Assembly (NCBI GenBank): GCA_022792835.1
Contig: JAAWBT010000083.1
Location: 1-41,689 of the forward strand
DNA length: 41,689 bases
Direction of reading: 5' to 3'
Origin: Lachnospiraceae bacterium
GTDB taxonomy: Bacteria > Bacillota > Clostridia > Lachnospirales > Lachnospiraceae
Shown here: piece after piece, positions 1-41,689 of the stretch
Layout: each line of letters starts with the position of its first letter
Numbering within the stretch: position 1 is the stretch's first letter
Program-made: the position numbers and the translations under genes
The notes under the pieces: generated by a model
Databases searched by the model: none
What the model saw: the letters and a program-made list of their open reading frames with translations, nothing else
What the model was told of the DNA's origin: nothing

Positions 1-207
1 CCTGTTCATTTCATGTTATAATTTGTTACAGGTTTTTCTTTCCCTTATTTTTGCCCTTATGAGGGTTCATAACATGAGGGAAAAGGATATAACACAAGGG
101 AAAGTCTAAGGGTGAACTCACTTGCTATAAATTTAGCATTTTCAAAGGTTTGCAAGCTTTTTGAAGACAAGATATAACAGTTATTAAATGCTATAAAAAG
201 TGTCTTA

Positions 208-504
208 TCAGAATTCAAATTTAATGAAATGCTCAATAAGCAAGGGTTCTTTATCTCCAGAGGTGGCTACATATATTGGTGCTGGTTCATCGTCATAACC
301 TGGATCGTAAACAGCTGAGTAACGTGTAGGGATAAAATAGTCGATGGCATAGTATACATCTGCAGACTCCATAAAGCTGAGATTAACGCATACTTTATTT
401 TTTATGAAAGGGCGCATAATTGTATGCCTCAATGGTTTTTCAATAAATCTTCTTATCCGAGACCATATGGCTTGAATGAGCACAATAGCACAAGCAATAA
501 CCAC
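208..504 (-). CDS. hypothetical membrane-anchored small protein, possibly 5'-truncated
   Basis: This is a 98-residue ORF that starts with GTG. Its N-terminus is one hydrophobic segment (about residues 1-13) followed by a basic stretch, so it would be membrane-anchored with an acidic, aromatic C-terminal part. I recognise no family. The GTG has no ribosome binding site. The frame stays open upstream to an in-frame TGA near 580. Beyond that TGA, an ATG in the same frame (about 595-597) lies downstream of a TAAGGAGG near 634-641. That arrangement suggests a longer gene interrupted by a nonsense change or a frameshift in the nearby T-tract. It may be a decayed gene or spurious. Confidence 0.3.
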   Translation of the reverse strand: MVIACAIVLIQAIWSRIRRFIEKPLRHTIMRPFIKNKVCVNLSFMESADVYYAIDYFIPTRYSAVYDPGYDDEPAPIYVATSGDKEPLLIEHFIKFEF

Positions 505-664
505 AATAAATGAAAGATAGGACTCAAAAATGGTTTCTTTAACATTTGAAAAATTTTCCCACAGCCTGCAATAAAAAAATCACATCTGACAGAGAAAGAT
601 CATAAAAAACCAAGCTTTTTTCTCGTTTCAAACCTCCTTATATTTTAATATTTTTTCATCTCCA
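505..664. other. intergenic, AT-rich, decayed upstream part of the small ORF
   Basis: No intact gene is visible here. On the minus strand the stretch holds a TAAGGAGG (about 634-641), an ATG, a short reading frame and an in-frame stop, as described for the small ORF at 208-504. The rest of the gene-free stretch up to 921 is the inverted repeat. Confidence 0.4.
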
Positions 665-916
665 GGAAAATCGCCTGCTATTCGGCCTGAAATAACTTCG
701 AAGGCCGCCCGTCAGCTCCCTCCCGGCAGACGATAGGAAGGTTTGGCAGTTTTCGCGAGTATAGCGCAGGCAATTTCAGCCGACTCGGGTTGATGGAGGT
801 GAAATTACCTGCAATAAGCGACGCAGTGAAAACTTCCAAAGCGACATGTCTGTAGGGACGGAGCTGCCGGACGGCCCTCGTAATCCTCCATTTCAGCCGA
901 AGACCGACGATTTTCC
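665..916. repeat. large imperfect inverted repeat, about 112-bp arms
   Basis: The left arm (about 665-776) and right arm (about 801-916) are reverse complements over nearly their whole length, with small mismatches and indels. They flank a 24-base loop (777-800). Matching blocks include GGAAAATCG / CGATTTTCC at the outer ends, TTCGGCcTGAAAT / ATTTCAGCCGAA, GGCCGcCCGtCAGCTCC / GGAGCTGccGGACGGCC and CAATTTC / GAAATTA next to the loop. It ends 5 bp from the stop codon of the membrane glycerophosphodiesterase gene, so that transcript would end in a very long hairpin. No T-run follows. It could be a MITE-like insertion or a dispersed extragenic palindrome; no clear target-site duplication is visible. 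Confidence 0.8.
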
Positions 917-921
917 GCCGC

Positions 922-2745
922 TCACTTTTCCATCTTAAGCGCCAATTTGATAAACTCCAGCAGATTCTCCGTATCCTCCTCCAGATACAGCGTCTCCCTG
1001 GCCAGGACCGGTCTGTCCGTAATGATATTGTCCACCTGAAGACGTTTCATCCGGTTCAGTTCTCCCCTGGTGTTGACTGTCCAGGCATGAACCTTTTTGC
1101 CAAAAGCGTGGGCGCTGTCCACCAGTTTCCCTGTGACAAAACCGGAACGGATGCTGAAAAAGTCAATATTTTCGTCCTCGAAATAAGTGCCGAAAGCTGC
1201 CGTCAGAATGTAGCCTGTCTCCATATCCGGATTCACCTCTTTCACTTCCTTTAAATAGCGGTAGCTGGTAGAACTGATGACTACCTGCTCCTCCATACCA
1301 TATTCCTCAATCAGCCTTAAAGTCTCTTCCACCAGTGTGTCACTGTAATGGTCTGCCTTCAATTCGATATTCATGCCGATCCGCCCTCTGCAGGCAGCCA
1401 ATGCTTCTGCCAGGGTGGGGATCTGGGTTCCCGCAAATTCCTCCGAAAACCAGCCGCCGAAATCCATCAGAAGAAGATCACCATAAGTATATTCCCATAA
1501 TCCTCCCTTTGTCCCGGTAATCCTCTTCAGGCTGGCGTCATGAAAGACCACCACCACATCATCCTTCGTCTCCTGGACGTCGATCTCCACATAATCAGAC
1601 AGGCTGTCAATGGCACCCTCAATGGCCGGCAGTGTATTTTCCGGCGCCTCATAGGAATTGCCTCTGTGGGAAGTGATCTTTGACTCTGAGATAGCCCCTC
1701 TAGCCGCTGTAATGGCACCGCTCCGGATCCGGTCATAGGTATAGAGGATTCCGCAAACAGTCAGACTGACTCCCAAGAGGACTGTCACCGTTTTGCGCAC
1801 TCCTGCCGGAAAAGAATAGCGGTAAGGCGGAATCTCCTGCACATACTTTTCGTCCTCATAACGGTATAAAAGAAAAGTCAGGACTCCTGTATTCAGGCAG
1901 CAGGAGATCACAGAGACCACCACCAGAACCGCAATATCAATTCCCCGGCTGATGGTCAGGGCCAATGCCAGCTCAATGGTCTTATCCGCCAGAAGCGCCA
2001 CCAGAAAGGCCGCAAGCACCTTAAATACAAACTGGCCCGCCAGATAGAGCAGCCAGGAAAAAAGATTCACCCCCACCAGAAAAGCTGCCGCAGGAAGCCC
2101 CCTTTTTCGTACAAGCACCCGGCTCTTGTCCTTGGAGTCCCGAAAACTCAGATCAAACAGAGTGGACACTGCCGGCACGAAAAGATAGAGGATGGCAACA
2201 CAAACCATCCCCGCCAGGAGAATCCACAGAATCGACTGTGCGAAACGGCTCTTCGAAAGTCCATCCAGGATATAATTCAGAGGACGGATATGATATACCA
2301 GCCTGTATAAAATCCAGCCTTCTGTCAGAAGATAATAGACCACATTTAAAAATATTACCCGAATATTCCCTCTTCGAAACAGTTCTGTCAGATTTTTTAT
2401 CCCAAAAAGCAGAAACTTAAGAGCGCTTACCCGTTCTTTCACCACCCCTGCCTGAAACATGGTGTAAAGAACACAGATTTCCAGATTTGCCAAAAACAGA
2501 CAGAGAAGCAAAAATCCTGCCATGACCAAAAGAGTCGCAGGCAAAACGAAAAACCGCAGAGTATTTCCTGCGGTCAGGTAGCTGAATCCGGACTGTTTCA
2601 GGGCAAACTCCACCCCGTGGCTTGCCGCCTCGATTAAAACGAAGGCCGTAAAAATCCGATATACAATTTCAAAGATCAGGAGGCTGCCCCGGTTTACCCG
2701 GAGCATCTCCCGAAAACTGCGAAGACTCCTCCGCATCCCCATCAC
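922..2745 (-). CDS. membrane-anchored glycerophosphodiester phosphodiesterase
   Basis: This 607-residue protein has two parts. Residues 1 to about 345 form a multi-span membrane region (roughly eight hydrophobic segments) of the kind found fused to glycerophosphodiesterases. Residues about 355-590 are a GDPD TIM-barrel domain. Its signatures are SHRGN-SYEAPENT near the barrel start, EIDVQET, VVVFHDASL with the catalytic His, and MNIELKA. The family cleaves deacylated phospholipid headgroups or polyglycerol phosphates to glycerol-3-phosphate and alcohol. The first codons read GTG-ATG-GGG-ATG, so the true start may be one or three codons later. The gene begins 7 bp after the ABC permease stop and is probably the last gene of that operon. 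A second, soluble or secreted GDPD lies at 27053-27856. Confidence 0.9.
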   Translation of the reverse strand: MMGMRRSLRSFREMLRVNRGSLLIFEIVYRIFTAFVLIEAASHGVEFALKQSGFSYLTAGNTLRFFVLPATLLVMAGFLLLCLFLANLEICVLYTMFQAGVVKERVSALKFLLFGIKNLTELFRRGNIRVIFLNVVYYLLTEGWILYRLVYHIRPLNYILDGLSKSRFAQSILWILLAGMVCVAILYLFVPAVSTLFDLSFRDSKDKSRVLVRKRGLPAAAFLVGVNLFSWLLYLAGQFVFKVLAAFLVALLADKTIELALALTISRGIDIAVLVVVSVISCCLNTGVLTFLLYRYEDEKYVQEIPPYRYSFPAGVRKTVTVLLGVSLTVCGILYTYDRIRSGAITAARGAISESKITSHRGNSYEAPENTLPAIEGAIDSLSDYVEIDVQETKDDVVVVFHDASLKRITGTKGGLWEYTYGDLLLMDFGGWFSEEFAGTQIPTLAEALAACRGRIGMNIELKADHYSDTLVEETLRLIEEYGMEEQVVISSTSYRYLKEVKEVNPDMETGYILTAAFGTYFEDENIDFFSIRSGFVTGKLVDSAHAFGKKVHAWTVNTRGELNRMKRLQVDNIITDRPVLARETLYLEEDTENLLEFIKLALKMEK

Positions 2746-2752
2746 TCCATAC

Positions 2753-4063
2753 TTACTGGTTCTTTTCCCGGCTCATCTTAAAAGCGCGGGAAAGCTTAAT
2801 GGGATTTCCGTACATCAGCGTACCCATGCGGTAGATCTTCGCCCCAGTAAAGGCCGTCACTGCAATCGTTCCAACCAGAATCAAGAACGAAGCAGCTACC
2901 TCCCAAAACGCCACATTCCCCATGGCTACCCGCACAAACATGCCGTAGGGCGAGGTAAGTGGAATGAATGAGAGCACCTTCATCACAATCCCATCACTGT
3001 TCTGCAGATTGAACATGGTCAGAAGGAAGCTGGCGATAAAAATAAACATCAAAGGTCCCGCCGACCGGCTCACATCCTCTGTCTTGGATACCAGAGCTCC
3101 CAGTACCCCATAACAGAACGCATAGAAGATATATCCCAGCACACCGAAAGCGGCAAAAGCCAGAAGCACTGACCCCGGAATGTGGAACACGAAATCCAGC
3201 ATTCCGCCCCACGCCTCCCGGTTAAACTGATAGGAGACTAAAGCCGCACCGATCATGGCGCCTGTCTGGACAAAGCCTGCCGCCGCCCCTGCCAGCACCT
3301 TCCCGAAAATCAGGCTGTTGCTGGAGGCGCTGGTCACCAGAACCTCCATGGCCCGGTTGCTCTTTTCCTGAGCCACGGAAACCGCCACAGAATTCCCATA
3401 TAACAATACCATAAAATATAACACAAAAATTAACAAATAGGTATATAAAAAATTGCTGATACTGTCTTTTCCCAGCACAATGGTCTCGGAAACAGGGGAA
3501 ACCCTGTAAATCGCTTCCACTGTTTCACTGTCCGCCCCCAGCTTCGCAAGCTCCTGCCCCCGGTAGAGGTAGGAAAGTCCCGCTCCAAAAGTATCCCCCA
3601 CCGAATCACTGAAGCTGCGGTTTTTCACATAGTACCGGTATGAAGTCAAAGAATCCAGCACAAAGCCGCAGCCGGCCCCGTCAGTCTCCTCCACAAGACG
3701 TTTCAGCTCCTCCTCCGAGCCCGCCTCCCCAATTCCGGCAGCCGGAAAGAGTCCGGAAAGAAAATCTGTTCCCAGCTCACCGCTGGCATCATAAACATAA
3801 ATAGTCCCCTCATAGCCATTGGCCAGTCCTGCTCCGGAAACGCTGCCCGGCCCCGTCTCTCCTGCCTCGGGCGCCGTTTCTATATTTGGGGTCCCCACAT
3901 TGCTGTCAGGAAGCCCCGTAATCAGCCCGGACAGATCAAAAAATGACGGAAGGCTCAAAAGGATCACAAATAAAAGCACAAAACCTGCCGTAATCCCGAT
4001 AAAGGATTTCGTTTTCACGTAATTCAAAAATTCATGCTTCCATACAATTCCAAACTGCTTCAT
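2753..4063 (-). CDS. ABC-2 type transporter permease (NatB/YhaP-like)
   Basis: This is a 436-residue membrane protein. One N-terminal transmembrane helix (about residues 22-45) is followed by a large extracellular domain rich in Gly, Ser and Glu (about 50-200). A C-terminal bundle of five to six helices (about 205-415) contains the conserved EKSNRAMEVLVTS segment and the FIPLTSPYGMFVR motif of the ABC-2 NatB group. Such permeases pair with one ATPase to export Na+, antibiotics or peptides; the substrate here is unknown. Its start overlaps the end of the ATPase gene by 4 bp (ATGA), which indicates translational coupling. The GDPD gene follows at once. Confidence 0.9.
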   Translation of the reverse strand: MKQFGIVWKHEFLNYVKTKSFIGITAGFVLLFVILLSLPSFFDLSGLITGLPDSNVGTPNIETAPEAGETGPGSVSGAGLANGYEGTIYVYDASGELGTDFLSGLFPAAGIGEAGSEEELKRLVEETDGAGCGFVLDSLTSYRYYVKNRSFSDSVGDTFGAGLSYLYRGQELAKLGADSETVEAIYRVSPVSETIVLGKDSISNFLYTYLLIFVLYFMVLLYGNSVAVSVAQEKSNRAMEVLVTSASSNSLIFGKVLAGAAAGFVQTGAMIGAALVSYQFNREAWGGMLDFVFHIPGSVLLAFAAFGVLGYIFYAFCYGVLGALVSKTEDVSRSAGPLMFIFIASFLLTMFNLQNSDGIVMKVLSFIPLTSPYGMFVRVAMGNVAFWEVAASFLILVGTIAVTAFTGAKIYRMGTLMYGNPIKLSRAFKMSREKNQ

Positions 4064-4977
4064 TCCCCGTCACCTGCCTTCGCCACAAAAATATCATTTA
4101 AGGACGGTTCATACATGCCCGTCTGCTCCACATCAATGTCTGTCTCAGAAAGCGCTGCCAAAAGCTTTTTCTTCGCATCCTTGCACTGTCCCTCCAAGAT
4201 CAGATACTCCTTTTTCACCTGCTCCACCTGGACCAGATGGGAAAGCTCTGCCTTTACTTTTTCTGCCAGGTTCTCTATGCTGTAATTGACCGCCGACAAG
4301 GTCAGCCGGTTTTTTCCCATCTCCTGCTTGATCTCCTTTAAACTGCCGCCCAGAACAATATCCCCGTGATTGATAATGGCAATATCTTCACAGAATTCCT
4401 CCACATACCCCATCTGATGGCTGGAAAAGATCACCAGCTTCCCCAGAGCGATCTGTTCCTGAACCACATCCTTGAGGATCTGAGAGTTGACCGGATCCAG
4501 GCCGGAAAACGGCTCATCCAGAATGATCATATCCGGATTGCAGATAAGAGTCTGGGCAAGCTGTACCTTCTGCTGGTTCCCTTTGGAGAGCGTTTCCAGC
4601 TTCCGGTCCGCATATTCATCAATCTCCAGCCGTTTAAGCCACCATTTTCCGCTTTCTCTGGCCTCTTTTGTCCCCATTCCCCTAAGCTTAGCCAGATAGA
4701 CCATCTGATCCAACACTTTTTTCTGAGGATAAAGCCCTCTCTCCTCCGGCAGATAGCCGATCTTATGTTCCTTCGGGACAAAAGACTTCCCGTCTGCCAG
4801 CACCTGGCCTCCACTTGGGCGGAACACATCCATCAACACCCGGATGGTCGTAGTCTTACCCGCGCCGTTTCTTCCCAGAAGCCCCAGCGCCCTGCCGCTT
4901 TCCACTTCAAAGGAAATCCCGTGAAGGACCTCCTTATCGCCGAAGCTTTTTCTGATTTCCCTTACCTCCAGCTTCAT
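4060..4977 (-). CDS. ABC transporter ATP-binding protein (NatA/YhaQ-like)
   Basis: This 305-residue ATPase has all nucleotide-binding motifs: Walker A GRNGAGKTT (about residues 35-43), signature LSKGNQQK (130-137), Walker B MIILDEP (150-156), D-loop SGLDP and switch histidine SSHQM (about 186-190). The C-terminal 80 residues are the extra domain typical of ATPases that serve ABC-2 exporters. It is the first gene of the operon ATPase-permease-GDPD and has an AGGAG ribosome binding site 4 bases before ATG. A good vegetative promoter lies upstream at 5016-5044. It energises the neighbouring permease; the transported compound cannot be told from sequence. Confidence 0.93.
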   Translation of the reverse strand: MKLEVREIRKSFGDKEVLHGISFEVESGRALGLLGRNGAGKTTTIRVLMDVFRPSGGQVLADGKSFVPKEHKIGYLPEERGLYPQKKVLDQMVYLAKLRGMGTKEARESGKWWLKRLEIDEYADRKLETLSKGNQQKVQLAQTLICNPDMIILDEPFSGLDPVNSQILKDVVQEQIALGKLVIFSSHQMGYVEEFCEDIAIINHGDIVLGGSLKEIKQEMGKNRLTLSAVNYSIENLAEKVKAELSHLVQVEQVKKEYLILEGQCKDAKKKLLAALSETDIDVEQTGMYEPSLNDIFVAKAGDGE

Positions 4978-5015
4978 AAAACTCCTGCTTCCTTTCTTCT
5001 AAAATGCTGCATTTT

Positions 5016-5044
5016 ACTTTAACACGCTTTCCCGAAAAATGCAA
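5016..5044 (-). promoter_or_regulatory. sigma-A-type promoter of the ABC/GDPD operon
   Basis: On the minus strand, TTGCAT (-35, 5039-5044) and TAAAGT (-10, 5016-5021) are 17 bp apart. The start codon of the ATPase gene lies about 39 bp downstream, giving a short leader. Confidence 0.65.
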
Positions 5045-5076
5045 AATATATATTCTACATATTAGTATTGTATTTG

Positions 5077-6180
5077 TCACAAAAAGAAATATCCGATCAG
5101 GCCTCCAATGATTCCGCCGATCAGCCCGGCTGTCACAATATACACGGTCCGCCCGCCCACCGCAGAGGTAACACGGAACCCGCCGGCGTCATTTATGGGG
5201 ACTGCTTTTCCCTTTTCCGCCCGGTAGAGAATGTTCCTGCACTCCACAGCTCCCGCAAATTCCCAGCCGGCTGCCTCCGCCTCCTTAAGACTCTGCACCT
5301 GCCAGTCATTGTTGCGGCCTTCCCAGTCCCAGCCGTCCTTAAATACATTTCCGCCGCTCTTCTTCCTCCTGCGGTTAGTCAGATATTTCGTATCCATCAT
5401 ATAAGAAATCTCCTCTGCTTCCCCCGGCGTAAAGACAAAGCGGAATACCCGCATATTTTTCAAATGATACCCAGCCGCAGACTGTCGCTCCAGATACCGC
5501 GTGAGGCCGCCCACCGTCAGGACCAGGCGAAACTTTGTGATGGTATCCTTCTTCCCGTAAATGGCTTTCCATTCCTCCATGGAAAGTTTCAGCTCTCTGC
5601 TATAGCGCTCCCTCCAGCGCAGAAGGGTCAGACAAAACAGCAGGCAGCAGAATGTATAGATCATATCAAAGGCCGAAAACCAGCCCACTCCCTCCTCTGC
5701 GGGAAGGAACCAGAACAAAAGGGCTAATCCCTGCATCAGCACACAAACCCATAAAATCAGATGAATCTTGTCAGAAAACAGGCGGCTGTAACGTTCCACC
5801 CGTCTCGCCCTGTCCTCAGGGCTGTCATAAAGCTCATTGGTCTCCTCATCCTCCCAGTCTTTGGCCAGATAATAATTCATGGCTTCGTCCCGGCAGACCT
5901 GCCTCCAGCCTGTCTCCAGCGCCATATCCATGAGGGCCGACTTCTCCTGAATCTCCCGTCTGGTGGGATTCTTTTCCAGATCAAACCGCTCCACGTCATA
6001 AGCCGTGCGTTTCGGCTCTCCCTTCTCAAACACATACCAAATTCCCACCCTCAGATCTGTGAGGAACCAGCCCTGAAGGGACATTTCCTCCAGCCAGGCT
6101 CTCTCTTCCATCAGGCTGACAAACCATCGAATCGCTTTTTTCTTTTCTCCGGTTTCTGCTGTCCTATTTCCCTCCGTCAT
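5077..6180 (-). CDS. DUF2812 domain-containing membrane protein
   Basis: This protein has 367 residues from the chosen ATG, which has GGGAGG about 7 bases upstream; an upstream TTG in frame is less likely. The N-terminal half is soluble and rich in aromatic and charged residues, with the DUF2812 pattern (SLMEERAWLEEMSLQGW, then a W-Y-F-rich core). Two hydrophobic helices lie near residues 140-185, and a final helix near 345-365 ends in a Gly/Ile-rich tail. A second DUF2812-like repeat (WEGRNNDWQVQSL, AEAAGWEF) sits in between. The start overlaps the padR-like gene by 17 bp. DUF2812 proteins commonly sit beside PadR regulators; the molecular function is unknown. It may be a membrane sensor or a partner in envelope stress. 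Confidence 0.85.
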   Translation of the reverse strand: MTEGNRTAETGEKKKAIRWFVSLMEERAWLEEMSLQGWFLTDLRVGIWYVFEKGEPKRTAYDVERFDLEKNPTRREIQEKSALMDMALETGWRQVCRDEAMNYYLAKDWEDEETNELYDSPEDRARRVERYSRLFSDKIHLILWVCVLMQGLALLFWFLPAEEGVGWFSAFDMIYTFCCLLFCLTLLRWRERYSRELKLSMEEWKAIYGKKDTITKFRLVLTVGGLTRYLERQSAAGYHLKNMRVFRFVFTPGEAEEISYMMDTKYLTNRRRKKSGGNVFKDGWDWEGRNNDWQVQSLKEAEAAGWEFAGAVECRNILYRAEKGKAVPINDAGGFRVTSAVGGRTVYIVTAGLIGGIIGGLIGYFFL

Positions 6181-6529
6181 CTTCCATGCCTCCCGCAAGA
6201 ATCTCCAGTCCGTTTTTAAGCTGATATTTTAACCGTTCCGTCTCTAACAGCAACGCTTCCCGTCCTGTCTCTGTAAGCTGATAGGTTTTTTTTCCATTTT
6301 CCTGGGAAACAATGGAAATCAGCCCATCCTCCTGCAGCCGTCCGATCATCGTGTAAAGAGTTCCCGTCCCCAGGCGGATCCTCCCCTGCGTCAGTCCGTG
6401 CACAAACTGCATGATCCCATAGCCATGCCTTGGCTCTGTCACCGCCAGTAGAGTATAGTAGGTCGTCTCTGTCATTGGCCTGTATTTTTTCAGAAGCGTA
6501 TCTGCCGCCATATCGTCCTCACTTTTCAT
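6164..6529 (-). CDS. PadR family transcriptional regulator
   Basis: This is a small (121-residue) winged-helix repressor. The PadR core is clear: TETTYYTLLAVTEPRHGYGI, then TLYTMIGRLQEDGLIS and KKTYQLTETGREAL. A short C-terminal dimerisation helix follows. The first ATG (6529) has no ribosome binding site. The internal ATG at codon 7 (6511) is preceded by GTGAGG at good spacing and may be the real start. It is co-transcribed and overlapping with the DUF2812 gene, the usual PadR arrangement. Inverted and direct copies of ATGTCG directly upstream are the likely autoregulatory operator. Confidence 0.93.
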   Translation of the reverse strand: MKSEDDMAADTLLKKYRPMTETTYYTLLAVTEPRHGYGIMQFVHGLTQGRIRLGTGTLYTMIGRLQEDGLISIVSQENGKKTYQLTETGREALLLETERLKYQLKNGLEILAGGMEDDGGK

Positions 6530-6535
6530 GGTGCA

Positions 6536-6570
6536 TCTATGTCGTGCGTCAACATGTCGAGTCGCGACAT
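6536..6570 (-). promoter_or_regulatory. probable PadR operator with repeated ATGTCG half-sites
   Basis: ATGTCG (6554-6559) and CGACAT (6565-6570) form a perfect inverted repeat with a 5-bp spacer. A third ATGTCG lies closer to the start codon (about 6539-6544). The PadR family usually represses its own operon by binding such dyads, so autoregulation is a reasonable inference. No fully convincing -35/-10 pair was found next to it. Confidence 0.55.
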
Positions 6571-6594
6571 ATCGTCCATTGATATGGTAGCACG

Positions 6595-6627
6595 AAAAAA
6601 GAAACCCGTCAAGGGTTTCTTTTTTCG
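6595..6627 (-). terminator. intrinsic terminator after the DUF1576 gene
   Basis: The AAAAAAGAAACCC stem pairs perfectly with GGGTTTCTTTTTT across a 5-base loop. It starts 9 bp after the DUF1576 stop codon. Because it is symmetric with A and T tails on both sides, it could work in both directions. It separates the DUF1576 gene from the padR promoter region. Confidence 0.85.
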
Positions 6628-6635
6628 CCTTCTCT

Positions 6636-7991
6636 TTATTTCTTCTCCTCTTTCGGTTTCCGGAAGCATTCCAGCACAGGAATCAACAGGAAGGCCACGA
6701 TTCCGGCTGTGAAACCGCCGTTATAGAGCAGAAATCCTCCATGAATCAAGGGAACACTGGTGACAAGGATCGCATGGATCGCTCCGGCCGCCACTCCCGC
6801 AAAAAATCCGAATTTCCCACTGACAGGCGCAAGGCCGCTGGCAAATGCCACGCCTACCAAAATCCCCTGTGTGACTAAGGTCCAGCTCTGGGCCGGCGCA
6901 ATTCCGGACGCAAACATGGCAAAGGGAAGCAGGGAGGCAAGGGCATATCCCACCAAAATGGGAAACACTGTTCTCGGCTGGGCCCCCTGGGCGCTGAAAG
7001 ACATCATGCACATGAGAGCTCCCATGGTCGCCCCGGTGAATTTCACTGCCGGAAATGCCACACTTCCATCCACCATGGTCATTCCGTGGACAATGTTAAA
7101 ATAGAGCAGGAGGAACAGGCCGTAAAAGCCGATATTGACAAAAGTGGCCGGAACGCCAAAAAGTTCCGCATAGTCTGTTTTATAGCTGTCACTCTTCCAT
7201 AGCTTTTTATAATCTTTGAAGCAATTCTTATCCATCACATAAGCCACGATCAAAAACAATACAAAAACCACTGCAAAGAACACCGTGACAAAAAGCTGCT
7301 CCCCGTCTCCCAAGTTGGTGTTGGAAGGCACCTCCACACCGGCAGATTTGAAAAAGACACAGAACATAAAGAATGCCAGGAAGCCTGCCGCCGGGCCTGC
7401 ATTGTACAGATCATAGCCTTTATGGAAGTTGGGCGCGTGGGCGCAGAGCGCCGGCATCACAAGACCCACAACAATCCCGAAGATAATCGCGATCACAAGG
7501 CCCACAAAAGAAAACCCTGTCGCCTCCTGATTGGGATAACGGAAGATAAACTCACTGGCAAAAGGAGCCAGGGCTGTCGCAAACAGGGACAGATTGGCGA
7601 CGCTTCCAAAAGACACCTTTTTGATCCTCGAATATACCCACACCCCGAAAATAAAGGGCCAGATGTTGACACAGTTCATGCCAAAGGTTCCGTATCCCAC
7701 ATTCAGCCAGAAAGCCGCCACAGTAAGCCCGCTACATTTCGCCTTACTGAAATACAGAACCCCGCAGCAGATCAGCCCGATCAGCCCTGTATTTAAAAAT
7801 GCACTCCCAAGCCCTCCCAAAACGAAATAGTCCATGGTAAACTGGGACGGCCTGGTATTGATCCGCACAAAGCCCGGAATCAGCTCTCCCCAGTTTCCGG
7901 CACACAGCGCACCAATCAGAAAGGCCAGAGAAAATCCCAAAAGCGCCCTGAGAATCATCTTACTGCTGTCCCACGTTTTTCCGCCACTCAT
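6636..7991 (-). CDS. DUF1576 family polytopic membrane protein, ZTP-riboswitch controlled
   Basis: This 451-residue, very hydrophobic protein has about eleven or twelve membrane segments, with conserved Gly-rich stretches such as NVGYGTFGMN, NAGPAAGF and YNGGFTAG. These mark the DUF1576 family, which has no established activity. The repeated half-pattern (TFGMN...PFASEF in the first half; GAQPRTVFP, SGLAPVSGKFG in the second) looks like an internally duplicated transporter. ATG is preceded by AAAGGAGGG at good spacing. The gene has a roughly 290-base leader that begins with a ZTP riboswitch and terminator, so expression should rise when ZTP/ZMP accumulates (10-formyl-tetrahydrofolate shortage). 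I infer transport of a purine- or folate-related solute; this is not shown. Confidence 0.85.
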   Translation of the reverse strand: MSGGKTWDSSKMILRALLGFSLAFLIGALCAGNWGELIPGFVRINTRPSQFTMDYFVLGGLGSAFLNTGLIGLICCGVLYFSKAKCSGLTVAAFWLNVGYGTFGMNCVNIWPFIFGVWVYSRIKKVSFGSVANLSLFATALAPFASEFIFRYPNQEATGFSFVGLVIAIIFGIVVGLVMPALCAHAPNFHKGYDLYNAGPAAGFLAFFMFCVFFKSAGVEVPSNTNLGDGEQLFVTVFFAVVFVLFLIVAYVMDKNCFKDYKKLWKSDSYKTDYAELFGVPATFVNIGFYGLFLLLYFNIVHGMTMVDGSVAFPAVKFTGATMGALMCMMSFSAQGAQPRTVFPILVGYALASLLPFAMFASGIAPAQSWTLVTQGILVGVAFASGLAPVSGKFGFFAGVAAGAIHAILVTSVPLIHGGFLLYNGGFTAGIVAFLLIPVLECFRKPKEEKK

Positions 7992-8029
7992 ACAAATACC
8001 CTCCTTTTTCTAAATCCCTGTAATCGGGT

Positions 8030-8160
8030 GGGGGCTTTCCCCCAGCCGCCTGCGTCGGCACTATGCGCCACACCACAGACACATGCAGCGGCGCATACTT
8101 AGCGTCGACCGAAGCAGCGCAGAGGCGCAGGTTGTAGCAGCAATATCTCCCTCTCTGCCC
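8030..8160 (-). repeat. GC-rich structured segment between riboswitch terminator and ribosome binding site
   Basis: Within the leader of the DUF1576 gene, inverted pairs are packed closely: GTCGGC / GTCGAC (8054-8059, 8104-8109), TATGCGCC / GGCGCATA (8062-8069, 8090-8097), CTCTGC / GCAGAG (outer stem around 8120-8157), and TGGGGG / CCCCCA next to the coding start. It may be an extragenic palindrome inserted in the leader or a second folded control element. I recognise no named RNA family here. Confidence 0.5.
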
Positions 8161-8167
8161 TGTGTGC

Positions 8168-8204
8168 AAAAAGGACAGCATTCGTAAAGTCACAAATGCT
8201 GCCC
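8168..8204 (-). terminator. riboswitch expression platform: intrinsic terminator
   Basis: On the minus strand GGGCAGCATT and AATGCTGTCC form a strong hairpin with additional GT/AC pairs, followed at once by TTTTT (8168-8172). Its first bases are the conserved GGGC that closes the ZTP aptamer, so ligand binding and terminator formation compete. This is the usual layout for ZTP ON-switches. Confidence 0.85.
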
Positions 8205-8272
8205 AGACGGTCGGCTCATATAGGCTACGACTGCACCGTGTTTTTCACGTTTTTCCGTCAGCAATCGAAGCC
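8201..8272 (-). ncRNA. ZTP (pfl) riboswitch aptamer
   Basis: About 72 nt on the minus strand match the pfl/ZTP architecture as I know it. P1 is formed by GGCUUCGAUUGC and GCAGUCGUAGCC. It encloses GACGGAAAAACGUG with a small CGUG/CACG hairpin (P2). Then comes the diagnostic 3' element GCCGACCGUCUGGGC (P3), which overlaps the terminator. The known function is sensing ZTP/ZMP (AICAR nucleotides) as a signal of folate shortage and turning on downstream genes. Placement just after a strong promoter and just before an intrinsic terminator supports a working riboswitch for the DUF1576 gene. Confidence 0.88.
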
Positions 8273-8286
8273 TTTTCTCTTTCATT

Positions 8287-8315
8287 ACTATAGCATGCTT
8301 CTTGAAATACGTCAA
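8287..8315 (-). promoter_or_regulatory. sigma-A-type promoter of the riboswitch leader
   Basis: TTGACG (-35, 8310-8315) and TATAGT (-10, 8287-8292) are separated by 17 bp on the minus strand. The expected start near 8280 puts the 5' end just ahead of riboswitch helix P1. Confidence 0.8.
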
Positions 8316-8511
8316 TCGCGAATTTTATGAGTTTCCTCATTTTGCATTCTGCCAGGGGAGCCAGGAGGGAACGAAGTAAAAGCACCAGCCATTCCTGACG
8401 ACTGCCCTTTCCAGCCAACCACCTCGCCAACACTCCTCAAAGACTCCTGGGTACGATAAGACTTTGTGGGATTACCAGGAAACCATATCAAGCCTGTAAA
8501 TAGAATCTATT
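8316..8511. other. intergenic stretch without recognised features
   Basis: This lies between the riboswitch promoter and the end of the DUF5714 gene. Short open frames are present but have no ribosome binding site or family resemblance. A weak pair of CCTGG/CCAGG matches is the only structure seen. Confidence 0.4.
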
Positions 8512-9204
8512 TTAATAATTTACTTTTGCAAATGGACAGCGTTTTCCAATACATTGGTTATTTTTTACAGAATGACTGCACACAATCTCCGGCTTTTCCA
8601 TCTCAATCCCAAAATGCTCTTTTATAAAGTCAATAGCCGCAAGGATAGACAAGTACGAATCCCGTTTACAGCAGCGGGGGCCACCGACCGTCCCTATCTC
8701 TCCCAAAGCCTTTGAAGTCATCAAATTGGAAAGCCCAAAAGGTTCCGCCGCCAAAGGAGTAGATTTAGAAATAATAGATACAAACATACCCGCACTGATG
8801 CCGGCTCCGCAGGCGCCCCAAAAGCCGCAGGCACCACCGGGAACACTCTTTCCTCTGTTCATCATTTCAGACAACGCCTGCTGCAAATCAAGGTCTCCTC
8901 CAGCATTTTTATATGCCGTCAGCAAAGCCGAACCAACCATTACATGATGTTCCGGCCCATGCATATGACAAAACGGCTGCCCCATCATCTTCTCCATAAT
9001 CTCAACCGGATTTTTTGATACTTCTTTCAGGCACATCCCGATAATGACATCCATACCAGCAGTATGGCACTCATTACATACATAATGCCCTTCTACACAT
9101 CTGGTCTTGCTGTTTTCCTTCCTATGGCATATGACACACTCCATAACCTCATCTGTTTCCAGATACTCAAGTGGTGCTTTACATATCAAGCATTCTTCCT
9201 TCAT
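8512..9204 (-). CDS. DUF5714 domain-containing cysteine-rich protein
   Basis: The protein has about 230 residues. The N-terminus has paired cysteines like zinc-ribbon knuckles (CLIC at about 5-8, CVIC about 24-27, CNEC about 44-47, HxH in CHMHGPEHH). The body contains a Gly-rich GGACGFWGACGAGISAG segment, GGPRCCKRDSYLS and a final CSHSVKNNQCIGKRCPF. These are features of the DUF5714 family, often found near radical-SAM or metal-related genes; its role is unknown. The ATG at 9204 follows AAGGGAG by 12 bases. An ATG at 9216 abuts the AAGGGAG and is less likely, and a TTG at 9210 is also possible. It probably binds zinc or iron-sulfur. Confidence 0.83.
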   Translation of the reverse strand: MKEECLICKAPLEYLETDEVMECVICHRKENSKTRCVEGHYVCNECHTAGMDVIIGMCLKEVSKNPVEIMEKMMGQPFCHMHGPEHHVMVGSALLTAYKNAGGDLDLQQALSEMMNRGKSVPGGACGFWGACGAGISAGMFVSIISKSTPLAAEPFGLSNLMTSKALGEIGTVGGPRCCKRDSYLSILAAIDFIKEHFGIEMEKPEIVCSHSVKNNQCIGKRCPFAKVNY

Positions 9205-9282
9205 AGGCAAGCTCATCTCCCTTAATAGTCATTTCTTTCCCCCCTGACACCGCAGACCACGCCTTTGATCATCCTCCTGTTT

Positions 9283-9699
9283 TCATTCAGCTTTGGGGCT
9301 CCCCGTCTCATAACACCATCTGGCAATATCACAGATCAGTTCTGCCGGAATCTTCTCGCTGTAAGGAAGCTGTACAGTCCCCTTGCTGGTCTTGTATCCT
9401 TTCAGACGTTCGGAAAACTCCTGGACTGCTTCCGGCCCCGGATACAGGCCCACATGGTTTTTAAAACCAGCGAACTGAATGATATTGTGCTTCTTCCAAT
9501 AAGTCGGCATGCTCCACGAAATCCGTTCCTCCGCCTCCGGCAGCGCAGCACGCAGCACATCCCTTACTTCTTTCAGGTACTGCCCTGCTCCTTCCGGCTG
9601 CGCCGCAATATATTCGTCAATTGTCTCCGGAGCTTTCCCGCAGTAATGGCTCTGCTCCCGTCTCTTAAAAGTACGCCCGCACTTCGGACATGTCCACAT
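9283..9699 (-). CDS. DUF1801 (YdhG-like) protein with N-terminal zinc ribbon
   Basis: This protein has 138 residues from the ATG that follows AAGGGAGG. Residues 1-25 hold a CPKC...H-C zinc-finger-like knuckle. Residues about 25-135 form the DUF1801 fold: IDEYIAAQPEG, LRAALPEAEERISWSMPTYW, NHVGLYPGPEAV and GTVQLPYSEKIPAELI. DUF1801/YdhG (frataxin-like fold) proteins are proposed iron chaperones in bacilli; that role is inference here. It directly follows a short remnant frame (9714-9911). Confidence 0.85.
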   Translation of the reverse strand: MWTCPKCGRTFKRREQSHYCGKAPETIDEYIAAQPEGAGQYLKEVRDVLRAALPEAEERISWSMPTYWKKHNIIQFAGFKNHVGLYPGPEAVQEFSERLKGYKTSKGTVQLPYSEKIPAELICDIARWCYETGSPKAE

Positions 9700-9713
9700 A
9701 TTCCACGCCTCCC

Positions 9714-9911
9714 TTATTCCCACTCTTTTACAGCACTGCCGCCAGTTTGTCTTTTCGCCTCCGCCAAGTCCTCCGGCAGATTAAAAAACCAGTCAATGTA
9801 GTCTATTCCGTAAAAAAACGGCTGTCCGATTCTCCTGGAATAAGCTGCCGTTATTTGCTGAGAGGAGCAATAACTGGTCACACAAAAGGGCTCCCCGAAA
9901 GGAGCCCACAT
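9714..9911 (-). other. small open frame upstream of the DUF1801 gene, possible remnant
   Basis: This frame of up to 65 codons has a C-terminal half (YGIDYIDWFFNLPEDLAEAKRQ) that reads like real protein. The N-terminal half runs through the yajC terminator hairpin and cannot be coding in a normal way. No ribosome binding site is visible. It may be the 3' scrap of a lost gene or spurious; I would not annotate it as functional. Confidence 0.2.
9886..9910 (-). terminator. intrinsic terminator after yajC
   Basis: GGGCTCC pairs with GGAGCCC across a 6-base loop and is followed by TTTTGTG on the minus strand. It lies a few bases after the yajC stop and ends the scfA-scfB-secDF-tgt-yajC cluster. Confidence 0.85.
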
Positions 9912-9915
9912 TTCT

Positions 9916-10230
9916 TTAAGCCTCGCCTGCCTTCTCCACTCTCGTGATCGCTGTCTTCACCATGGGGATCCGGCAATTCTTGTTGCCGCCAAACTCCACA
10001 ATGACCATGTCGTCCGTAATGTCGATGATCACACCGTAGAAACCGCTGGTGGTCTCCACGCTGTCGCCCACCTCCATGCTGGCGATCAGAGACTGAAGCT
10101 GCTTCTGCTGCTTCTTCTGAGGGCGGATCGCAATAAAATACATAAACGCGATGATCACGACAATGTAAATGACCCAGAAACCTACGCCGCCCATTCCACC
10201 GCCGCTGCCGCTTGCAAGTAACAAATTCAT
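9916..10230 (-). CDS. yajC: Sec translocase accessory subunit YajC
   Basis: This is a 104-residue, single-span membrane protein. A Gly-rich N-terminus is followed by one helix (about residues 16-36), the conserved YFIAIRPQKKQQKQLQ motif and a cytosolic SH3-like part containing GDSVETTSGFYGVI and FGGNKNCRIP. YajC forms a complex with SecDF at the SecYEG translocon. Its start overlaps the tgt stop by 4 bp (ATGA) and has AAGGAG in front. It is the last gene before a terminator. Confidence 0.97.
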   Translation of the reverse strand: MNLLLASGSGGGMGGVGFWVIYIVVIIAFMYFIAIRPQKKQQKQLQSLIASMEVGDSVETTSGFYGVIIDITDDMVIVEFGGNKNCRIPMVKTAITRVEKAGEA

Positions 10231-11378
10231 ATTCTTTCTCCTTTTTCTGAGGAAGCGCCCATCATGCGCTCCAACTTTTCTTTTTTGTATGCGGCAAAGC
10301 GATGATTTTCGATCGCTTCCCGTATCTCACTCATCATTGTATTATAAAACCAGAGATTATGCAAGACGCAAAACCGCATTCCCAGCATTTCTTTGGCTTT
10401 CAAAAGATGCCGGATATAGGCTCTCGAGTACCTTTTGCAGACCGGGCAGCCGCAGCCCTCTTCGATGGGCGCCTGGTCCAGCTCATACTTTGCATTAAAT
10501 AAATTCAGCTTCCCCTGGTTGGTGTACACATGGCCGTGACGGCCGTTCCTGGTGGGATAGACGCAGTCAAAGAAGTCTACCCCCCGCTCCACTGCCTCCA
10601 GAATGTTGGCCGGAGTCCCGACCCCCATCAGATAAGTAGGCTTTCCCTCCGGCAGATGGGGCACCGTCACATCCAGGATGTGATACATTTCTTCGTGGCT
10701 CTCTCCCACGGCCAGGCCGCCGACAGCATAGCCGGAAAGATCCATCTCAGCGATCTCTTTGGCGTGGCGGATCCGCACATCCGGAAGAATTCCACCCTGA
10801 TTGATTCCAAAGAGAAGCTGTTTCTTGTTGATGGTATCCGGCAGACCATTTAACCGCTCCATCTCCGCCTTGCAGCGGGCCAGCCAGCGGGTGGTTCTGG
10901 CAACAGAAGCCTCAATGTAATCCCGCTCTGCCTTGGCCGGGGCGCACTCGTCAAAGGCCATGGCAATGGTGGAGGCCAGATTAGACTGGATCTGCATACT
11001 CTCCTCGGGCCCCATAAAAATCTTCCGCCCATCCACATGAGAGTTGAAGTAAACGCCTTCTTCTTTGATCTTTCTGAGGCCAGCCAGGGAAAAAACCTGG
11101 AATCCGCCAGAATCAGTGAGGACCGGCTTTTCCCAGGACATGAATTTATGAATCCCTCCCAGCTTTTTCACCACCTGATCGCCAGGGCGCACATGGAGAT
11201 GATAGGTGTTGGAAAGCTCAATCTGCGTCCCGATCTGCTCTAAGTCTGACGTGGCCACAGCTCCCTTGATGGCGGCCGCAGTCCCTACGTTCATGAACAC
11301 AGGCGTTTCCACAGTCCCGTGGACCGTGGAAAGCCTAGCCCGCTTGGCCCGACCGTCCTTTGTCAATATCTCATACAT
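10227..11378 (-). CDS. tgt: queuine/preQ1 tRNA-guanine transglycosylase
   Basis: This 383-residue enzyme exchanges guanine-34 of tRNAs with GUN anticodons for preQ1. Visible family features are SNTYHLHVRPG, VLTDSGGFQVFSL (substrate-pocket Asp89), GGLAVGE, DFFDCVYPTRNGRHG (nucleophilic Asp and tRNA-binding loop) and the zinc site CGCPVCKRYSRAYIRHL ... CVLHN. Length is normal for the bacterial enzyme. It sits 3 bp after the secDF stop and overlaps yajC by 4 bp. The tgt-yajC-secDF linkage is widespread in bacteria, although the proteins do unrelated jobs. Confidence 0.97.
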   Translation of the reverse strand: MYEILTKDGRAKRARLSTVHGTVETPVFMNVGTAAAIKGAVATSDLEQIGTQIELSNTYHLHVRPGDQVVKKLGGIHKFMSWEKPVLTDSGGFQVFSLAGLRKIKEEGVYFNSHVDGRKIFMGPEESMQIQSNLASTIAMAFDECAPAKAERDYIEASVARTTRWLARCKAEMERLNGLPDTINKKQLLFGINQGGILPDVRIRHAKEIAEMDLSGYAVGGLAVGESHEEMYHILDVTVPHLPEGKPTYLMGVGTPANILEAVERGVDFFDCVYPTRNGRHGHVYTNQGKLNLFNAKYELDQAPIEEGCGCPVCKRYSRAYIRHLLKAKEMLGMRFCVLHNLWFYNTMMSEIREAIENHRFAAYKKEKLERMMGASSEKGERI

Positions 11379-11381
11379 ACA

Positions 11382-13553
11382 CTATTCCTTTTTGGCTAAC
11401 TTCGTCCTCATCAAATACCAGATGGGACCGGTCAGGAATACAGAAGAATATGCTCCGCAGATGATCCCCACGATCAGCGGGAGGGCAAACTCCCGGATAG
11501 AGGACACTCCCATCAGGAAAAGAACGAACACCATAATAAAAGTCGTCAAAGACGTATAAATGCTTCTGCTCAAAGTCTGGTTGATGCTTAAGTTGACCAC
11601 AGAAGCCAGTTCTGCCTTCGGACCCATGGCCTTTAAGTTCTCACGGATCCGGTCAAAGATGACAATGGTCGCATTGATGGAGTAGCCCACAATGGTCAGC
11701 ATACAGGCGATAAAGGTATTCCCCACGCTCCACTTGACAATGGCATAGAAAGCCAGCACCACCAGCACGTCATGGACCAGGGCTAGCACAGCGCTGGTTG
11801 CAAAGCGGATATCCTTAAACCGGAACCAGATGTAGATCAGCATAAAAATCGTTGCCACGATCACAGCCACAATGGCATCCTGCTTCATCTCTGAACTTAC
11901 GGTGGCGCTTATGCTGTCTGCCTTGATATTTTCCTTGTCCACACTGTATTTTTCTGCCAGCTTGTCGTTGAGGCGTTCTCTCTCTTCCACAGAAAGAGTT
12001 CTGGTCTTGATGATGACCTCATTGCTGCCGCTCACCTTCTGGGTCTCCACATTGGCATCGCCGGTCACTTCTTCCACCAAAGGCACCACATCACTGTGGA
12101 TGGTCTCCATGGAAAGGTCCTCGTTGAACGTCACATTGGTGGAGGTGCCGCCCTTAAATTCCAGGCTGTAATTCAAAACGCTTCCCTGATCTCCGTTTGC
12201 ATAAATTCCCATAAATACAAACCCAGCCACAATCACCGCCAGAGAACAGACGATACAGATATATTTCTTTTTGACAAAATCAAGCTTTGCCGGAGCCTTG
12301 GCCTTGCCGTAAAGCTTTTCTGACTGGAAGCCCAAATTATACAGGGCGCTTAAGGCCAGCCTGGTAATCACAAGGGCAGTGAACATAGAAAGTACAATAC
12401 CCAGGGCCAAGGTCTGAGCAAAGCCCTTGACCGTACCGGAACCTCTCCACAGAAGGACTGCCGCCGCAATGAGAGTAGTCACATTGCCGTCCACAATGGC
12501 GGAAAGGGCCTTAGAGAAGCCTTCCTTGACAGCTCCCTTCACCGTCCGTCCTGCCGCCAGTTCCTCACGGATCCTGGCAAAGATAATGACATTGGCATCC
12601 ACCGCCATACCGATGGAAAGGATGATACCGGCGATGCCGGGCAGGGTCAGCGTAATGTCGAATGCGCTTAAGAACACGATCACCAGGGCCACATAGAACG
12701 CCAAGGCGATGGCTGCTGCCACGCCGGGAATCCAGTACAGGACAATCATCAGAGCGGCCACCAGGATAAATCCGATGAGACCCGCTTTTAAACTGGTGGA
12801 AATGGCATCCTGTCCCAGCTTGGCCCCCACCACGTTGGAGCGGATTTCCTTCAGCTCCAGGGGCAGAGAGCCGATCCGGATGGTGGAAGCAAGCTGGTTG
12901 GCATCCTCGTAAGAAGCCATCCCGTCGATGCTACAGTTCCCGCCAGTGATCTTTTCCCGGACCGTAGGGGTCCGCACCGTCTTGCCGTCATAGATAATGG
13001 AAATATTTTTTCCGATATTCTTCTCCGTGGCCTCTGCAAATTTCTGACTTCCCTCGTCGGTAAGCTGCAAAGACACATGGTATTCCGTGGCCCCGGTCAG
13101 CTGGTTCTTGGAACTGGCCGGCTGGGCCGTCTCCACATCGTCCCCGGTCAGCACCACATTTCCTTCTGCATCCTGAAAAGACAGACTTCCCGGCTGTCCG
13201 AGCTCCTCCAGGATCGCATTGGCGTCGGACACACCGGGGATATCTACATTAATCCGGTCAGAGCCCTCCTGATAGACTTCCGCCTCGTTGCTGTAGCCTG
13301 CCACACGAAGCTGCAGCTTATAGATGGTGTCCTGCATGTCCGTATCGGAAGGATTCTCATCTACCGTCTGATAAGTGATGCTCACGCCGCCTGCCAGGTC
13401 AAGGCCCAGCTTGATATCGCTCATGCTTCCGGAGCCCTCATCCCCCAGTCCCATCAAAGCCGTGTAGTAAAGTCCTGCCACTACGGCCAGAAGAACAAGA
13501 AGGCAGGCAATGCCCTTTCCCCGTTTGGAATTGTTCTTTTTGTAGGTTTTCAT
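11382..13553 (-). CDS. secDF: fused protein-export membrane protein SecDF
   Basis: This is a single polypeptide of about 723 residues that joins SecD (about residues 1-410) and SecF (about 420-720). The SecD part shows a signal-anchor helix, KLGLDLAGGVSITYQ and the periplasmic repeats. Next come six helices with GMAVDANVIIFARIREEL. The SecF part has LEFKGGTSTNV and NATIVIFDRIRENL. SecDF uses the proton motive force to pull exported proteins from SecYEG. The ATG at 13553 with AAGGAG nearby is preferred over an in-frame TTG two codons earlier. It follows the SCIFF maturase gene by 45 bp. Confidence 0.96.
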   Translation of the reverse strand: MKTYKKNNSKRGKGIACLLVLLAVVAGLYYTALMGLGDEGSGSMSDIKLGLDLAGGVSITYQTVDENPSDTDMQDTIYKLQLRVAGYSNEAEVYQEGSDRINVDIPGVSDANAILEELGQPGSLSFQDAEGNVVLTGDDVETAQPASSKNQLTGATEYHVSLQLTDEGSQKFAEATEKNIGKNISIIYDGKTVRTPTVREKITGGNCSIDGMASYEDANQLASTIRIGSLPLELKEIRSNVVGAKLGQDAISTSLKAGLIGFILVAALMIVLYWIPGVAAAIALAFYVALVIVFLSAFDITLTLPGIAGIILSIGMAVDANVIIFARIREELAAGRTVKGAVKEGFSKALSAIVDGNVTTLIAAAVLLWRGSGTVKGFAQTLALGIVLSMFTALVITRLALSALYNLGFQSEKLYGKAKAPAKLDFVKKKYICIVCSLAVIVAGFVFMGIYANGDQGSVLNYSLEFKGGTSTNVTFNEDLSMETIHSDVVPLVEEVTGDANVETQKVSGSNEVIIKTRTLSVEERERLNDKLAEKYSVDKENIKADSISATVSSEMKQDAIVAVIVATIFMLIYIWFRFKDIRFATSAVLALVHDVLVVLAFYAIVKWSVGNTFIACMLTIVGYSINATIVIFDRIRENLKAMGPKAELASVVNLSINQTLSRSIYTSLTTFIMVFVLFLMGVSSIREFALPLIVGIICGAYSSVFLTGPIWYLMRTKLAKKE

Positions 13554-13598
13554 GGTCAATTTCTCCTTATATTGCTTTTCCCCCAGGTTAAGAACGGA

Positions 13599-14963
13599 TC
13601 ACTCGTCCGTCTCAGCCAGAGCCGCTTTTATCATAACCGCACATTCAATGCGTTTTTTCTGCATCTCGCAGCCAACATCATAGGCATCCGTAATAGAGCC
13701 GTGGAAATTCCAGGAATTGGCCGCACAGCCGCCGCTACAGTAAAATCTCGCAAAACAGCTCCGGCATTTTTCCTTGGCATAGACATTGCACAGTTTAAAC
13801 TCATCCCGAACCTTCGTGTTGGTCACACCAGCATCCACGTTACCCAAAAGGAATTCCTCCTGGCCCACGAACTGGTGACAGGGATAGAGATCTCCCCAGG
13901 GCGTCACTGCCAGATACTCTGTCCCAGAACCGCACCCAGAAAGCCGCTTGGCCACACAGGGGCCCTGGCCGAGATCAATCATAAAGTGAAAAAAGTTGAA
14001 ACCTCTCCCCTCTTTTTTCCTGCGGATAAATTCCTCTGCCAGCCTGTCATACTCCGCAAGAATCCGGGGCAGGTCTTCCTCCCGGATGGAATAATCCGCC
14101 TCCGGCGGCGCCACCACCGGCTCCACGGAGATCTGGTCAAATCCCTCGTCGGCAAAATGCAGCACATCCCGGGCAAAATCCAGATTGTATCTGGTGAAGG
14201 TCCCCCGGATGTAGTAGCTCTTCTCTCCCCGCTCCTTTGCAAACTTCTTAAACTTCGGCATGATGATGTCGTAGCTGGAACCCTTCCCATTCCTGGTGGG
14301 CCGCATCCGGTCGTTGACTTCTTTCCGTCCGTCAATGCTTAAGACCACATTGGCCATCTCTCTGTTGACAAACTCTGTCACATCGTCATTGAGAAGCATG
14401 CCGTTGGTGGTAATGGTAAACCGGAAATTCTTATTGCACTCTTTCTCCCTGGAACGTCCGTAAGCCACAAGCTGCTTCACCACTTCCCAGTTCATAAGCG
14501 GCTCGCCGCCGAAAAAATCCACCTCCAGATTCCGCCTGTTCCCCGAATTTTCAATGAGGAAATCCAGGGCTTTTTTCCCCACCTCATAGCTCATAATGGC
14601 CCGCCTGCCGTGGTACTCGCCTTCCTCCGCAAAACAGTAGCGGCACCCTAAATTGCAGTCGTGAGCTACATGGAGACACAGCGCTTTCACCACTGTCTTC
14701 CGGCTCTTAAAATCCGTCACATATTGTTCGTAGATGTCTTCCGTAAACAGAAGGCCCTCTGCCATAAGCTCCTCTATCTCTTCCAGGGCTTCCTTTATGT
14801 CGTCTTTTGGATATTTCCCTGAAAGCGAGGCAGCCACAGCCTCTTTCCCCTCTTTTTCGCAGACCATAACGGCGTCATACACCACGTCGTCCACCACATG
14901 GACTGCGCCGCTGCACACATCCATGACAATATTATACCCATTGCTTTTGTACTGGTGAATCAC
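13599..14963 (-). CDS. scfB: SCIFF peptide thioether maturase (radical SAM, SPASM)
   Basis: This is a 454-residue radical-SAM enzyme starting at GTG with GAGGAG in front. An N-terminal peptide-binding, PqqD-like region (1 to about 85) is followed by the SAM cluster motif CNLGCRYC (103-110) and a SAM-domain barrel with FFGGEPL and TTNGMLL. The C-terminal SPASM domain is rich in cysteines (CGSGTEYLAVTPWGDLYPC, CRSCFARFYCSGGC, GCEMQ) that hold auxiliary 4Fe-4S clusters. This family makes a Cys-to-Thr alpha-carbon thioether in the SCIFF peptide. The substrate gene scfA lies 122 bp upstream on the same strand. Confidence 0.97.
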   Translation of the reverse strand: MIHQYKSNGYNIVMDVCSGAVHVVDDVVYDAVMVCEKEGKEAVAASLSGKYPKDDIKEALEEIEELMAEGLLFTEDIYEQYVTDFKSRKTVVKALCLHVAHDCNLGCRYCFAEEGEYHGRRAIMSYEVGKKALDFLIENSGNRRNLEVDFFGGEPLMNWEVVKQLVAYGRSREKECNKNFRFTITTNGMLLNDDVTEFVNREMANVVLSIDGRKEVNDRMRPTRNGKGSSYDIIMPKFKKFAKERGEKSYYIRGTFTRYNLDFARDVLHFADEGFDQISVEPVVAPPEADYSIREEDLPRILAEYDRLAEEFIRRKKEGRGFNFFHFMIDLGQGPCVAKRLSGCGSGTEYLAVTPWGDLYPCHQFVGQEEFLLGNVDAGVTNTKVRDEFKLCNVYAKEKCRSCFARFYCSGGCAANSWNFHGSITDAYDVGCEMQKKRIECAVMIKAALAETDE

Positions 14964-15039
14964 CTTTTAACTCCTCTCTATGAACGGAAGAAAAGACACT
15001 TCGCATCTGCAAAGTGCCCCCTTACATGCCGTATTAACA

Positions 15040-15092
15040 GAAACGGAACCTGACGTTCTGAAAAAACAGCTTCCGCCTCGTTCCGTTATTTG
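15040..15092 (-). promoter_or_regulatory. intercistronic hairpin between scfA and scfB
   Basis: On the minus strand an outer ACGGAAC/GTTCCGT stem encloses an inner CTG-TTTTTT-CAG hairpin. It lies at the end of scfA and in the scfA-scfB gap. No terminal T-run follows. It may lower readthrough or stabilise the scfA message, so that more peptide than enzyme is made. Confidence 0.45.
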
Positions 15093-15229
15093 CGGTTTTC
15101 GCAGGACTGATTCCCTACGGTACAGGAAGTCTTGCATGCAGACTGGCAGGAGGTCTGGCACTCACCGCAGCCGCCCTTCTTCATGGACTCCTTCAGTGTA
15201 CTGGAAGTCAACGTCTTTACTCTCTTCAT
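15086..15229 (-). CDS. scfA: six-cysteine SCIFF ranthipeptide precursor
   Basis: This is a 47-residue peptide that opens with the invariant leader MKRVKTLTSSTLKESMKKGG. It contains six cysteines in the last half in the pattern C-x2-C-x3-C-x3-C-x3-C-x6-C (CGEC, SCQSAC, KTSC, NQSC). This is the SCIFF family, near-universal in Clostridia. The ATG is preceded by AGGAGG 7 bases upstream. Its dedicated maturase scfB is the next gene. The mature product's function is unsettled; roles in population-level control have been proposed for ranthipeptides. Confidence 0.97.
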   Translation of the reverse strand: MKRVKTLTSSTLKESMKKGGCGECQTSCQSACKTSCTVGNQSCENRK

Positions 15230-15311
15230 GATTTTATCCTCCTATCCTTCCGCCGTACCTCAAAAGCCCGCTCTATCTGCCTTTAAGCCCCGGCGCAATA
15301 TTTCCGCCGAT

Positions 15312-15340
15312 AGTATAACACAGAATCTTCCATAAGAAAA
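15312..15340 (-). promoter_or_regulatory. probable promoter of the scfA operon (extended -10)
   Basis: TGT-TATACT on the minus strand (TATACT at 15312-15317) is an extended -10 element. The -35 region 17 bp away (TTTTCT) is poor. It lies about 83 bp ahead of the scfA start codon. Confidence 0.5.
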
Positions 15341-15411
15341 GGTCTTTTTCCAAATAATCTTTCATATCTTGTCTTAACCAATACAAATTTTTTAAGAAAG
15401 AAGGTAATTCC

Positions 15412-15780
15412 ATGGCATCTCCTCTTAAGAGCCGGCCCCTTTCCCTGGTCCGCTCCCTGCTTTTTTCCTACATACTGACCGGTATCCTGCTGTTCGTCCT
15501 CTCTTTTCTCCTCTATAAAATGAAGTTGTCCCGGAATCAGATTCGAATGGGCGTCTGTGTCGTCTATGTGCTTTCCTGCCTTTTTGGCGGATTCCTGGCC
15601 GGAAAGCAGATTAAAAACCGTCGTTTCCTCTGGGGCGGCCTGAACGGAATCCTCTATTTCGCTATCCTGTTTCTTCTCTCCCTGCTCTTAAACAAAGGCT
15701 TCCATGCAGGAATTCCCGGAGTCCTCTTAAATTTCACTCTCTGCGCCGGAAGCGGCACCATCGGTGGAATGTTGAGTTAG
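15412..15780 (+). CDS. TIGR04086 family membrane protein
   Basis: This is a 122-residue protein with four hydrophobic helices (about residues 14-36, 43-66, 75-93, 98-120). Small-residue motifs in the last three (SCLFGGFLAGKQ, WGGLNGILYF, CAGSGTIGGML) are typical of the TIGR04086/YrzE family found across Clostridia and Bacilli. Function is unknown. The start has AAGAAGG upstream. It runs divergent from scfA and ends at an intrinsic terminator. In many clostridial genomes this gene sits beside scfA and yajC, so its position here is the normal one. Confidence 0.85.
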   Translation: MASPLKSRPLSLVRSLLFSYILTGILLFVLSFLLYKMKLSRNQIRMGVCVVYVLSCLFGGFLAGKQIKNRRFLWGGLNGILYFAILFLLSLLLNKGFHAGIPGVLLNFTLCAGSGTIGGMLS

Positions 15781-15801
15781 CCTGTTACGCAAGCGGACAG
15801 G

Positions 15802-15848
15802 ATAATAGCCTGACTGGCTCTCTATCCCAATCAGGCTATTATTTTCTT
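15802..15848 (+). terminator. intrinsic terminator after the TIGR04086 gene
   Basis: ATAATAGCCTGA (15802-15813) pairs perfectly with TCAGGCTATTAT (15831-15842) and is followed by TTTTCTT. It also separates this gene from the convergent PIG-L gene. Confidence 0.85.
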
Positions 15849-15902
15849 CCTGCCACCAACCCTTTTTCTTGTCAAAATATGCTCACGGGCAGAGAGGGGG
15901 CA

Positions 15903-16625
15903 TTACGGAAGCAGTGTGTGTGCCCCAGCTATAATCGGCCATCTCTCACAGATTTCAAATGCCTCCACATACTCCACCTTTGGCGTCCCGCATACAGATG
16001 CATAGTAGGTGCACTCACTCTTCAGAATATCATTATAGGATACACCAAAGGCATCCTTGCACCAGTCTCCCTGCTGGGAATCGTGGCACTTAAACATCTT
16101 CATCTTATCCTCAAACTCATTTGTGATATCCACAAAATACTGAGGGTGGAAGGAACTGCTCATTCCCATGGGGGTACAATAAAACAGCGGTGGAATATGG
16201 TCAATCACATCATGCTCCGTCTTGATGGCCTTCACCGTAGCCAGCACTCTGGCCTGAAACGCCAGATAACCAGTCGCATCGTGGTCTTGATTATAATCCC
16301 TGTTGGAAGGAGGCGCAAAAATCACATCCGGCCTTGCGATCCGGACCGCCTCAATGAATTTAAGTCTTGTCGGTTCATCATCAAACAGAAATTCATCCGG
16401 TTCATCCAGCCAAAGCAAGGTTGCCCCAATATAGTCAGCCGAAGCTTGCGCTTCTTTTTTGCGCATGGCAGCCGTCTCTTCTTTGGTATGCTCATAGGAA
16501 CCAATGTTTCCGTTGGTTGCAATGCACATAAAGATTTCGTCGCCCCGTTTCTTCATTTTCATCAATGTCCCCGCCATGCGGAACTCAATATCATCCGGGT
16601 GTGCCCCAAAAGCCAATACTCTCAT
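15903..16625 (-). CDS. PIG-L family N-acetylsugar deacetylase
   Basis: This is a 240-residue LmbE/PIG-L fold zinc hydrolase. The metal motif AHPDD lies at residues 8-12, with a further His in NQDHDATG (His115). FAPPSNRDYN and YFVDITNEFEDKMKMFKCHDSQ match the family. Members remove N-acetyl groups from GlcNAc-containing conjugates. The start has AAAGGAG 7 bases upstream. It lies 82 bp after the sugar-binding lipoprotein gene on the same strand and is probably co-transcribed. That suggests the deacetylase acts on an amino-sugar or related compound bound by that protein; the substrate is not known. Confidence 0.92.
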   Translation of the reverse strand: MRVLAFGAHPDDIEFRMAGTLMKMKKRGDEIFMCIATNGNIGSYEHTKEETAAMRKKEAQASADYIGATLLWLDEPDEFLFDDEPTRLKFIEAVRIARPDVIFAPPSNRDYNQDHDATGYLAFQARVLATVKAIKTEHDVIDHIPPLFYCTPMGMSSSFHPQYFVDITNEFEDKMKMFKCHDSQQGDWCKDAFGVSYNDILKSECTYYASVCGTPKVEYVEAFEICERWPIIAGAHTLLP

Positions 16626-16707
16626 CTATATTCTCCTTTCCTGCCTCTTATCAAATTTCATTTACCGATCCCTTTGCAGCTTTTTCGTCCCTTTGTTTTT
16701 CATTCTC

Positions 16708-17934
16708 TTAGTCTGTCTCTCCCGCCATATAGTCTGCCAGTGTCTTTCCAACATAGTAATGTTCAAACAGTTCTTCCACGTTATCCTTTGTGACAAGACG
16801 GTTCTCATAGAAATATGCACTAGGAACATCCACACCGTTCAAAAGGTTGATGATGGCGCTCATGCAGTAGAAAGTCGGAGCCGAAGAACTATAGCAGGCA
16901 GACCCAAGGCAGTCGCCTTCATAGATTGCCTGAAGGATCGGCTTGTCATTGTCAATGGATGTGATCGGAATATCGCTGCCATTGGCCTTCTTTGCATTGA
17001 TCATACCCACTGTCGCAGAAGAATAGAGGCCGAAAGCGCCGATCATATCTGGATAAGCCAGCAGTGCGCCTTCAAAGGCAGTATAATGTTCTTCCGGAGT
17101 GGACCCGGTCAGCTCCACAATCTCTACATCCGGATAATCCGCAAACACGCTCTTAAAGCCGTCGGCTCTGGTGGCTGCGTTGGGATGTATAAAAGGCAAA
17201 CTCTGATAAATGATCGTCCCCTTCATCTCCACATTGTTCTCTTTCAGATAATCAAGGAGCAGTTCCCCCGCCATAACGCCCTGTTCCTTACATTCGGACA
17301 TAACCACGGAATCTGCTTCCGATACCAAGGCCGGGTTTAAGGTTACACAAGGGATCCCCGCCTCTGTCAAGGCATCTAAGGCTCCCTGTACGCCGGTAAA
17401 ATCACAGGGTGCAAGGATCACCCCGTCCACATCCTGAAGGATCCACTGCTCGATGGCCGCATTCTGGGCATCCTGATCGTAGTTCGCATCGTTCACCAGA
17501 AGCTCTACGCCAGCTGCCTTGGCATGGTCTTTCATGGAATCCAGCATCATTGCACCGACTTCGTCTACGGTAAAGTATACAGAAAAACCGATTTTATACT
17601 TTTCTTTCGGGACTGGAAGTGTTGTAGTCATATCATCCAGCACATTGACCACACCGCCGGTGGCTCTCAGCTTGAAAGAACAGTCCACACCAAGCTCATT
17701 ATAATAGGTAGAAATGTCGAAGGTCTCCCCTGCCGGCTGCACATAATCAAAATCCAAAATCTGCGGATCTGCATTTGCCGTCTGTTCTCCTGCCGGAGCT
17801 TTGGTCTCTGCATTTTCAGTCGTTTCTGTCTTCTTCTCTGTCTCTTTTTTCTCAGCCGGTTCTTCCCCTCCTGTTTTGCAGGCTGCGAGAGACAATACCA
17901 TTGTCAAAATAATTGCCAACCCTTTTTTCTTCAT
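16708..17934 (-). CDS. RbsB-like sugar-binding lipoprotein of an ABC importer
   Basis: This is a 408-residue lipoprotein. A signal peptide with lipobox LSLAAC places the lipid-modified Cys at residue 19. A Lys/Glu/Thr-rich linker (about 22-60) is followed by a type-1 periplasmic-binding fold (KYKIGFSVYFTVDEVGAMM, DVDGVILAPCDFTGVQGAL, MIGAFGLYSSATVGM, SIDNDKPILQAIYEGD). AGGGAGG precedes the ATG. No permease or ATPase gene is nearby, so it is an orphan binding protein; it may feed a transporter elsewhere or act in sensing. Upstream lie two 50-bp-spaced direct repeats that I take to be AraC sites. Confidence 0.9.
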   Translation of the reverse strand: MKKKGLAIILTMVLSLAACKTGGEEPAEKKETEKKTETTENAETKAPAGEQTANADPQILDFDYVQPAGETFDISTYYNELGVDCSFKLRATGGVVNVLDDMTTTLPVPKEKYKIGFSVYFTVDEVGAMMLDSMKDHAKAAGVELLVNDANYDQDAQNAAIEQWILQDVDGVILAPCDFTGVQGALDALTEAGIPCVTLNPALVSEADSVVMSECKEQGVMAGELLLDYLKENNVEMKGTIIYQSLPFIHPNAATRADGFKSVFADYPDVEIVELTGSTPEEHYTAFEGALLAYPDMIGAFGLYSSATVGMINAKKANGSDIPITSIDNDKPILQAIYEGDCLGSACYSSSAPTFYCMSAIINLLNGVDVPSAYFYENRLVTKDNVEELFEHYYVGKTLADYMAGETD

Positions 17935-18019
17935 ACAGTTACCTCCCTTTCTTATTCTATTATTTTTAACTTTTATAATAAGATATCAGATAATAGCTCC
18001 TCTGACAATTGAAATTCTT

Positions 18020-18094
18020 TTCAAAAATATTGCATTTCGTCCAATCTTATTTTGAACATTGTATTCTGTTCTCAAAAAATTGCATTTCATTCAA
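18020..18094. promoter_or_regulatory. two direct repeats 50 bp apart upstream of the binding-protein gene
   Basis: ATTGCATTTCgTcCAA (18029-18044) and ATTGCATTTCaTtCAA (18079-18094) are near-identical, each preceded by an A-tract, with cores exactly 50 bp apart. The related ATTGCA motif recurs at 18993 and 19101 near the AraC gene. Tandem same-orientation sites are typical of AraC family activators. The binding-protein start codon is about 90 bp away. Confidence 0.6.
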
Positions 18095-18100
18095 AACACA

Positions 18101-18126
18101 AAAAAAGAATCCTTTTACAGGATTCT
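18101..18126 (-). terminator. intrinsic terminator after the AraC gene
   Basis: On the minus strand, GAATCC and GGATTC flank a 7-base loop and are followed by TTTTTTTGTG. It lies 15 bp past the AraC stop and just outside the putative activator sites of the binding-protein gene. Confidence 0.85.
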
Positions 18127-18140
18127 CTCTTGGGCGTCTT

Positions 18141-19049
18141 TTATTTCTCCTCTTTCATATGCTCTTTTCGGTATCTCCCGGGACTGACCCCATAGTGTTT
18201 CATAAAGTTCCGATACAGGCAGGAACCATCATTGAAACCAGTGGCCTCTGCTACTTCCTCCAGGGACATTTCGTGCCCCAAAAGAAGCTGTGCTGCTTTT
18301 TCACAGCGCAGATCATTCAGGTAGGCATGGAAGGTCATGCCGATAATCTGTTTGAACAAAGTACAGTAGTTGGTTCTGGAAGTTCCAAAGCGAAAGGTAA
18401 TGTCTTCCAGCCGCAGGCGCTCCTTGTAGTGATTGTGGATATAGTCCACACTGTCCAACATCATCTTATTGATCCGGTGATATTTCTGCTCCACCCGGGG
18501 AATTTTGGACTGATACAGGTATCTCCAGCCGAATATGTTGATGATGGTCATCAGAATGCTGTTTAAGATCTCGAACATGCCCTCTCTTCTTCTGTTAAAT
18601 TCGTAGTGGAACCGTTCGATCTGGCGGAATAAAAAAAACTGGTCATCGGCAGATAAGGGCACCTTGGCAATCACGCTCTCCTTTTTCTCCAGGGCTGCAT
18701 CCATCAGAAGGAAGGTGAGCAGCCGGTCTTTGATCGTCTCCCCAAAGGGATCATACTGCAGAAATTCCTTGGAAAATTCCATAATGTAGAATTGAGTGTC
18801 CGGCTCCAGATACTCTTCTGTCGCAATAACTTTCGGCGGGACAATAAACATATCCCCCCTCCTCAGCTCTACCGCCGCATCTCCCACACAGTGTTTAAGG
18901 CGCCCGTTTTTCACTGCGCAGATGAAAAAATTGTCGCGGATCAGATATTTGTTTGCATCCACATAAGTATAAGCCAGTCCAATTCTGCACAAATTGCAAC
19001 TTTCTGGATAGTTATTTAAGGTCACCAACAGAGGTTTTTTTGTCTTCAT
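18141..19049 (-). CDS. AraC family transcriptional regulator
   Basis: This is a 302-residue regulator. The N-terminal 150 residues are a cupin-like sensing domain (LKHCVGDAAVELRRGDMFIVPP), as in sugar-responsive AraC proteins. The C-terminal double helix-turn-helix spans about 195-300 (VDYIHNHYKERLRLEDITFRFG; SLEEVAEATGFNDGSCLYRNFMKHYGVSPGRYRK). It is divergent from the asparaginase-fold gene and upstream of, in the same direction as, the binding-protein/PIG-L pair, from which it is separated by a terminator. Repeated ATTGCA motifs at both control regions, one inside its own N-terminal codons (18991-19004), suggest it controls both sides. Confidence 0.93.
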   Translation of the reverse strand: MKTKKPLLVTLNNYPESCNLCRIGLAYTYVDANKYLIRDNFFICAVKNGRLKHCVGDAAVELRRGDMFIVPPKVIATEEYLEPDTQFYIMEFSKEFLQYDPFGETIKDRLLTFLLMDAALEKKESVIAKVPLSADDQFFLFRQIERFHYEFNRRREGMFEILNSILMTIINIFGWRYLYQSKIPRVEQKYHRINKMMLDSVDYIHNHYKERLRLEDITFRFGTSRTNYCTLFKQIIGMTFHAYLNDLRCEKAAQLLLGHEMSLEEVAEATGFNDGSCLYRNFMKHYGVSPGRYRKEHMKEEK

Positions 19050-19093
19050 ATGTTTATCTTACCATACCGTCTGGCAGGATTTCAAGCCGACAA

Positions 19094-19122
19094 TTTACAA
19101 ATTGCAATTTTTATATTATAAT
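19094..19122 (+). promoter_or_regulatory. promoter of the asparaginase-like operon with embedded motif
   Basis: TTTACA (19094-19099) and TATAAT (19117-19122) are 17 bp apart. The palindrome AAATTGCAATTT (19099-19110) fills part of the spacer and matches the ATTGCA motif seen at the other sites. A regulator bound there would cover the promoter. Confidence 0.7.
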
Positions 19123-19148
19123 GATTATATTTATGGAGGAAGGGAAAC

Positions 19149-20144
19149 ATGAAGAAGATCTTGATTATTTCTCCTAATTATCAGGAAGATCGCTGCTATG
19201 AATGGATAGAGGCGGCAAACAGCACATCTCCCCACAAAAATATTCTGATATTCGACTATATTTCTCCAGAAAACCCCATCAGTGAGAACGTCACTCTGTA
19301 TGACTGTCTGGAAATCAAAGAAATGCTCTGCCACATAGATCTGACAGACTATGAGGGAATTATCCTGATCCATGGGACAGAATACATTCCCTTTACTTCT
19401 GCCGCCCTGAGCCTTCTTCTGACTCATGTGAAAATTCCTCTCGTTGTCATCAGCCAGAATGCGCTTTTGACCCAGAAAGCCAACTACCATATGGAATGTT
19501 TCAACGGTGCTGTCTGCTTTATCCTGGCAAATCCGGTACCTGGCGTTTTTAATGTCATCAAAAATGAATGGGCCAACACCCTGGACGTCCACTTTGGTTC
19601 CAGGATTTCCCAGACGACTCCTTTTGATTTTCAATACATTGATATGTATTCCGGACGGTATGGGGAGATTGTGGAGTATACCTTCCATTTCCGGCACGGC
19701 TCTGTCAACCCCACAGCCAAAGATCTGCTGTCCATGCCAAGGCCCGTGTCGCCTATGAAAAAATCAGCCAATGTCACTTATATCCGCGCTTACCGCCGCA
19801 TGCCCTATCATTACTACAATTTTTCTACCAGCAGGCCGGCGGCAGTCTTCCAGGAATTATATGATCTGCCCTCTATTTTGGAGCACGAAGGTCTCAATGC
19901 CCTCGCCTCTTTTGCCGGACACTGCAGGCGGTGCCATGTGCCTTTGTATCTGTGCCCCCTGGTATATGAAGACGTGGATTATGAGAACGTTCTGGAACCG
20001 GTCTTAAAACACGGGGCGGTTCTGATCCAAAATCTCACTGTTTTTTCCGCTTACGCCAAGCTGGTCTACGGATACGGAGACGGGCATTTCCAGAAATATC
20101 TGGACACCAATTATGTATTTGAGGATTTATCCGAAATAAAATAG
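19149..20144 (+). CDS. asparaginase-fold protein lacking key catalytic residues
   Basis: This is a 331-residue protein that aligns by eye with type I L-asparaginases along its length. It has MKKILIIS at the start, IILIHGTEYIPFTSAALSLLL (cf. HGTDTM...TA.ALSFLL), a PLVVISQNA step, GSRISQTTPFDF and a C-terminal half with HGAVLIQN and ending AYAKLVYGYG. Yet the first catalytic loop (TGGTI) is replaced by SPNYQ, the Thr-Asp pair is Thr77-Glu78, and the catalytic Lys position reads Pro158. Classical amidohydrolysis is therefore doubtful; binding or a changed chemistry is more likely. GGAGG precedes the ATG. It is the first gene of a three-gene operon. Confidence 0.75.
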   Translation: MKKILIISPNYQEDRCYEWIEAANSTSPHKNILIFDYISPENPISENVTLYDCLEIKEMLCHIDLTDYEGIILIHGTEYIPFTSAALSLLLTHVKIPLVVISQNALLTQKANYHMECFNGAVCFILANPVPGVFNVIKNEWANTLDVHFGSRISQTTPFDFQYIDMYSGRYGEIVEYTFHFRHGSVNPTAKDLLSMPRPVSPMKKSANVTYIRAYRRMPYHYYNFSTSRPAAVFQELYDLPSILEHEGLNALASFAGHCRRCHVPLYLCPLVYEDVDYENVLEPVLKHGAVLIQNLTVFSAYAKLVYGYGDGHFQKYLDTNYVFEDLSEIK

Positions 20145-20160
20145 AAGGAGGACCCATGTC

Positions 20161-21330
20161 ATGAATAAAAAAGAAATTTCTGAGATAAAGAAACAGTTCA
20201 CCCAAGAGCATTGCGCCATCACCCGCATCTGCGGCTGTTATGTGGACGGCGAGGGGGAACGGAAAGCGGACATGAAAGAGGCATTTCTTTCTCTTCCGGA
20301 GGAAGAAATGTTTAAATATTTTGAAATCTTCCGCAAAAACCTGTCCGGGACAGTCGGAAAAAACCTGATCAATCTGGAATTTCCTCTGGCGGCGGAAAAT
20401 GAGGGCAGCGCCCATGATCTACTCCTGCGCCTTCGGGAATCCAGACTCACAGACGACGTGCTTCTGGATACGTTCTATGATAAAATCCTGGAAACCCTGG
20501 ATATGGAGGGAAGCTTTTTGATTCTTCTCATCCATTCTGTCTATGACATTCCGGGAAAATCCACAGATGGGAGCGAACTGTTTGATGCCTCCGACGAGGT
20601 TTACGATTATCTTCTCTGCACCATCTGCCCGGTGAAGCTGACCAAACCTGGGCTCTGCTACAATACTGAGGCCGGAGTCATCCAGAATCGAACCCGGGAT
20701 TGGCTGGTGGAGCTGCCTGTGACGGGTTTTCTCTTTCCTGCTTTCAACGATCGGAGTACGGATATTCACAGCCTGCTTTTCTATTCTAAGGATGCCAATC
20801 TGTCTCAGGCTCGCCTCATCGAAGAATTCCTGCGCTGCGTTCTCCCTCTGGCGGCAGACAGCCAGAAGGAAACCTTCAACGCTCTGGTGGAAGAAACCCT
20901 CGGGGACGGCTGTGATTTCGAGGCAGTCAAGGCCATCCACGAAGAGCTGGCCGAGCGGCTGGAGGAGACAAAGGAAAACCTGGAGCCCTTAATCCTCTCA
21001 AAGACCGAGGTCCGCTCCCTCCTCTCTGAAAACGGTGCCGACGAAGAACGGCTCTCTGATTTTGAAGCCCGATACGAAGAAGCCGCCGGCTCTGGCGCCC
21101 CCATTCTGGCGTCCAATATCGTCAACACCAGAAAATTTGAGATCCGCACCCCTGACATTGTCGTTCAGGTGAAGCCAGAGCAGGCCTCCCTGGTGGAAAC
21201 GCGCGTCATTGACGGGCGTCCTTGTCTGGTGATCCCCATGGAGGGGCAGGTGGAAGTCAACGGAATCTGTCTTGCCCCTTACATACAAGAAGAGCAGGAG
21301 GAAGTAAATCATGAATATGAATACAGATGA
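20161..21330 (+). CDS. DUF4317 domain-containing protein
   Basis: This is a 389-residue acidic, soluble protein matching DUF4317: N-terminal NKKEISEIKKQFTQEHCAITRICGCYVD, central SVYDIPGKSTDGSELFDASDEVYDYLLC and C-terminal PDIVVQVKPE ... RVIDGRPCLVIPMEGQVEVNGI. Function is unknown; the family is common in Lachnospiraceae and usually a single copy. GGAGG lies 10 bases before this ATG. A nearer ATG is out of frame and stops at once. It starts 16 bp after the asparaginase-like gene and overlaps the NUDIX gene by 20 bp. Confidence 0.88.
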   Translation: MNKKEISEIKKQFTQEHCAITRICGCYVDGEGERKADMKEAFLSLPEEEMFKYFEIFRKNLSGTVGKNLINLEFPLAAENEGSAHDLLLRLRESRLTDDVLLDTFYDKILETLDMEGSFLILLIHSVYDIPGKSTDGSELFDASDEVYDYLLCTICPVKLTKPGLCYNTEAGVIQNRTRDWLVELPVTGFLFPAFNDRSTDIHSLLFYSKDANLSQARLIEEFLRCVLPLAADSQKETFNALVEETLGDGCDFEAVKAIHEELAERLEETKENLEPLILSKTEVRSLLSENGADEERLSDFEARYEEAAGSGAPILASNIVNTRKFEIRTPDIVVQVKPEQASLVETRVIDGRPCLVIPMEGQVEVNGICLAPYIQEEQEEVNHEYEYR

Positions 21331-21922
21331 TACAAAAAATCTCATGTGGAAAGAGATTCACACGGAACATATCGTGCAGGATGAATGGATTGACTTCAGA
21401 CGGTCCACCTACCAGTTTCCTGACGGAAGTACCTTTGAGCCCTTCTACAGTTACAGCCGCAGAGATTATGTGGTGATCGTAGCCTCAGATGAGGACGGAA
21501 ACTATCTGTGCGTCCGGCAGTTCCGCCAGGGAATCGGAGAGGTCACGACAGAATTCCCGGCAGGCGGCATCGAGCGGAGTGACGGCAGGGAATATGGGGC
21601 AGAACGCTCCTCGTCCACCGCTGAAGATGCCCTGGAGGCCGCAAAAAGAGAGCTGCTTGAAGAGACTGGGTATATATCTGAAACCTGGAAGCCTCTGCTC
21701 ACCATCCCCTCCAACGCCACAATCGCAGACAATTATGCCTATATTTTCACGGCAAAAAACTGCCGCAGGGCCGCAAGTCAGCACCTGGATGAGACAGAGT
21801 TTCTCCATGTCAGGAAACATTCTGCCGCTGAGATTGAGGAGCTTATCGAAAAGGGCGGCTTCCAACAGGCAGTCCATGTCATGGCGTGGCTTTTGGCTGA
21901 AAAGGGACATATAGGCAGGTAG
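21311..21922 (+). CDS. NUDIX hydrolase, ADP-ribose pyrophosphatase type
   Basis: This is a 203-residue protein. The Nudix box runs from AGGIE to AAKRELLEETGY (about residues 92-127). Upstream are YVVIVASDEDGNYLCVRQFR and FPAGGIE, as in NudF-like ADP-ribose pyrophosphatases. The loop between Gly and the REL-EE core contains an insertion of about 15 residues (SDGREYGAERSSSTA), which is not in the standard 23-residue box. The ATG, with AGGAGG 9 bases upstream, lies inside the end of the DUF4317 gene, so the two are translationally linked. It ends 13 bp from the convergent repeat-protein gene. Confidence 0.9.
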   Translation: MNMNTDDTKNLMWKEIHTEHIVQDEWIDFRRSTYQFPDGSTFEPFYSYSRRDYVVIVASDEDGNYLCVRQFRQGIGEVTTEFPAGGIERSDGREYGAERSSSTAEDALEAAKRELLEETGYISETWKPLLTIPSNATIADNYAYIFTAKNCRRAASQHLDETEFLHVRKHSAAEIEELIEKGGFQQAVHVMAWLLAEKGHIGR

Positions 21923-21935
21923 CTATCCGTCGTTC

Positions 21936-24158
21936 TTATTCTTCTCCGATTTTCCCTGTTTTATAGATGAACCGGACTCCTTCTGCCCTGTTTCCTACAC
22001 CATCCTTAAAAGATCGGTAGTTTTTAGCCGCGTTTGTCACTGCCGTCACGCGTTCTTTTAGTTCCTTAAGATCCCCGTCAAAGGCATCCACAAGGACTTC
22101 TATCCCCTCTTCATCTAATTTCTTCACACCGTCGGAGAGCTCACCAGCCCCGTCCTTTAACTGCTCGACTCCGTCGATTAAGGCGCCGCTCCCTCCCGAA
22201 AGCTGGCCGATTCCTACATAGAGACTATCGGCCCCGTCAGAGAGCTGGCCCGCTCCTCCTTCCAGCCGGCCGGCGCCATCCACAAGACGACCGGCTCCGC
22301 TTTCCAGCTGACCGGCTCCATCCACAAGACGGCCGGCTCCTCCTGCCAGTTCTCCGGCTCCGCTTACCAGCTGGCCGGCTCCATCATTGGCAGAGGCCAC
22401 GCCTGCCGTGTAGGTTAAAAGCCCCTGGTAAAACTGGTTATAACTGTCAATCTGAGACCTCAGGACAGAAAGGCTGGCCGCTCCTGTTTTTGCGGCCGTC
22501 ACTGCCGCCTCAACCTGCTTTGCCACATCCGCGCTCTGCATATTCTGGGCGATCAACTCCTGAAGCTTCGCCTCTGTGGCCTGGGAAATTTTCTCCTGGA
22601 TTTCTCCGCTTCCCATCTGGGCATCCATGGCACTTGAAATCCCTGCCACTGCTGTCACAGCATCCGGATCTCCGGCCTCAGCTGCCGCTCTGAGCGCCTG
22701 ATAGGCGGATTCATCCATTCCGGCTGCCGCCAGCACCCCCTGAAGGACCTGCTGTCTCACGGCTGCTTCCACTGCAGTGCGCACATCTCCGGTCTGTTCC
22801 CGCACTTTTGCCTCCACCTTCTGCCTCGCAATTCCCATGGCCTGCTCTCTCACGGCGTCTTCATTTAAGGTCCCGAGCGCTCCTTCCAGCACCTGGCCGT
22901 AATTGTCCCTTGTGAGAGCCGGAAGGGAGAGGCCAGAAGCCTGAATCTGAGCATTGGCTGCCGCCAGAAGAGAGTCAAACACTTGCCCTGCGCCTCCATT
23001 TAAAGTATCGTTGTTGGCCGCAAGCTGCCCCAGACCATCCTTCAGTGCACAGACTCCGGCTTCCAGAGTCTCTGTTCCGGCTTTCAGAGTTTCGGCTCCA
23101 GTCTTCAAGGTTCCGGCTCCAGCCTTTAATTCACCTGCTCCGTTTTTCAGATCGCCTGCACCATTTACCAGATTTCCAGCTCCCGTGGCCAGGGCCTTTG
23201 CGCCGGAATGCAGTTGTCCGATCCCGTCGGTCAGCTCTCCGGATTTATCAAGCAGCTCAGAGAGCCCACCGTAGAGGGCCGAGGAACCGTCTGTCAACTG
23301 GCCCATGGCCTCCGTCAGCTCTTCCATGGATTCATCCAGTTCATCAAAGGAATCTGTCCGATCCATATCCAGCTCGTCAAACACTTCCGTGGTCGCCAGG
23401 GTCATGGTCGTCTCCAGCGCAAAATCCTTCACATCTGCCGTCACCTCCATATAATCGGGAAGCTCGAGCTTTTCCCGGTCCAACTCCAGGCTTTCCTGAA
23501 GCCCCGGCATGGCAAAGCCCGCCACAATGGTGCGGTCTCCGTCATTGATCACTTTGCCGTTGGAAACCTCCACATTGGTGAACCGTTCATTGTCAAGGAC
23601 CATTCCCGTGACCATAATGAAGGGAACATAGATCCGTTTCTTCTCCCCGCCTATCTCCACATCCTCATACTGCCTGTTGGTATAATCAAACCGCATGATA
23701 AGTTTTCCGCTCTTTCCGGCCATCTCCTCTGCAGCCACCTTTTTCCCGTCCAGTTGAAAACTTACCGCCATTTCCACGGGAAGCTCCTTCTCCAGATTTT
23801 CCTGGGTATAAATGTTCTCCCCGTCTTCCCCTTTCATCCAATCGCTGACAATCACTTTCTCTGTCGTCCCGTCCGCTCCTGCGATCACATAGACTGTCTC
23901 CTCCATGGAGCCCTCCACAGGTTTGGAGTCTTTTTGTCGGGCTGTCTTTTCCTCTTCTATCCCTATGACCTGCGGCCCGGCTTCTCCTCCTCTCCTCATA
24001 CCTGCCGCATAAGCTCCTGCTCCCGTCATGCCAAAGATCAGAGAACCGCCGAGAATCAGAGCCAGAAGTTGTTTTGCCTTTCCGTTTAGATATCTGACAT
24101 TCAGTTTTTCCGCTTTTGTCTGTTTTTTCCCTTTATATTCCATCATGATGTGCTTCAT
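21936..24158 (-). CDS. envelope protein with Gly-Ala-Gly-x-Leu heptad repeats, partner of MMPL transporter
   Basis: This is a 740-residue secreted or anchored protein. A hydrophobic segment near residues 32-52 (LLALILGGSLIFGM) serves as a signal or anchor. A beta-rich region (about 60-260) is followed by long runs of a heptad pattern (L-x-x-G-A-G-x) at about 300-360 and 600-690. These resemble the repeats of YhgE/Pip-type proteins. Between them is an Ala/Gln-rich helical part. I know this layout from proteins encoded beside MMPL transporters; the exact function is unknown. Its start overlaps the transporter stop by 4 bp, with GGAGG in the upstream coding end. Confidence 0.8.
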   Translation of the reverse strand: MKHIMMEYKGKKQTKAEKLNVRYLNGKAKQLLALILGGSLIFGMTGAGAYAAGMRRGGEAGPQVIGIEEEKTARQKDSKPVEGSMEETVYVIAGADGTTEKVIVSDWMKGEDGENIYTQENLEKELPVEMAVSFQLDGKKVAAEEMAGKSGKLIMRFDYTNRQYEDVEIGGEKKRIYVPFIMVTGMVLDNERFTNVEVSNGKVINDGDRTIVAGFAMPGLQESLELDREKLELPDYMEVTADVKDFALETTMTLATTEVFDELDMDRTDSFDELDESMEELTEAMGQLTDGSSALYGGLSELLDKSGELTDGIGQLHSGAKALATGAGNLVNGAGDLKNGAGELKAGAGTLKTGAETLKAGTETLEAGVCALKDGLGQLAANNDTLNGGAGQVFDSLLAAANAQIQASGLSLPALTRDNYGQVLEGALGTLNEDAVREQAMGIARQKVEAKVREQTGDVRTAVEAAVRQQVLQGVLAAAGMDESAYQALRAAAEAGDPDAVTAVAGISSAMDAQMGSGEIQEKISQATEAKLQELIAQNMQSADVAKQVEAAVTAAKTGAASLSVLRSQIDSYNQFYQGLLTYTAGVASANDGAGQLVSGAGELAGGAGRLVDGAGQLESGAGRLVDGAGRLEGGAGQLSDGADSLYVGIGQLSGGSGALIDGVEQLKDGAGELSDGVKKLDEEGIEVLVDAFDGDLKELKERVTAVTNAAKNYRSFKDGVGNRAEGVRFIYKTGKIGEE

Positions 24159-26248
24159 ACCGTAACCTCCACTTTCTTTTTTACTTTCTTTTTCATTCCC
24201 ATGCTTGTGGCGCAGATGATCCGGTCAAAGAGCATGAACATGGCCGGCAGCGCCAAAATTACAGAAAACATACTGACAATCGCCCCTCTTGCCATCAACA
24301 TGCACAGAGAGCTGATCATATCAATGTCCGAGTAAACCGCCACGCCGAAAGTCGCCGCAAACAGCCCCATGGCGCTGACGACCACGGAAGGGATGGAAGC
24401 CGCCACAGCTGTGACCACTGCCTCCCGTTTCCCCTTCCCATTGTACCGTTCGCTTTTATACCTGGTGGTCATGAGAATCGCATAATCCACCGTGGCTCCG
24501 AGCTGGATGGTACTGATGCAGATGGGGGCAATGAACGGAAGCGAGATGCCTGTGTAATGGGGCAGACCCAGGTTGATAAAGATTGCAAACTCGATCACTG
24601 CCACCAGAATCACCGGAAGGGTCAAGCTCCGCTCCACGATCAGGATAATAATGAAAATCGCCACAATGGAAACAGCGTTTACCACTTTGAAGTCCCGGTC
24701 TGTCACCTCAATCATATCCTTAGTACAGGGCGCCTCACCGATGAGCATACCCTTTTTGTCGTACTTTTTCAGGACCGCATTGAGGCTATCAATCTGGTCA
24801 TTGGCCTCACTGCTGGCCGTCTTATATTCTGAATTGATCAGCAAAAGCTCCCAGTTGTCGCTGCGCAGAAGGCTTTTCACAGAATCAGGTATCATCTCTT
24901 CCGGGATCATCGGACCGACGACAGATTCCAGTCCCAGCACATACTTCACACCGTCTACCTGTTCCAGCTCTTTGATCATGGCCCTTTTATCCTCTGTGTC
25001 CACAGACACATCCGTCAGTACCATGTGGGTAGAGCCCACATCAAAGGCCTCCTGGAGCTTCGTGTTGGCGACAATATTGTCCATGTCTTTTGGCAGACTG
25101 TCGGAAAGCTCATAGTAAACTTCCTTTCCGGTCTCATGATACCCGATGTAGGCCGGAACAAGGATCACTGCAAACAACACCAGAAACACAGGAAAATATT
25201 TTGTAATCACACCGGCCAGCTTTTCTGTGGCCGGAATTAGGGATCTGTGCTTTGTTTTCATGAGAAGCTTATCTAACACAAGGATCATTGCCGGAAGGGT
25301 CGTCACACAGCCTGCCACCCCCAGAACAACCCCTTTCGCCATGACGATCCCAAGGTCTTTACCCAGGGTAAAGCTCATAAAGCACAGGGCAATGAACCCG
25401 GCCACTGTGGTGATGGAGCTTCCCACCACGGAACTGAGGGTCCGCTTTATGGCCTCTGCCATGGCCTCCTTCTTATCTGGGTGTTTTTCTCTCTGTTCCT
25501 CATAGCTGTGCCACAGGAAAATAGAATAATCCATGGTCACTGCCAGCTGCAAAACGGCTGCCAGGGCTTTTGTCAAGTAAGAGATTTCTCCCAGAAAATA
25601 ATTGGTCCCCATATTGAGCAGAATGGACATTCCTATGCTTAACAGGAATACAAAAGGGATCAGGAAATTATCCATAAAAACCATCATGGCCGCGCAGGCC
25701 AGGAGAACGGCGATTCCTACATAGATCGGTTCTTCCTTCTCACACAGCTCCTTCAAATCTGTAACCAGGGCCGACATTCCGGAGACGAAACATTGTTTCT
25801 CTGTGACCCGCTTGATTTCTTGAATGGCTTCCATGGTCTCATCGGCAGAAGTGGAGCTGTCAAAGAACACGGCCATCATGGTGGCATCCCCGGAGTTAAA
25901 CGCCTCATAAAGCTTATCCGGGAGCAGTTCCATGGGGACGGACAGAGCCATAACACTGTCATACCAGAGTGCCGTGTCCACATGATCCACTTCCTCTATG
26001 GCCTTCTTCATTTCTGCCACAGCTTCCTCCTCCATCCCCTCTGCGATGATAAAGGAAAAAGCCCCTTTTCCAAAATCGTCCATCAGGATATCCTGGCCTT
26101 TCACCGTATCCATATCTCCTGGCAGATAGGTCAACATATCGTAATTGATCCTTGTGGCGGCCATACCGATCACCGAAGGGATCATCAAAAGAATCGCGAT
26201 TACCAGAATCGGGATCCGACATTTGACCACCGTTTTTCCGAATTTCAT
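24155..26248 (-). CDS. MMPL/RND superfamily transporter
   Basis: This is a 697-residue membrane protein with the RND layout in two related halves. Each has one helix, a large extracytoplasmic loop and about five helices. The first half has TYLPGDMDTVKGQ, then AVTMDYSIFLWHSYEE and GSSITTVAGFIALCFMSF. The second half has ESVVGPMIPEEMIPD, QLGATVDYAILMTTRYK and VVVSAMGLFAATFGV. The Asp-Tyr pairs in helix 4-type positions (DYSIF, DYAIL) are the proton relay of MMPL proteins. It lies between a DUF308 protein and a repeat protein, overlapping each by 4 bp. Substrates may be lipids or hydrophobic drugs; not determined. Confidence 0.93.
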   Translation of the reverse strand: MKFGKTVVKCRIPILVIAILLMIPSVIGMAATRINYDMLTYLPGDMDTVKGQDILMDDFGKGAFSFIIAEGMEEEAVAEMKKAIEEVDHVDTALWYDSVMALSVPMELLPDKLYEAFNSGDATMMAVFFDSSTSADETMEAIQEIKRVTEKQCFVSGMSALVTDLKELCEKEEPIYVGIAVLLACAAMMVFMDNFLIPFVFLLSIGMSILLNMGTNYFLGEISYLTKALAAVLQLAVTMDYSIFLWHSYEEQREKHPDKKEAMAEAIKRTLSSVVGSSITTVAGFIALCFMSFTLGKDLGIVMAKGVVLGVAGCVTTLPAMILVLDKLLMKTKHRSLIPATEKLAGVITKYFPVFLVLFAVILVPAYIGYHETGKEVYYELSDSLPKDMDNIVANTKLQEAFDVGSTHMVLTDVSVDTEDKRAMIKELEQVDGVKYVLGLESVVGPMIPEEMIPDSVKSLLRSDNWELLLINSEYKTASSEANDQIDSLNAVLKKYDKKGMLIGEAPCTKDMIEVTDRDFKVVNAVSIVAIFIIILIVERSLTLPVILVAVIEFAIFINLGLPHYTGISLPFIAPICISTIQLGATVDYAILMTTRYKSERYNGKGKREAVVTAVAASIPSVVVSAMGLFAATFGVAVYSDIDMISSLCMLMARGAIVSMFSVILALPAMFMLFDRIICATSMGMKKKVKKKVEVTV

Positions 26249-26811
26249 CCGTTTTCCTCCTTCTTACTCTCAATAATTTTGACTGTGCAGAGGGCCACAC
26301 ACAGGTTTAAAACCCCTTCTGCAAAAAAGGTAAGCCCTGTCACCGCCATAAGAGCTGCAGCTCCGGCAAAGGGGTCTGCCACCAAAAGCAGTCCACACAA
26401 AGCGGAAATAACAGCCGTAGAAGCGATCATCCACCAGCGGTCAAGGCCAAAACGTCTGGCATCAAGAGCTGTCTGCAGTTTGAAAAGGCCATCTGTCAGA
26501 GCAATCACTCCTATGATTACATGAAGTACCCAGATCACACCTTCCGCGTGGAACAAAAGCAGAAACCCCATGGCCACTGACAAGAGGCCGAAAGCTAAGT
26601 CAAACTGAAAGGCCAGACGATAAAGGTCCCTGGAAAAATATCCGACCAGCTTGATGGCCCCGCAGACAATGAGCATTGTCCCTGTCATTTGGCAGAGCAT
26701 CTTCACAGAAAACTTTGGCCAGGCCATAAGAACCACCCCCACTCCGCACAAGAACAATGAAGTGACAATGTATCCAAGCTTTGCCGCTTTTACAGTCTTC
26801 CGATTTCTCAT
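26245..26811 (-). CDS. HdeD/DUF308 family membrane protein
   Basis: This is a 188-residue protein with six hydrophobic helices. The repeated DUF308 pattern is seen in GYIVTSLFLCGVGVVLMAWP, IGVIALTDGLFKLQ and GLTFFAEGVLNL. The ATG at 26811 has AGGGAGG at good spacing, so an upstream extension is rejected. It is the first gene of the DUF308-MMPL-repeat protein operon. DUF308/HdeD proteins are linked to envelope or acid stress; here the likely role is as a small accessory in the same membrane. Confidence 0.88.
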   Translation of the reverse strand: MRNRKTVKAAKLGYIVTSLFLCGVGVVLMAWPKFSVKMLCQMTGTMLIVCGAIKLVGYFSRDLYRLAFQFDLAFGLLSVAMGFLLLFHAEGVIWVLHVIIGVIALTDGLFKLQTALDARRFGLDRWWMIASTAVISALCGLLLVADPFAGAAALMAVTGLTFFAEGVLNLCVALCTVKIIESKKEENG

Positions 26812-26870
26812 AATCACACCTCCCTTACACTGCCTTATTCTATCTCTTTTCCCTGAATAGGAAAACGGAC

Positions 26871-26913
26871 AAAAATGACCCGGTGCACAAAAATCGTACA
26901 CCGGGTCATTTTT
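26871..26913. terminator. perfect 15-bp hairpin in a divergent intergenic region
   Basis: AAAAATGACCCGGTG (26871-26885) pairs with CACCGGGTCATTTTT (26899-26913), giving a symmetric hairpin with A/T tails on both sides. It looks like a bidirectional terminator, yet both flanking genes point away from it. It could stop leftward antisense readthrough from the TetR gene, or act as an attenuator or operator. Confidence 0.7.
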
Positions 26914-27052
26914 GACTGAAAATCAGACATATTCCAGAAAATGCCTAAAAGCAGATACATTTCCAGAAAGAGTTTTATGTTAAAGTGTGGATACTATAGT
27001 GAGCGGCTCCATTGTTCATCACGGCACCTGTAAAATTGAAAGGAGACTGTTT

Positions 27053-27856
27053 ATGAAAACCATTCGACTGTTTCTTATCGTCCTTATCCTTATATTTCTT
27101 CCCGCAGGCACAGCTTCTCTCCCTTTTTCTGACACAGAACAGAGCAGTTCTAGCCCCCGCATCACCGCCCACAGAGGCGCTTCTGCCCTCGCGCCGGAGA
27201 ATACCCTTCCTGCCATTCTGGCTGCCATTGAGGCAGAGGCGGATTTCGTGGAGATCGACGTGCGGGAAACTGCCGACGGTATTCCAGTTCTCTGCCATGA
27301 TGCCTCTCTTCTGCGCACCGCCAAAAAAGACGGATATCTGCAGGACTATACCTATGAGGAGCTTTCCTCCCTTGATTTCGGAGGATGGTCCGCCGATCCC
27401 TGCCAGAAAGTTCCTATCCCCACTCTGGCCCAGGCCCTTGAGGCCTGCAGGGGACGCATCCGCATGAACATTGAATTAAAATCCGGAGAAGGACTGGAAG
27501 AAGCCGTCCTGGCTCTCATCGAAGCTTATAACATGGAAGAGCAGGTAGTCATAAGTTCTGTAAGTCTTTCCTGTCTGGAAAAAATAAAAGAAAAAAAGCC
27601 GGATATCCCCACCGGCTACATTGCCTCCTCTCCCTGCCTTGAGCTGCTCCAGGAGGAGACTGTGGATTTTTTCAGCGTATCCGCTGTCTGGGTCACCGCA
27701 GACTTCATAAGACAGGCCCATCGGCTTGGAAAAGAAGTCCACATCTGGACTGTCGATACCCCCCAAGCCCTCCTGAGCGCAAAAGCCCTTGGCGCCGACA
27801 ATGTAATCACCGACTGCCCGGATCTTGCCTGGTCCCTGTTCGCGCAAAAGCCCTGA
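27053..27856 (+). CDS. glycerophosphodiester phosphodiesterase, exported
   Basis: This protein has 267 residues from the ATG with AAGGAG 8 bases upstream. A hydrophobic N-terminus (about residues 3-23, ending AGTAS) is probably a signal peptide or anchor. A GDPD domain follows: TAHRGASALAPENTLPAI, EIDVRETADG, CHDASLLR, MNIELKSG, then HIWTVDTP and GADNVITDCP. Catalytic His and Glu/Asp positions are present. It is closely similar to the C-terminal domain of the membrane GDPD at 922-2745, so the two are paralogues. It converges with the TetR gene. It probably scavenges headgroup glycerol phosphates outside the cell. Confidence 0.93.
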   Translation: MKTIRLFLIVLILIFLPAGTASLPFSDTEQSSSSPRITAHRGASALAPENTLPAILAAIEAEADFVEIDVRETADGIPVLCHDASLLRTAKKDGYLQDYTYEELSSLDFGGWSADPCQKVPIPTLAQALEACRGRIRMNIELKSGEGLEEAVLALIEAYNMEEQVVISSVSLSCLEKIKEKKPDIPTGYIASSPCLELLQEETVDFFSVSAVWVTADFIRQAHRLGKEVHIWTVDTPQALLSAKALGADNVITDCPDLAWSLFAQKP

Positions 27857-27862
27857 AGCGTC

Positions 27863-28423
27863 TTACCCCATATGGCTCATATTGGCAAAAGCTCCCTCGA
27901 TACCGCCGGCCAGCATAACTCCCAGCCGCCTGATCACGTCCTCCGGCTCATAATTCATACCGGAGGACAGCCAGTCCAGGATCATTCCTGTAAGGGCCGC
28001 CCGGTAAAAAGAGGCCATCAGCCTTTTGTCCTCCTCCTGCACCTCATAGCCCTTGGCGGCCTTTTCTACAAACCGTTCCATCACATCCATTCCGATCCGG
28101 TTCAGATACTGTTCAAAAATTTCTCTGTTGACAGAATTATAAATATGGTAAATGCTTCTCTTATTCTCCAGGGCAAACCGGGCGGCCGCGATAAATCCCT
28201 CTTCCCAGGAATCTTCTCCCAGATGTTCCCCCAGCACCCGCTCTGTCTCTTCTCTTAAAATCACTTCCACCAGGGCCGGAACATCCTCAAAATGGTAATA
28301 AAAAGTATTGCGGTTGATCCCGCAGTCTTCCACAATGTCCTTAATGGTAATCTTATCAATTGGCTTCTCCCGTAAAAGCTTTAAAAAAGAATCCGCAATG
28401 GCTTTTTTGGTAAATGCCGACAT
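27863..28423 (-). CDS. TetR/AcrR family transcriptional regulator
   Basis: This is a 186-residue repressor. The N-terminal helix-turn-helix has KKAIADSFLKLLREKPIDKITIKDIVEDCGINRNTFYYHFED, as in the DhaS/YxaF-type TetR group. The C-terminal ligand-binding part is all helical. GGGAGG lies 10 bases ahead of the ATG. The gene is 56 bp downstream of the VanW gene on the same strand. It could control the MMPL operon about 1.1 kb away, a frequent TetR-MMPL pairing; no operator was identified. Confidence 0.92.
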   Translation of the reverse strand: MSAFTKKAIADSFLKLLREKPIDKITIKDIVEDCGINRNTFYYHFEDVPALVEVILREETERVLGEHLGEDSWEEGFIAAARFALENKRSIYHIYNSVNREIFEQYLNRIGMDVMERFVEKAAKGYEVQEEDKRLMASFYRAALTGMILDWLSSGMNYEPEDVIRRLGVMLAGGIEGAFANMSHMG

Positions 28424-28479
28424 AGCTCAAATCCTCCCGAGTTGTTCTCTGTTTTCATTTATTCTGTATATCATTTCTA

Positions 28480-29904
28480 TTACTGACCGCTGTTTCTGCG
28501 GATCACTGGTTTTTGTGGATTGTATGTACTGTTGTGCAGGAATTCCCGTCCGATCTCCTCCCCGTCTTTCATGGTCACCAGATCTGTCTCCACCCGGTAT
28601 CCTTCTTTCCCATAGCTTTTGTAACGCTCCTCACCAGGCGCAAGGGAATCATCCTCCACATAAGAGGGTTCGGGAACAGGAATCGTTTCTACAACGCGGG
28701 AATCCATTTTTACTGTGACCCCCTCCTCAAGAACTGGGATCCCGTAAATGTAGCAGACCACCTCCGGTCCGTAAGCATCTAAAAGCACCAGAATGTTTCC
28801 CGTTGAATTGTTTCTGAATTTCAGATCAGAATTCCAGTAGGAAATCATGGCGTCCTCCCCCAAGGGCACATAGGACACCGTCATGCTGTGGTTCTTCCTC
28901 TCCGTGGTTTCGAGACCTGCCTGGATCACCGCATTATAGATGGTGGAGGATACCTGGCAGACACCGCCGCCAAACTCTGGCACCACCTCGCCTCTGGAAT
29001 AGGTAGCCGCCTCCCTATAACCTTGTTCCTCTGTGGTCTCACCAATCACCCCATTCATGGAAAACTCTTCTCCTGGGGCAATCAGCGTATTATTTACCGT
29101 GTCAGCCGCCAGCTTCACGTTGTGGTCCCGGTCTTCATTGTCTACTTCCGCCTCTGTGCTGAATTTTGCCAGGAGGACATAAGCTTCTTTCGCCTGCTCC
29201 AAATTCATGTTCGGAGAAACCTGGGAAACCTTTCCGGTAAGGACAGCGTCATAGTCTCCAGAGGTAACGGCCCTCTCAAGCTGTTCAAGCAGATCCTCCC
29301 GGTCCACCTTTCTTCCGCTTTCCTCCCCGGAAAATTGAAAGCCCGACGTCTCATCATAGCCGGTCATAGCTGCATCTTTTGCCGCAATATCAAACTGGCT
29401 GCCAATCTGGTCCACGGCTTTTCTGGCCTCCTCCTCATCGTAAGTGTCCTTTACACTGAAATGTCTGGGCCAGCGCTGCAGACTAGTGATATCTGCAATC
29501 CGTTCCTTTTCTGTCCCGGTTCGCCCCAGGGCAAAGGCTTCTGTCAGAACCTCATCCCTGTTGCTCTCCATGAGATTTTCAATCTCATAAGTCTCACCGC
29601 CGCACTCTGCCTTCATGGCCCAGGTGCTCTCAGCCGTCATTGTCACCGCCGCCACCTGTTTCCTTGCCTCTTCCATGGTAAGGCCTGCCAGGGGAATATT
29701 CTCCACGTAAATGCCCTCATAAAAAGTCTCCGAAGGTTCCAAAAGCTTCCTGTGTTCCATTGTCTTCTTTATAAAAAATGCACCTGTCACCACAAAGACC
29801 GCCAAAAGCCCCACAAGGCCCATACAAAATAGCGGCGCCCTCTCCCACAGGCTCTTTTTCTTCTTTCTTCTGTCCAGATTCACCCGCTGCTGTTTTCTAT
29901 CCAT
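28480..29904 (-). CDS. VanW family protein with peptidoglycan-binding-like N-terminal region
   Basis: This is a 474-residue membrane-anchored protein. It has a basic cytosolic tail, one helix (about residues 25-48), two PG_binding_4-like segments (YVENIPLAGLTMEEARKQV; GRKVDREDLLEQLERAV), then the VanW domain (about 225-385): DRDHNVKLAADTVNNTLIAPGEEFSMN, GEVVPEFGGGVCQVSSTIYNA, RKNHSMTVSYVPLGEDA, and a short C-terminal domain. VanW proteins are linked to cell-wall binding, though the molecular activity is unclear. The ATG with AAGGAG upstream is preferred over an ATG six codons earlier. It is divergent from pyrB. Confidence 0.92.
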   Translation of the reverse strand: MDRKQQRVNLDRRKKKKSLWERAPLFCMGLVGLLAVFVVTGAFFIKKTMEHRKLLEPSETFYEGIYVENIPLAGLTMEEARKQVAAVTMTAESTWAMKAECGGETYEIENLMESNRDEVLTEAFALGRTGTEKERIADITSLQRWPRHFSVKDTYDEEEARKAVDQIGSQFDIAAKDAAMTGYDETSGFQFSGEESGRKVDREDLLEQLERAVTSGDYDAVLTGKVSQVSPNMNLEQAKEAYVLLAKFSTEAEVDNEDRDHNVKLAADTVNNTLIAPGEEFSMNGVIGETTEEQGYREAATYSRGEVVPEFGGGVCQVSSTIYNAVIQAGLETTERKNHSMTVSYVPLGEDAMISYWNSDLKFRNNSTGNILVLLDAYGPEVVCYIYGIPVLEEGVTVKMDSRVVETIPVPEPSYVEDDSLAPGEERYKSYGKEGYRVETDLVTMKDGEEIGREFLHNSTYNPQKPVIRRNSGQ

Positions 29905-29970
29905 GAGGCTGCTCCTTAACATTCTTACATATTACTTTACAAAAAATCCTGGAATTTGTCTATGGAACTG

Positions 29971-29999
29971 TTGCACATTTTTCCGATTTCGTTTATACT
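29971..29999 (+). promoter_or_regulatory. sigma-A-type promoter of pyrB
   Basis: TTGCAC (29971-29976) and TATACT (29994-29999) are 17 bp apart, giving a leader of about 25 bases before pyrB. No PyrR-binding or attenuator structure fits in so short a leader, so control may be at initiation. Confidence 0.8.
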
Positions 30000-30030
30000 G
30001 GTAAAAATGAAATCAAGGAGGATATACAAC

Positions 30031-30948
30031 ATGCGACATCTTTTAAGCCCTCTGGACTTCTCGGTGGACGAGCTTGACCGGCTGATGGAGCTGGCCGGCG
30101 ATATAGAAGCCCACCCAGATAAATACAAAGAAGCCTGCAAAGGCAAAAAATTAGCTACATTATTTTATGAACCAAGTACCCGCACCCGTTTAAGCTTCGA
30201 GGCAGCGATGCTAAATTTAGGGGGCAGTGTCCTTGGTTTTTCTTCTGCTGATTCCAGTTCTGCCGCCAAAGGCGAGAGTGTTTCCGACACCATCCGCGTG
30301 ATCTCCTGCTATGCCGACATCTGCGCCATGCGCCACCCCAAGGAGGGGGCCCCCATGGTGGCTGCTATGAAATCTGGCATCCCGGTCATCAATGCAGGGG
30401 ACGGCGGACACCAGCATCCCACCCAGACCTTGACGGATCTTTTGACCATCCGTTCTCTGAAGGGCCGCCTGAGTGGAATGACCGTGGGGCTCTGCGGCGA
30501 CTTAAAATTCGGCCGGACTGTCCATTCCCTGATTGAAGCCCTTGTCCGTTATCCAGATATCCGGTTCGTACTGATCTCCCCCGAGGAACTGCGCGTCCCC
30601 AGTTACATTCGGGAAAACGTGCTGGATGCCCATCAGATTCCCTATGAGGAGGTCCGCGATCTGGAAACAGCCATGCCTTCTCTGGATATTCTCTATATGA
30701 CCAGAGTCCAGAAAGAACGTTTCTTCAGTGAGGACGAATATATCCGCATGAAGGACTGCTACATTCTGGACCGGGCAAAGCTGAAAACCGCCAAATCAGA
30801 CATGTGTATCCTCCACCCTCTTCCACGAGTCAATGAAATCTCTGTGGAGGTGGATGACGACCCCAGGGCAGCCTATTTTCCTCAGGCCCAGTACGGCGTT
30901 TACATACGCATGGCTCTGATTTTGACTCTGCTTGAGATTACTGTGTAA
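30031..30948 (+). CDS. pyrB: aspartate carbamoyltransferase catalytic subunit
   Basis: This is a 305-residue enzyme that condenses carbamoyl phosphate and aspartate in the first committed pyrimidine step. Carbamoyl-phosphate motif STRTR sits at about residues 49-53. [33 protein letters not shown] and the final HPLPRVNEI are all present, and length is standard. The ATG follows AAGGAGG at 8 to 9 bases. pyrI follows 109 bp later, giving the Escherichia-type two-subunit enzyme that is allosterically controlled. Confidence 0.97.
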
Positions 30949-30979
30949 ACCTTTTCTTCTGCTCTGATCTATCATGTTC

Positions 30980-31012
30980 GGAAGGTCAAAAGACGATTAT
31001 TTGTCCTTTTGA
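30980..31012 (+). promoter_or_regulatory. hairpin between pyrB and pyrI
   Basis: GGTCAAAAG and CTTTTGACC are a perfect 9-bp inverted pair across an 11-base loop in the pyrB-pyrI gap. No T-run follows. It could be an RNA processing or stability element that sets the subunit ratio. Confidence 0.5.
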
Positions 31013-31057
31013 CCCTGGTATCATATCATATGCATATTATAGAAAGGATAGAATGTT

Positions 31058-31480
31058 ATGTTAAATATCGGCGGACTGAAGGACGGCATCGTCCTCGACC
31101 ATATCCAGGCCGGAAAGAGCATGGATATTTATAAATATTTGAAACTGGATAAACTGGACTGTCAGGTAGCCATCATTAAGAATGCGAGAAGCAATAAAAT
31201 GGGCCGCAAGGACATCTTAAAAATTGAGGGCGGCCTGGATGTGGTAGATCTGGATGTGCTGGGATATATTGACTGTAACATCACAGTCAATATTATCAAA
31301 GAGGAAAAAATCGTAGAAAAGAAAGTGGTCCGGCTTCCTGGAAAGCTGACCAATATCATCAAATGCAAAAATCCCCGATGCATCACCTCCATCGAGCAGG
31401 AGCTTCCCCATGTGTTCCTCCTGGCTGACGAGGAAAATCAGGTGTATCGGTGCGCATACTGCGAAGAAAAACACAAATAA
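31058..31480 (+). CDS. pyrI: aspartate carbamoyltransferase regulatory subunit
   Basis: This is a 140-residue protein. The N-terminal nucleotide-binding domain begins MLNIGGLKDGIVLDHI. The C-terminal zinc domain has four cysteines at C103, C108, C132 and C135 (CKNPRC, CAYC). PyrI binds the catalytic trimers and conveys CTP/ATP control. Its start has an AGAAAGG ribosome binding site. It ends 12 bp from the stop of the convergent NUDIX gene. Confidence 0.97.
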   Translation: MLNIGGLKDGIVLDHIQAGKSMDIYKYLKLDKLDCQVAIIKNARSNKMGRKDILKIEGGLDVVDLDVLGYIDCNITVNIIKEEKIVEKKVVRLPGKLTNIIKCKNPRCITSIEQELPHVFLLADEENQVYRCAYCEEKHK

Positions 31481-31491
31481 GTCTGCCTACG

Positions 31492-32013
31492 TCAGAATAC
31501 GCAGGTGTCAAAGGCATGATCATATATCTCCCTTTTGGACAGCCAGGCCAGAAGAAATTTCTCCGCCAGGCTGTCATGGGTGATAGCCTTTCTGGCCTCG
31601 GCCGGTGTATACCAGGCGGCATCATCTACCTCGGCCGTCATGCCTCCCAGGTCATAAGAATCTACAATACTGGCAAAATTCAGCATGAGCGTGTTGCTTT
31701 TCTCAAAATATTCGCTTTGGTTGAAGCAGCAGGCTGTCACTCTGAGTCCCATCTCCTCCATAACTTCTCTGGCCAGGGCATGTTCTGCTCCCTCTCCTTT
31801 GTTGATGTATCCGGCCACCAGGATATTCCTGTCCCGCCCATACTGTTTGATCAGCAGAACCTTTTTTGCATCCGGGCTGTAGACAATGGTGCTGATGGCT
31901 GCATGGAAGGTCGGGAACCGGTACGCCTGGCACCGTTCGCACCAGGGGATCATCCCTTCCTTTTCCAGATATTTAGGCACAAGCCTCGTTCCGCATTCTG
32001 TACAATAAGACAT
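31492..32013 (-). CDS. zinc-ribbon NUDIX hydrolase (NudC-like)
   Basis: This is a 173-residue protein. The N-terminal zinc ribbon has C4, C7, C25 and C28. The Nudix box GYINKGEGAEHALAREVMEEMGL is a perfect Gx5Ex7REUxEExGU match. An N-terminal ribbon followed by a Nudix fold is the layout of NAD+ diphosphatase NudC, but this protein is short (lacking the NudC N-terminal domain). The exact substrate is open. Its start is 1 bp from the end of the PAP2 gene, so the two are co-transcribed. Confidence 0.88.
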   Translation of the reverse strand: MSYCTECGTRLVPKYLEKEGMIPWCERCQAYRFPTFHAAISTIVYSPDAKKVLLIKQYGRDRNILVAGYINKGEGAEHALAREVMEEMGLRVTACCFNQSEYFEKSNTLMLNFASIVDSYDLGGMTAEVDDAAWYTPAEARKAITHDSLAEKFLLAWLSKREIYDHAFDTCVF

Positions 32014-32014
32014 G

Positions 32015-32569
32015 TTATCTTTCCCCCTCTTTCCTCTCCTGCCTCCGGTATAAAATCACCACCACAAGAGCGCTCAAAAAGCCGATGACTGCTCCGGCCA
32101 AAACATCTGTTGGGAAATGAACCCCTACATACAGCCGGGAAAGGCCGATGGACAGAGCCAGCACAAGCATTCCCCAGCCAAATGCTTTTCTGCCTTTTGG
32201 AAGGGCAAGAACAAGCACGCCCGCCGCGGCAAAAGCACAGCCGGAATGGCCCGACGGGAAAGAAAAGTCCTTCAGTCTCCCCACCAATGGAATCAGATCG
32301 GAAAACTGGTCATAGGGCCTTGCCCTTTGCACCAGGTTTTTCAGTCCCAGATTCAAAATCACAGCATCCACTGCCAGCGCTGCCAGCATAAGAAAGCCAT
32401 AAGTCCTTGTTTTCGGATAGATGGCCAGAAGAATCCCCAGGACAATAAAGAACCAGCCGCCGTTTCCCAAAAACGTAATCGCTTTCATAAAACCGTCCAG
32501 CCAGTCTTCCCGTATGTACTCCTGAATAAAAAACAAAATCTCATGTTCCAAACCTGTAAGTGCTTCCAT
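32015..32569 (-). CDS. PAP2 family membrane phosphatase
   Basis: This is a 184-residue protein with six membrane helices and the three-part acid-phosphatase motif: [19 protein letters not shown] and [16 protein letters not shown] (with the catalytic His pair). Family members dephosphorylate undecaprenyl pyrophosphate, phosphatidate or related lipids. The ribosome binding site is weak (GGGGAAA). It is the first gene of the PAP2-NUDIX pair. Confidence 0.92.
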
Positions 32570-32696
32570 CTGATTTCCCCATTCCTGTCTGCAGCCCCAA
32601 AAATCCCCTTTTTGATCTCAGAAAAAACCTCCCAGGGATTGAACTTTCCCACAAATAAGTCTATCATATCATAAGTCTGTGGAAATGGGTAGTCTG

Positions 32697-32760
32697 CACT
32701 TGAGTTTCCTTGTGTTTGTTTTTCGAAAAATAATGGAAGAATCTCAAGTGGTTTTTTGTT
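32697..32760 (+). terminator. hairpin with T-rich tail near the end of the EamA remnant
   Basis: CACTTGAG (32697-32704) pairs with CTCAAGTG (32743-32750) over a long loop with further TTCC/GGAA pairing, then GTTTTTTGTTTT on the plus strand. No plus-strand gene lies close upstream, so its use is unclear. Confidence 0.45.
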
Positions 32761-33450
32761 TTGTTTTCAGGCCGGGGCGTGGGTCTGTCCCTCCGCTTCG
32801 GCAGACTTGTGTGCCGATCACCCCTGTCAGAATGAGAATGGTACAGGCCACCTGATAAAAATAGAGGGGTTCTTTCAAAAACAAGACTCCGGCGATCACC
32901 GCTGCCGGCGTTCCTGCATTAAACCAGGCCGTTGCCTTGAGGGCAGTCATATGCTGCAGCATGTAGCCCTTCAGGATTCCTACAACAAAGGTTCCAAAAA
33001 ACCCAAAAAACAGAACTGCCGCCACAAACTTTCCCTCCTGAAACGCTGCCAGAACCACCGGCAGCTCTATGACATGGAAGCCAAACTGGAAGGCCAGAAC
33101 AATCATCGTAATCCCAAAAGAAATTGCGCAGGAGGCAAAGCTGATCTCCGCAGCAGAATACTCCTCCTTCAGATACCGGATAATCACGCCGTTCAGCGCT
33201 TCCATAAGAAAGGTTGCTGACAGGAATAAAAGTCCCCTGATATCAAACCCCCGCACACTGTCAGTGGAACCGATGAGGAGCATAGCAGGCCGCGCTTCCC
33301 TTTTCCTCTGTAATGTACATGAAGCACTCCAGCCCGCTGAAGCACAAAATTAATGATCACAGATAATAGATATCTGGCCCCGATAATCACTAAGGGAATC
33401 GCATATGCGGCAGATATTTTGCTTACCGCAGAGATTCTTTCTCCCTGCTG
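32744..33450 (-). pseudogene. EamA/DMT transporter remnant with internal deletion
   Basis: The C-terminal half is intact in one frame (32744 to about 33283). It has five helices with LMEALNGVIIRYLKEEYSA, FFGFFGTFVVG, MTALKATAWFNAGTPAAVIAGVLFLKEPL and TGVIGTQV, the second EamA repeat. In another frame a short N-terminal piece remains (about 33300-33440: SKISAAYAIPLVIIGARYLLSVIINFVL...HYRGKGKR). About 80 residues of the first repeat between these pieces appear to be missing and the frames do not match. A working ten-helix transporter cannot be made from this. Confidence 0.7.
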
Positions 33451-33696
33451 TCCGATTTTCTTGCCATGGACGGCTTCTGGGCCATTGTACCTTATTCCAC
33501 CATCTGTGCCCTTCCCTCTTCCGATTCCATACAGATCTATGAACTGACGGATGCACCTCCGGACCGCATCTGTTATATTCTGGAACACAGGGACAAAAAA
33601 CTGGCAGACCATTACAGCTTTGTCTGCCAGATTCTTGAAGAACTGTTGAACGATAAAGATTTTATGAAAACCTATGATTTTGTGCCCCTCACATAA
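33420..33696 (+). pseudogene. C-terminal remnant of a LysR-type regulator
   Basis: An open frame (about 75-90 codons to the stop at 33696) reads SLLSDFLAMDGFWAIVPYSTICALPSSDSIQIYEL, then a tail with RICYILEHRDKKLADHYSFVCQILEELL. This matches the end of a LysR effector-binding domain. The N-terminal DNA-binding part and most of the effector domain are absent, and no start signal is seen. It abuts the EamA remnant in opposite orientation, so one deletion or rearrangement may have removed the ends of both genes. Confidence 0.55.
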
Positions 33697-33719
33697 AAAA
33701 CATTATTTTCAAATCCTTT

Positions 33720-34574
33720 TCACCCTTTGTCGCTCTTTTTATGATCCCGCTCAATCCTGATCAACCGGAAACGCTCCCCTTTGCGATATCCAAAGCAACG
33801 CATCCTTGCGCTGAACCGAAACTTCATAATCGTTCTGTCATGATAAATAGAATTGCAAAACCAGTCCCTCTCCCCAGAGGATGGGGTATACTTTTTATAT
33901 TCCAGACCGTCATCCAGGCCAATGCTTTCCCATGATTCATGCTTCACAAATTTGTCTAAGGTCCCCAAAAGAAGATGGTATTCCTCTCTTTCTAAATACT
34001 CTGCCCCATATTCTTTTTCTAGCAAGGAACAGTCCAAACGCGTTCCCGCATAACGTGCTTTCAGGCATTCATCCCGCTCCAGCCCCATTTGCTCTCCCAG
34101 ACATTCGACCAAATAAGAAGGACGATAGATAGAAAACACCCCATACGTGTTCCCATTCCATTCTACCAAAAGCCTGCGGTCCGAATAGATTTCTGAATCA
34201 AAAGACAACAGGCTCTCTTTTCTCTCTACCGCTTCTGCCACTGCTGTAGCTGCCAGATCTTCCTTTCCCATCCAATACGCCGTTCCATAATCATGCGCCG
34301 GTGACAGATCCCAATATGGTTCTGTCGTCATCTCCTTATCCAAGGCAATCTTCAGCCTAGTCAGTTTGTCCGATCTTGGATACTGTTTCAAGTCGCCCAG
34401 TTTTTGATCTTTCGTAACCTGGCATTTATAAAAATCTGCAATTTTCCGGATTTCTCCGCTTTTCTGGCTGCGCACCAGTCTAAAACACTGCAGATTCGCC
34501 TCCAGGCTCTCTAAAAATTCATCTACACTTTCAAACTGCCCATACAAAGATCTCTCGTTCAATATAAACTTCAA
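33720..34574 (-). CDS. uncharacterised protein, third gene of a DUF262-like/ATPase cassette
   Basis: This is a 284-residue soluble protein that I do not recognise. It begins at TTG with a GGTGGTGAG upstream, three bases past the ATPase stop, so it is coupled to that gene. It is rich in charged and aromatic residues, with no membrane segment and no clear nuclease or ATPase motif. Notable stretches are LVEWNGNTYGVFSIYRPSYLVECLG in the middle and a C-terminal arginine-rich part (FRFSARMRCFGYRKGERFRLIRIERDHKK) that could bind nucleic acid or the ATPase. It could be the effector of the cassette; that is inference. Confidence 0.75.
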   Translation of the reverse strand: MKFILNERSLYGQFESVDEFLESLEANLQCFRLVRSQKSGEIRKIADFYKCQVTKDQKLGDLKQYPRSDKLTRLKIALDKEMTTEPYWDLSPAHDYGTAYWMGKEDLAATAVAEAVERKESLLSFDSEIYSDRRLLVEWNGNTYGVFSIYRPSYLVECLGEQMGLERDECLKARYAGTRLDCSLLEKEYGAEYLEREEYHLLLGTLDKFVKHESWESIGLDDGLEYKKYTPSSGERDWFCNSIYHDRTIMKFRFSARMRCFGYRKGERFRLIRIERDHKKSDKG

Positions 34575-34577
34575 TTC

Positions 34578-35612
34578 TCACCACCCCAGAATAATATCCA
34601 AATCCTTCTCAATCTGGTCAAACAACCCATCCTGCTGGTTCTTCACATGCCCATTTTCATCCAGCAGAATCTCCACTGGTATACTTATTCTGTTCTCATC
34701 TTGCCAAAAAAAATAAATTTTTACCTTCTCACTGGCAATCTGGTCACTTCCAATACACCTGCGCAGCCCATTAAAAACATGGTCACTGTGGGTTTCCATG
34801 ATCACCTGCAGGCCTTTTTGGGCCAGAAACACGACAAATTCCATCAGTTCTGCCTGGCCGGAAGGATGCAGATGAATCTCAGGATTCTCAATCACCAACA
34901 CATCTCCTTTTTTGCAGGAAAGAGCCGCAATGATAATCTCGGCAATATAACTGACACCTGTCCCCACATTTTTAGGCCTGATATCTCTTCCGATTCTGCG
35001 ATTGCTGTAGGCCACCCGGATCAATTCTGTCCCGGGAATCTCCTCTGCACTCACCCGGTAGTCCAGAATTCGCTCCAGCCAGTAATTTACCTGACCGCCC
35101 AAGGTCAATTTTGTGCCGCCGTCATAAATAAATTCCTGCTCCTTTATCTCTTTGTCCTGGTGGCAGGCCAGATAAAAAAAGGCATATTCGCACCGGACTC
35201 CGATCTGCTCTTTTCCATCCAGAGATTTCTGATACGTATCCTCCACACCAATCCGGTCAGCCGCCAAATAACGGATATTCAGATCATTCTGAATCGCGCT
35301 CCCACTTCTTTCCTCCCCCTCATCCTCACTGAAGCATTTCCTGTATAGATAATCCTTCCCCTGATACATATACTCTGCCTCTAAACAAATCTTCTTACTG
35401 CCTGTAACCCAGTTTTTTACCTCACCAACTGTTCCGATATTCATATATTTGCCTGCCAGTGAACTGGCACTGTTCTGATACAGAGCCAGTACTGCCTGAA
35501 TCACTGTAGACTTTCCCGTAGAATTTTTTCCTGCAAGCAGCGTAAAGTTGGAAAACCTAAGCTCCGCTTCCTGAAAACATTTAAAGCCCTGTATTTTAAT
35601 ATGATGGATCAC
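34578..35612 (-). CDS. SMC/OLD-like AAA ATPase with DUF3696-like C-terminus
   Basis: This is a 344-residue ATPase of the AAA_15/21 class, starting at GTG. Walker A GKNSTGKST lies at 28-36, the ABC-type signature VGTGVSYI at about 216-223, Walker B VLVIENPE at about 238-245 with HLHPSGQAEL after it, and the H-loop ETHSDH at 273-278. The end (NGHVKNQQDGLFDQIEKDLDIIL) fits DUF3696. No TOPRIM nuclease follows, unlike OLD proteins. It starts one base after the upstream gene's stop and ends three bases before the next gene. Such ATPases are frequent in anti-phage cassettes. Confidence 0.88.
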   Translation of the reverse strand: MIHHIKIQGFKCFQEAELRFSNFTLLAGKNSTGKSTVIQAVLALYQNSASSLAGKYMNIGTVGEVKNWVTGSKKICLEAEYMYQGKDYLYRKCFSEDEGEERSGSAIQNDLNIRYLAADRIGVEDTYQKSLDGKEQIGVRCEYAFFYLACHQDKEIKEQEFIYDGGTKLTLGGQVNYWLERILDYRVSAEEIPGTELIRVAYSNRRIGRDIRPKNVGTGVSYIAEIIIAALSCKKGDVLVIENPEIHLHPSGQAELMEFVVFLAQKGLQVIMETHSDHVFNGLRRCIGSDQIASEKVKIYFFWQDENRISIPVEILLDENGHVKNQQDGLFDQIEKDLDIILGW

Positions 35613-35613
35613 C

Positions 35614-36621
35614 TTATTTTAGCCTCCTTTCTATTTCATAATGATGCCTTTGAATGTTAATAAAATTCACTTTTTCATTGTCAATATCTCTCCAGAGCCG
35701 TTCATCAGAAGTGACTTCTCCCAGTCCCCGCTGCACAGGAATCCTCATTTCCCGGCACATCCAGACCACATTATATAGATACCCCAGCACCCTTGCCTGC
35801 CATTCCTTTCCCTTCTTTTCCGACAGAGGAAAACCTGTCTGTCTTCCCCAATATGCCAGTTCTTCTGTAATCTCTCTGATATCTGCCCGCAGCTCCATTT
35901 TCCACTGTCCGCCTTTCCTCTCCAAGCAGGCAATCGTCCTGTCCAGCAAAAGCTGAAGTCCTATATTTTCTTCCCCTATATCCCAAATTTCTCTTTGAAA
36001 GACAAAGCGATACATGAGAATCCTCAGCATCATATATTGCCGGTTCAGCTTCCATCTGCTGAGAAAATCTGCAGATCGTCCCAAATCACACACCAGAGAA
36101 TCTAAAAGCCAATCCAACTCTTCTCCATACAATTGATTTCGGATTCCCTGTTCTCTTGTAAAATTCCACTTTTCAATGTATTTCCCTACCTGCATATGCA
36201 TGTATTTAGGGGTTGTATATTCAATAATTTGAAAAGAAGCCTGGTAATCATACAATAAAGAAGTAATTCTGGGAAACTGCTCTTCCATTTCCTCCAGCCT
36301 GTAACCGCTTAATTTCGGATAAAATTCCAGCTCTCCCGCCGGATAACGCCCATCTAAAAACTCCATCAGATACCGCAAATGATCACTGGTATCCAGCACA
36401 AGCAGACTCCCATCCTGCCGTTCTGAGGCATAAACCACCGGCAAAGAAAGTCCCAGAAAAACGGTTTCCAAGGTTTCAGAAATTTTCGCCATCTTTCTGG
36501 CTCTTCCAGACGAAGGAATATTCGGAAATACAACCCGTCTCTCCTGGTACATCCGATGGAGCTGATAAACTGATATTTTCTTTTCAAAGCTGTCAATATG
36601 ATTCTCTGAAAAACCGCTCAT
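35614..36621 (-). CDS. DUF262-like protein with degenerate DGQQR motif
   Basis: This protein has 335 residues from the ATG preceded by GAAGGGG. The N-terminal region (about 14-95) has the outline of DUF262, the ParB-like domain of GmrSD: a SVYQLHRMYQERRVVFPNIP opening, a helix with ETVFLGLSLPVVY (cf. piP-piyl) and SLLVLDTSDHLRYLMEFLDG where the catalytic ViDGQQRLttl...F is expected. DGQQR is replaced by DTSDH, so NTPase/nicking activity is doubtful. The middle part (IIEYTTPKYMHMQVGKYIEKWN) matches the rest of DUF262. The C-terminus (about 170-335) is a helical domain I cannot name. It is the first gene of a three-gene cassette with its own promoter. Confidence 0.7.
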   Translation of the reverse strand: MSGFSENHIDSFEKKISVYQLHRMYQERRVVFPNIPSSGRARKMAKISETLETVFLGLSLPVVYASERQDGSLLVLDTSDHLRYLMEFLDGRYPAGELEFYPKLSGYRLEEMEEQFPRITSLLYDYQASFQIIEYTTPKYMHMQVGKYIEKWNFTREQGIRNQLYGEELDWLLDSLVCDLGRSADFLSRWKLNRQYMMLRILMYRFVFQREIWDIGEENIGLQLLLDRTIACLERKGGQWKMELRADIREITEELAYWGRQTGFPLSEKKGKEWQARVLGYLYNVVWMCREMRIPVQRGLGEVTSDERLWRDIDNEKVNFINIQRHHYEIERRLK

Positions 36622-36663
36622 ATATTCCCCTTCATGCACTTTTTATGTGTTTCGTTATGATTT

Positions 36664-36692
36664 ATTATAATGGATTTTCCTCTCCTTTACAA
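36664..36692 (-). promoter_or_regulatory. sigma-A-type promoter of the DUF262-like/ATPase cassette
   Basis: TTGTAA (36687-36692) and TATAAT (36664-36669) are exactly 17 bp apart on the minus strand, about 42 bp before the first start codon. The flagellin terminator sits directly upstream. Confidence 0.8.
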
Positions 36693-36693
36693 C

Positions 36694-36732
36694 GACAAAA
36701 GCAGCCTCAGGCTATACGCCCGGCTGCTTTTG
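36694..36732 (-). terminator. intrinsic terminator after the flagellin gene
   Basis: CAAAAGCAGCC (36696-36706) and GGCTGCTTTTG (36722-36732) form an 11-bp stem with a 15-base loop. On the minus strand the stem ends in TTTTGTCG. It insulates the cassette promoter from flagellin transcription. Confidence 0.75.
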
Positions 36733-36803
36733 GATTTTATAATGAATCATCAGAACAAAGAAAGCAGATATACGCTCTGTTTCTCTGTCATCTTCACAAA
36801 AAA

Positions 36804-37676
36804 TCATGCATTTTGAAGAAGGCTAAGCACTTTCTGCGGAATGGCATGAGCCTGGCTCTGCATGGACATGGCGGCCTGGAGAACAATGTTTCTGGAAGTA
36901 AACTTCGTGATCTCATCCGGCATATTGGCATCCCGTATCCGGCTCTCAGCCTCTGTCATATTCTCCGTCGTCACCCCAAGATTGTTGTGGGTGCAGTCCA
37001 GATGATTCTGGGCAGCGCCAAATTCAGAGCGGACCACCGTGACAGCCTGGACTGCCTTTGCGATGGTTTCGATGGCCTCACTGGCCTTCTCCGGTGTCCC
37101 GAGCTCCATATCTTTATTGCCATACTCGCCTCTGAGCCCAAGAGCCTTGGATCCCATAAAGTACCGAGGCACATTCATGAGCTCCTCCTCCGACGGACCA
37201 ATCTGAAACACGATATCATCTTTACTGGCCTCCGGCGGATTAATCGGAACCGGCGGCTGGCCGGTACTAAACAATTCATTCTCATTGAAGGAGGCGTTTT
37301 CACAGATCCGGTCGATCTCATGGAGGATCTCTTCCTTCTCCAGATTTACATTTTCTCTCGCGACATCATCAAAAGTGCCGTTGGCAGACTCGATGGCCAG
37401 TGTCTCCAGACGATGGAGCATGGCGTGAACCTCCTGCAGCGCTCCCTCACCTGTGTTTACCATACCAACTCCGTCATTTACGTTACGCATAGCCTGATCC
37501 AAACCGGCAATCTGGGCACGCATCGACTCAGAGATTGCCAAGCCTGCCGCATCATCTCCAGCCCGGACGATACGGTAGCCGGAAGACAATTTCTCTAAAG
37601 ATTTCCCCAAATCTCCCCTAACAATCCCCTGGTTCCTCGATGTATTCATCCCTGCGATATTATGTGCAACACGCAT
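36804..37676 (-). CDS. flagellin
   Basis: This is a 290-residue filament protein. N-terminal D0/D1 has MRVAHNIAGMNTSRNQG, LEKLSSGYRIVRAGDDAAGLAISESMRAQI and DGVGMVNTGEGALQEVHAMLHRLETLAI. The C-terminal D1/D0 has RIRDANMPDEITKFTSRNIVLQAAMSMQSQAHAIPQKVLSLLQNA. The central variable region is short (about 140-200), with a proline-rich GQPPVPINPPE. Ribosome binding site AGGGGTG precedes the ATG. No other flagellar gene is in the window, so it is isolated from the flagellar operons, a common arrangement for flagellin genes. The leader (37677-37820) holds an ACCTGT/ACAGGT hairpin. Confidence 0.95.
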   Translation of the reverse strand: MRVAHNIAGMNTSRNQGIVRGDLGKSLEKLSSGYRIVRAGDDAAGLAISESMRAQIAGLDQAMRNVNDGVGMVNTGEGALQEVHAMLHRLETLAIESANGTFDDVARENVNLEKEEILHEIDRICENASFNENELFSTGQPPVPINPPEASKDDIVFQIGPSEEELMNVPRYFMGSKALGLRGEYGNKDMELGTPEKASEAIETIAKAVQAVTVVRSEFGAAQNHLDCTHNNLGVTTENMTEAESRIRDANMPDEITKFTSRNIVLQAAMSMQSQAHAIPQKVLSLLQNA

Positions 37677-37736
37677 GTTCTCTTCACCCCTCTATCTTCT
37701 ATATCCGCAACCTGTATCTTTAACAGGTATCTTTTT

Positions 37737-37790
37737 GCTATATTATTTTTATCGACGGATTTCAGGAAGAAATAAGAAAAATAGTTTGAT
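37737..37790 (-). promoter_or_regulatory. candidate flagellin promoter with sigma-28-like -10
   Basis: On the minus strand GTCGATAA resembles the sigma-28 (SigD) -10 element GCCGATAA, but no good TAAA lies 15 bp before it. A sigma-A reading, TTCCTG-17 bp-TAATAT, is also possible. The choice is open. Confidence 0.4.
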
Positions 37791-37820
37791 TCTGAAAAGA
37801 AATCTTCCTCCGCTGCCTCT

Positions 37821-38438
37821 CTACAAAGCTCCCCGAAGTTTAAGAAGTGCTCCTTTCTCGATTCTGGACACATAGGAGCGGCTGATACCAAGAACGGCCG
37901 CCACCTCTCTCTGAGTATGTTCTTTTCTTCCGAACAACCCATACCGCATAGCAATCACCTGCTTTTCCCGACTGCTCAAAGTTTCTCTGTAAGCACTGTA
38001 CATTCTGCGGATATCCTGGTCAATGGATACTTTCTCTGTCATGTCCTTACTTTCTGCCTCGATCACATCTACCAAGCTGATGGCATTCCCTTCCTTATCC
38101 ACACCGATTGGCTCATAGAGGGAGACCTCCCGTCCACGCTTTCGTTCTGCCCTGAGAAACATAAGAATCTCATTGTCAATGCATTTTGCCGCATAGGTCC
38201 CCAGCCGGCTCGCCCGGTCCGGGTTAAAGGTGTCGACGGCTTTGATCAGTCCAATGGTCCCAATGGAGATCAGATCCTCCATCTCATAATCCGTCTGACT
38301 ATATTTTTTCACAATGTGGGCCACCAGACGCATGTTTCTCTCAATCAGTACATGCTTTGCTTCCTGTTCCCCCTGTCTGAACTGTTCTAAAAAAGTCTTT
38401 TCCTCGGAAATCGTCAGGGGTTTTAAGAAAGTCTTCAT
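37821..38438 (-). CDS. sigK: sporulation sigma factor SigK type
   Basis: This sigma-70 family factor has 205 residues from the ATG that follows GGAG. Region 2 has RNMRLVAHIVKKY, EDLISIGTIGLIKAVDTFNPDR, TYAAKCIDNEILMFLRA and VSLYEPIGVDKEGNAISL. Region 4 has SSREKQVIAMRYGLFG and TQREVAAVLGISRSYVSRIEKGALLKLR. This matches SigK best. The coding start leaves almost no pro-sequence, as in clostridia where SigK is not made as a processed precursor, and the gene is not split by a skin element. SigK directs late mother-cell genes (coat). A CATAGACT upstream resembles a SigE -10 element, weakly supported. Confidence 0.9.
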   Translation of the reverse strand: MKTFLKPLTISEEKTFLEQFRQGEQEAKHVLIERNMRLVAHIVKKYSQTDYEMEDLISIGTIGLIKAVDTFNPDRASRLGTYAAKCIDNEILMFLRAERKRGREVSLYEPIGVDKEGNAISLVDVIEAESKDMTEKVSIDQDIRRMYSAYRETLSSREKQVIAMRYGLFGRKEHTQREVAAVLGISRSYVSRIEKGALLKLRGAL

Positions 38439-38509
38439 GAAACACTGCTCCGGCAAGTTCTTTCTTATAGTCTATGCAGGGACAGCTTTCGCAGTGCTTT
38501 TACACATTT

Positions 38510-38956
38510 TTATTTTTTTTGACAGGACAAGACAACTCTGTCCTCTTTTCCTATATATCCTTTCAGCAGATCTGACAGGGTAATACTGAAAAAAAACTCC
38601 CGGATCATACCATCAAACTGTTCCCACATGGGAAAGATCCTACAGGTCTTCTTTCTGGCACAGGCTTTCGCCCCCTCCTCCAGACAAGCCACCACTGCCA
38701 AAGTCCCTTCTGTCAGCTCCAATATTTCTCCTGCTGTGTACTCTTCTGGCCGCCGTGTCAGCCTGTAACCGCCGCCTTTCCCACTTAATCCCTTTAAAAG
38801 CTTCTCTTTCACCAATATCCGGACTATGCTTTCCAGATATTTTTCAGAGATCCCCTGTCTCTTTGCAATCTCTTTTAGCGGAACAAACTGCTCTGTATCC
38901 TGCTCTGCCAGGTCTGCCATAACTCGAAGCGCGTATCTCCCTTTCGTTGAGATCAT
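38510..38956 (-). CDS. Rrf2 family transcriptional regulator with three conserved cysteines
   Basis: This is a 148-residue winged-helix regulator: MISTKGRYALRVMADLAEQ, VPLKEIAKRQGISEKYLESIVRILVKEKLLKGLSGKGGGYRLTR. Cysteines at 91, 99 and 105 (C-x7-C-x5-C) are placed as in IscR, so a Fe-S cluster is possible; CymR, the other Rrf2 type linked to sulfur, does not have this set. AAAGGAGG precedes the ATG. It is divergent from an O-acetylhomoserine sulfhydrylase gene, and both promoters share an ACCTATTA-like motif. I infer control of sulfur amino acid genes. Confidence 0.92.
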   Translation of the reverse strand: MISTKGRYALRVMADLAEQDTEQFVPLKEIAKRQGISEKYLESIVRILVKEKLLKGLSGKGGGYRLTRRPEEYTAGEILELTEGTLAVVACLEEGAKACARKKTCRIFPMWEQFDGMIREFFFSITLSDLLKGYIGKEDRVVLSCQKK

Positions 38957-39002
38957 AAAGTACCTCCTTTTACATCCTCAATGCAGATATATACTTTTAC
39001 CT

Positions 39003-39032
39003 ATTATACCGCTATGTAATAAAAAGAGACAA
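39003..39032 (-). promoter_or_regulatory. promoter of the Rrf2 gene
   Basis: TTGTCT (39027-39032) and TATAAT (39003-39008) are 18 bp apart on the minus strand. The -10 is followed by AGGTAAAAG, so TAATAGGTAA covers the start region and matches the motif in the opposite promoter. Confidence 0.7.
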
Positions 39033-39079
39033 GCTTATTTTACGGGTATTTTCCAAACACTTCCATAATTCTCTATTCT

Positions 39080-39112
39080 CCTATTGACTTAATAGGTTAA
39101 TCGGTGTAATAT
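39080..39112 (+). promoter_or_regulatory. promoter and probable Rrf2 operator of the sulfhydrylase gene
   Basis: TTGACT (39084-39089) and TAATAT (39107-39112) are 17 bp apart. The inverted repeat CCTATT-GACTT-AATAGG (39080-39096) covers the -35 element. The same TAATAGGT half-site appears in the divergent Rrf2 promoter. A repressor bound here would block polymerase. Confidence 0.7.
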
Positions 39113-39155
39113 GTACAAAATAACCGTAAGATTAAGAAAGAAAAGAGGACATACC

Positions 39156-40448
39156 ATGAGTGATTACAGATTTGAGACCCTTCAGTTACATGTCGGACAG
39201 GAAGAAGCCGACCCCGCCACAGATTCCAGAGCAGTTCCTATTTACCAGACTACTTCCTATGTATTTAAAAACTCCGCCCATGCAGCTGCCCGTTTCGATC
39301 TTTCTGATTCCGGAAATATCTACGGCCGTCTGACCAATTCCACCCAGGAGGTGCTGGAAAAGCGTCTGGCTGTCCTGGAAGGCGGTGTGGCTGCCCTGGC
39401 TGTGGCCTCCGGCGCCGCTGCCATTACCTATGCCATCTTAGCCCTTGCACCTGACGGCGGTCATATTGTCTCCCAGAAGACTATTTACGGCGGTACTTAC
39501 AATCTTCTGGAACATACCCTTCCCCACTATGGAATCACTGCCACTTTTGTGGATTCCCATGATCTAAGGAGTTTAGAAGCTGCCATTCAGCATAATACCA
39601 GGGCCATCTATCTGGAAACTCTTGGAAACCCAAACAGCGACATTCCCGACATCGACGCCATTGCAGAAATCGCCCACAAACATGACCTGCCCCTGGTCAT
39701 CGACAATACCTTCGGCACCCCTTACCTGATCCGTCCCATCGAACATGGGGCCGACATCGTTGTCCACTCTGCCACCAAGTTCATCGGTGGACACGGCACC
39801 ACTCTGGGCGGCATTATTGTAGACTCCGGTAAATTTGACTGGAAAGCCAGCGATAAATACCCAGCCATCGCTGACCCCAATCCCAGCTACCATGGAATCT
39901 CTTTTGTGGAGGCGGCAGGTCCTGCGGCATTCGCCACTTATACCCGTGCCATTCTTCTGAGAGATACCGGTGCAGCCATCTCTCCCTTTCATGCGTTCCT
40001 TCTTCTGCAAGGGGTGGAGACCCTTTCTCTGAGGCTGGAACGCCATGCGGAAAATGCGAAAAAGGTGGTGGAATATCTGGCGAAGCACCCTCTGGTGGAA
40101 AAGGTCAACCATCCATCCCTGACGGACCATCCGGATCACTGCCTGTATGAAAAATACTTTCCCCAAGGCGGAGCCTCCATCTTTACCTTTGACATCAAGG
40201 GGGGCCAGAAGGAAGCACATACGTTCATCGACCATTTGAAAATTTTCTCTTTATTAGCCAACGTAGCTGATGTAAAGAGTCTGGTAATCCACCCGGCTAC
40301 AACAACTCACTCTCAGCTCACTGCCCAGGAACTGGAAGACCAGGGAATCCATCCCAACACCATCCGTCTTTCCATCGGCACGGAACATATTGAAGACATC
40401 ATCGCAGACCTGGAGCTTGGGTTTGCAGCAGTGAAATCTCTGGCGTAA
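39156..40448 (+). CDS. O-acetylhomoserine sulfhydrylase (PLP enzyme)
   Basis: This is a 430-residue Cys/Met-metabolism PLP enzyme. Motifs: [32 protein letters not shown] at the start (the MetY/OAH sulfhydrylase form), [55 protein letters not shown] with the PLP lysine in SATK, and THSQLT...[13 protein letters not shown]. It makes homocysteine from O-acetylhomoserine and sulfide. Length and motifs support MetY over MetB/MetC. The ATG with AAAGAGGAC upstream is chosen over an ATG 15 codons earlier. Divergent from the Rrf2 regulator. Confidence 0.94.
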
Positions 40449-40514
40449 TAATAAAAAGACAGATGGGAAAGAAACGGGAAAGGCAGATGTCACTTTGTAA
40501 TCCCGTTTTCGTGC

Positions 40515-40538
40515 AGCTCAGCGCGAAAGCGCTGAGCT
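40515..40538. terminator. perfect GAAA-capped hairpin after the sulfhydrylase gene
   Basis: AGCTCAGCGC pairs with GCGCTGAGCT with a GAAA tetraloop, about 66 bp after the stop. No T-run follows, so it may be a transcript end-protecting hairpin rather than a standard terminator. The rest of 40449-40659 shows no gene. Confidence 0.55.
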
Positions 40539-40659
40539 ATCCAGTAAAACAAAGACAGAAATTCTTCGGATATGATAATAAATTTTTACATTGGGATTAT
40601 GCCGAAAGACTGCTGACTACTCAGCAATCCGGGACTTTAAGATTTGACAACAGACAGGA

Positions 40660-41443
40660 TTATAAATGATATTTCTGAAACATTTCCTCTAAAAAAGCTG
40701 GTTCTTTTGACAGACGGGAAATCAATTTACCCTCACCGTTCACAACCATCTGACAAGTCAGATTTAAAATTCTCTGGCTGGCATTTTTTGTTATCTTTTC
40801 TGTGATCTCTTCTGTTATTCGCTCTGTGACTTCTTCTGTTACTTCCTCTGTCACCTGCTCTGTGACTTTTTCTCTTGTTTCTTCCCATTTTTCTCTGATT
40901 CCCTCTTCAATGCCTATTCGTACTTCCCGGTCAATATACTCCCCAAGCCGCATATATCGTCCCTCCCATTTCCGACTTCGCTTCAGACCTGTGACCTTTT
41001 CGTGAATGATGCGGAGCTTGGCTTCCCCGCTCTTCTTTGCGAAAGCATCTGTAGTATTCTCCACATAACTCAGAAAATCAACCAGAAGCTTCGGCACCCC
41101 TGACGGGTTTTTTCCTTTGGTATTCAAAAATTTCTCCCGGCTTAAGTGACGTGGCATCCATCTCCGCCTGATGGAAACGGCTCCTCTTGGGAAGATTATG
41201 TTCATCCTCGTTCTGCATCTCCAGATTGTAGCCTACCTGCATCTGATCGCCAGCATAAATATCCAGCCGCAGGCTTCTATAATCTGAGCTGAACATAAGA
41301 GTCTCCTCGGCGTGGACATTGACCTGTCCCACCGGTCTCTCCAAAATGATCTCCAGGATCAAACAGCAGATCGCTTCATTCTGAAGGGCCGCACCAAACA
41401 AAAACGCATCCTTTAAGTTCAGTTCCTGAAACGGTTTTTTCAT
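40660..41443 (-). pseudogene. Rpn/PD-(D/E)XK family transposase-like nuclease, internally deleted
   Basis: The N-terminal part (41443 to about 41120) reads MKKPFQELNLKDAFLFGAALQNE, VNVHAEETLMFSSDYRSLRLDIY and YNLEMQNEDEHNLPKRSRFHQAEMDATSLKPGE, with the nuclease D and E-x-Q. The C-terminal part is in another frame (about 41130 to 40660): KFLNTKGKNPSGVPKLLVDFLSYVE, then a run of Thr-Glu-x-Ile/Val repeats. The two frames meet near 41125. Compared with intact family members, about 45-50 residues are missing at the join and the frame is shifted. A proper ribosome binding site (AGGAGG) and promoter remain at its start. Confidence 0.75.
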
Positions 41444-41486
41444 AAAATATCCTCCTTTTTATCCGGAGAATATTCTGTCTGGTTTT

Positions 41487-41515
41487 ATTATAACAGACCC
41501 CGCTTGGTCTGGCAA
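41487..41515 (-). promoter_or_regulatory. promoter of the Rpn-type remnant
   Basis: TTGCCA (41510-41515) and TATAAT (41487-41492) are 17 bp apart on the minus strand. The last 170 bases of the window hold only short shadow frames and no gene I can support. Confidence 0.65.
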
Positions 41516-41689
41516 GGCGACCCTTCTTTTTTATATTGTTCATCACTACCATCGGTTGACAAGGACACACTCGCTCCAGTCTGCATGATTTGCCGGTGGA
41601 GTCTGGGAGTCGGAAAGAGGGGAATTTTCCCATGGGCAAGGCACTGGAACGACGCGGAGAGAGAGTAACGCACCTCATGTAGAAATTCC

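What the first reader, a model, noticed from the sequence alone, without database searches (positions are those of the whole stretch)
33720..36732. Three-gene coupled cassette: degenerate DUF262-like protein, SMC-like ATPase, unknown third protein
Seen: three genes with 1- and 3-base gaps, GTG and TTG starts on the second and third, one good promoter (TTGTAA-17-TATAAT) and an insulating terminator upstream. The first protein has the outline of DUF262 but DTSDH where catalytic DGQQR should be. The second is an AAA_15/21 ATPase with all motifs, a DUF3696-like tail and no TOPRIM nuclease. The third is unrecognised, with a basic C-terminus. Known: DUF262 (GmrSD) and OLD/SMC-like ATPases recur in anti-phage cassettes. 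Inference: an accessory defence module where the DUF262 part is a sensor or scaffold, the ATPase the switch and the third protein the effector. Decayed EamA/LysR genes next to it mark a site of past gene loss or insertion.
Basis: partly seen in the sequence, partly recalled or inferred. Interest (0 to 1): 0.82.

Follow-up and report, generated by a model that had tools for sequence, protein, structure and literature searches.

The report
Menshen antiphage operon with altered sensor
These three genes are a Menshen anti-phage defence operon whose sensor protein seems to have lost the nucleotide site that its relatives keep, and whose third protein ends in what looks like a RelE-type toxin, so it offers a natural test of how Menshen works.

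Summary
The three genes are real and form a Menshen (NsnA-NsnB-NsnC) antiphage operon. PADLOC profiles match all three (NsnA 4.3e-18, NsnB 2.8e-95, NsnC 5.3e-83). The cassette lies in a variable slot between flagellin and PAP2 genes that is empty in one same-genus genome.

Best reading: NsnB, with a nucleotide-blind NsnA, restrains a RelE-fold toxin and frees it on infection. Family is firm, effector fold likely, trigger and restraint inferred. The 2025 paper on Menshen domain polymorphism was not readable here, so priority is unchecked.

The parts
35614..36639 (-). NsnA: ParB/Srx (DUF262)-like protein with lost NTPase motifs; likely translated from the ATG at 36621
   Evidence: PADLOC NsnA 4.3e-18 over residues 9-213; alignment; model
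36379..36393 (-). DTSDH codons at the place of DGxQR
   Evidence: alignment of 23 NsnA rows
34578..35612 (-). NsnB: SMC/ABC-like ATPase with DUF3696 tail, all ATPase motifs present
   Evidence: PADLOC NsnB 2.8e-95, residues 1-343 of 344; Pfam; motifs
34050..34574 (-). NsnC residues 1-175: adaptor region shared with NsnCs that carry other C-domains
   Evidence: PADLOC NsnC; alignment A5
33720..34049 (-). NsnC residues 176-284 and stop: MAG6450-type, probably RelE-fold toxin domain
33741..33743 (-). codon of NsnC His278, predicted active-site residue
   Evidence: invariant in 11 aligned rows; pairs with HigB residue 92 at the end of two VIA ranges
36664..36692 (-). promoter-like TTGTAA-17-TATAAT
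   Evidence: consensus match only
36697..36731 (.). inverted repeat, most simply the terminator of flagellin, part of the site rather than the cassette
   Evidence: conserved beside flagellin in G010 and G004
32583..36793 (.). variable slot; replaced by 190 bp in same-genus G009
32744..33283 (-). EamA half-gene remnant inside the slot
   Evidence: Pfam EamA 4.5e-10

Best explanation
A Menshen anti-phage operon. NsnB (SMC/ABC-like ATPase) and NsnA (a ParB/Srx-fold protein that here has probably lost nucleotide binding) hold NsnC inactive through its N-terminal adaptor. When a phage product is sensed by this assembly, with ATP control resting on NsnB alone, the C-terminal RelE-fold toxin of NsnC is freed or switched on and stops translation, most likely by cutting mRNA on the ribosome, aborting the infection. 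Shown by homology and comparison: membership, linkage of the three genes, loss of the NsnA motifs in a clade, exchangeable NsnC C-domains. Supported but weak: the RelE fold. Inferred only: phage sensing, restraint of the toxin by NsnA/NsnB, inability of NsnA to bind nucleotide, ribosome-dependent cleavage.
For: PADLOC matches to NsnA, NsnB, NsnC. A-B-C contiguous in 10 of 11 NsnC loci. All three NTPase motifs missing at their aligned places in 6 of 23 NsnA rows, present in 17; PADLOC NsnA scores 49-75 bits for three clade members against 311-392 for five ordinary NsnAs scanned. One origin on the NsnB tree (100/98), sister L045 with intact motifs and the same effector type. Omega window-L010: NsnA 0.218, NsnB 0.078. 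NsnC C-domain: NF046006, phrog_8366, hhalign prob 91 to stand-alone relatives; Panacea genes adjoin 5 of 7 stand-alone loci; 47 of 50 VIA rows shown are by title toxin-antitoxin toxins. Loss of HigB H92 abolishes cleavage (PMC8265657 passage). PARIS as a worked example of an ATPase sequestering a toxin (PMC11455837 passages).
Confidence: 0.55

Rival explanations
1. A Menshen system in decline: NsnA has been freed from selection and its motif loss is decay, not adaptation.
For: NsnA changes much faster than its partners (56% identity to L010 against 76% NsnB and 78% NsnC); one clade member has all three genes broken (L089); the second Menshen locus of the same genome is also broken in NsnA and NsnC.
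Against: Five of six clade members have intact, contiguous operons in different genomes; omega for NsnA is about 0.22; the clade shares residues of its own.
Confidence: 0.15
2. Menshen with an effector that is not a RelE-type RNase: the C-domain has some other toxic or binding activity.
Against: Matches are nearly uniform in kind and cover whole toxin chains; stand-alone relatives adjoin Panacea antitoxin genes; sister NsnCs carry Gp49 domains at the same place (Gp49 as HigB-like is recalled).
Confidence: 0.25
3. A three-part toxin-antitoxin or addiction module that serves its own maintenance rather than phage defence.
For: Toxin-like C-domain; patchy spread at differing sites.
Against: Menshen systems have been shown to protect against phages (PMC10952713 passages); no plasmid or phage relative was found.
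Confidence: 0.15

Closest known systems
Menshen (NsnABC; Millman et al. 2022, recalled; described in PMC10952713, passages seen)
   Same: All three genes, their order and the NsnB/NsnC profiles end to end.
   Different: NsnA lacks FQR, DGxQR and N-GG; NsnC ends in a MAG6450-type domain. The review links a TOPRIM/OLD nuclease domain to a Menshen component; none is seen here.
Panacea (PanAT) toxin-antitoxin pairs (PMC8832971, passages seen)
   Same: Stand-alone relatives of the NsnC C-domain lie beside SocA_Panacea genes in 5 of 7 loci.
   Different: No Panacea gene is seen in the window cassette; the toxin-like domain is fused to the NsnC adaptor.
RelE/HigB/YafQ toxins
   Different: Sequence identity about 4-19% in the rows shown; no Pfam toxin family hit.
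PARIS (AriA/AriB; PMC11455837, passages seen)
   Same: ABC-type ATPase paired with a toxin; NsnB resembles AriA profiles.
   Different: No AriB-type TOPRIM; an extra ParB/Srx-fold protein; sequestration by NsnB is not shown.
GmrSD / BrxU / SspE (DUF262 enzymes)
   Same: Modest model similarity of NsnA to BrxU and SspE.
   Different: No DGQQR, no DUF1524 nuclease part.

Membership tests
Menshen | NsnB ATPase homologue, full length | tested here: met
   PADLOC NsnB 2.8e-95, residues 1-343 on model 1-344 of 345
Menshen | NsnC homologue, full length | tested here: met
   PADLOC NsnC 5.3e-83, 1-284 of 284
Menshen | NsnA homologue | tested here: met
   PADLOC NsnA 4.3e-18, residues 9-213 only, 63.7 bits
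Menshen | three genes adjacent in the order A-B-C | tested here: met
Menshen | protection against phages | not testable with these tools
   needs an experiment
DUF262 NTPases (GmrSD/BrxU/SspE) | DGQQR-type NTPase motif | tested here: not met
   DTSDH in its place
DUF262 NTPases (GmrSD/BrxU/SspE) | ParB/Srx fold | tested here: inconclusive
RelE superfamily toxins (NsnC C-domain) | RelE fold | tested here: inconclusive
RelE superfamily toxins (NsnC C-domain) | mRNA cleavage on the ribosome | not testable with these tools
   needs an experiment
PanAT toxin-antitoxin pair | Panacea antitoxin gene next to the toxin | tested here: not met
   window neighbours are NsnB and the EamA/site remnants; met only at stand-alone relatives
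OLD / Gabija (GajA) | C-terminal TOPRIM nuclease | tested here: not met
   NsnB ends in DUF3696, no TOPRIM among its Pfam hits
PARIS | AriB TOPRIM effector | tested here: not met
   no such family in the cassette by Pfam or PADLOC

The most novel reading that the evidence does not exclude
A Menshen lineage in which the ParB/Srx sensor has become a nucleotide-blind, fast-changing receptor that binds its phage trigger directly, so that ATP control rests wholly on NsnB, paired with a RelE-fold toxin shared with the Panacea toxin-antitoxin pool. The effector came first (shared with sister L045, whose NsnA is intact) and the catalytic loss followed once.
Probability: 0.45. Interest if true: 0.65.

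Novelty: new variant of a known kind. Interest (0 to 1): 0.5.

Why it matters
In Menshen the DUF262 gene is reported as required, and an NTPase role regulating a partner nuclease is suggested (PMC10952713 passages). A natural clade that keeps the operon but lacks the NTPase motifs says that this step can be bypassed, and gives a matched pair for testing it: the window type against its sister L045, with the same effector type and an intact motif. Assigning the effector to a RelE-like, Panacea-linked toxin family gives Menshen a concrete, assayable killing step with a predicted key residue (His278).

Tried and rejected
Considered and rejected: OLD/Gabija-type nuclease (no TOPRIM); active GmrSD-type enzyme (motif absent); housekeeping role (patchy: NsnC family in 5 of 61 relatives and 4 of 392 order genomes, own genome counted in both). 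Sequence kinship of the window's NsnC C-domain with Gp49-type C-domains of sister NsnCs: no support (prob 0.2 and 0.5), so the RelE claim rests on fold and linkage. LysR remnant: no LysR hit.

Led nowhere: four viral-contig scans found no relative; plasmid and phage protein searches with NsnC and with one stand-alone relative found none; PDB sequence searches gave nothing convincing for NsnA or NsnC. A second profile search for stand-alone relatives added one weak 27-residue match (G734) with no Panacea gene seen by eye and did not find the window's NsnC.

Rows and counts: the 23-row NsnA alignment is a chosen set. Left out were L047, L049, L095, L099, L100 and one L096 ORF, which all show DGxQR, and three that do not: a second weak L096 ORF (55.9 bits), the split L097 pair, and L044, whose core is missing. 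Unanchored motif counts give 2 of 6 FQR and 1 of 6 N-GG in the degenerate set; the aligned columns do not hold them, so I take these as chance matches elsewhere. Of the 17 regions fetched for NsnA-like matches, 5 show all three genes by my profiles (one of them, L089, broken), 9 show A and B only and 3 show A only. My NsnC profile is narrow: it also misses L050, whose third gene PADLOC calls NsnC.

Literature: searches with Menshen and NsnA/NsnB/NsnC listed no paper on this clade; none of these was read whole. The key paper (Li et al., NAR 2025, gkaf357), known here only from reference lists, is not held, so priority is open.

Full report
WHAT IS THERE. Three minus-strand genes lie at 35614-36639, 34578-35612 and 33720-34574, with gaps of 1 and 3 bases. 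The first probably starts at the ATG at 36621, which has AGGGGA just upstream (by eye). TTGTAA-17-TATAAT lies at 36692-36664 and an inverted repeat at 36697-36731. The repeat is 92-94% conserved beside flagellin in two same-genus genomes that hold other DNA in the slot, so it is most simply flagellin's terminator.

FAMILY. At E up to 1, Pfam and NCBIfam have nothing for protein 1, and Pfam has nothing for protein 3; NCBIfam gives protein 3 one hit, MAG6450, below its cut-off. Protein 2 is AAA_15/AAA_21 with DUF3696. PADLOC resolves the trio as NsnA (4.3e-18, residues 9-213), NsnB (2.8e-95) and NsnC (5.3e-83, end to end), which are the gene names of Menshen (the link of gene names to system name is recalled; PMC10952713, passages, describes Menshen as a DUF262 system with an OLD-type partner). 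Of 11 loci with an NsnC match, 10 hold contiguous A-B-C: window, G004, G010, G026, G035, G098, G373, G417, L010, L011. The exception, L012, holds only an 84-aa C-terminal piece. The NsnC family is patchy: 5 of 61 relatives and 4 of 392 order genomes, own genome counted in both.

SITE. In same-genus G009 the window's flanks are 190 bp apart where the window has 4.2 kb (32583-36793). G010 has a carbonic anhydrase gene in the slot, and G004's slot is of like length. In G005 a short stretch like window 33593-33681 lies close to flagellin, with no Menshen gene between. Neighbours of the clade's other intact cassettes (L010, L011, L087, L088) differ from the window's by eye. I did not look for integrases or attachment sites.

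HOW IT MOST LIKELY WORKS. NsnB and NsnA hold NsnC in check; a phage product changes that assembly; the RelE-fold C-domain then stops translation. PARIS, where the ATPase AriA sequesters AriB until a phage trigger, is the nearest worked example (PMC11455837, passages). In ordinary Menshen, mutation or deletion of the DUF262 gene abolished protection (PMC10952713, passages); in this clade its nucleotide role seems dispensable. Sensing, restraint and cleavage are inferred.

NOVELTY. Menshen is known. The pseudoenzyme clade and this effector assignment were not seen in the listings searched, but the paper on Menshen domain polymorphism (NAR 2025, gkaf357) is not held, so effector variety at least may be in print. 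Hence: a new variant of a known kind, of middling interest, with a sharp test attached.

Noticed in passing
L044:8291-11313 (own genome, contig C25): A second Menshen locus in the same genome: NsnB-like ATPase of 377 aa open, NsnA split in two ORFs with the FQR-to-DGxQR part missing, third gene only 170 aa.
   Followed up: partly
L061:1468-3128: A stand-alone MAG6450-type ORF next to an RRXRR/HNH gene (IscB-like by recall) instead of a Panacea gene.
   Followed up: no
window 41547-41689 and L044:11204-11442: A short repeat shared by the window's end and the DNA beside the second Menshen locus, 81-94% identical.
   Followed up: no
window 40660-41443: Overlapping ORFs in two frames near the contig end that look like a split Rpn/PD-(D/E)XK-type gene (by eye; family name recalled).
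   Followed up: no
L048:7295-10445, L050:3090-6554: Same-genus genomes hold a different Menshen branch (DGLQR NsnA, 250-aa third protein that PADLOC calls NsnC in L050).
   Followed up: partly
L088:14293-15411: A protein with a sub-threshold TIR_2 match a few kb from a clade member's cassette.
   Followed up: no
L052:275-1036, L053:10453-11238: NsnCs that end in DUF4160, a domain of unknown function, at the place where others carry Gp49; perhaps another toxin kind.
   Followed up: no
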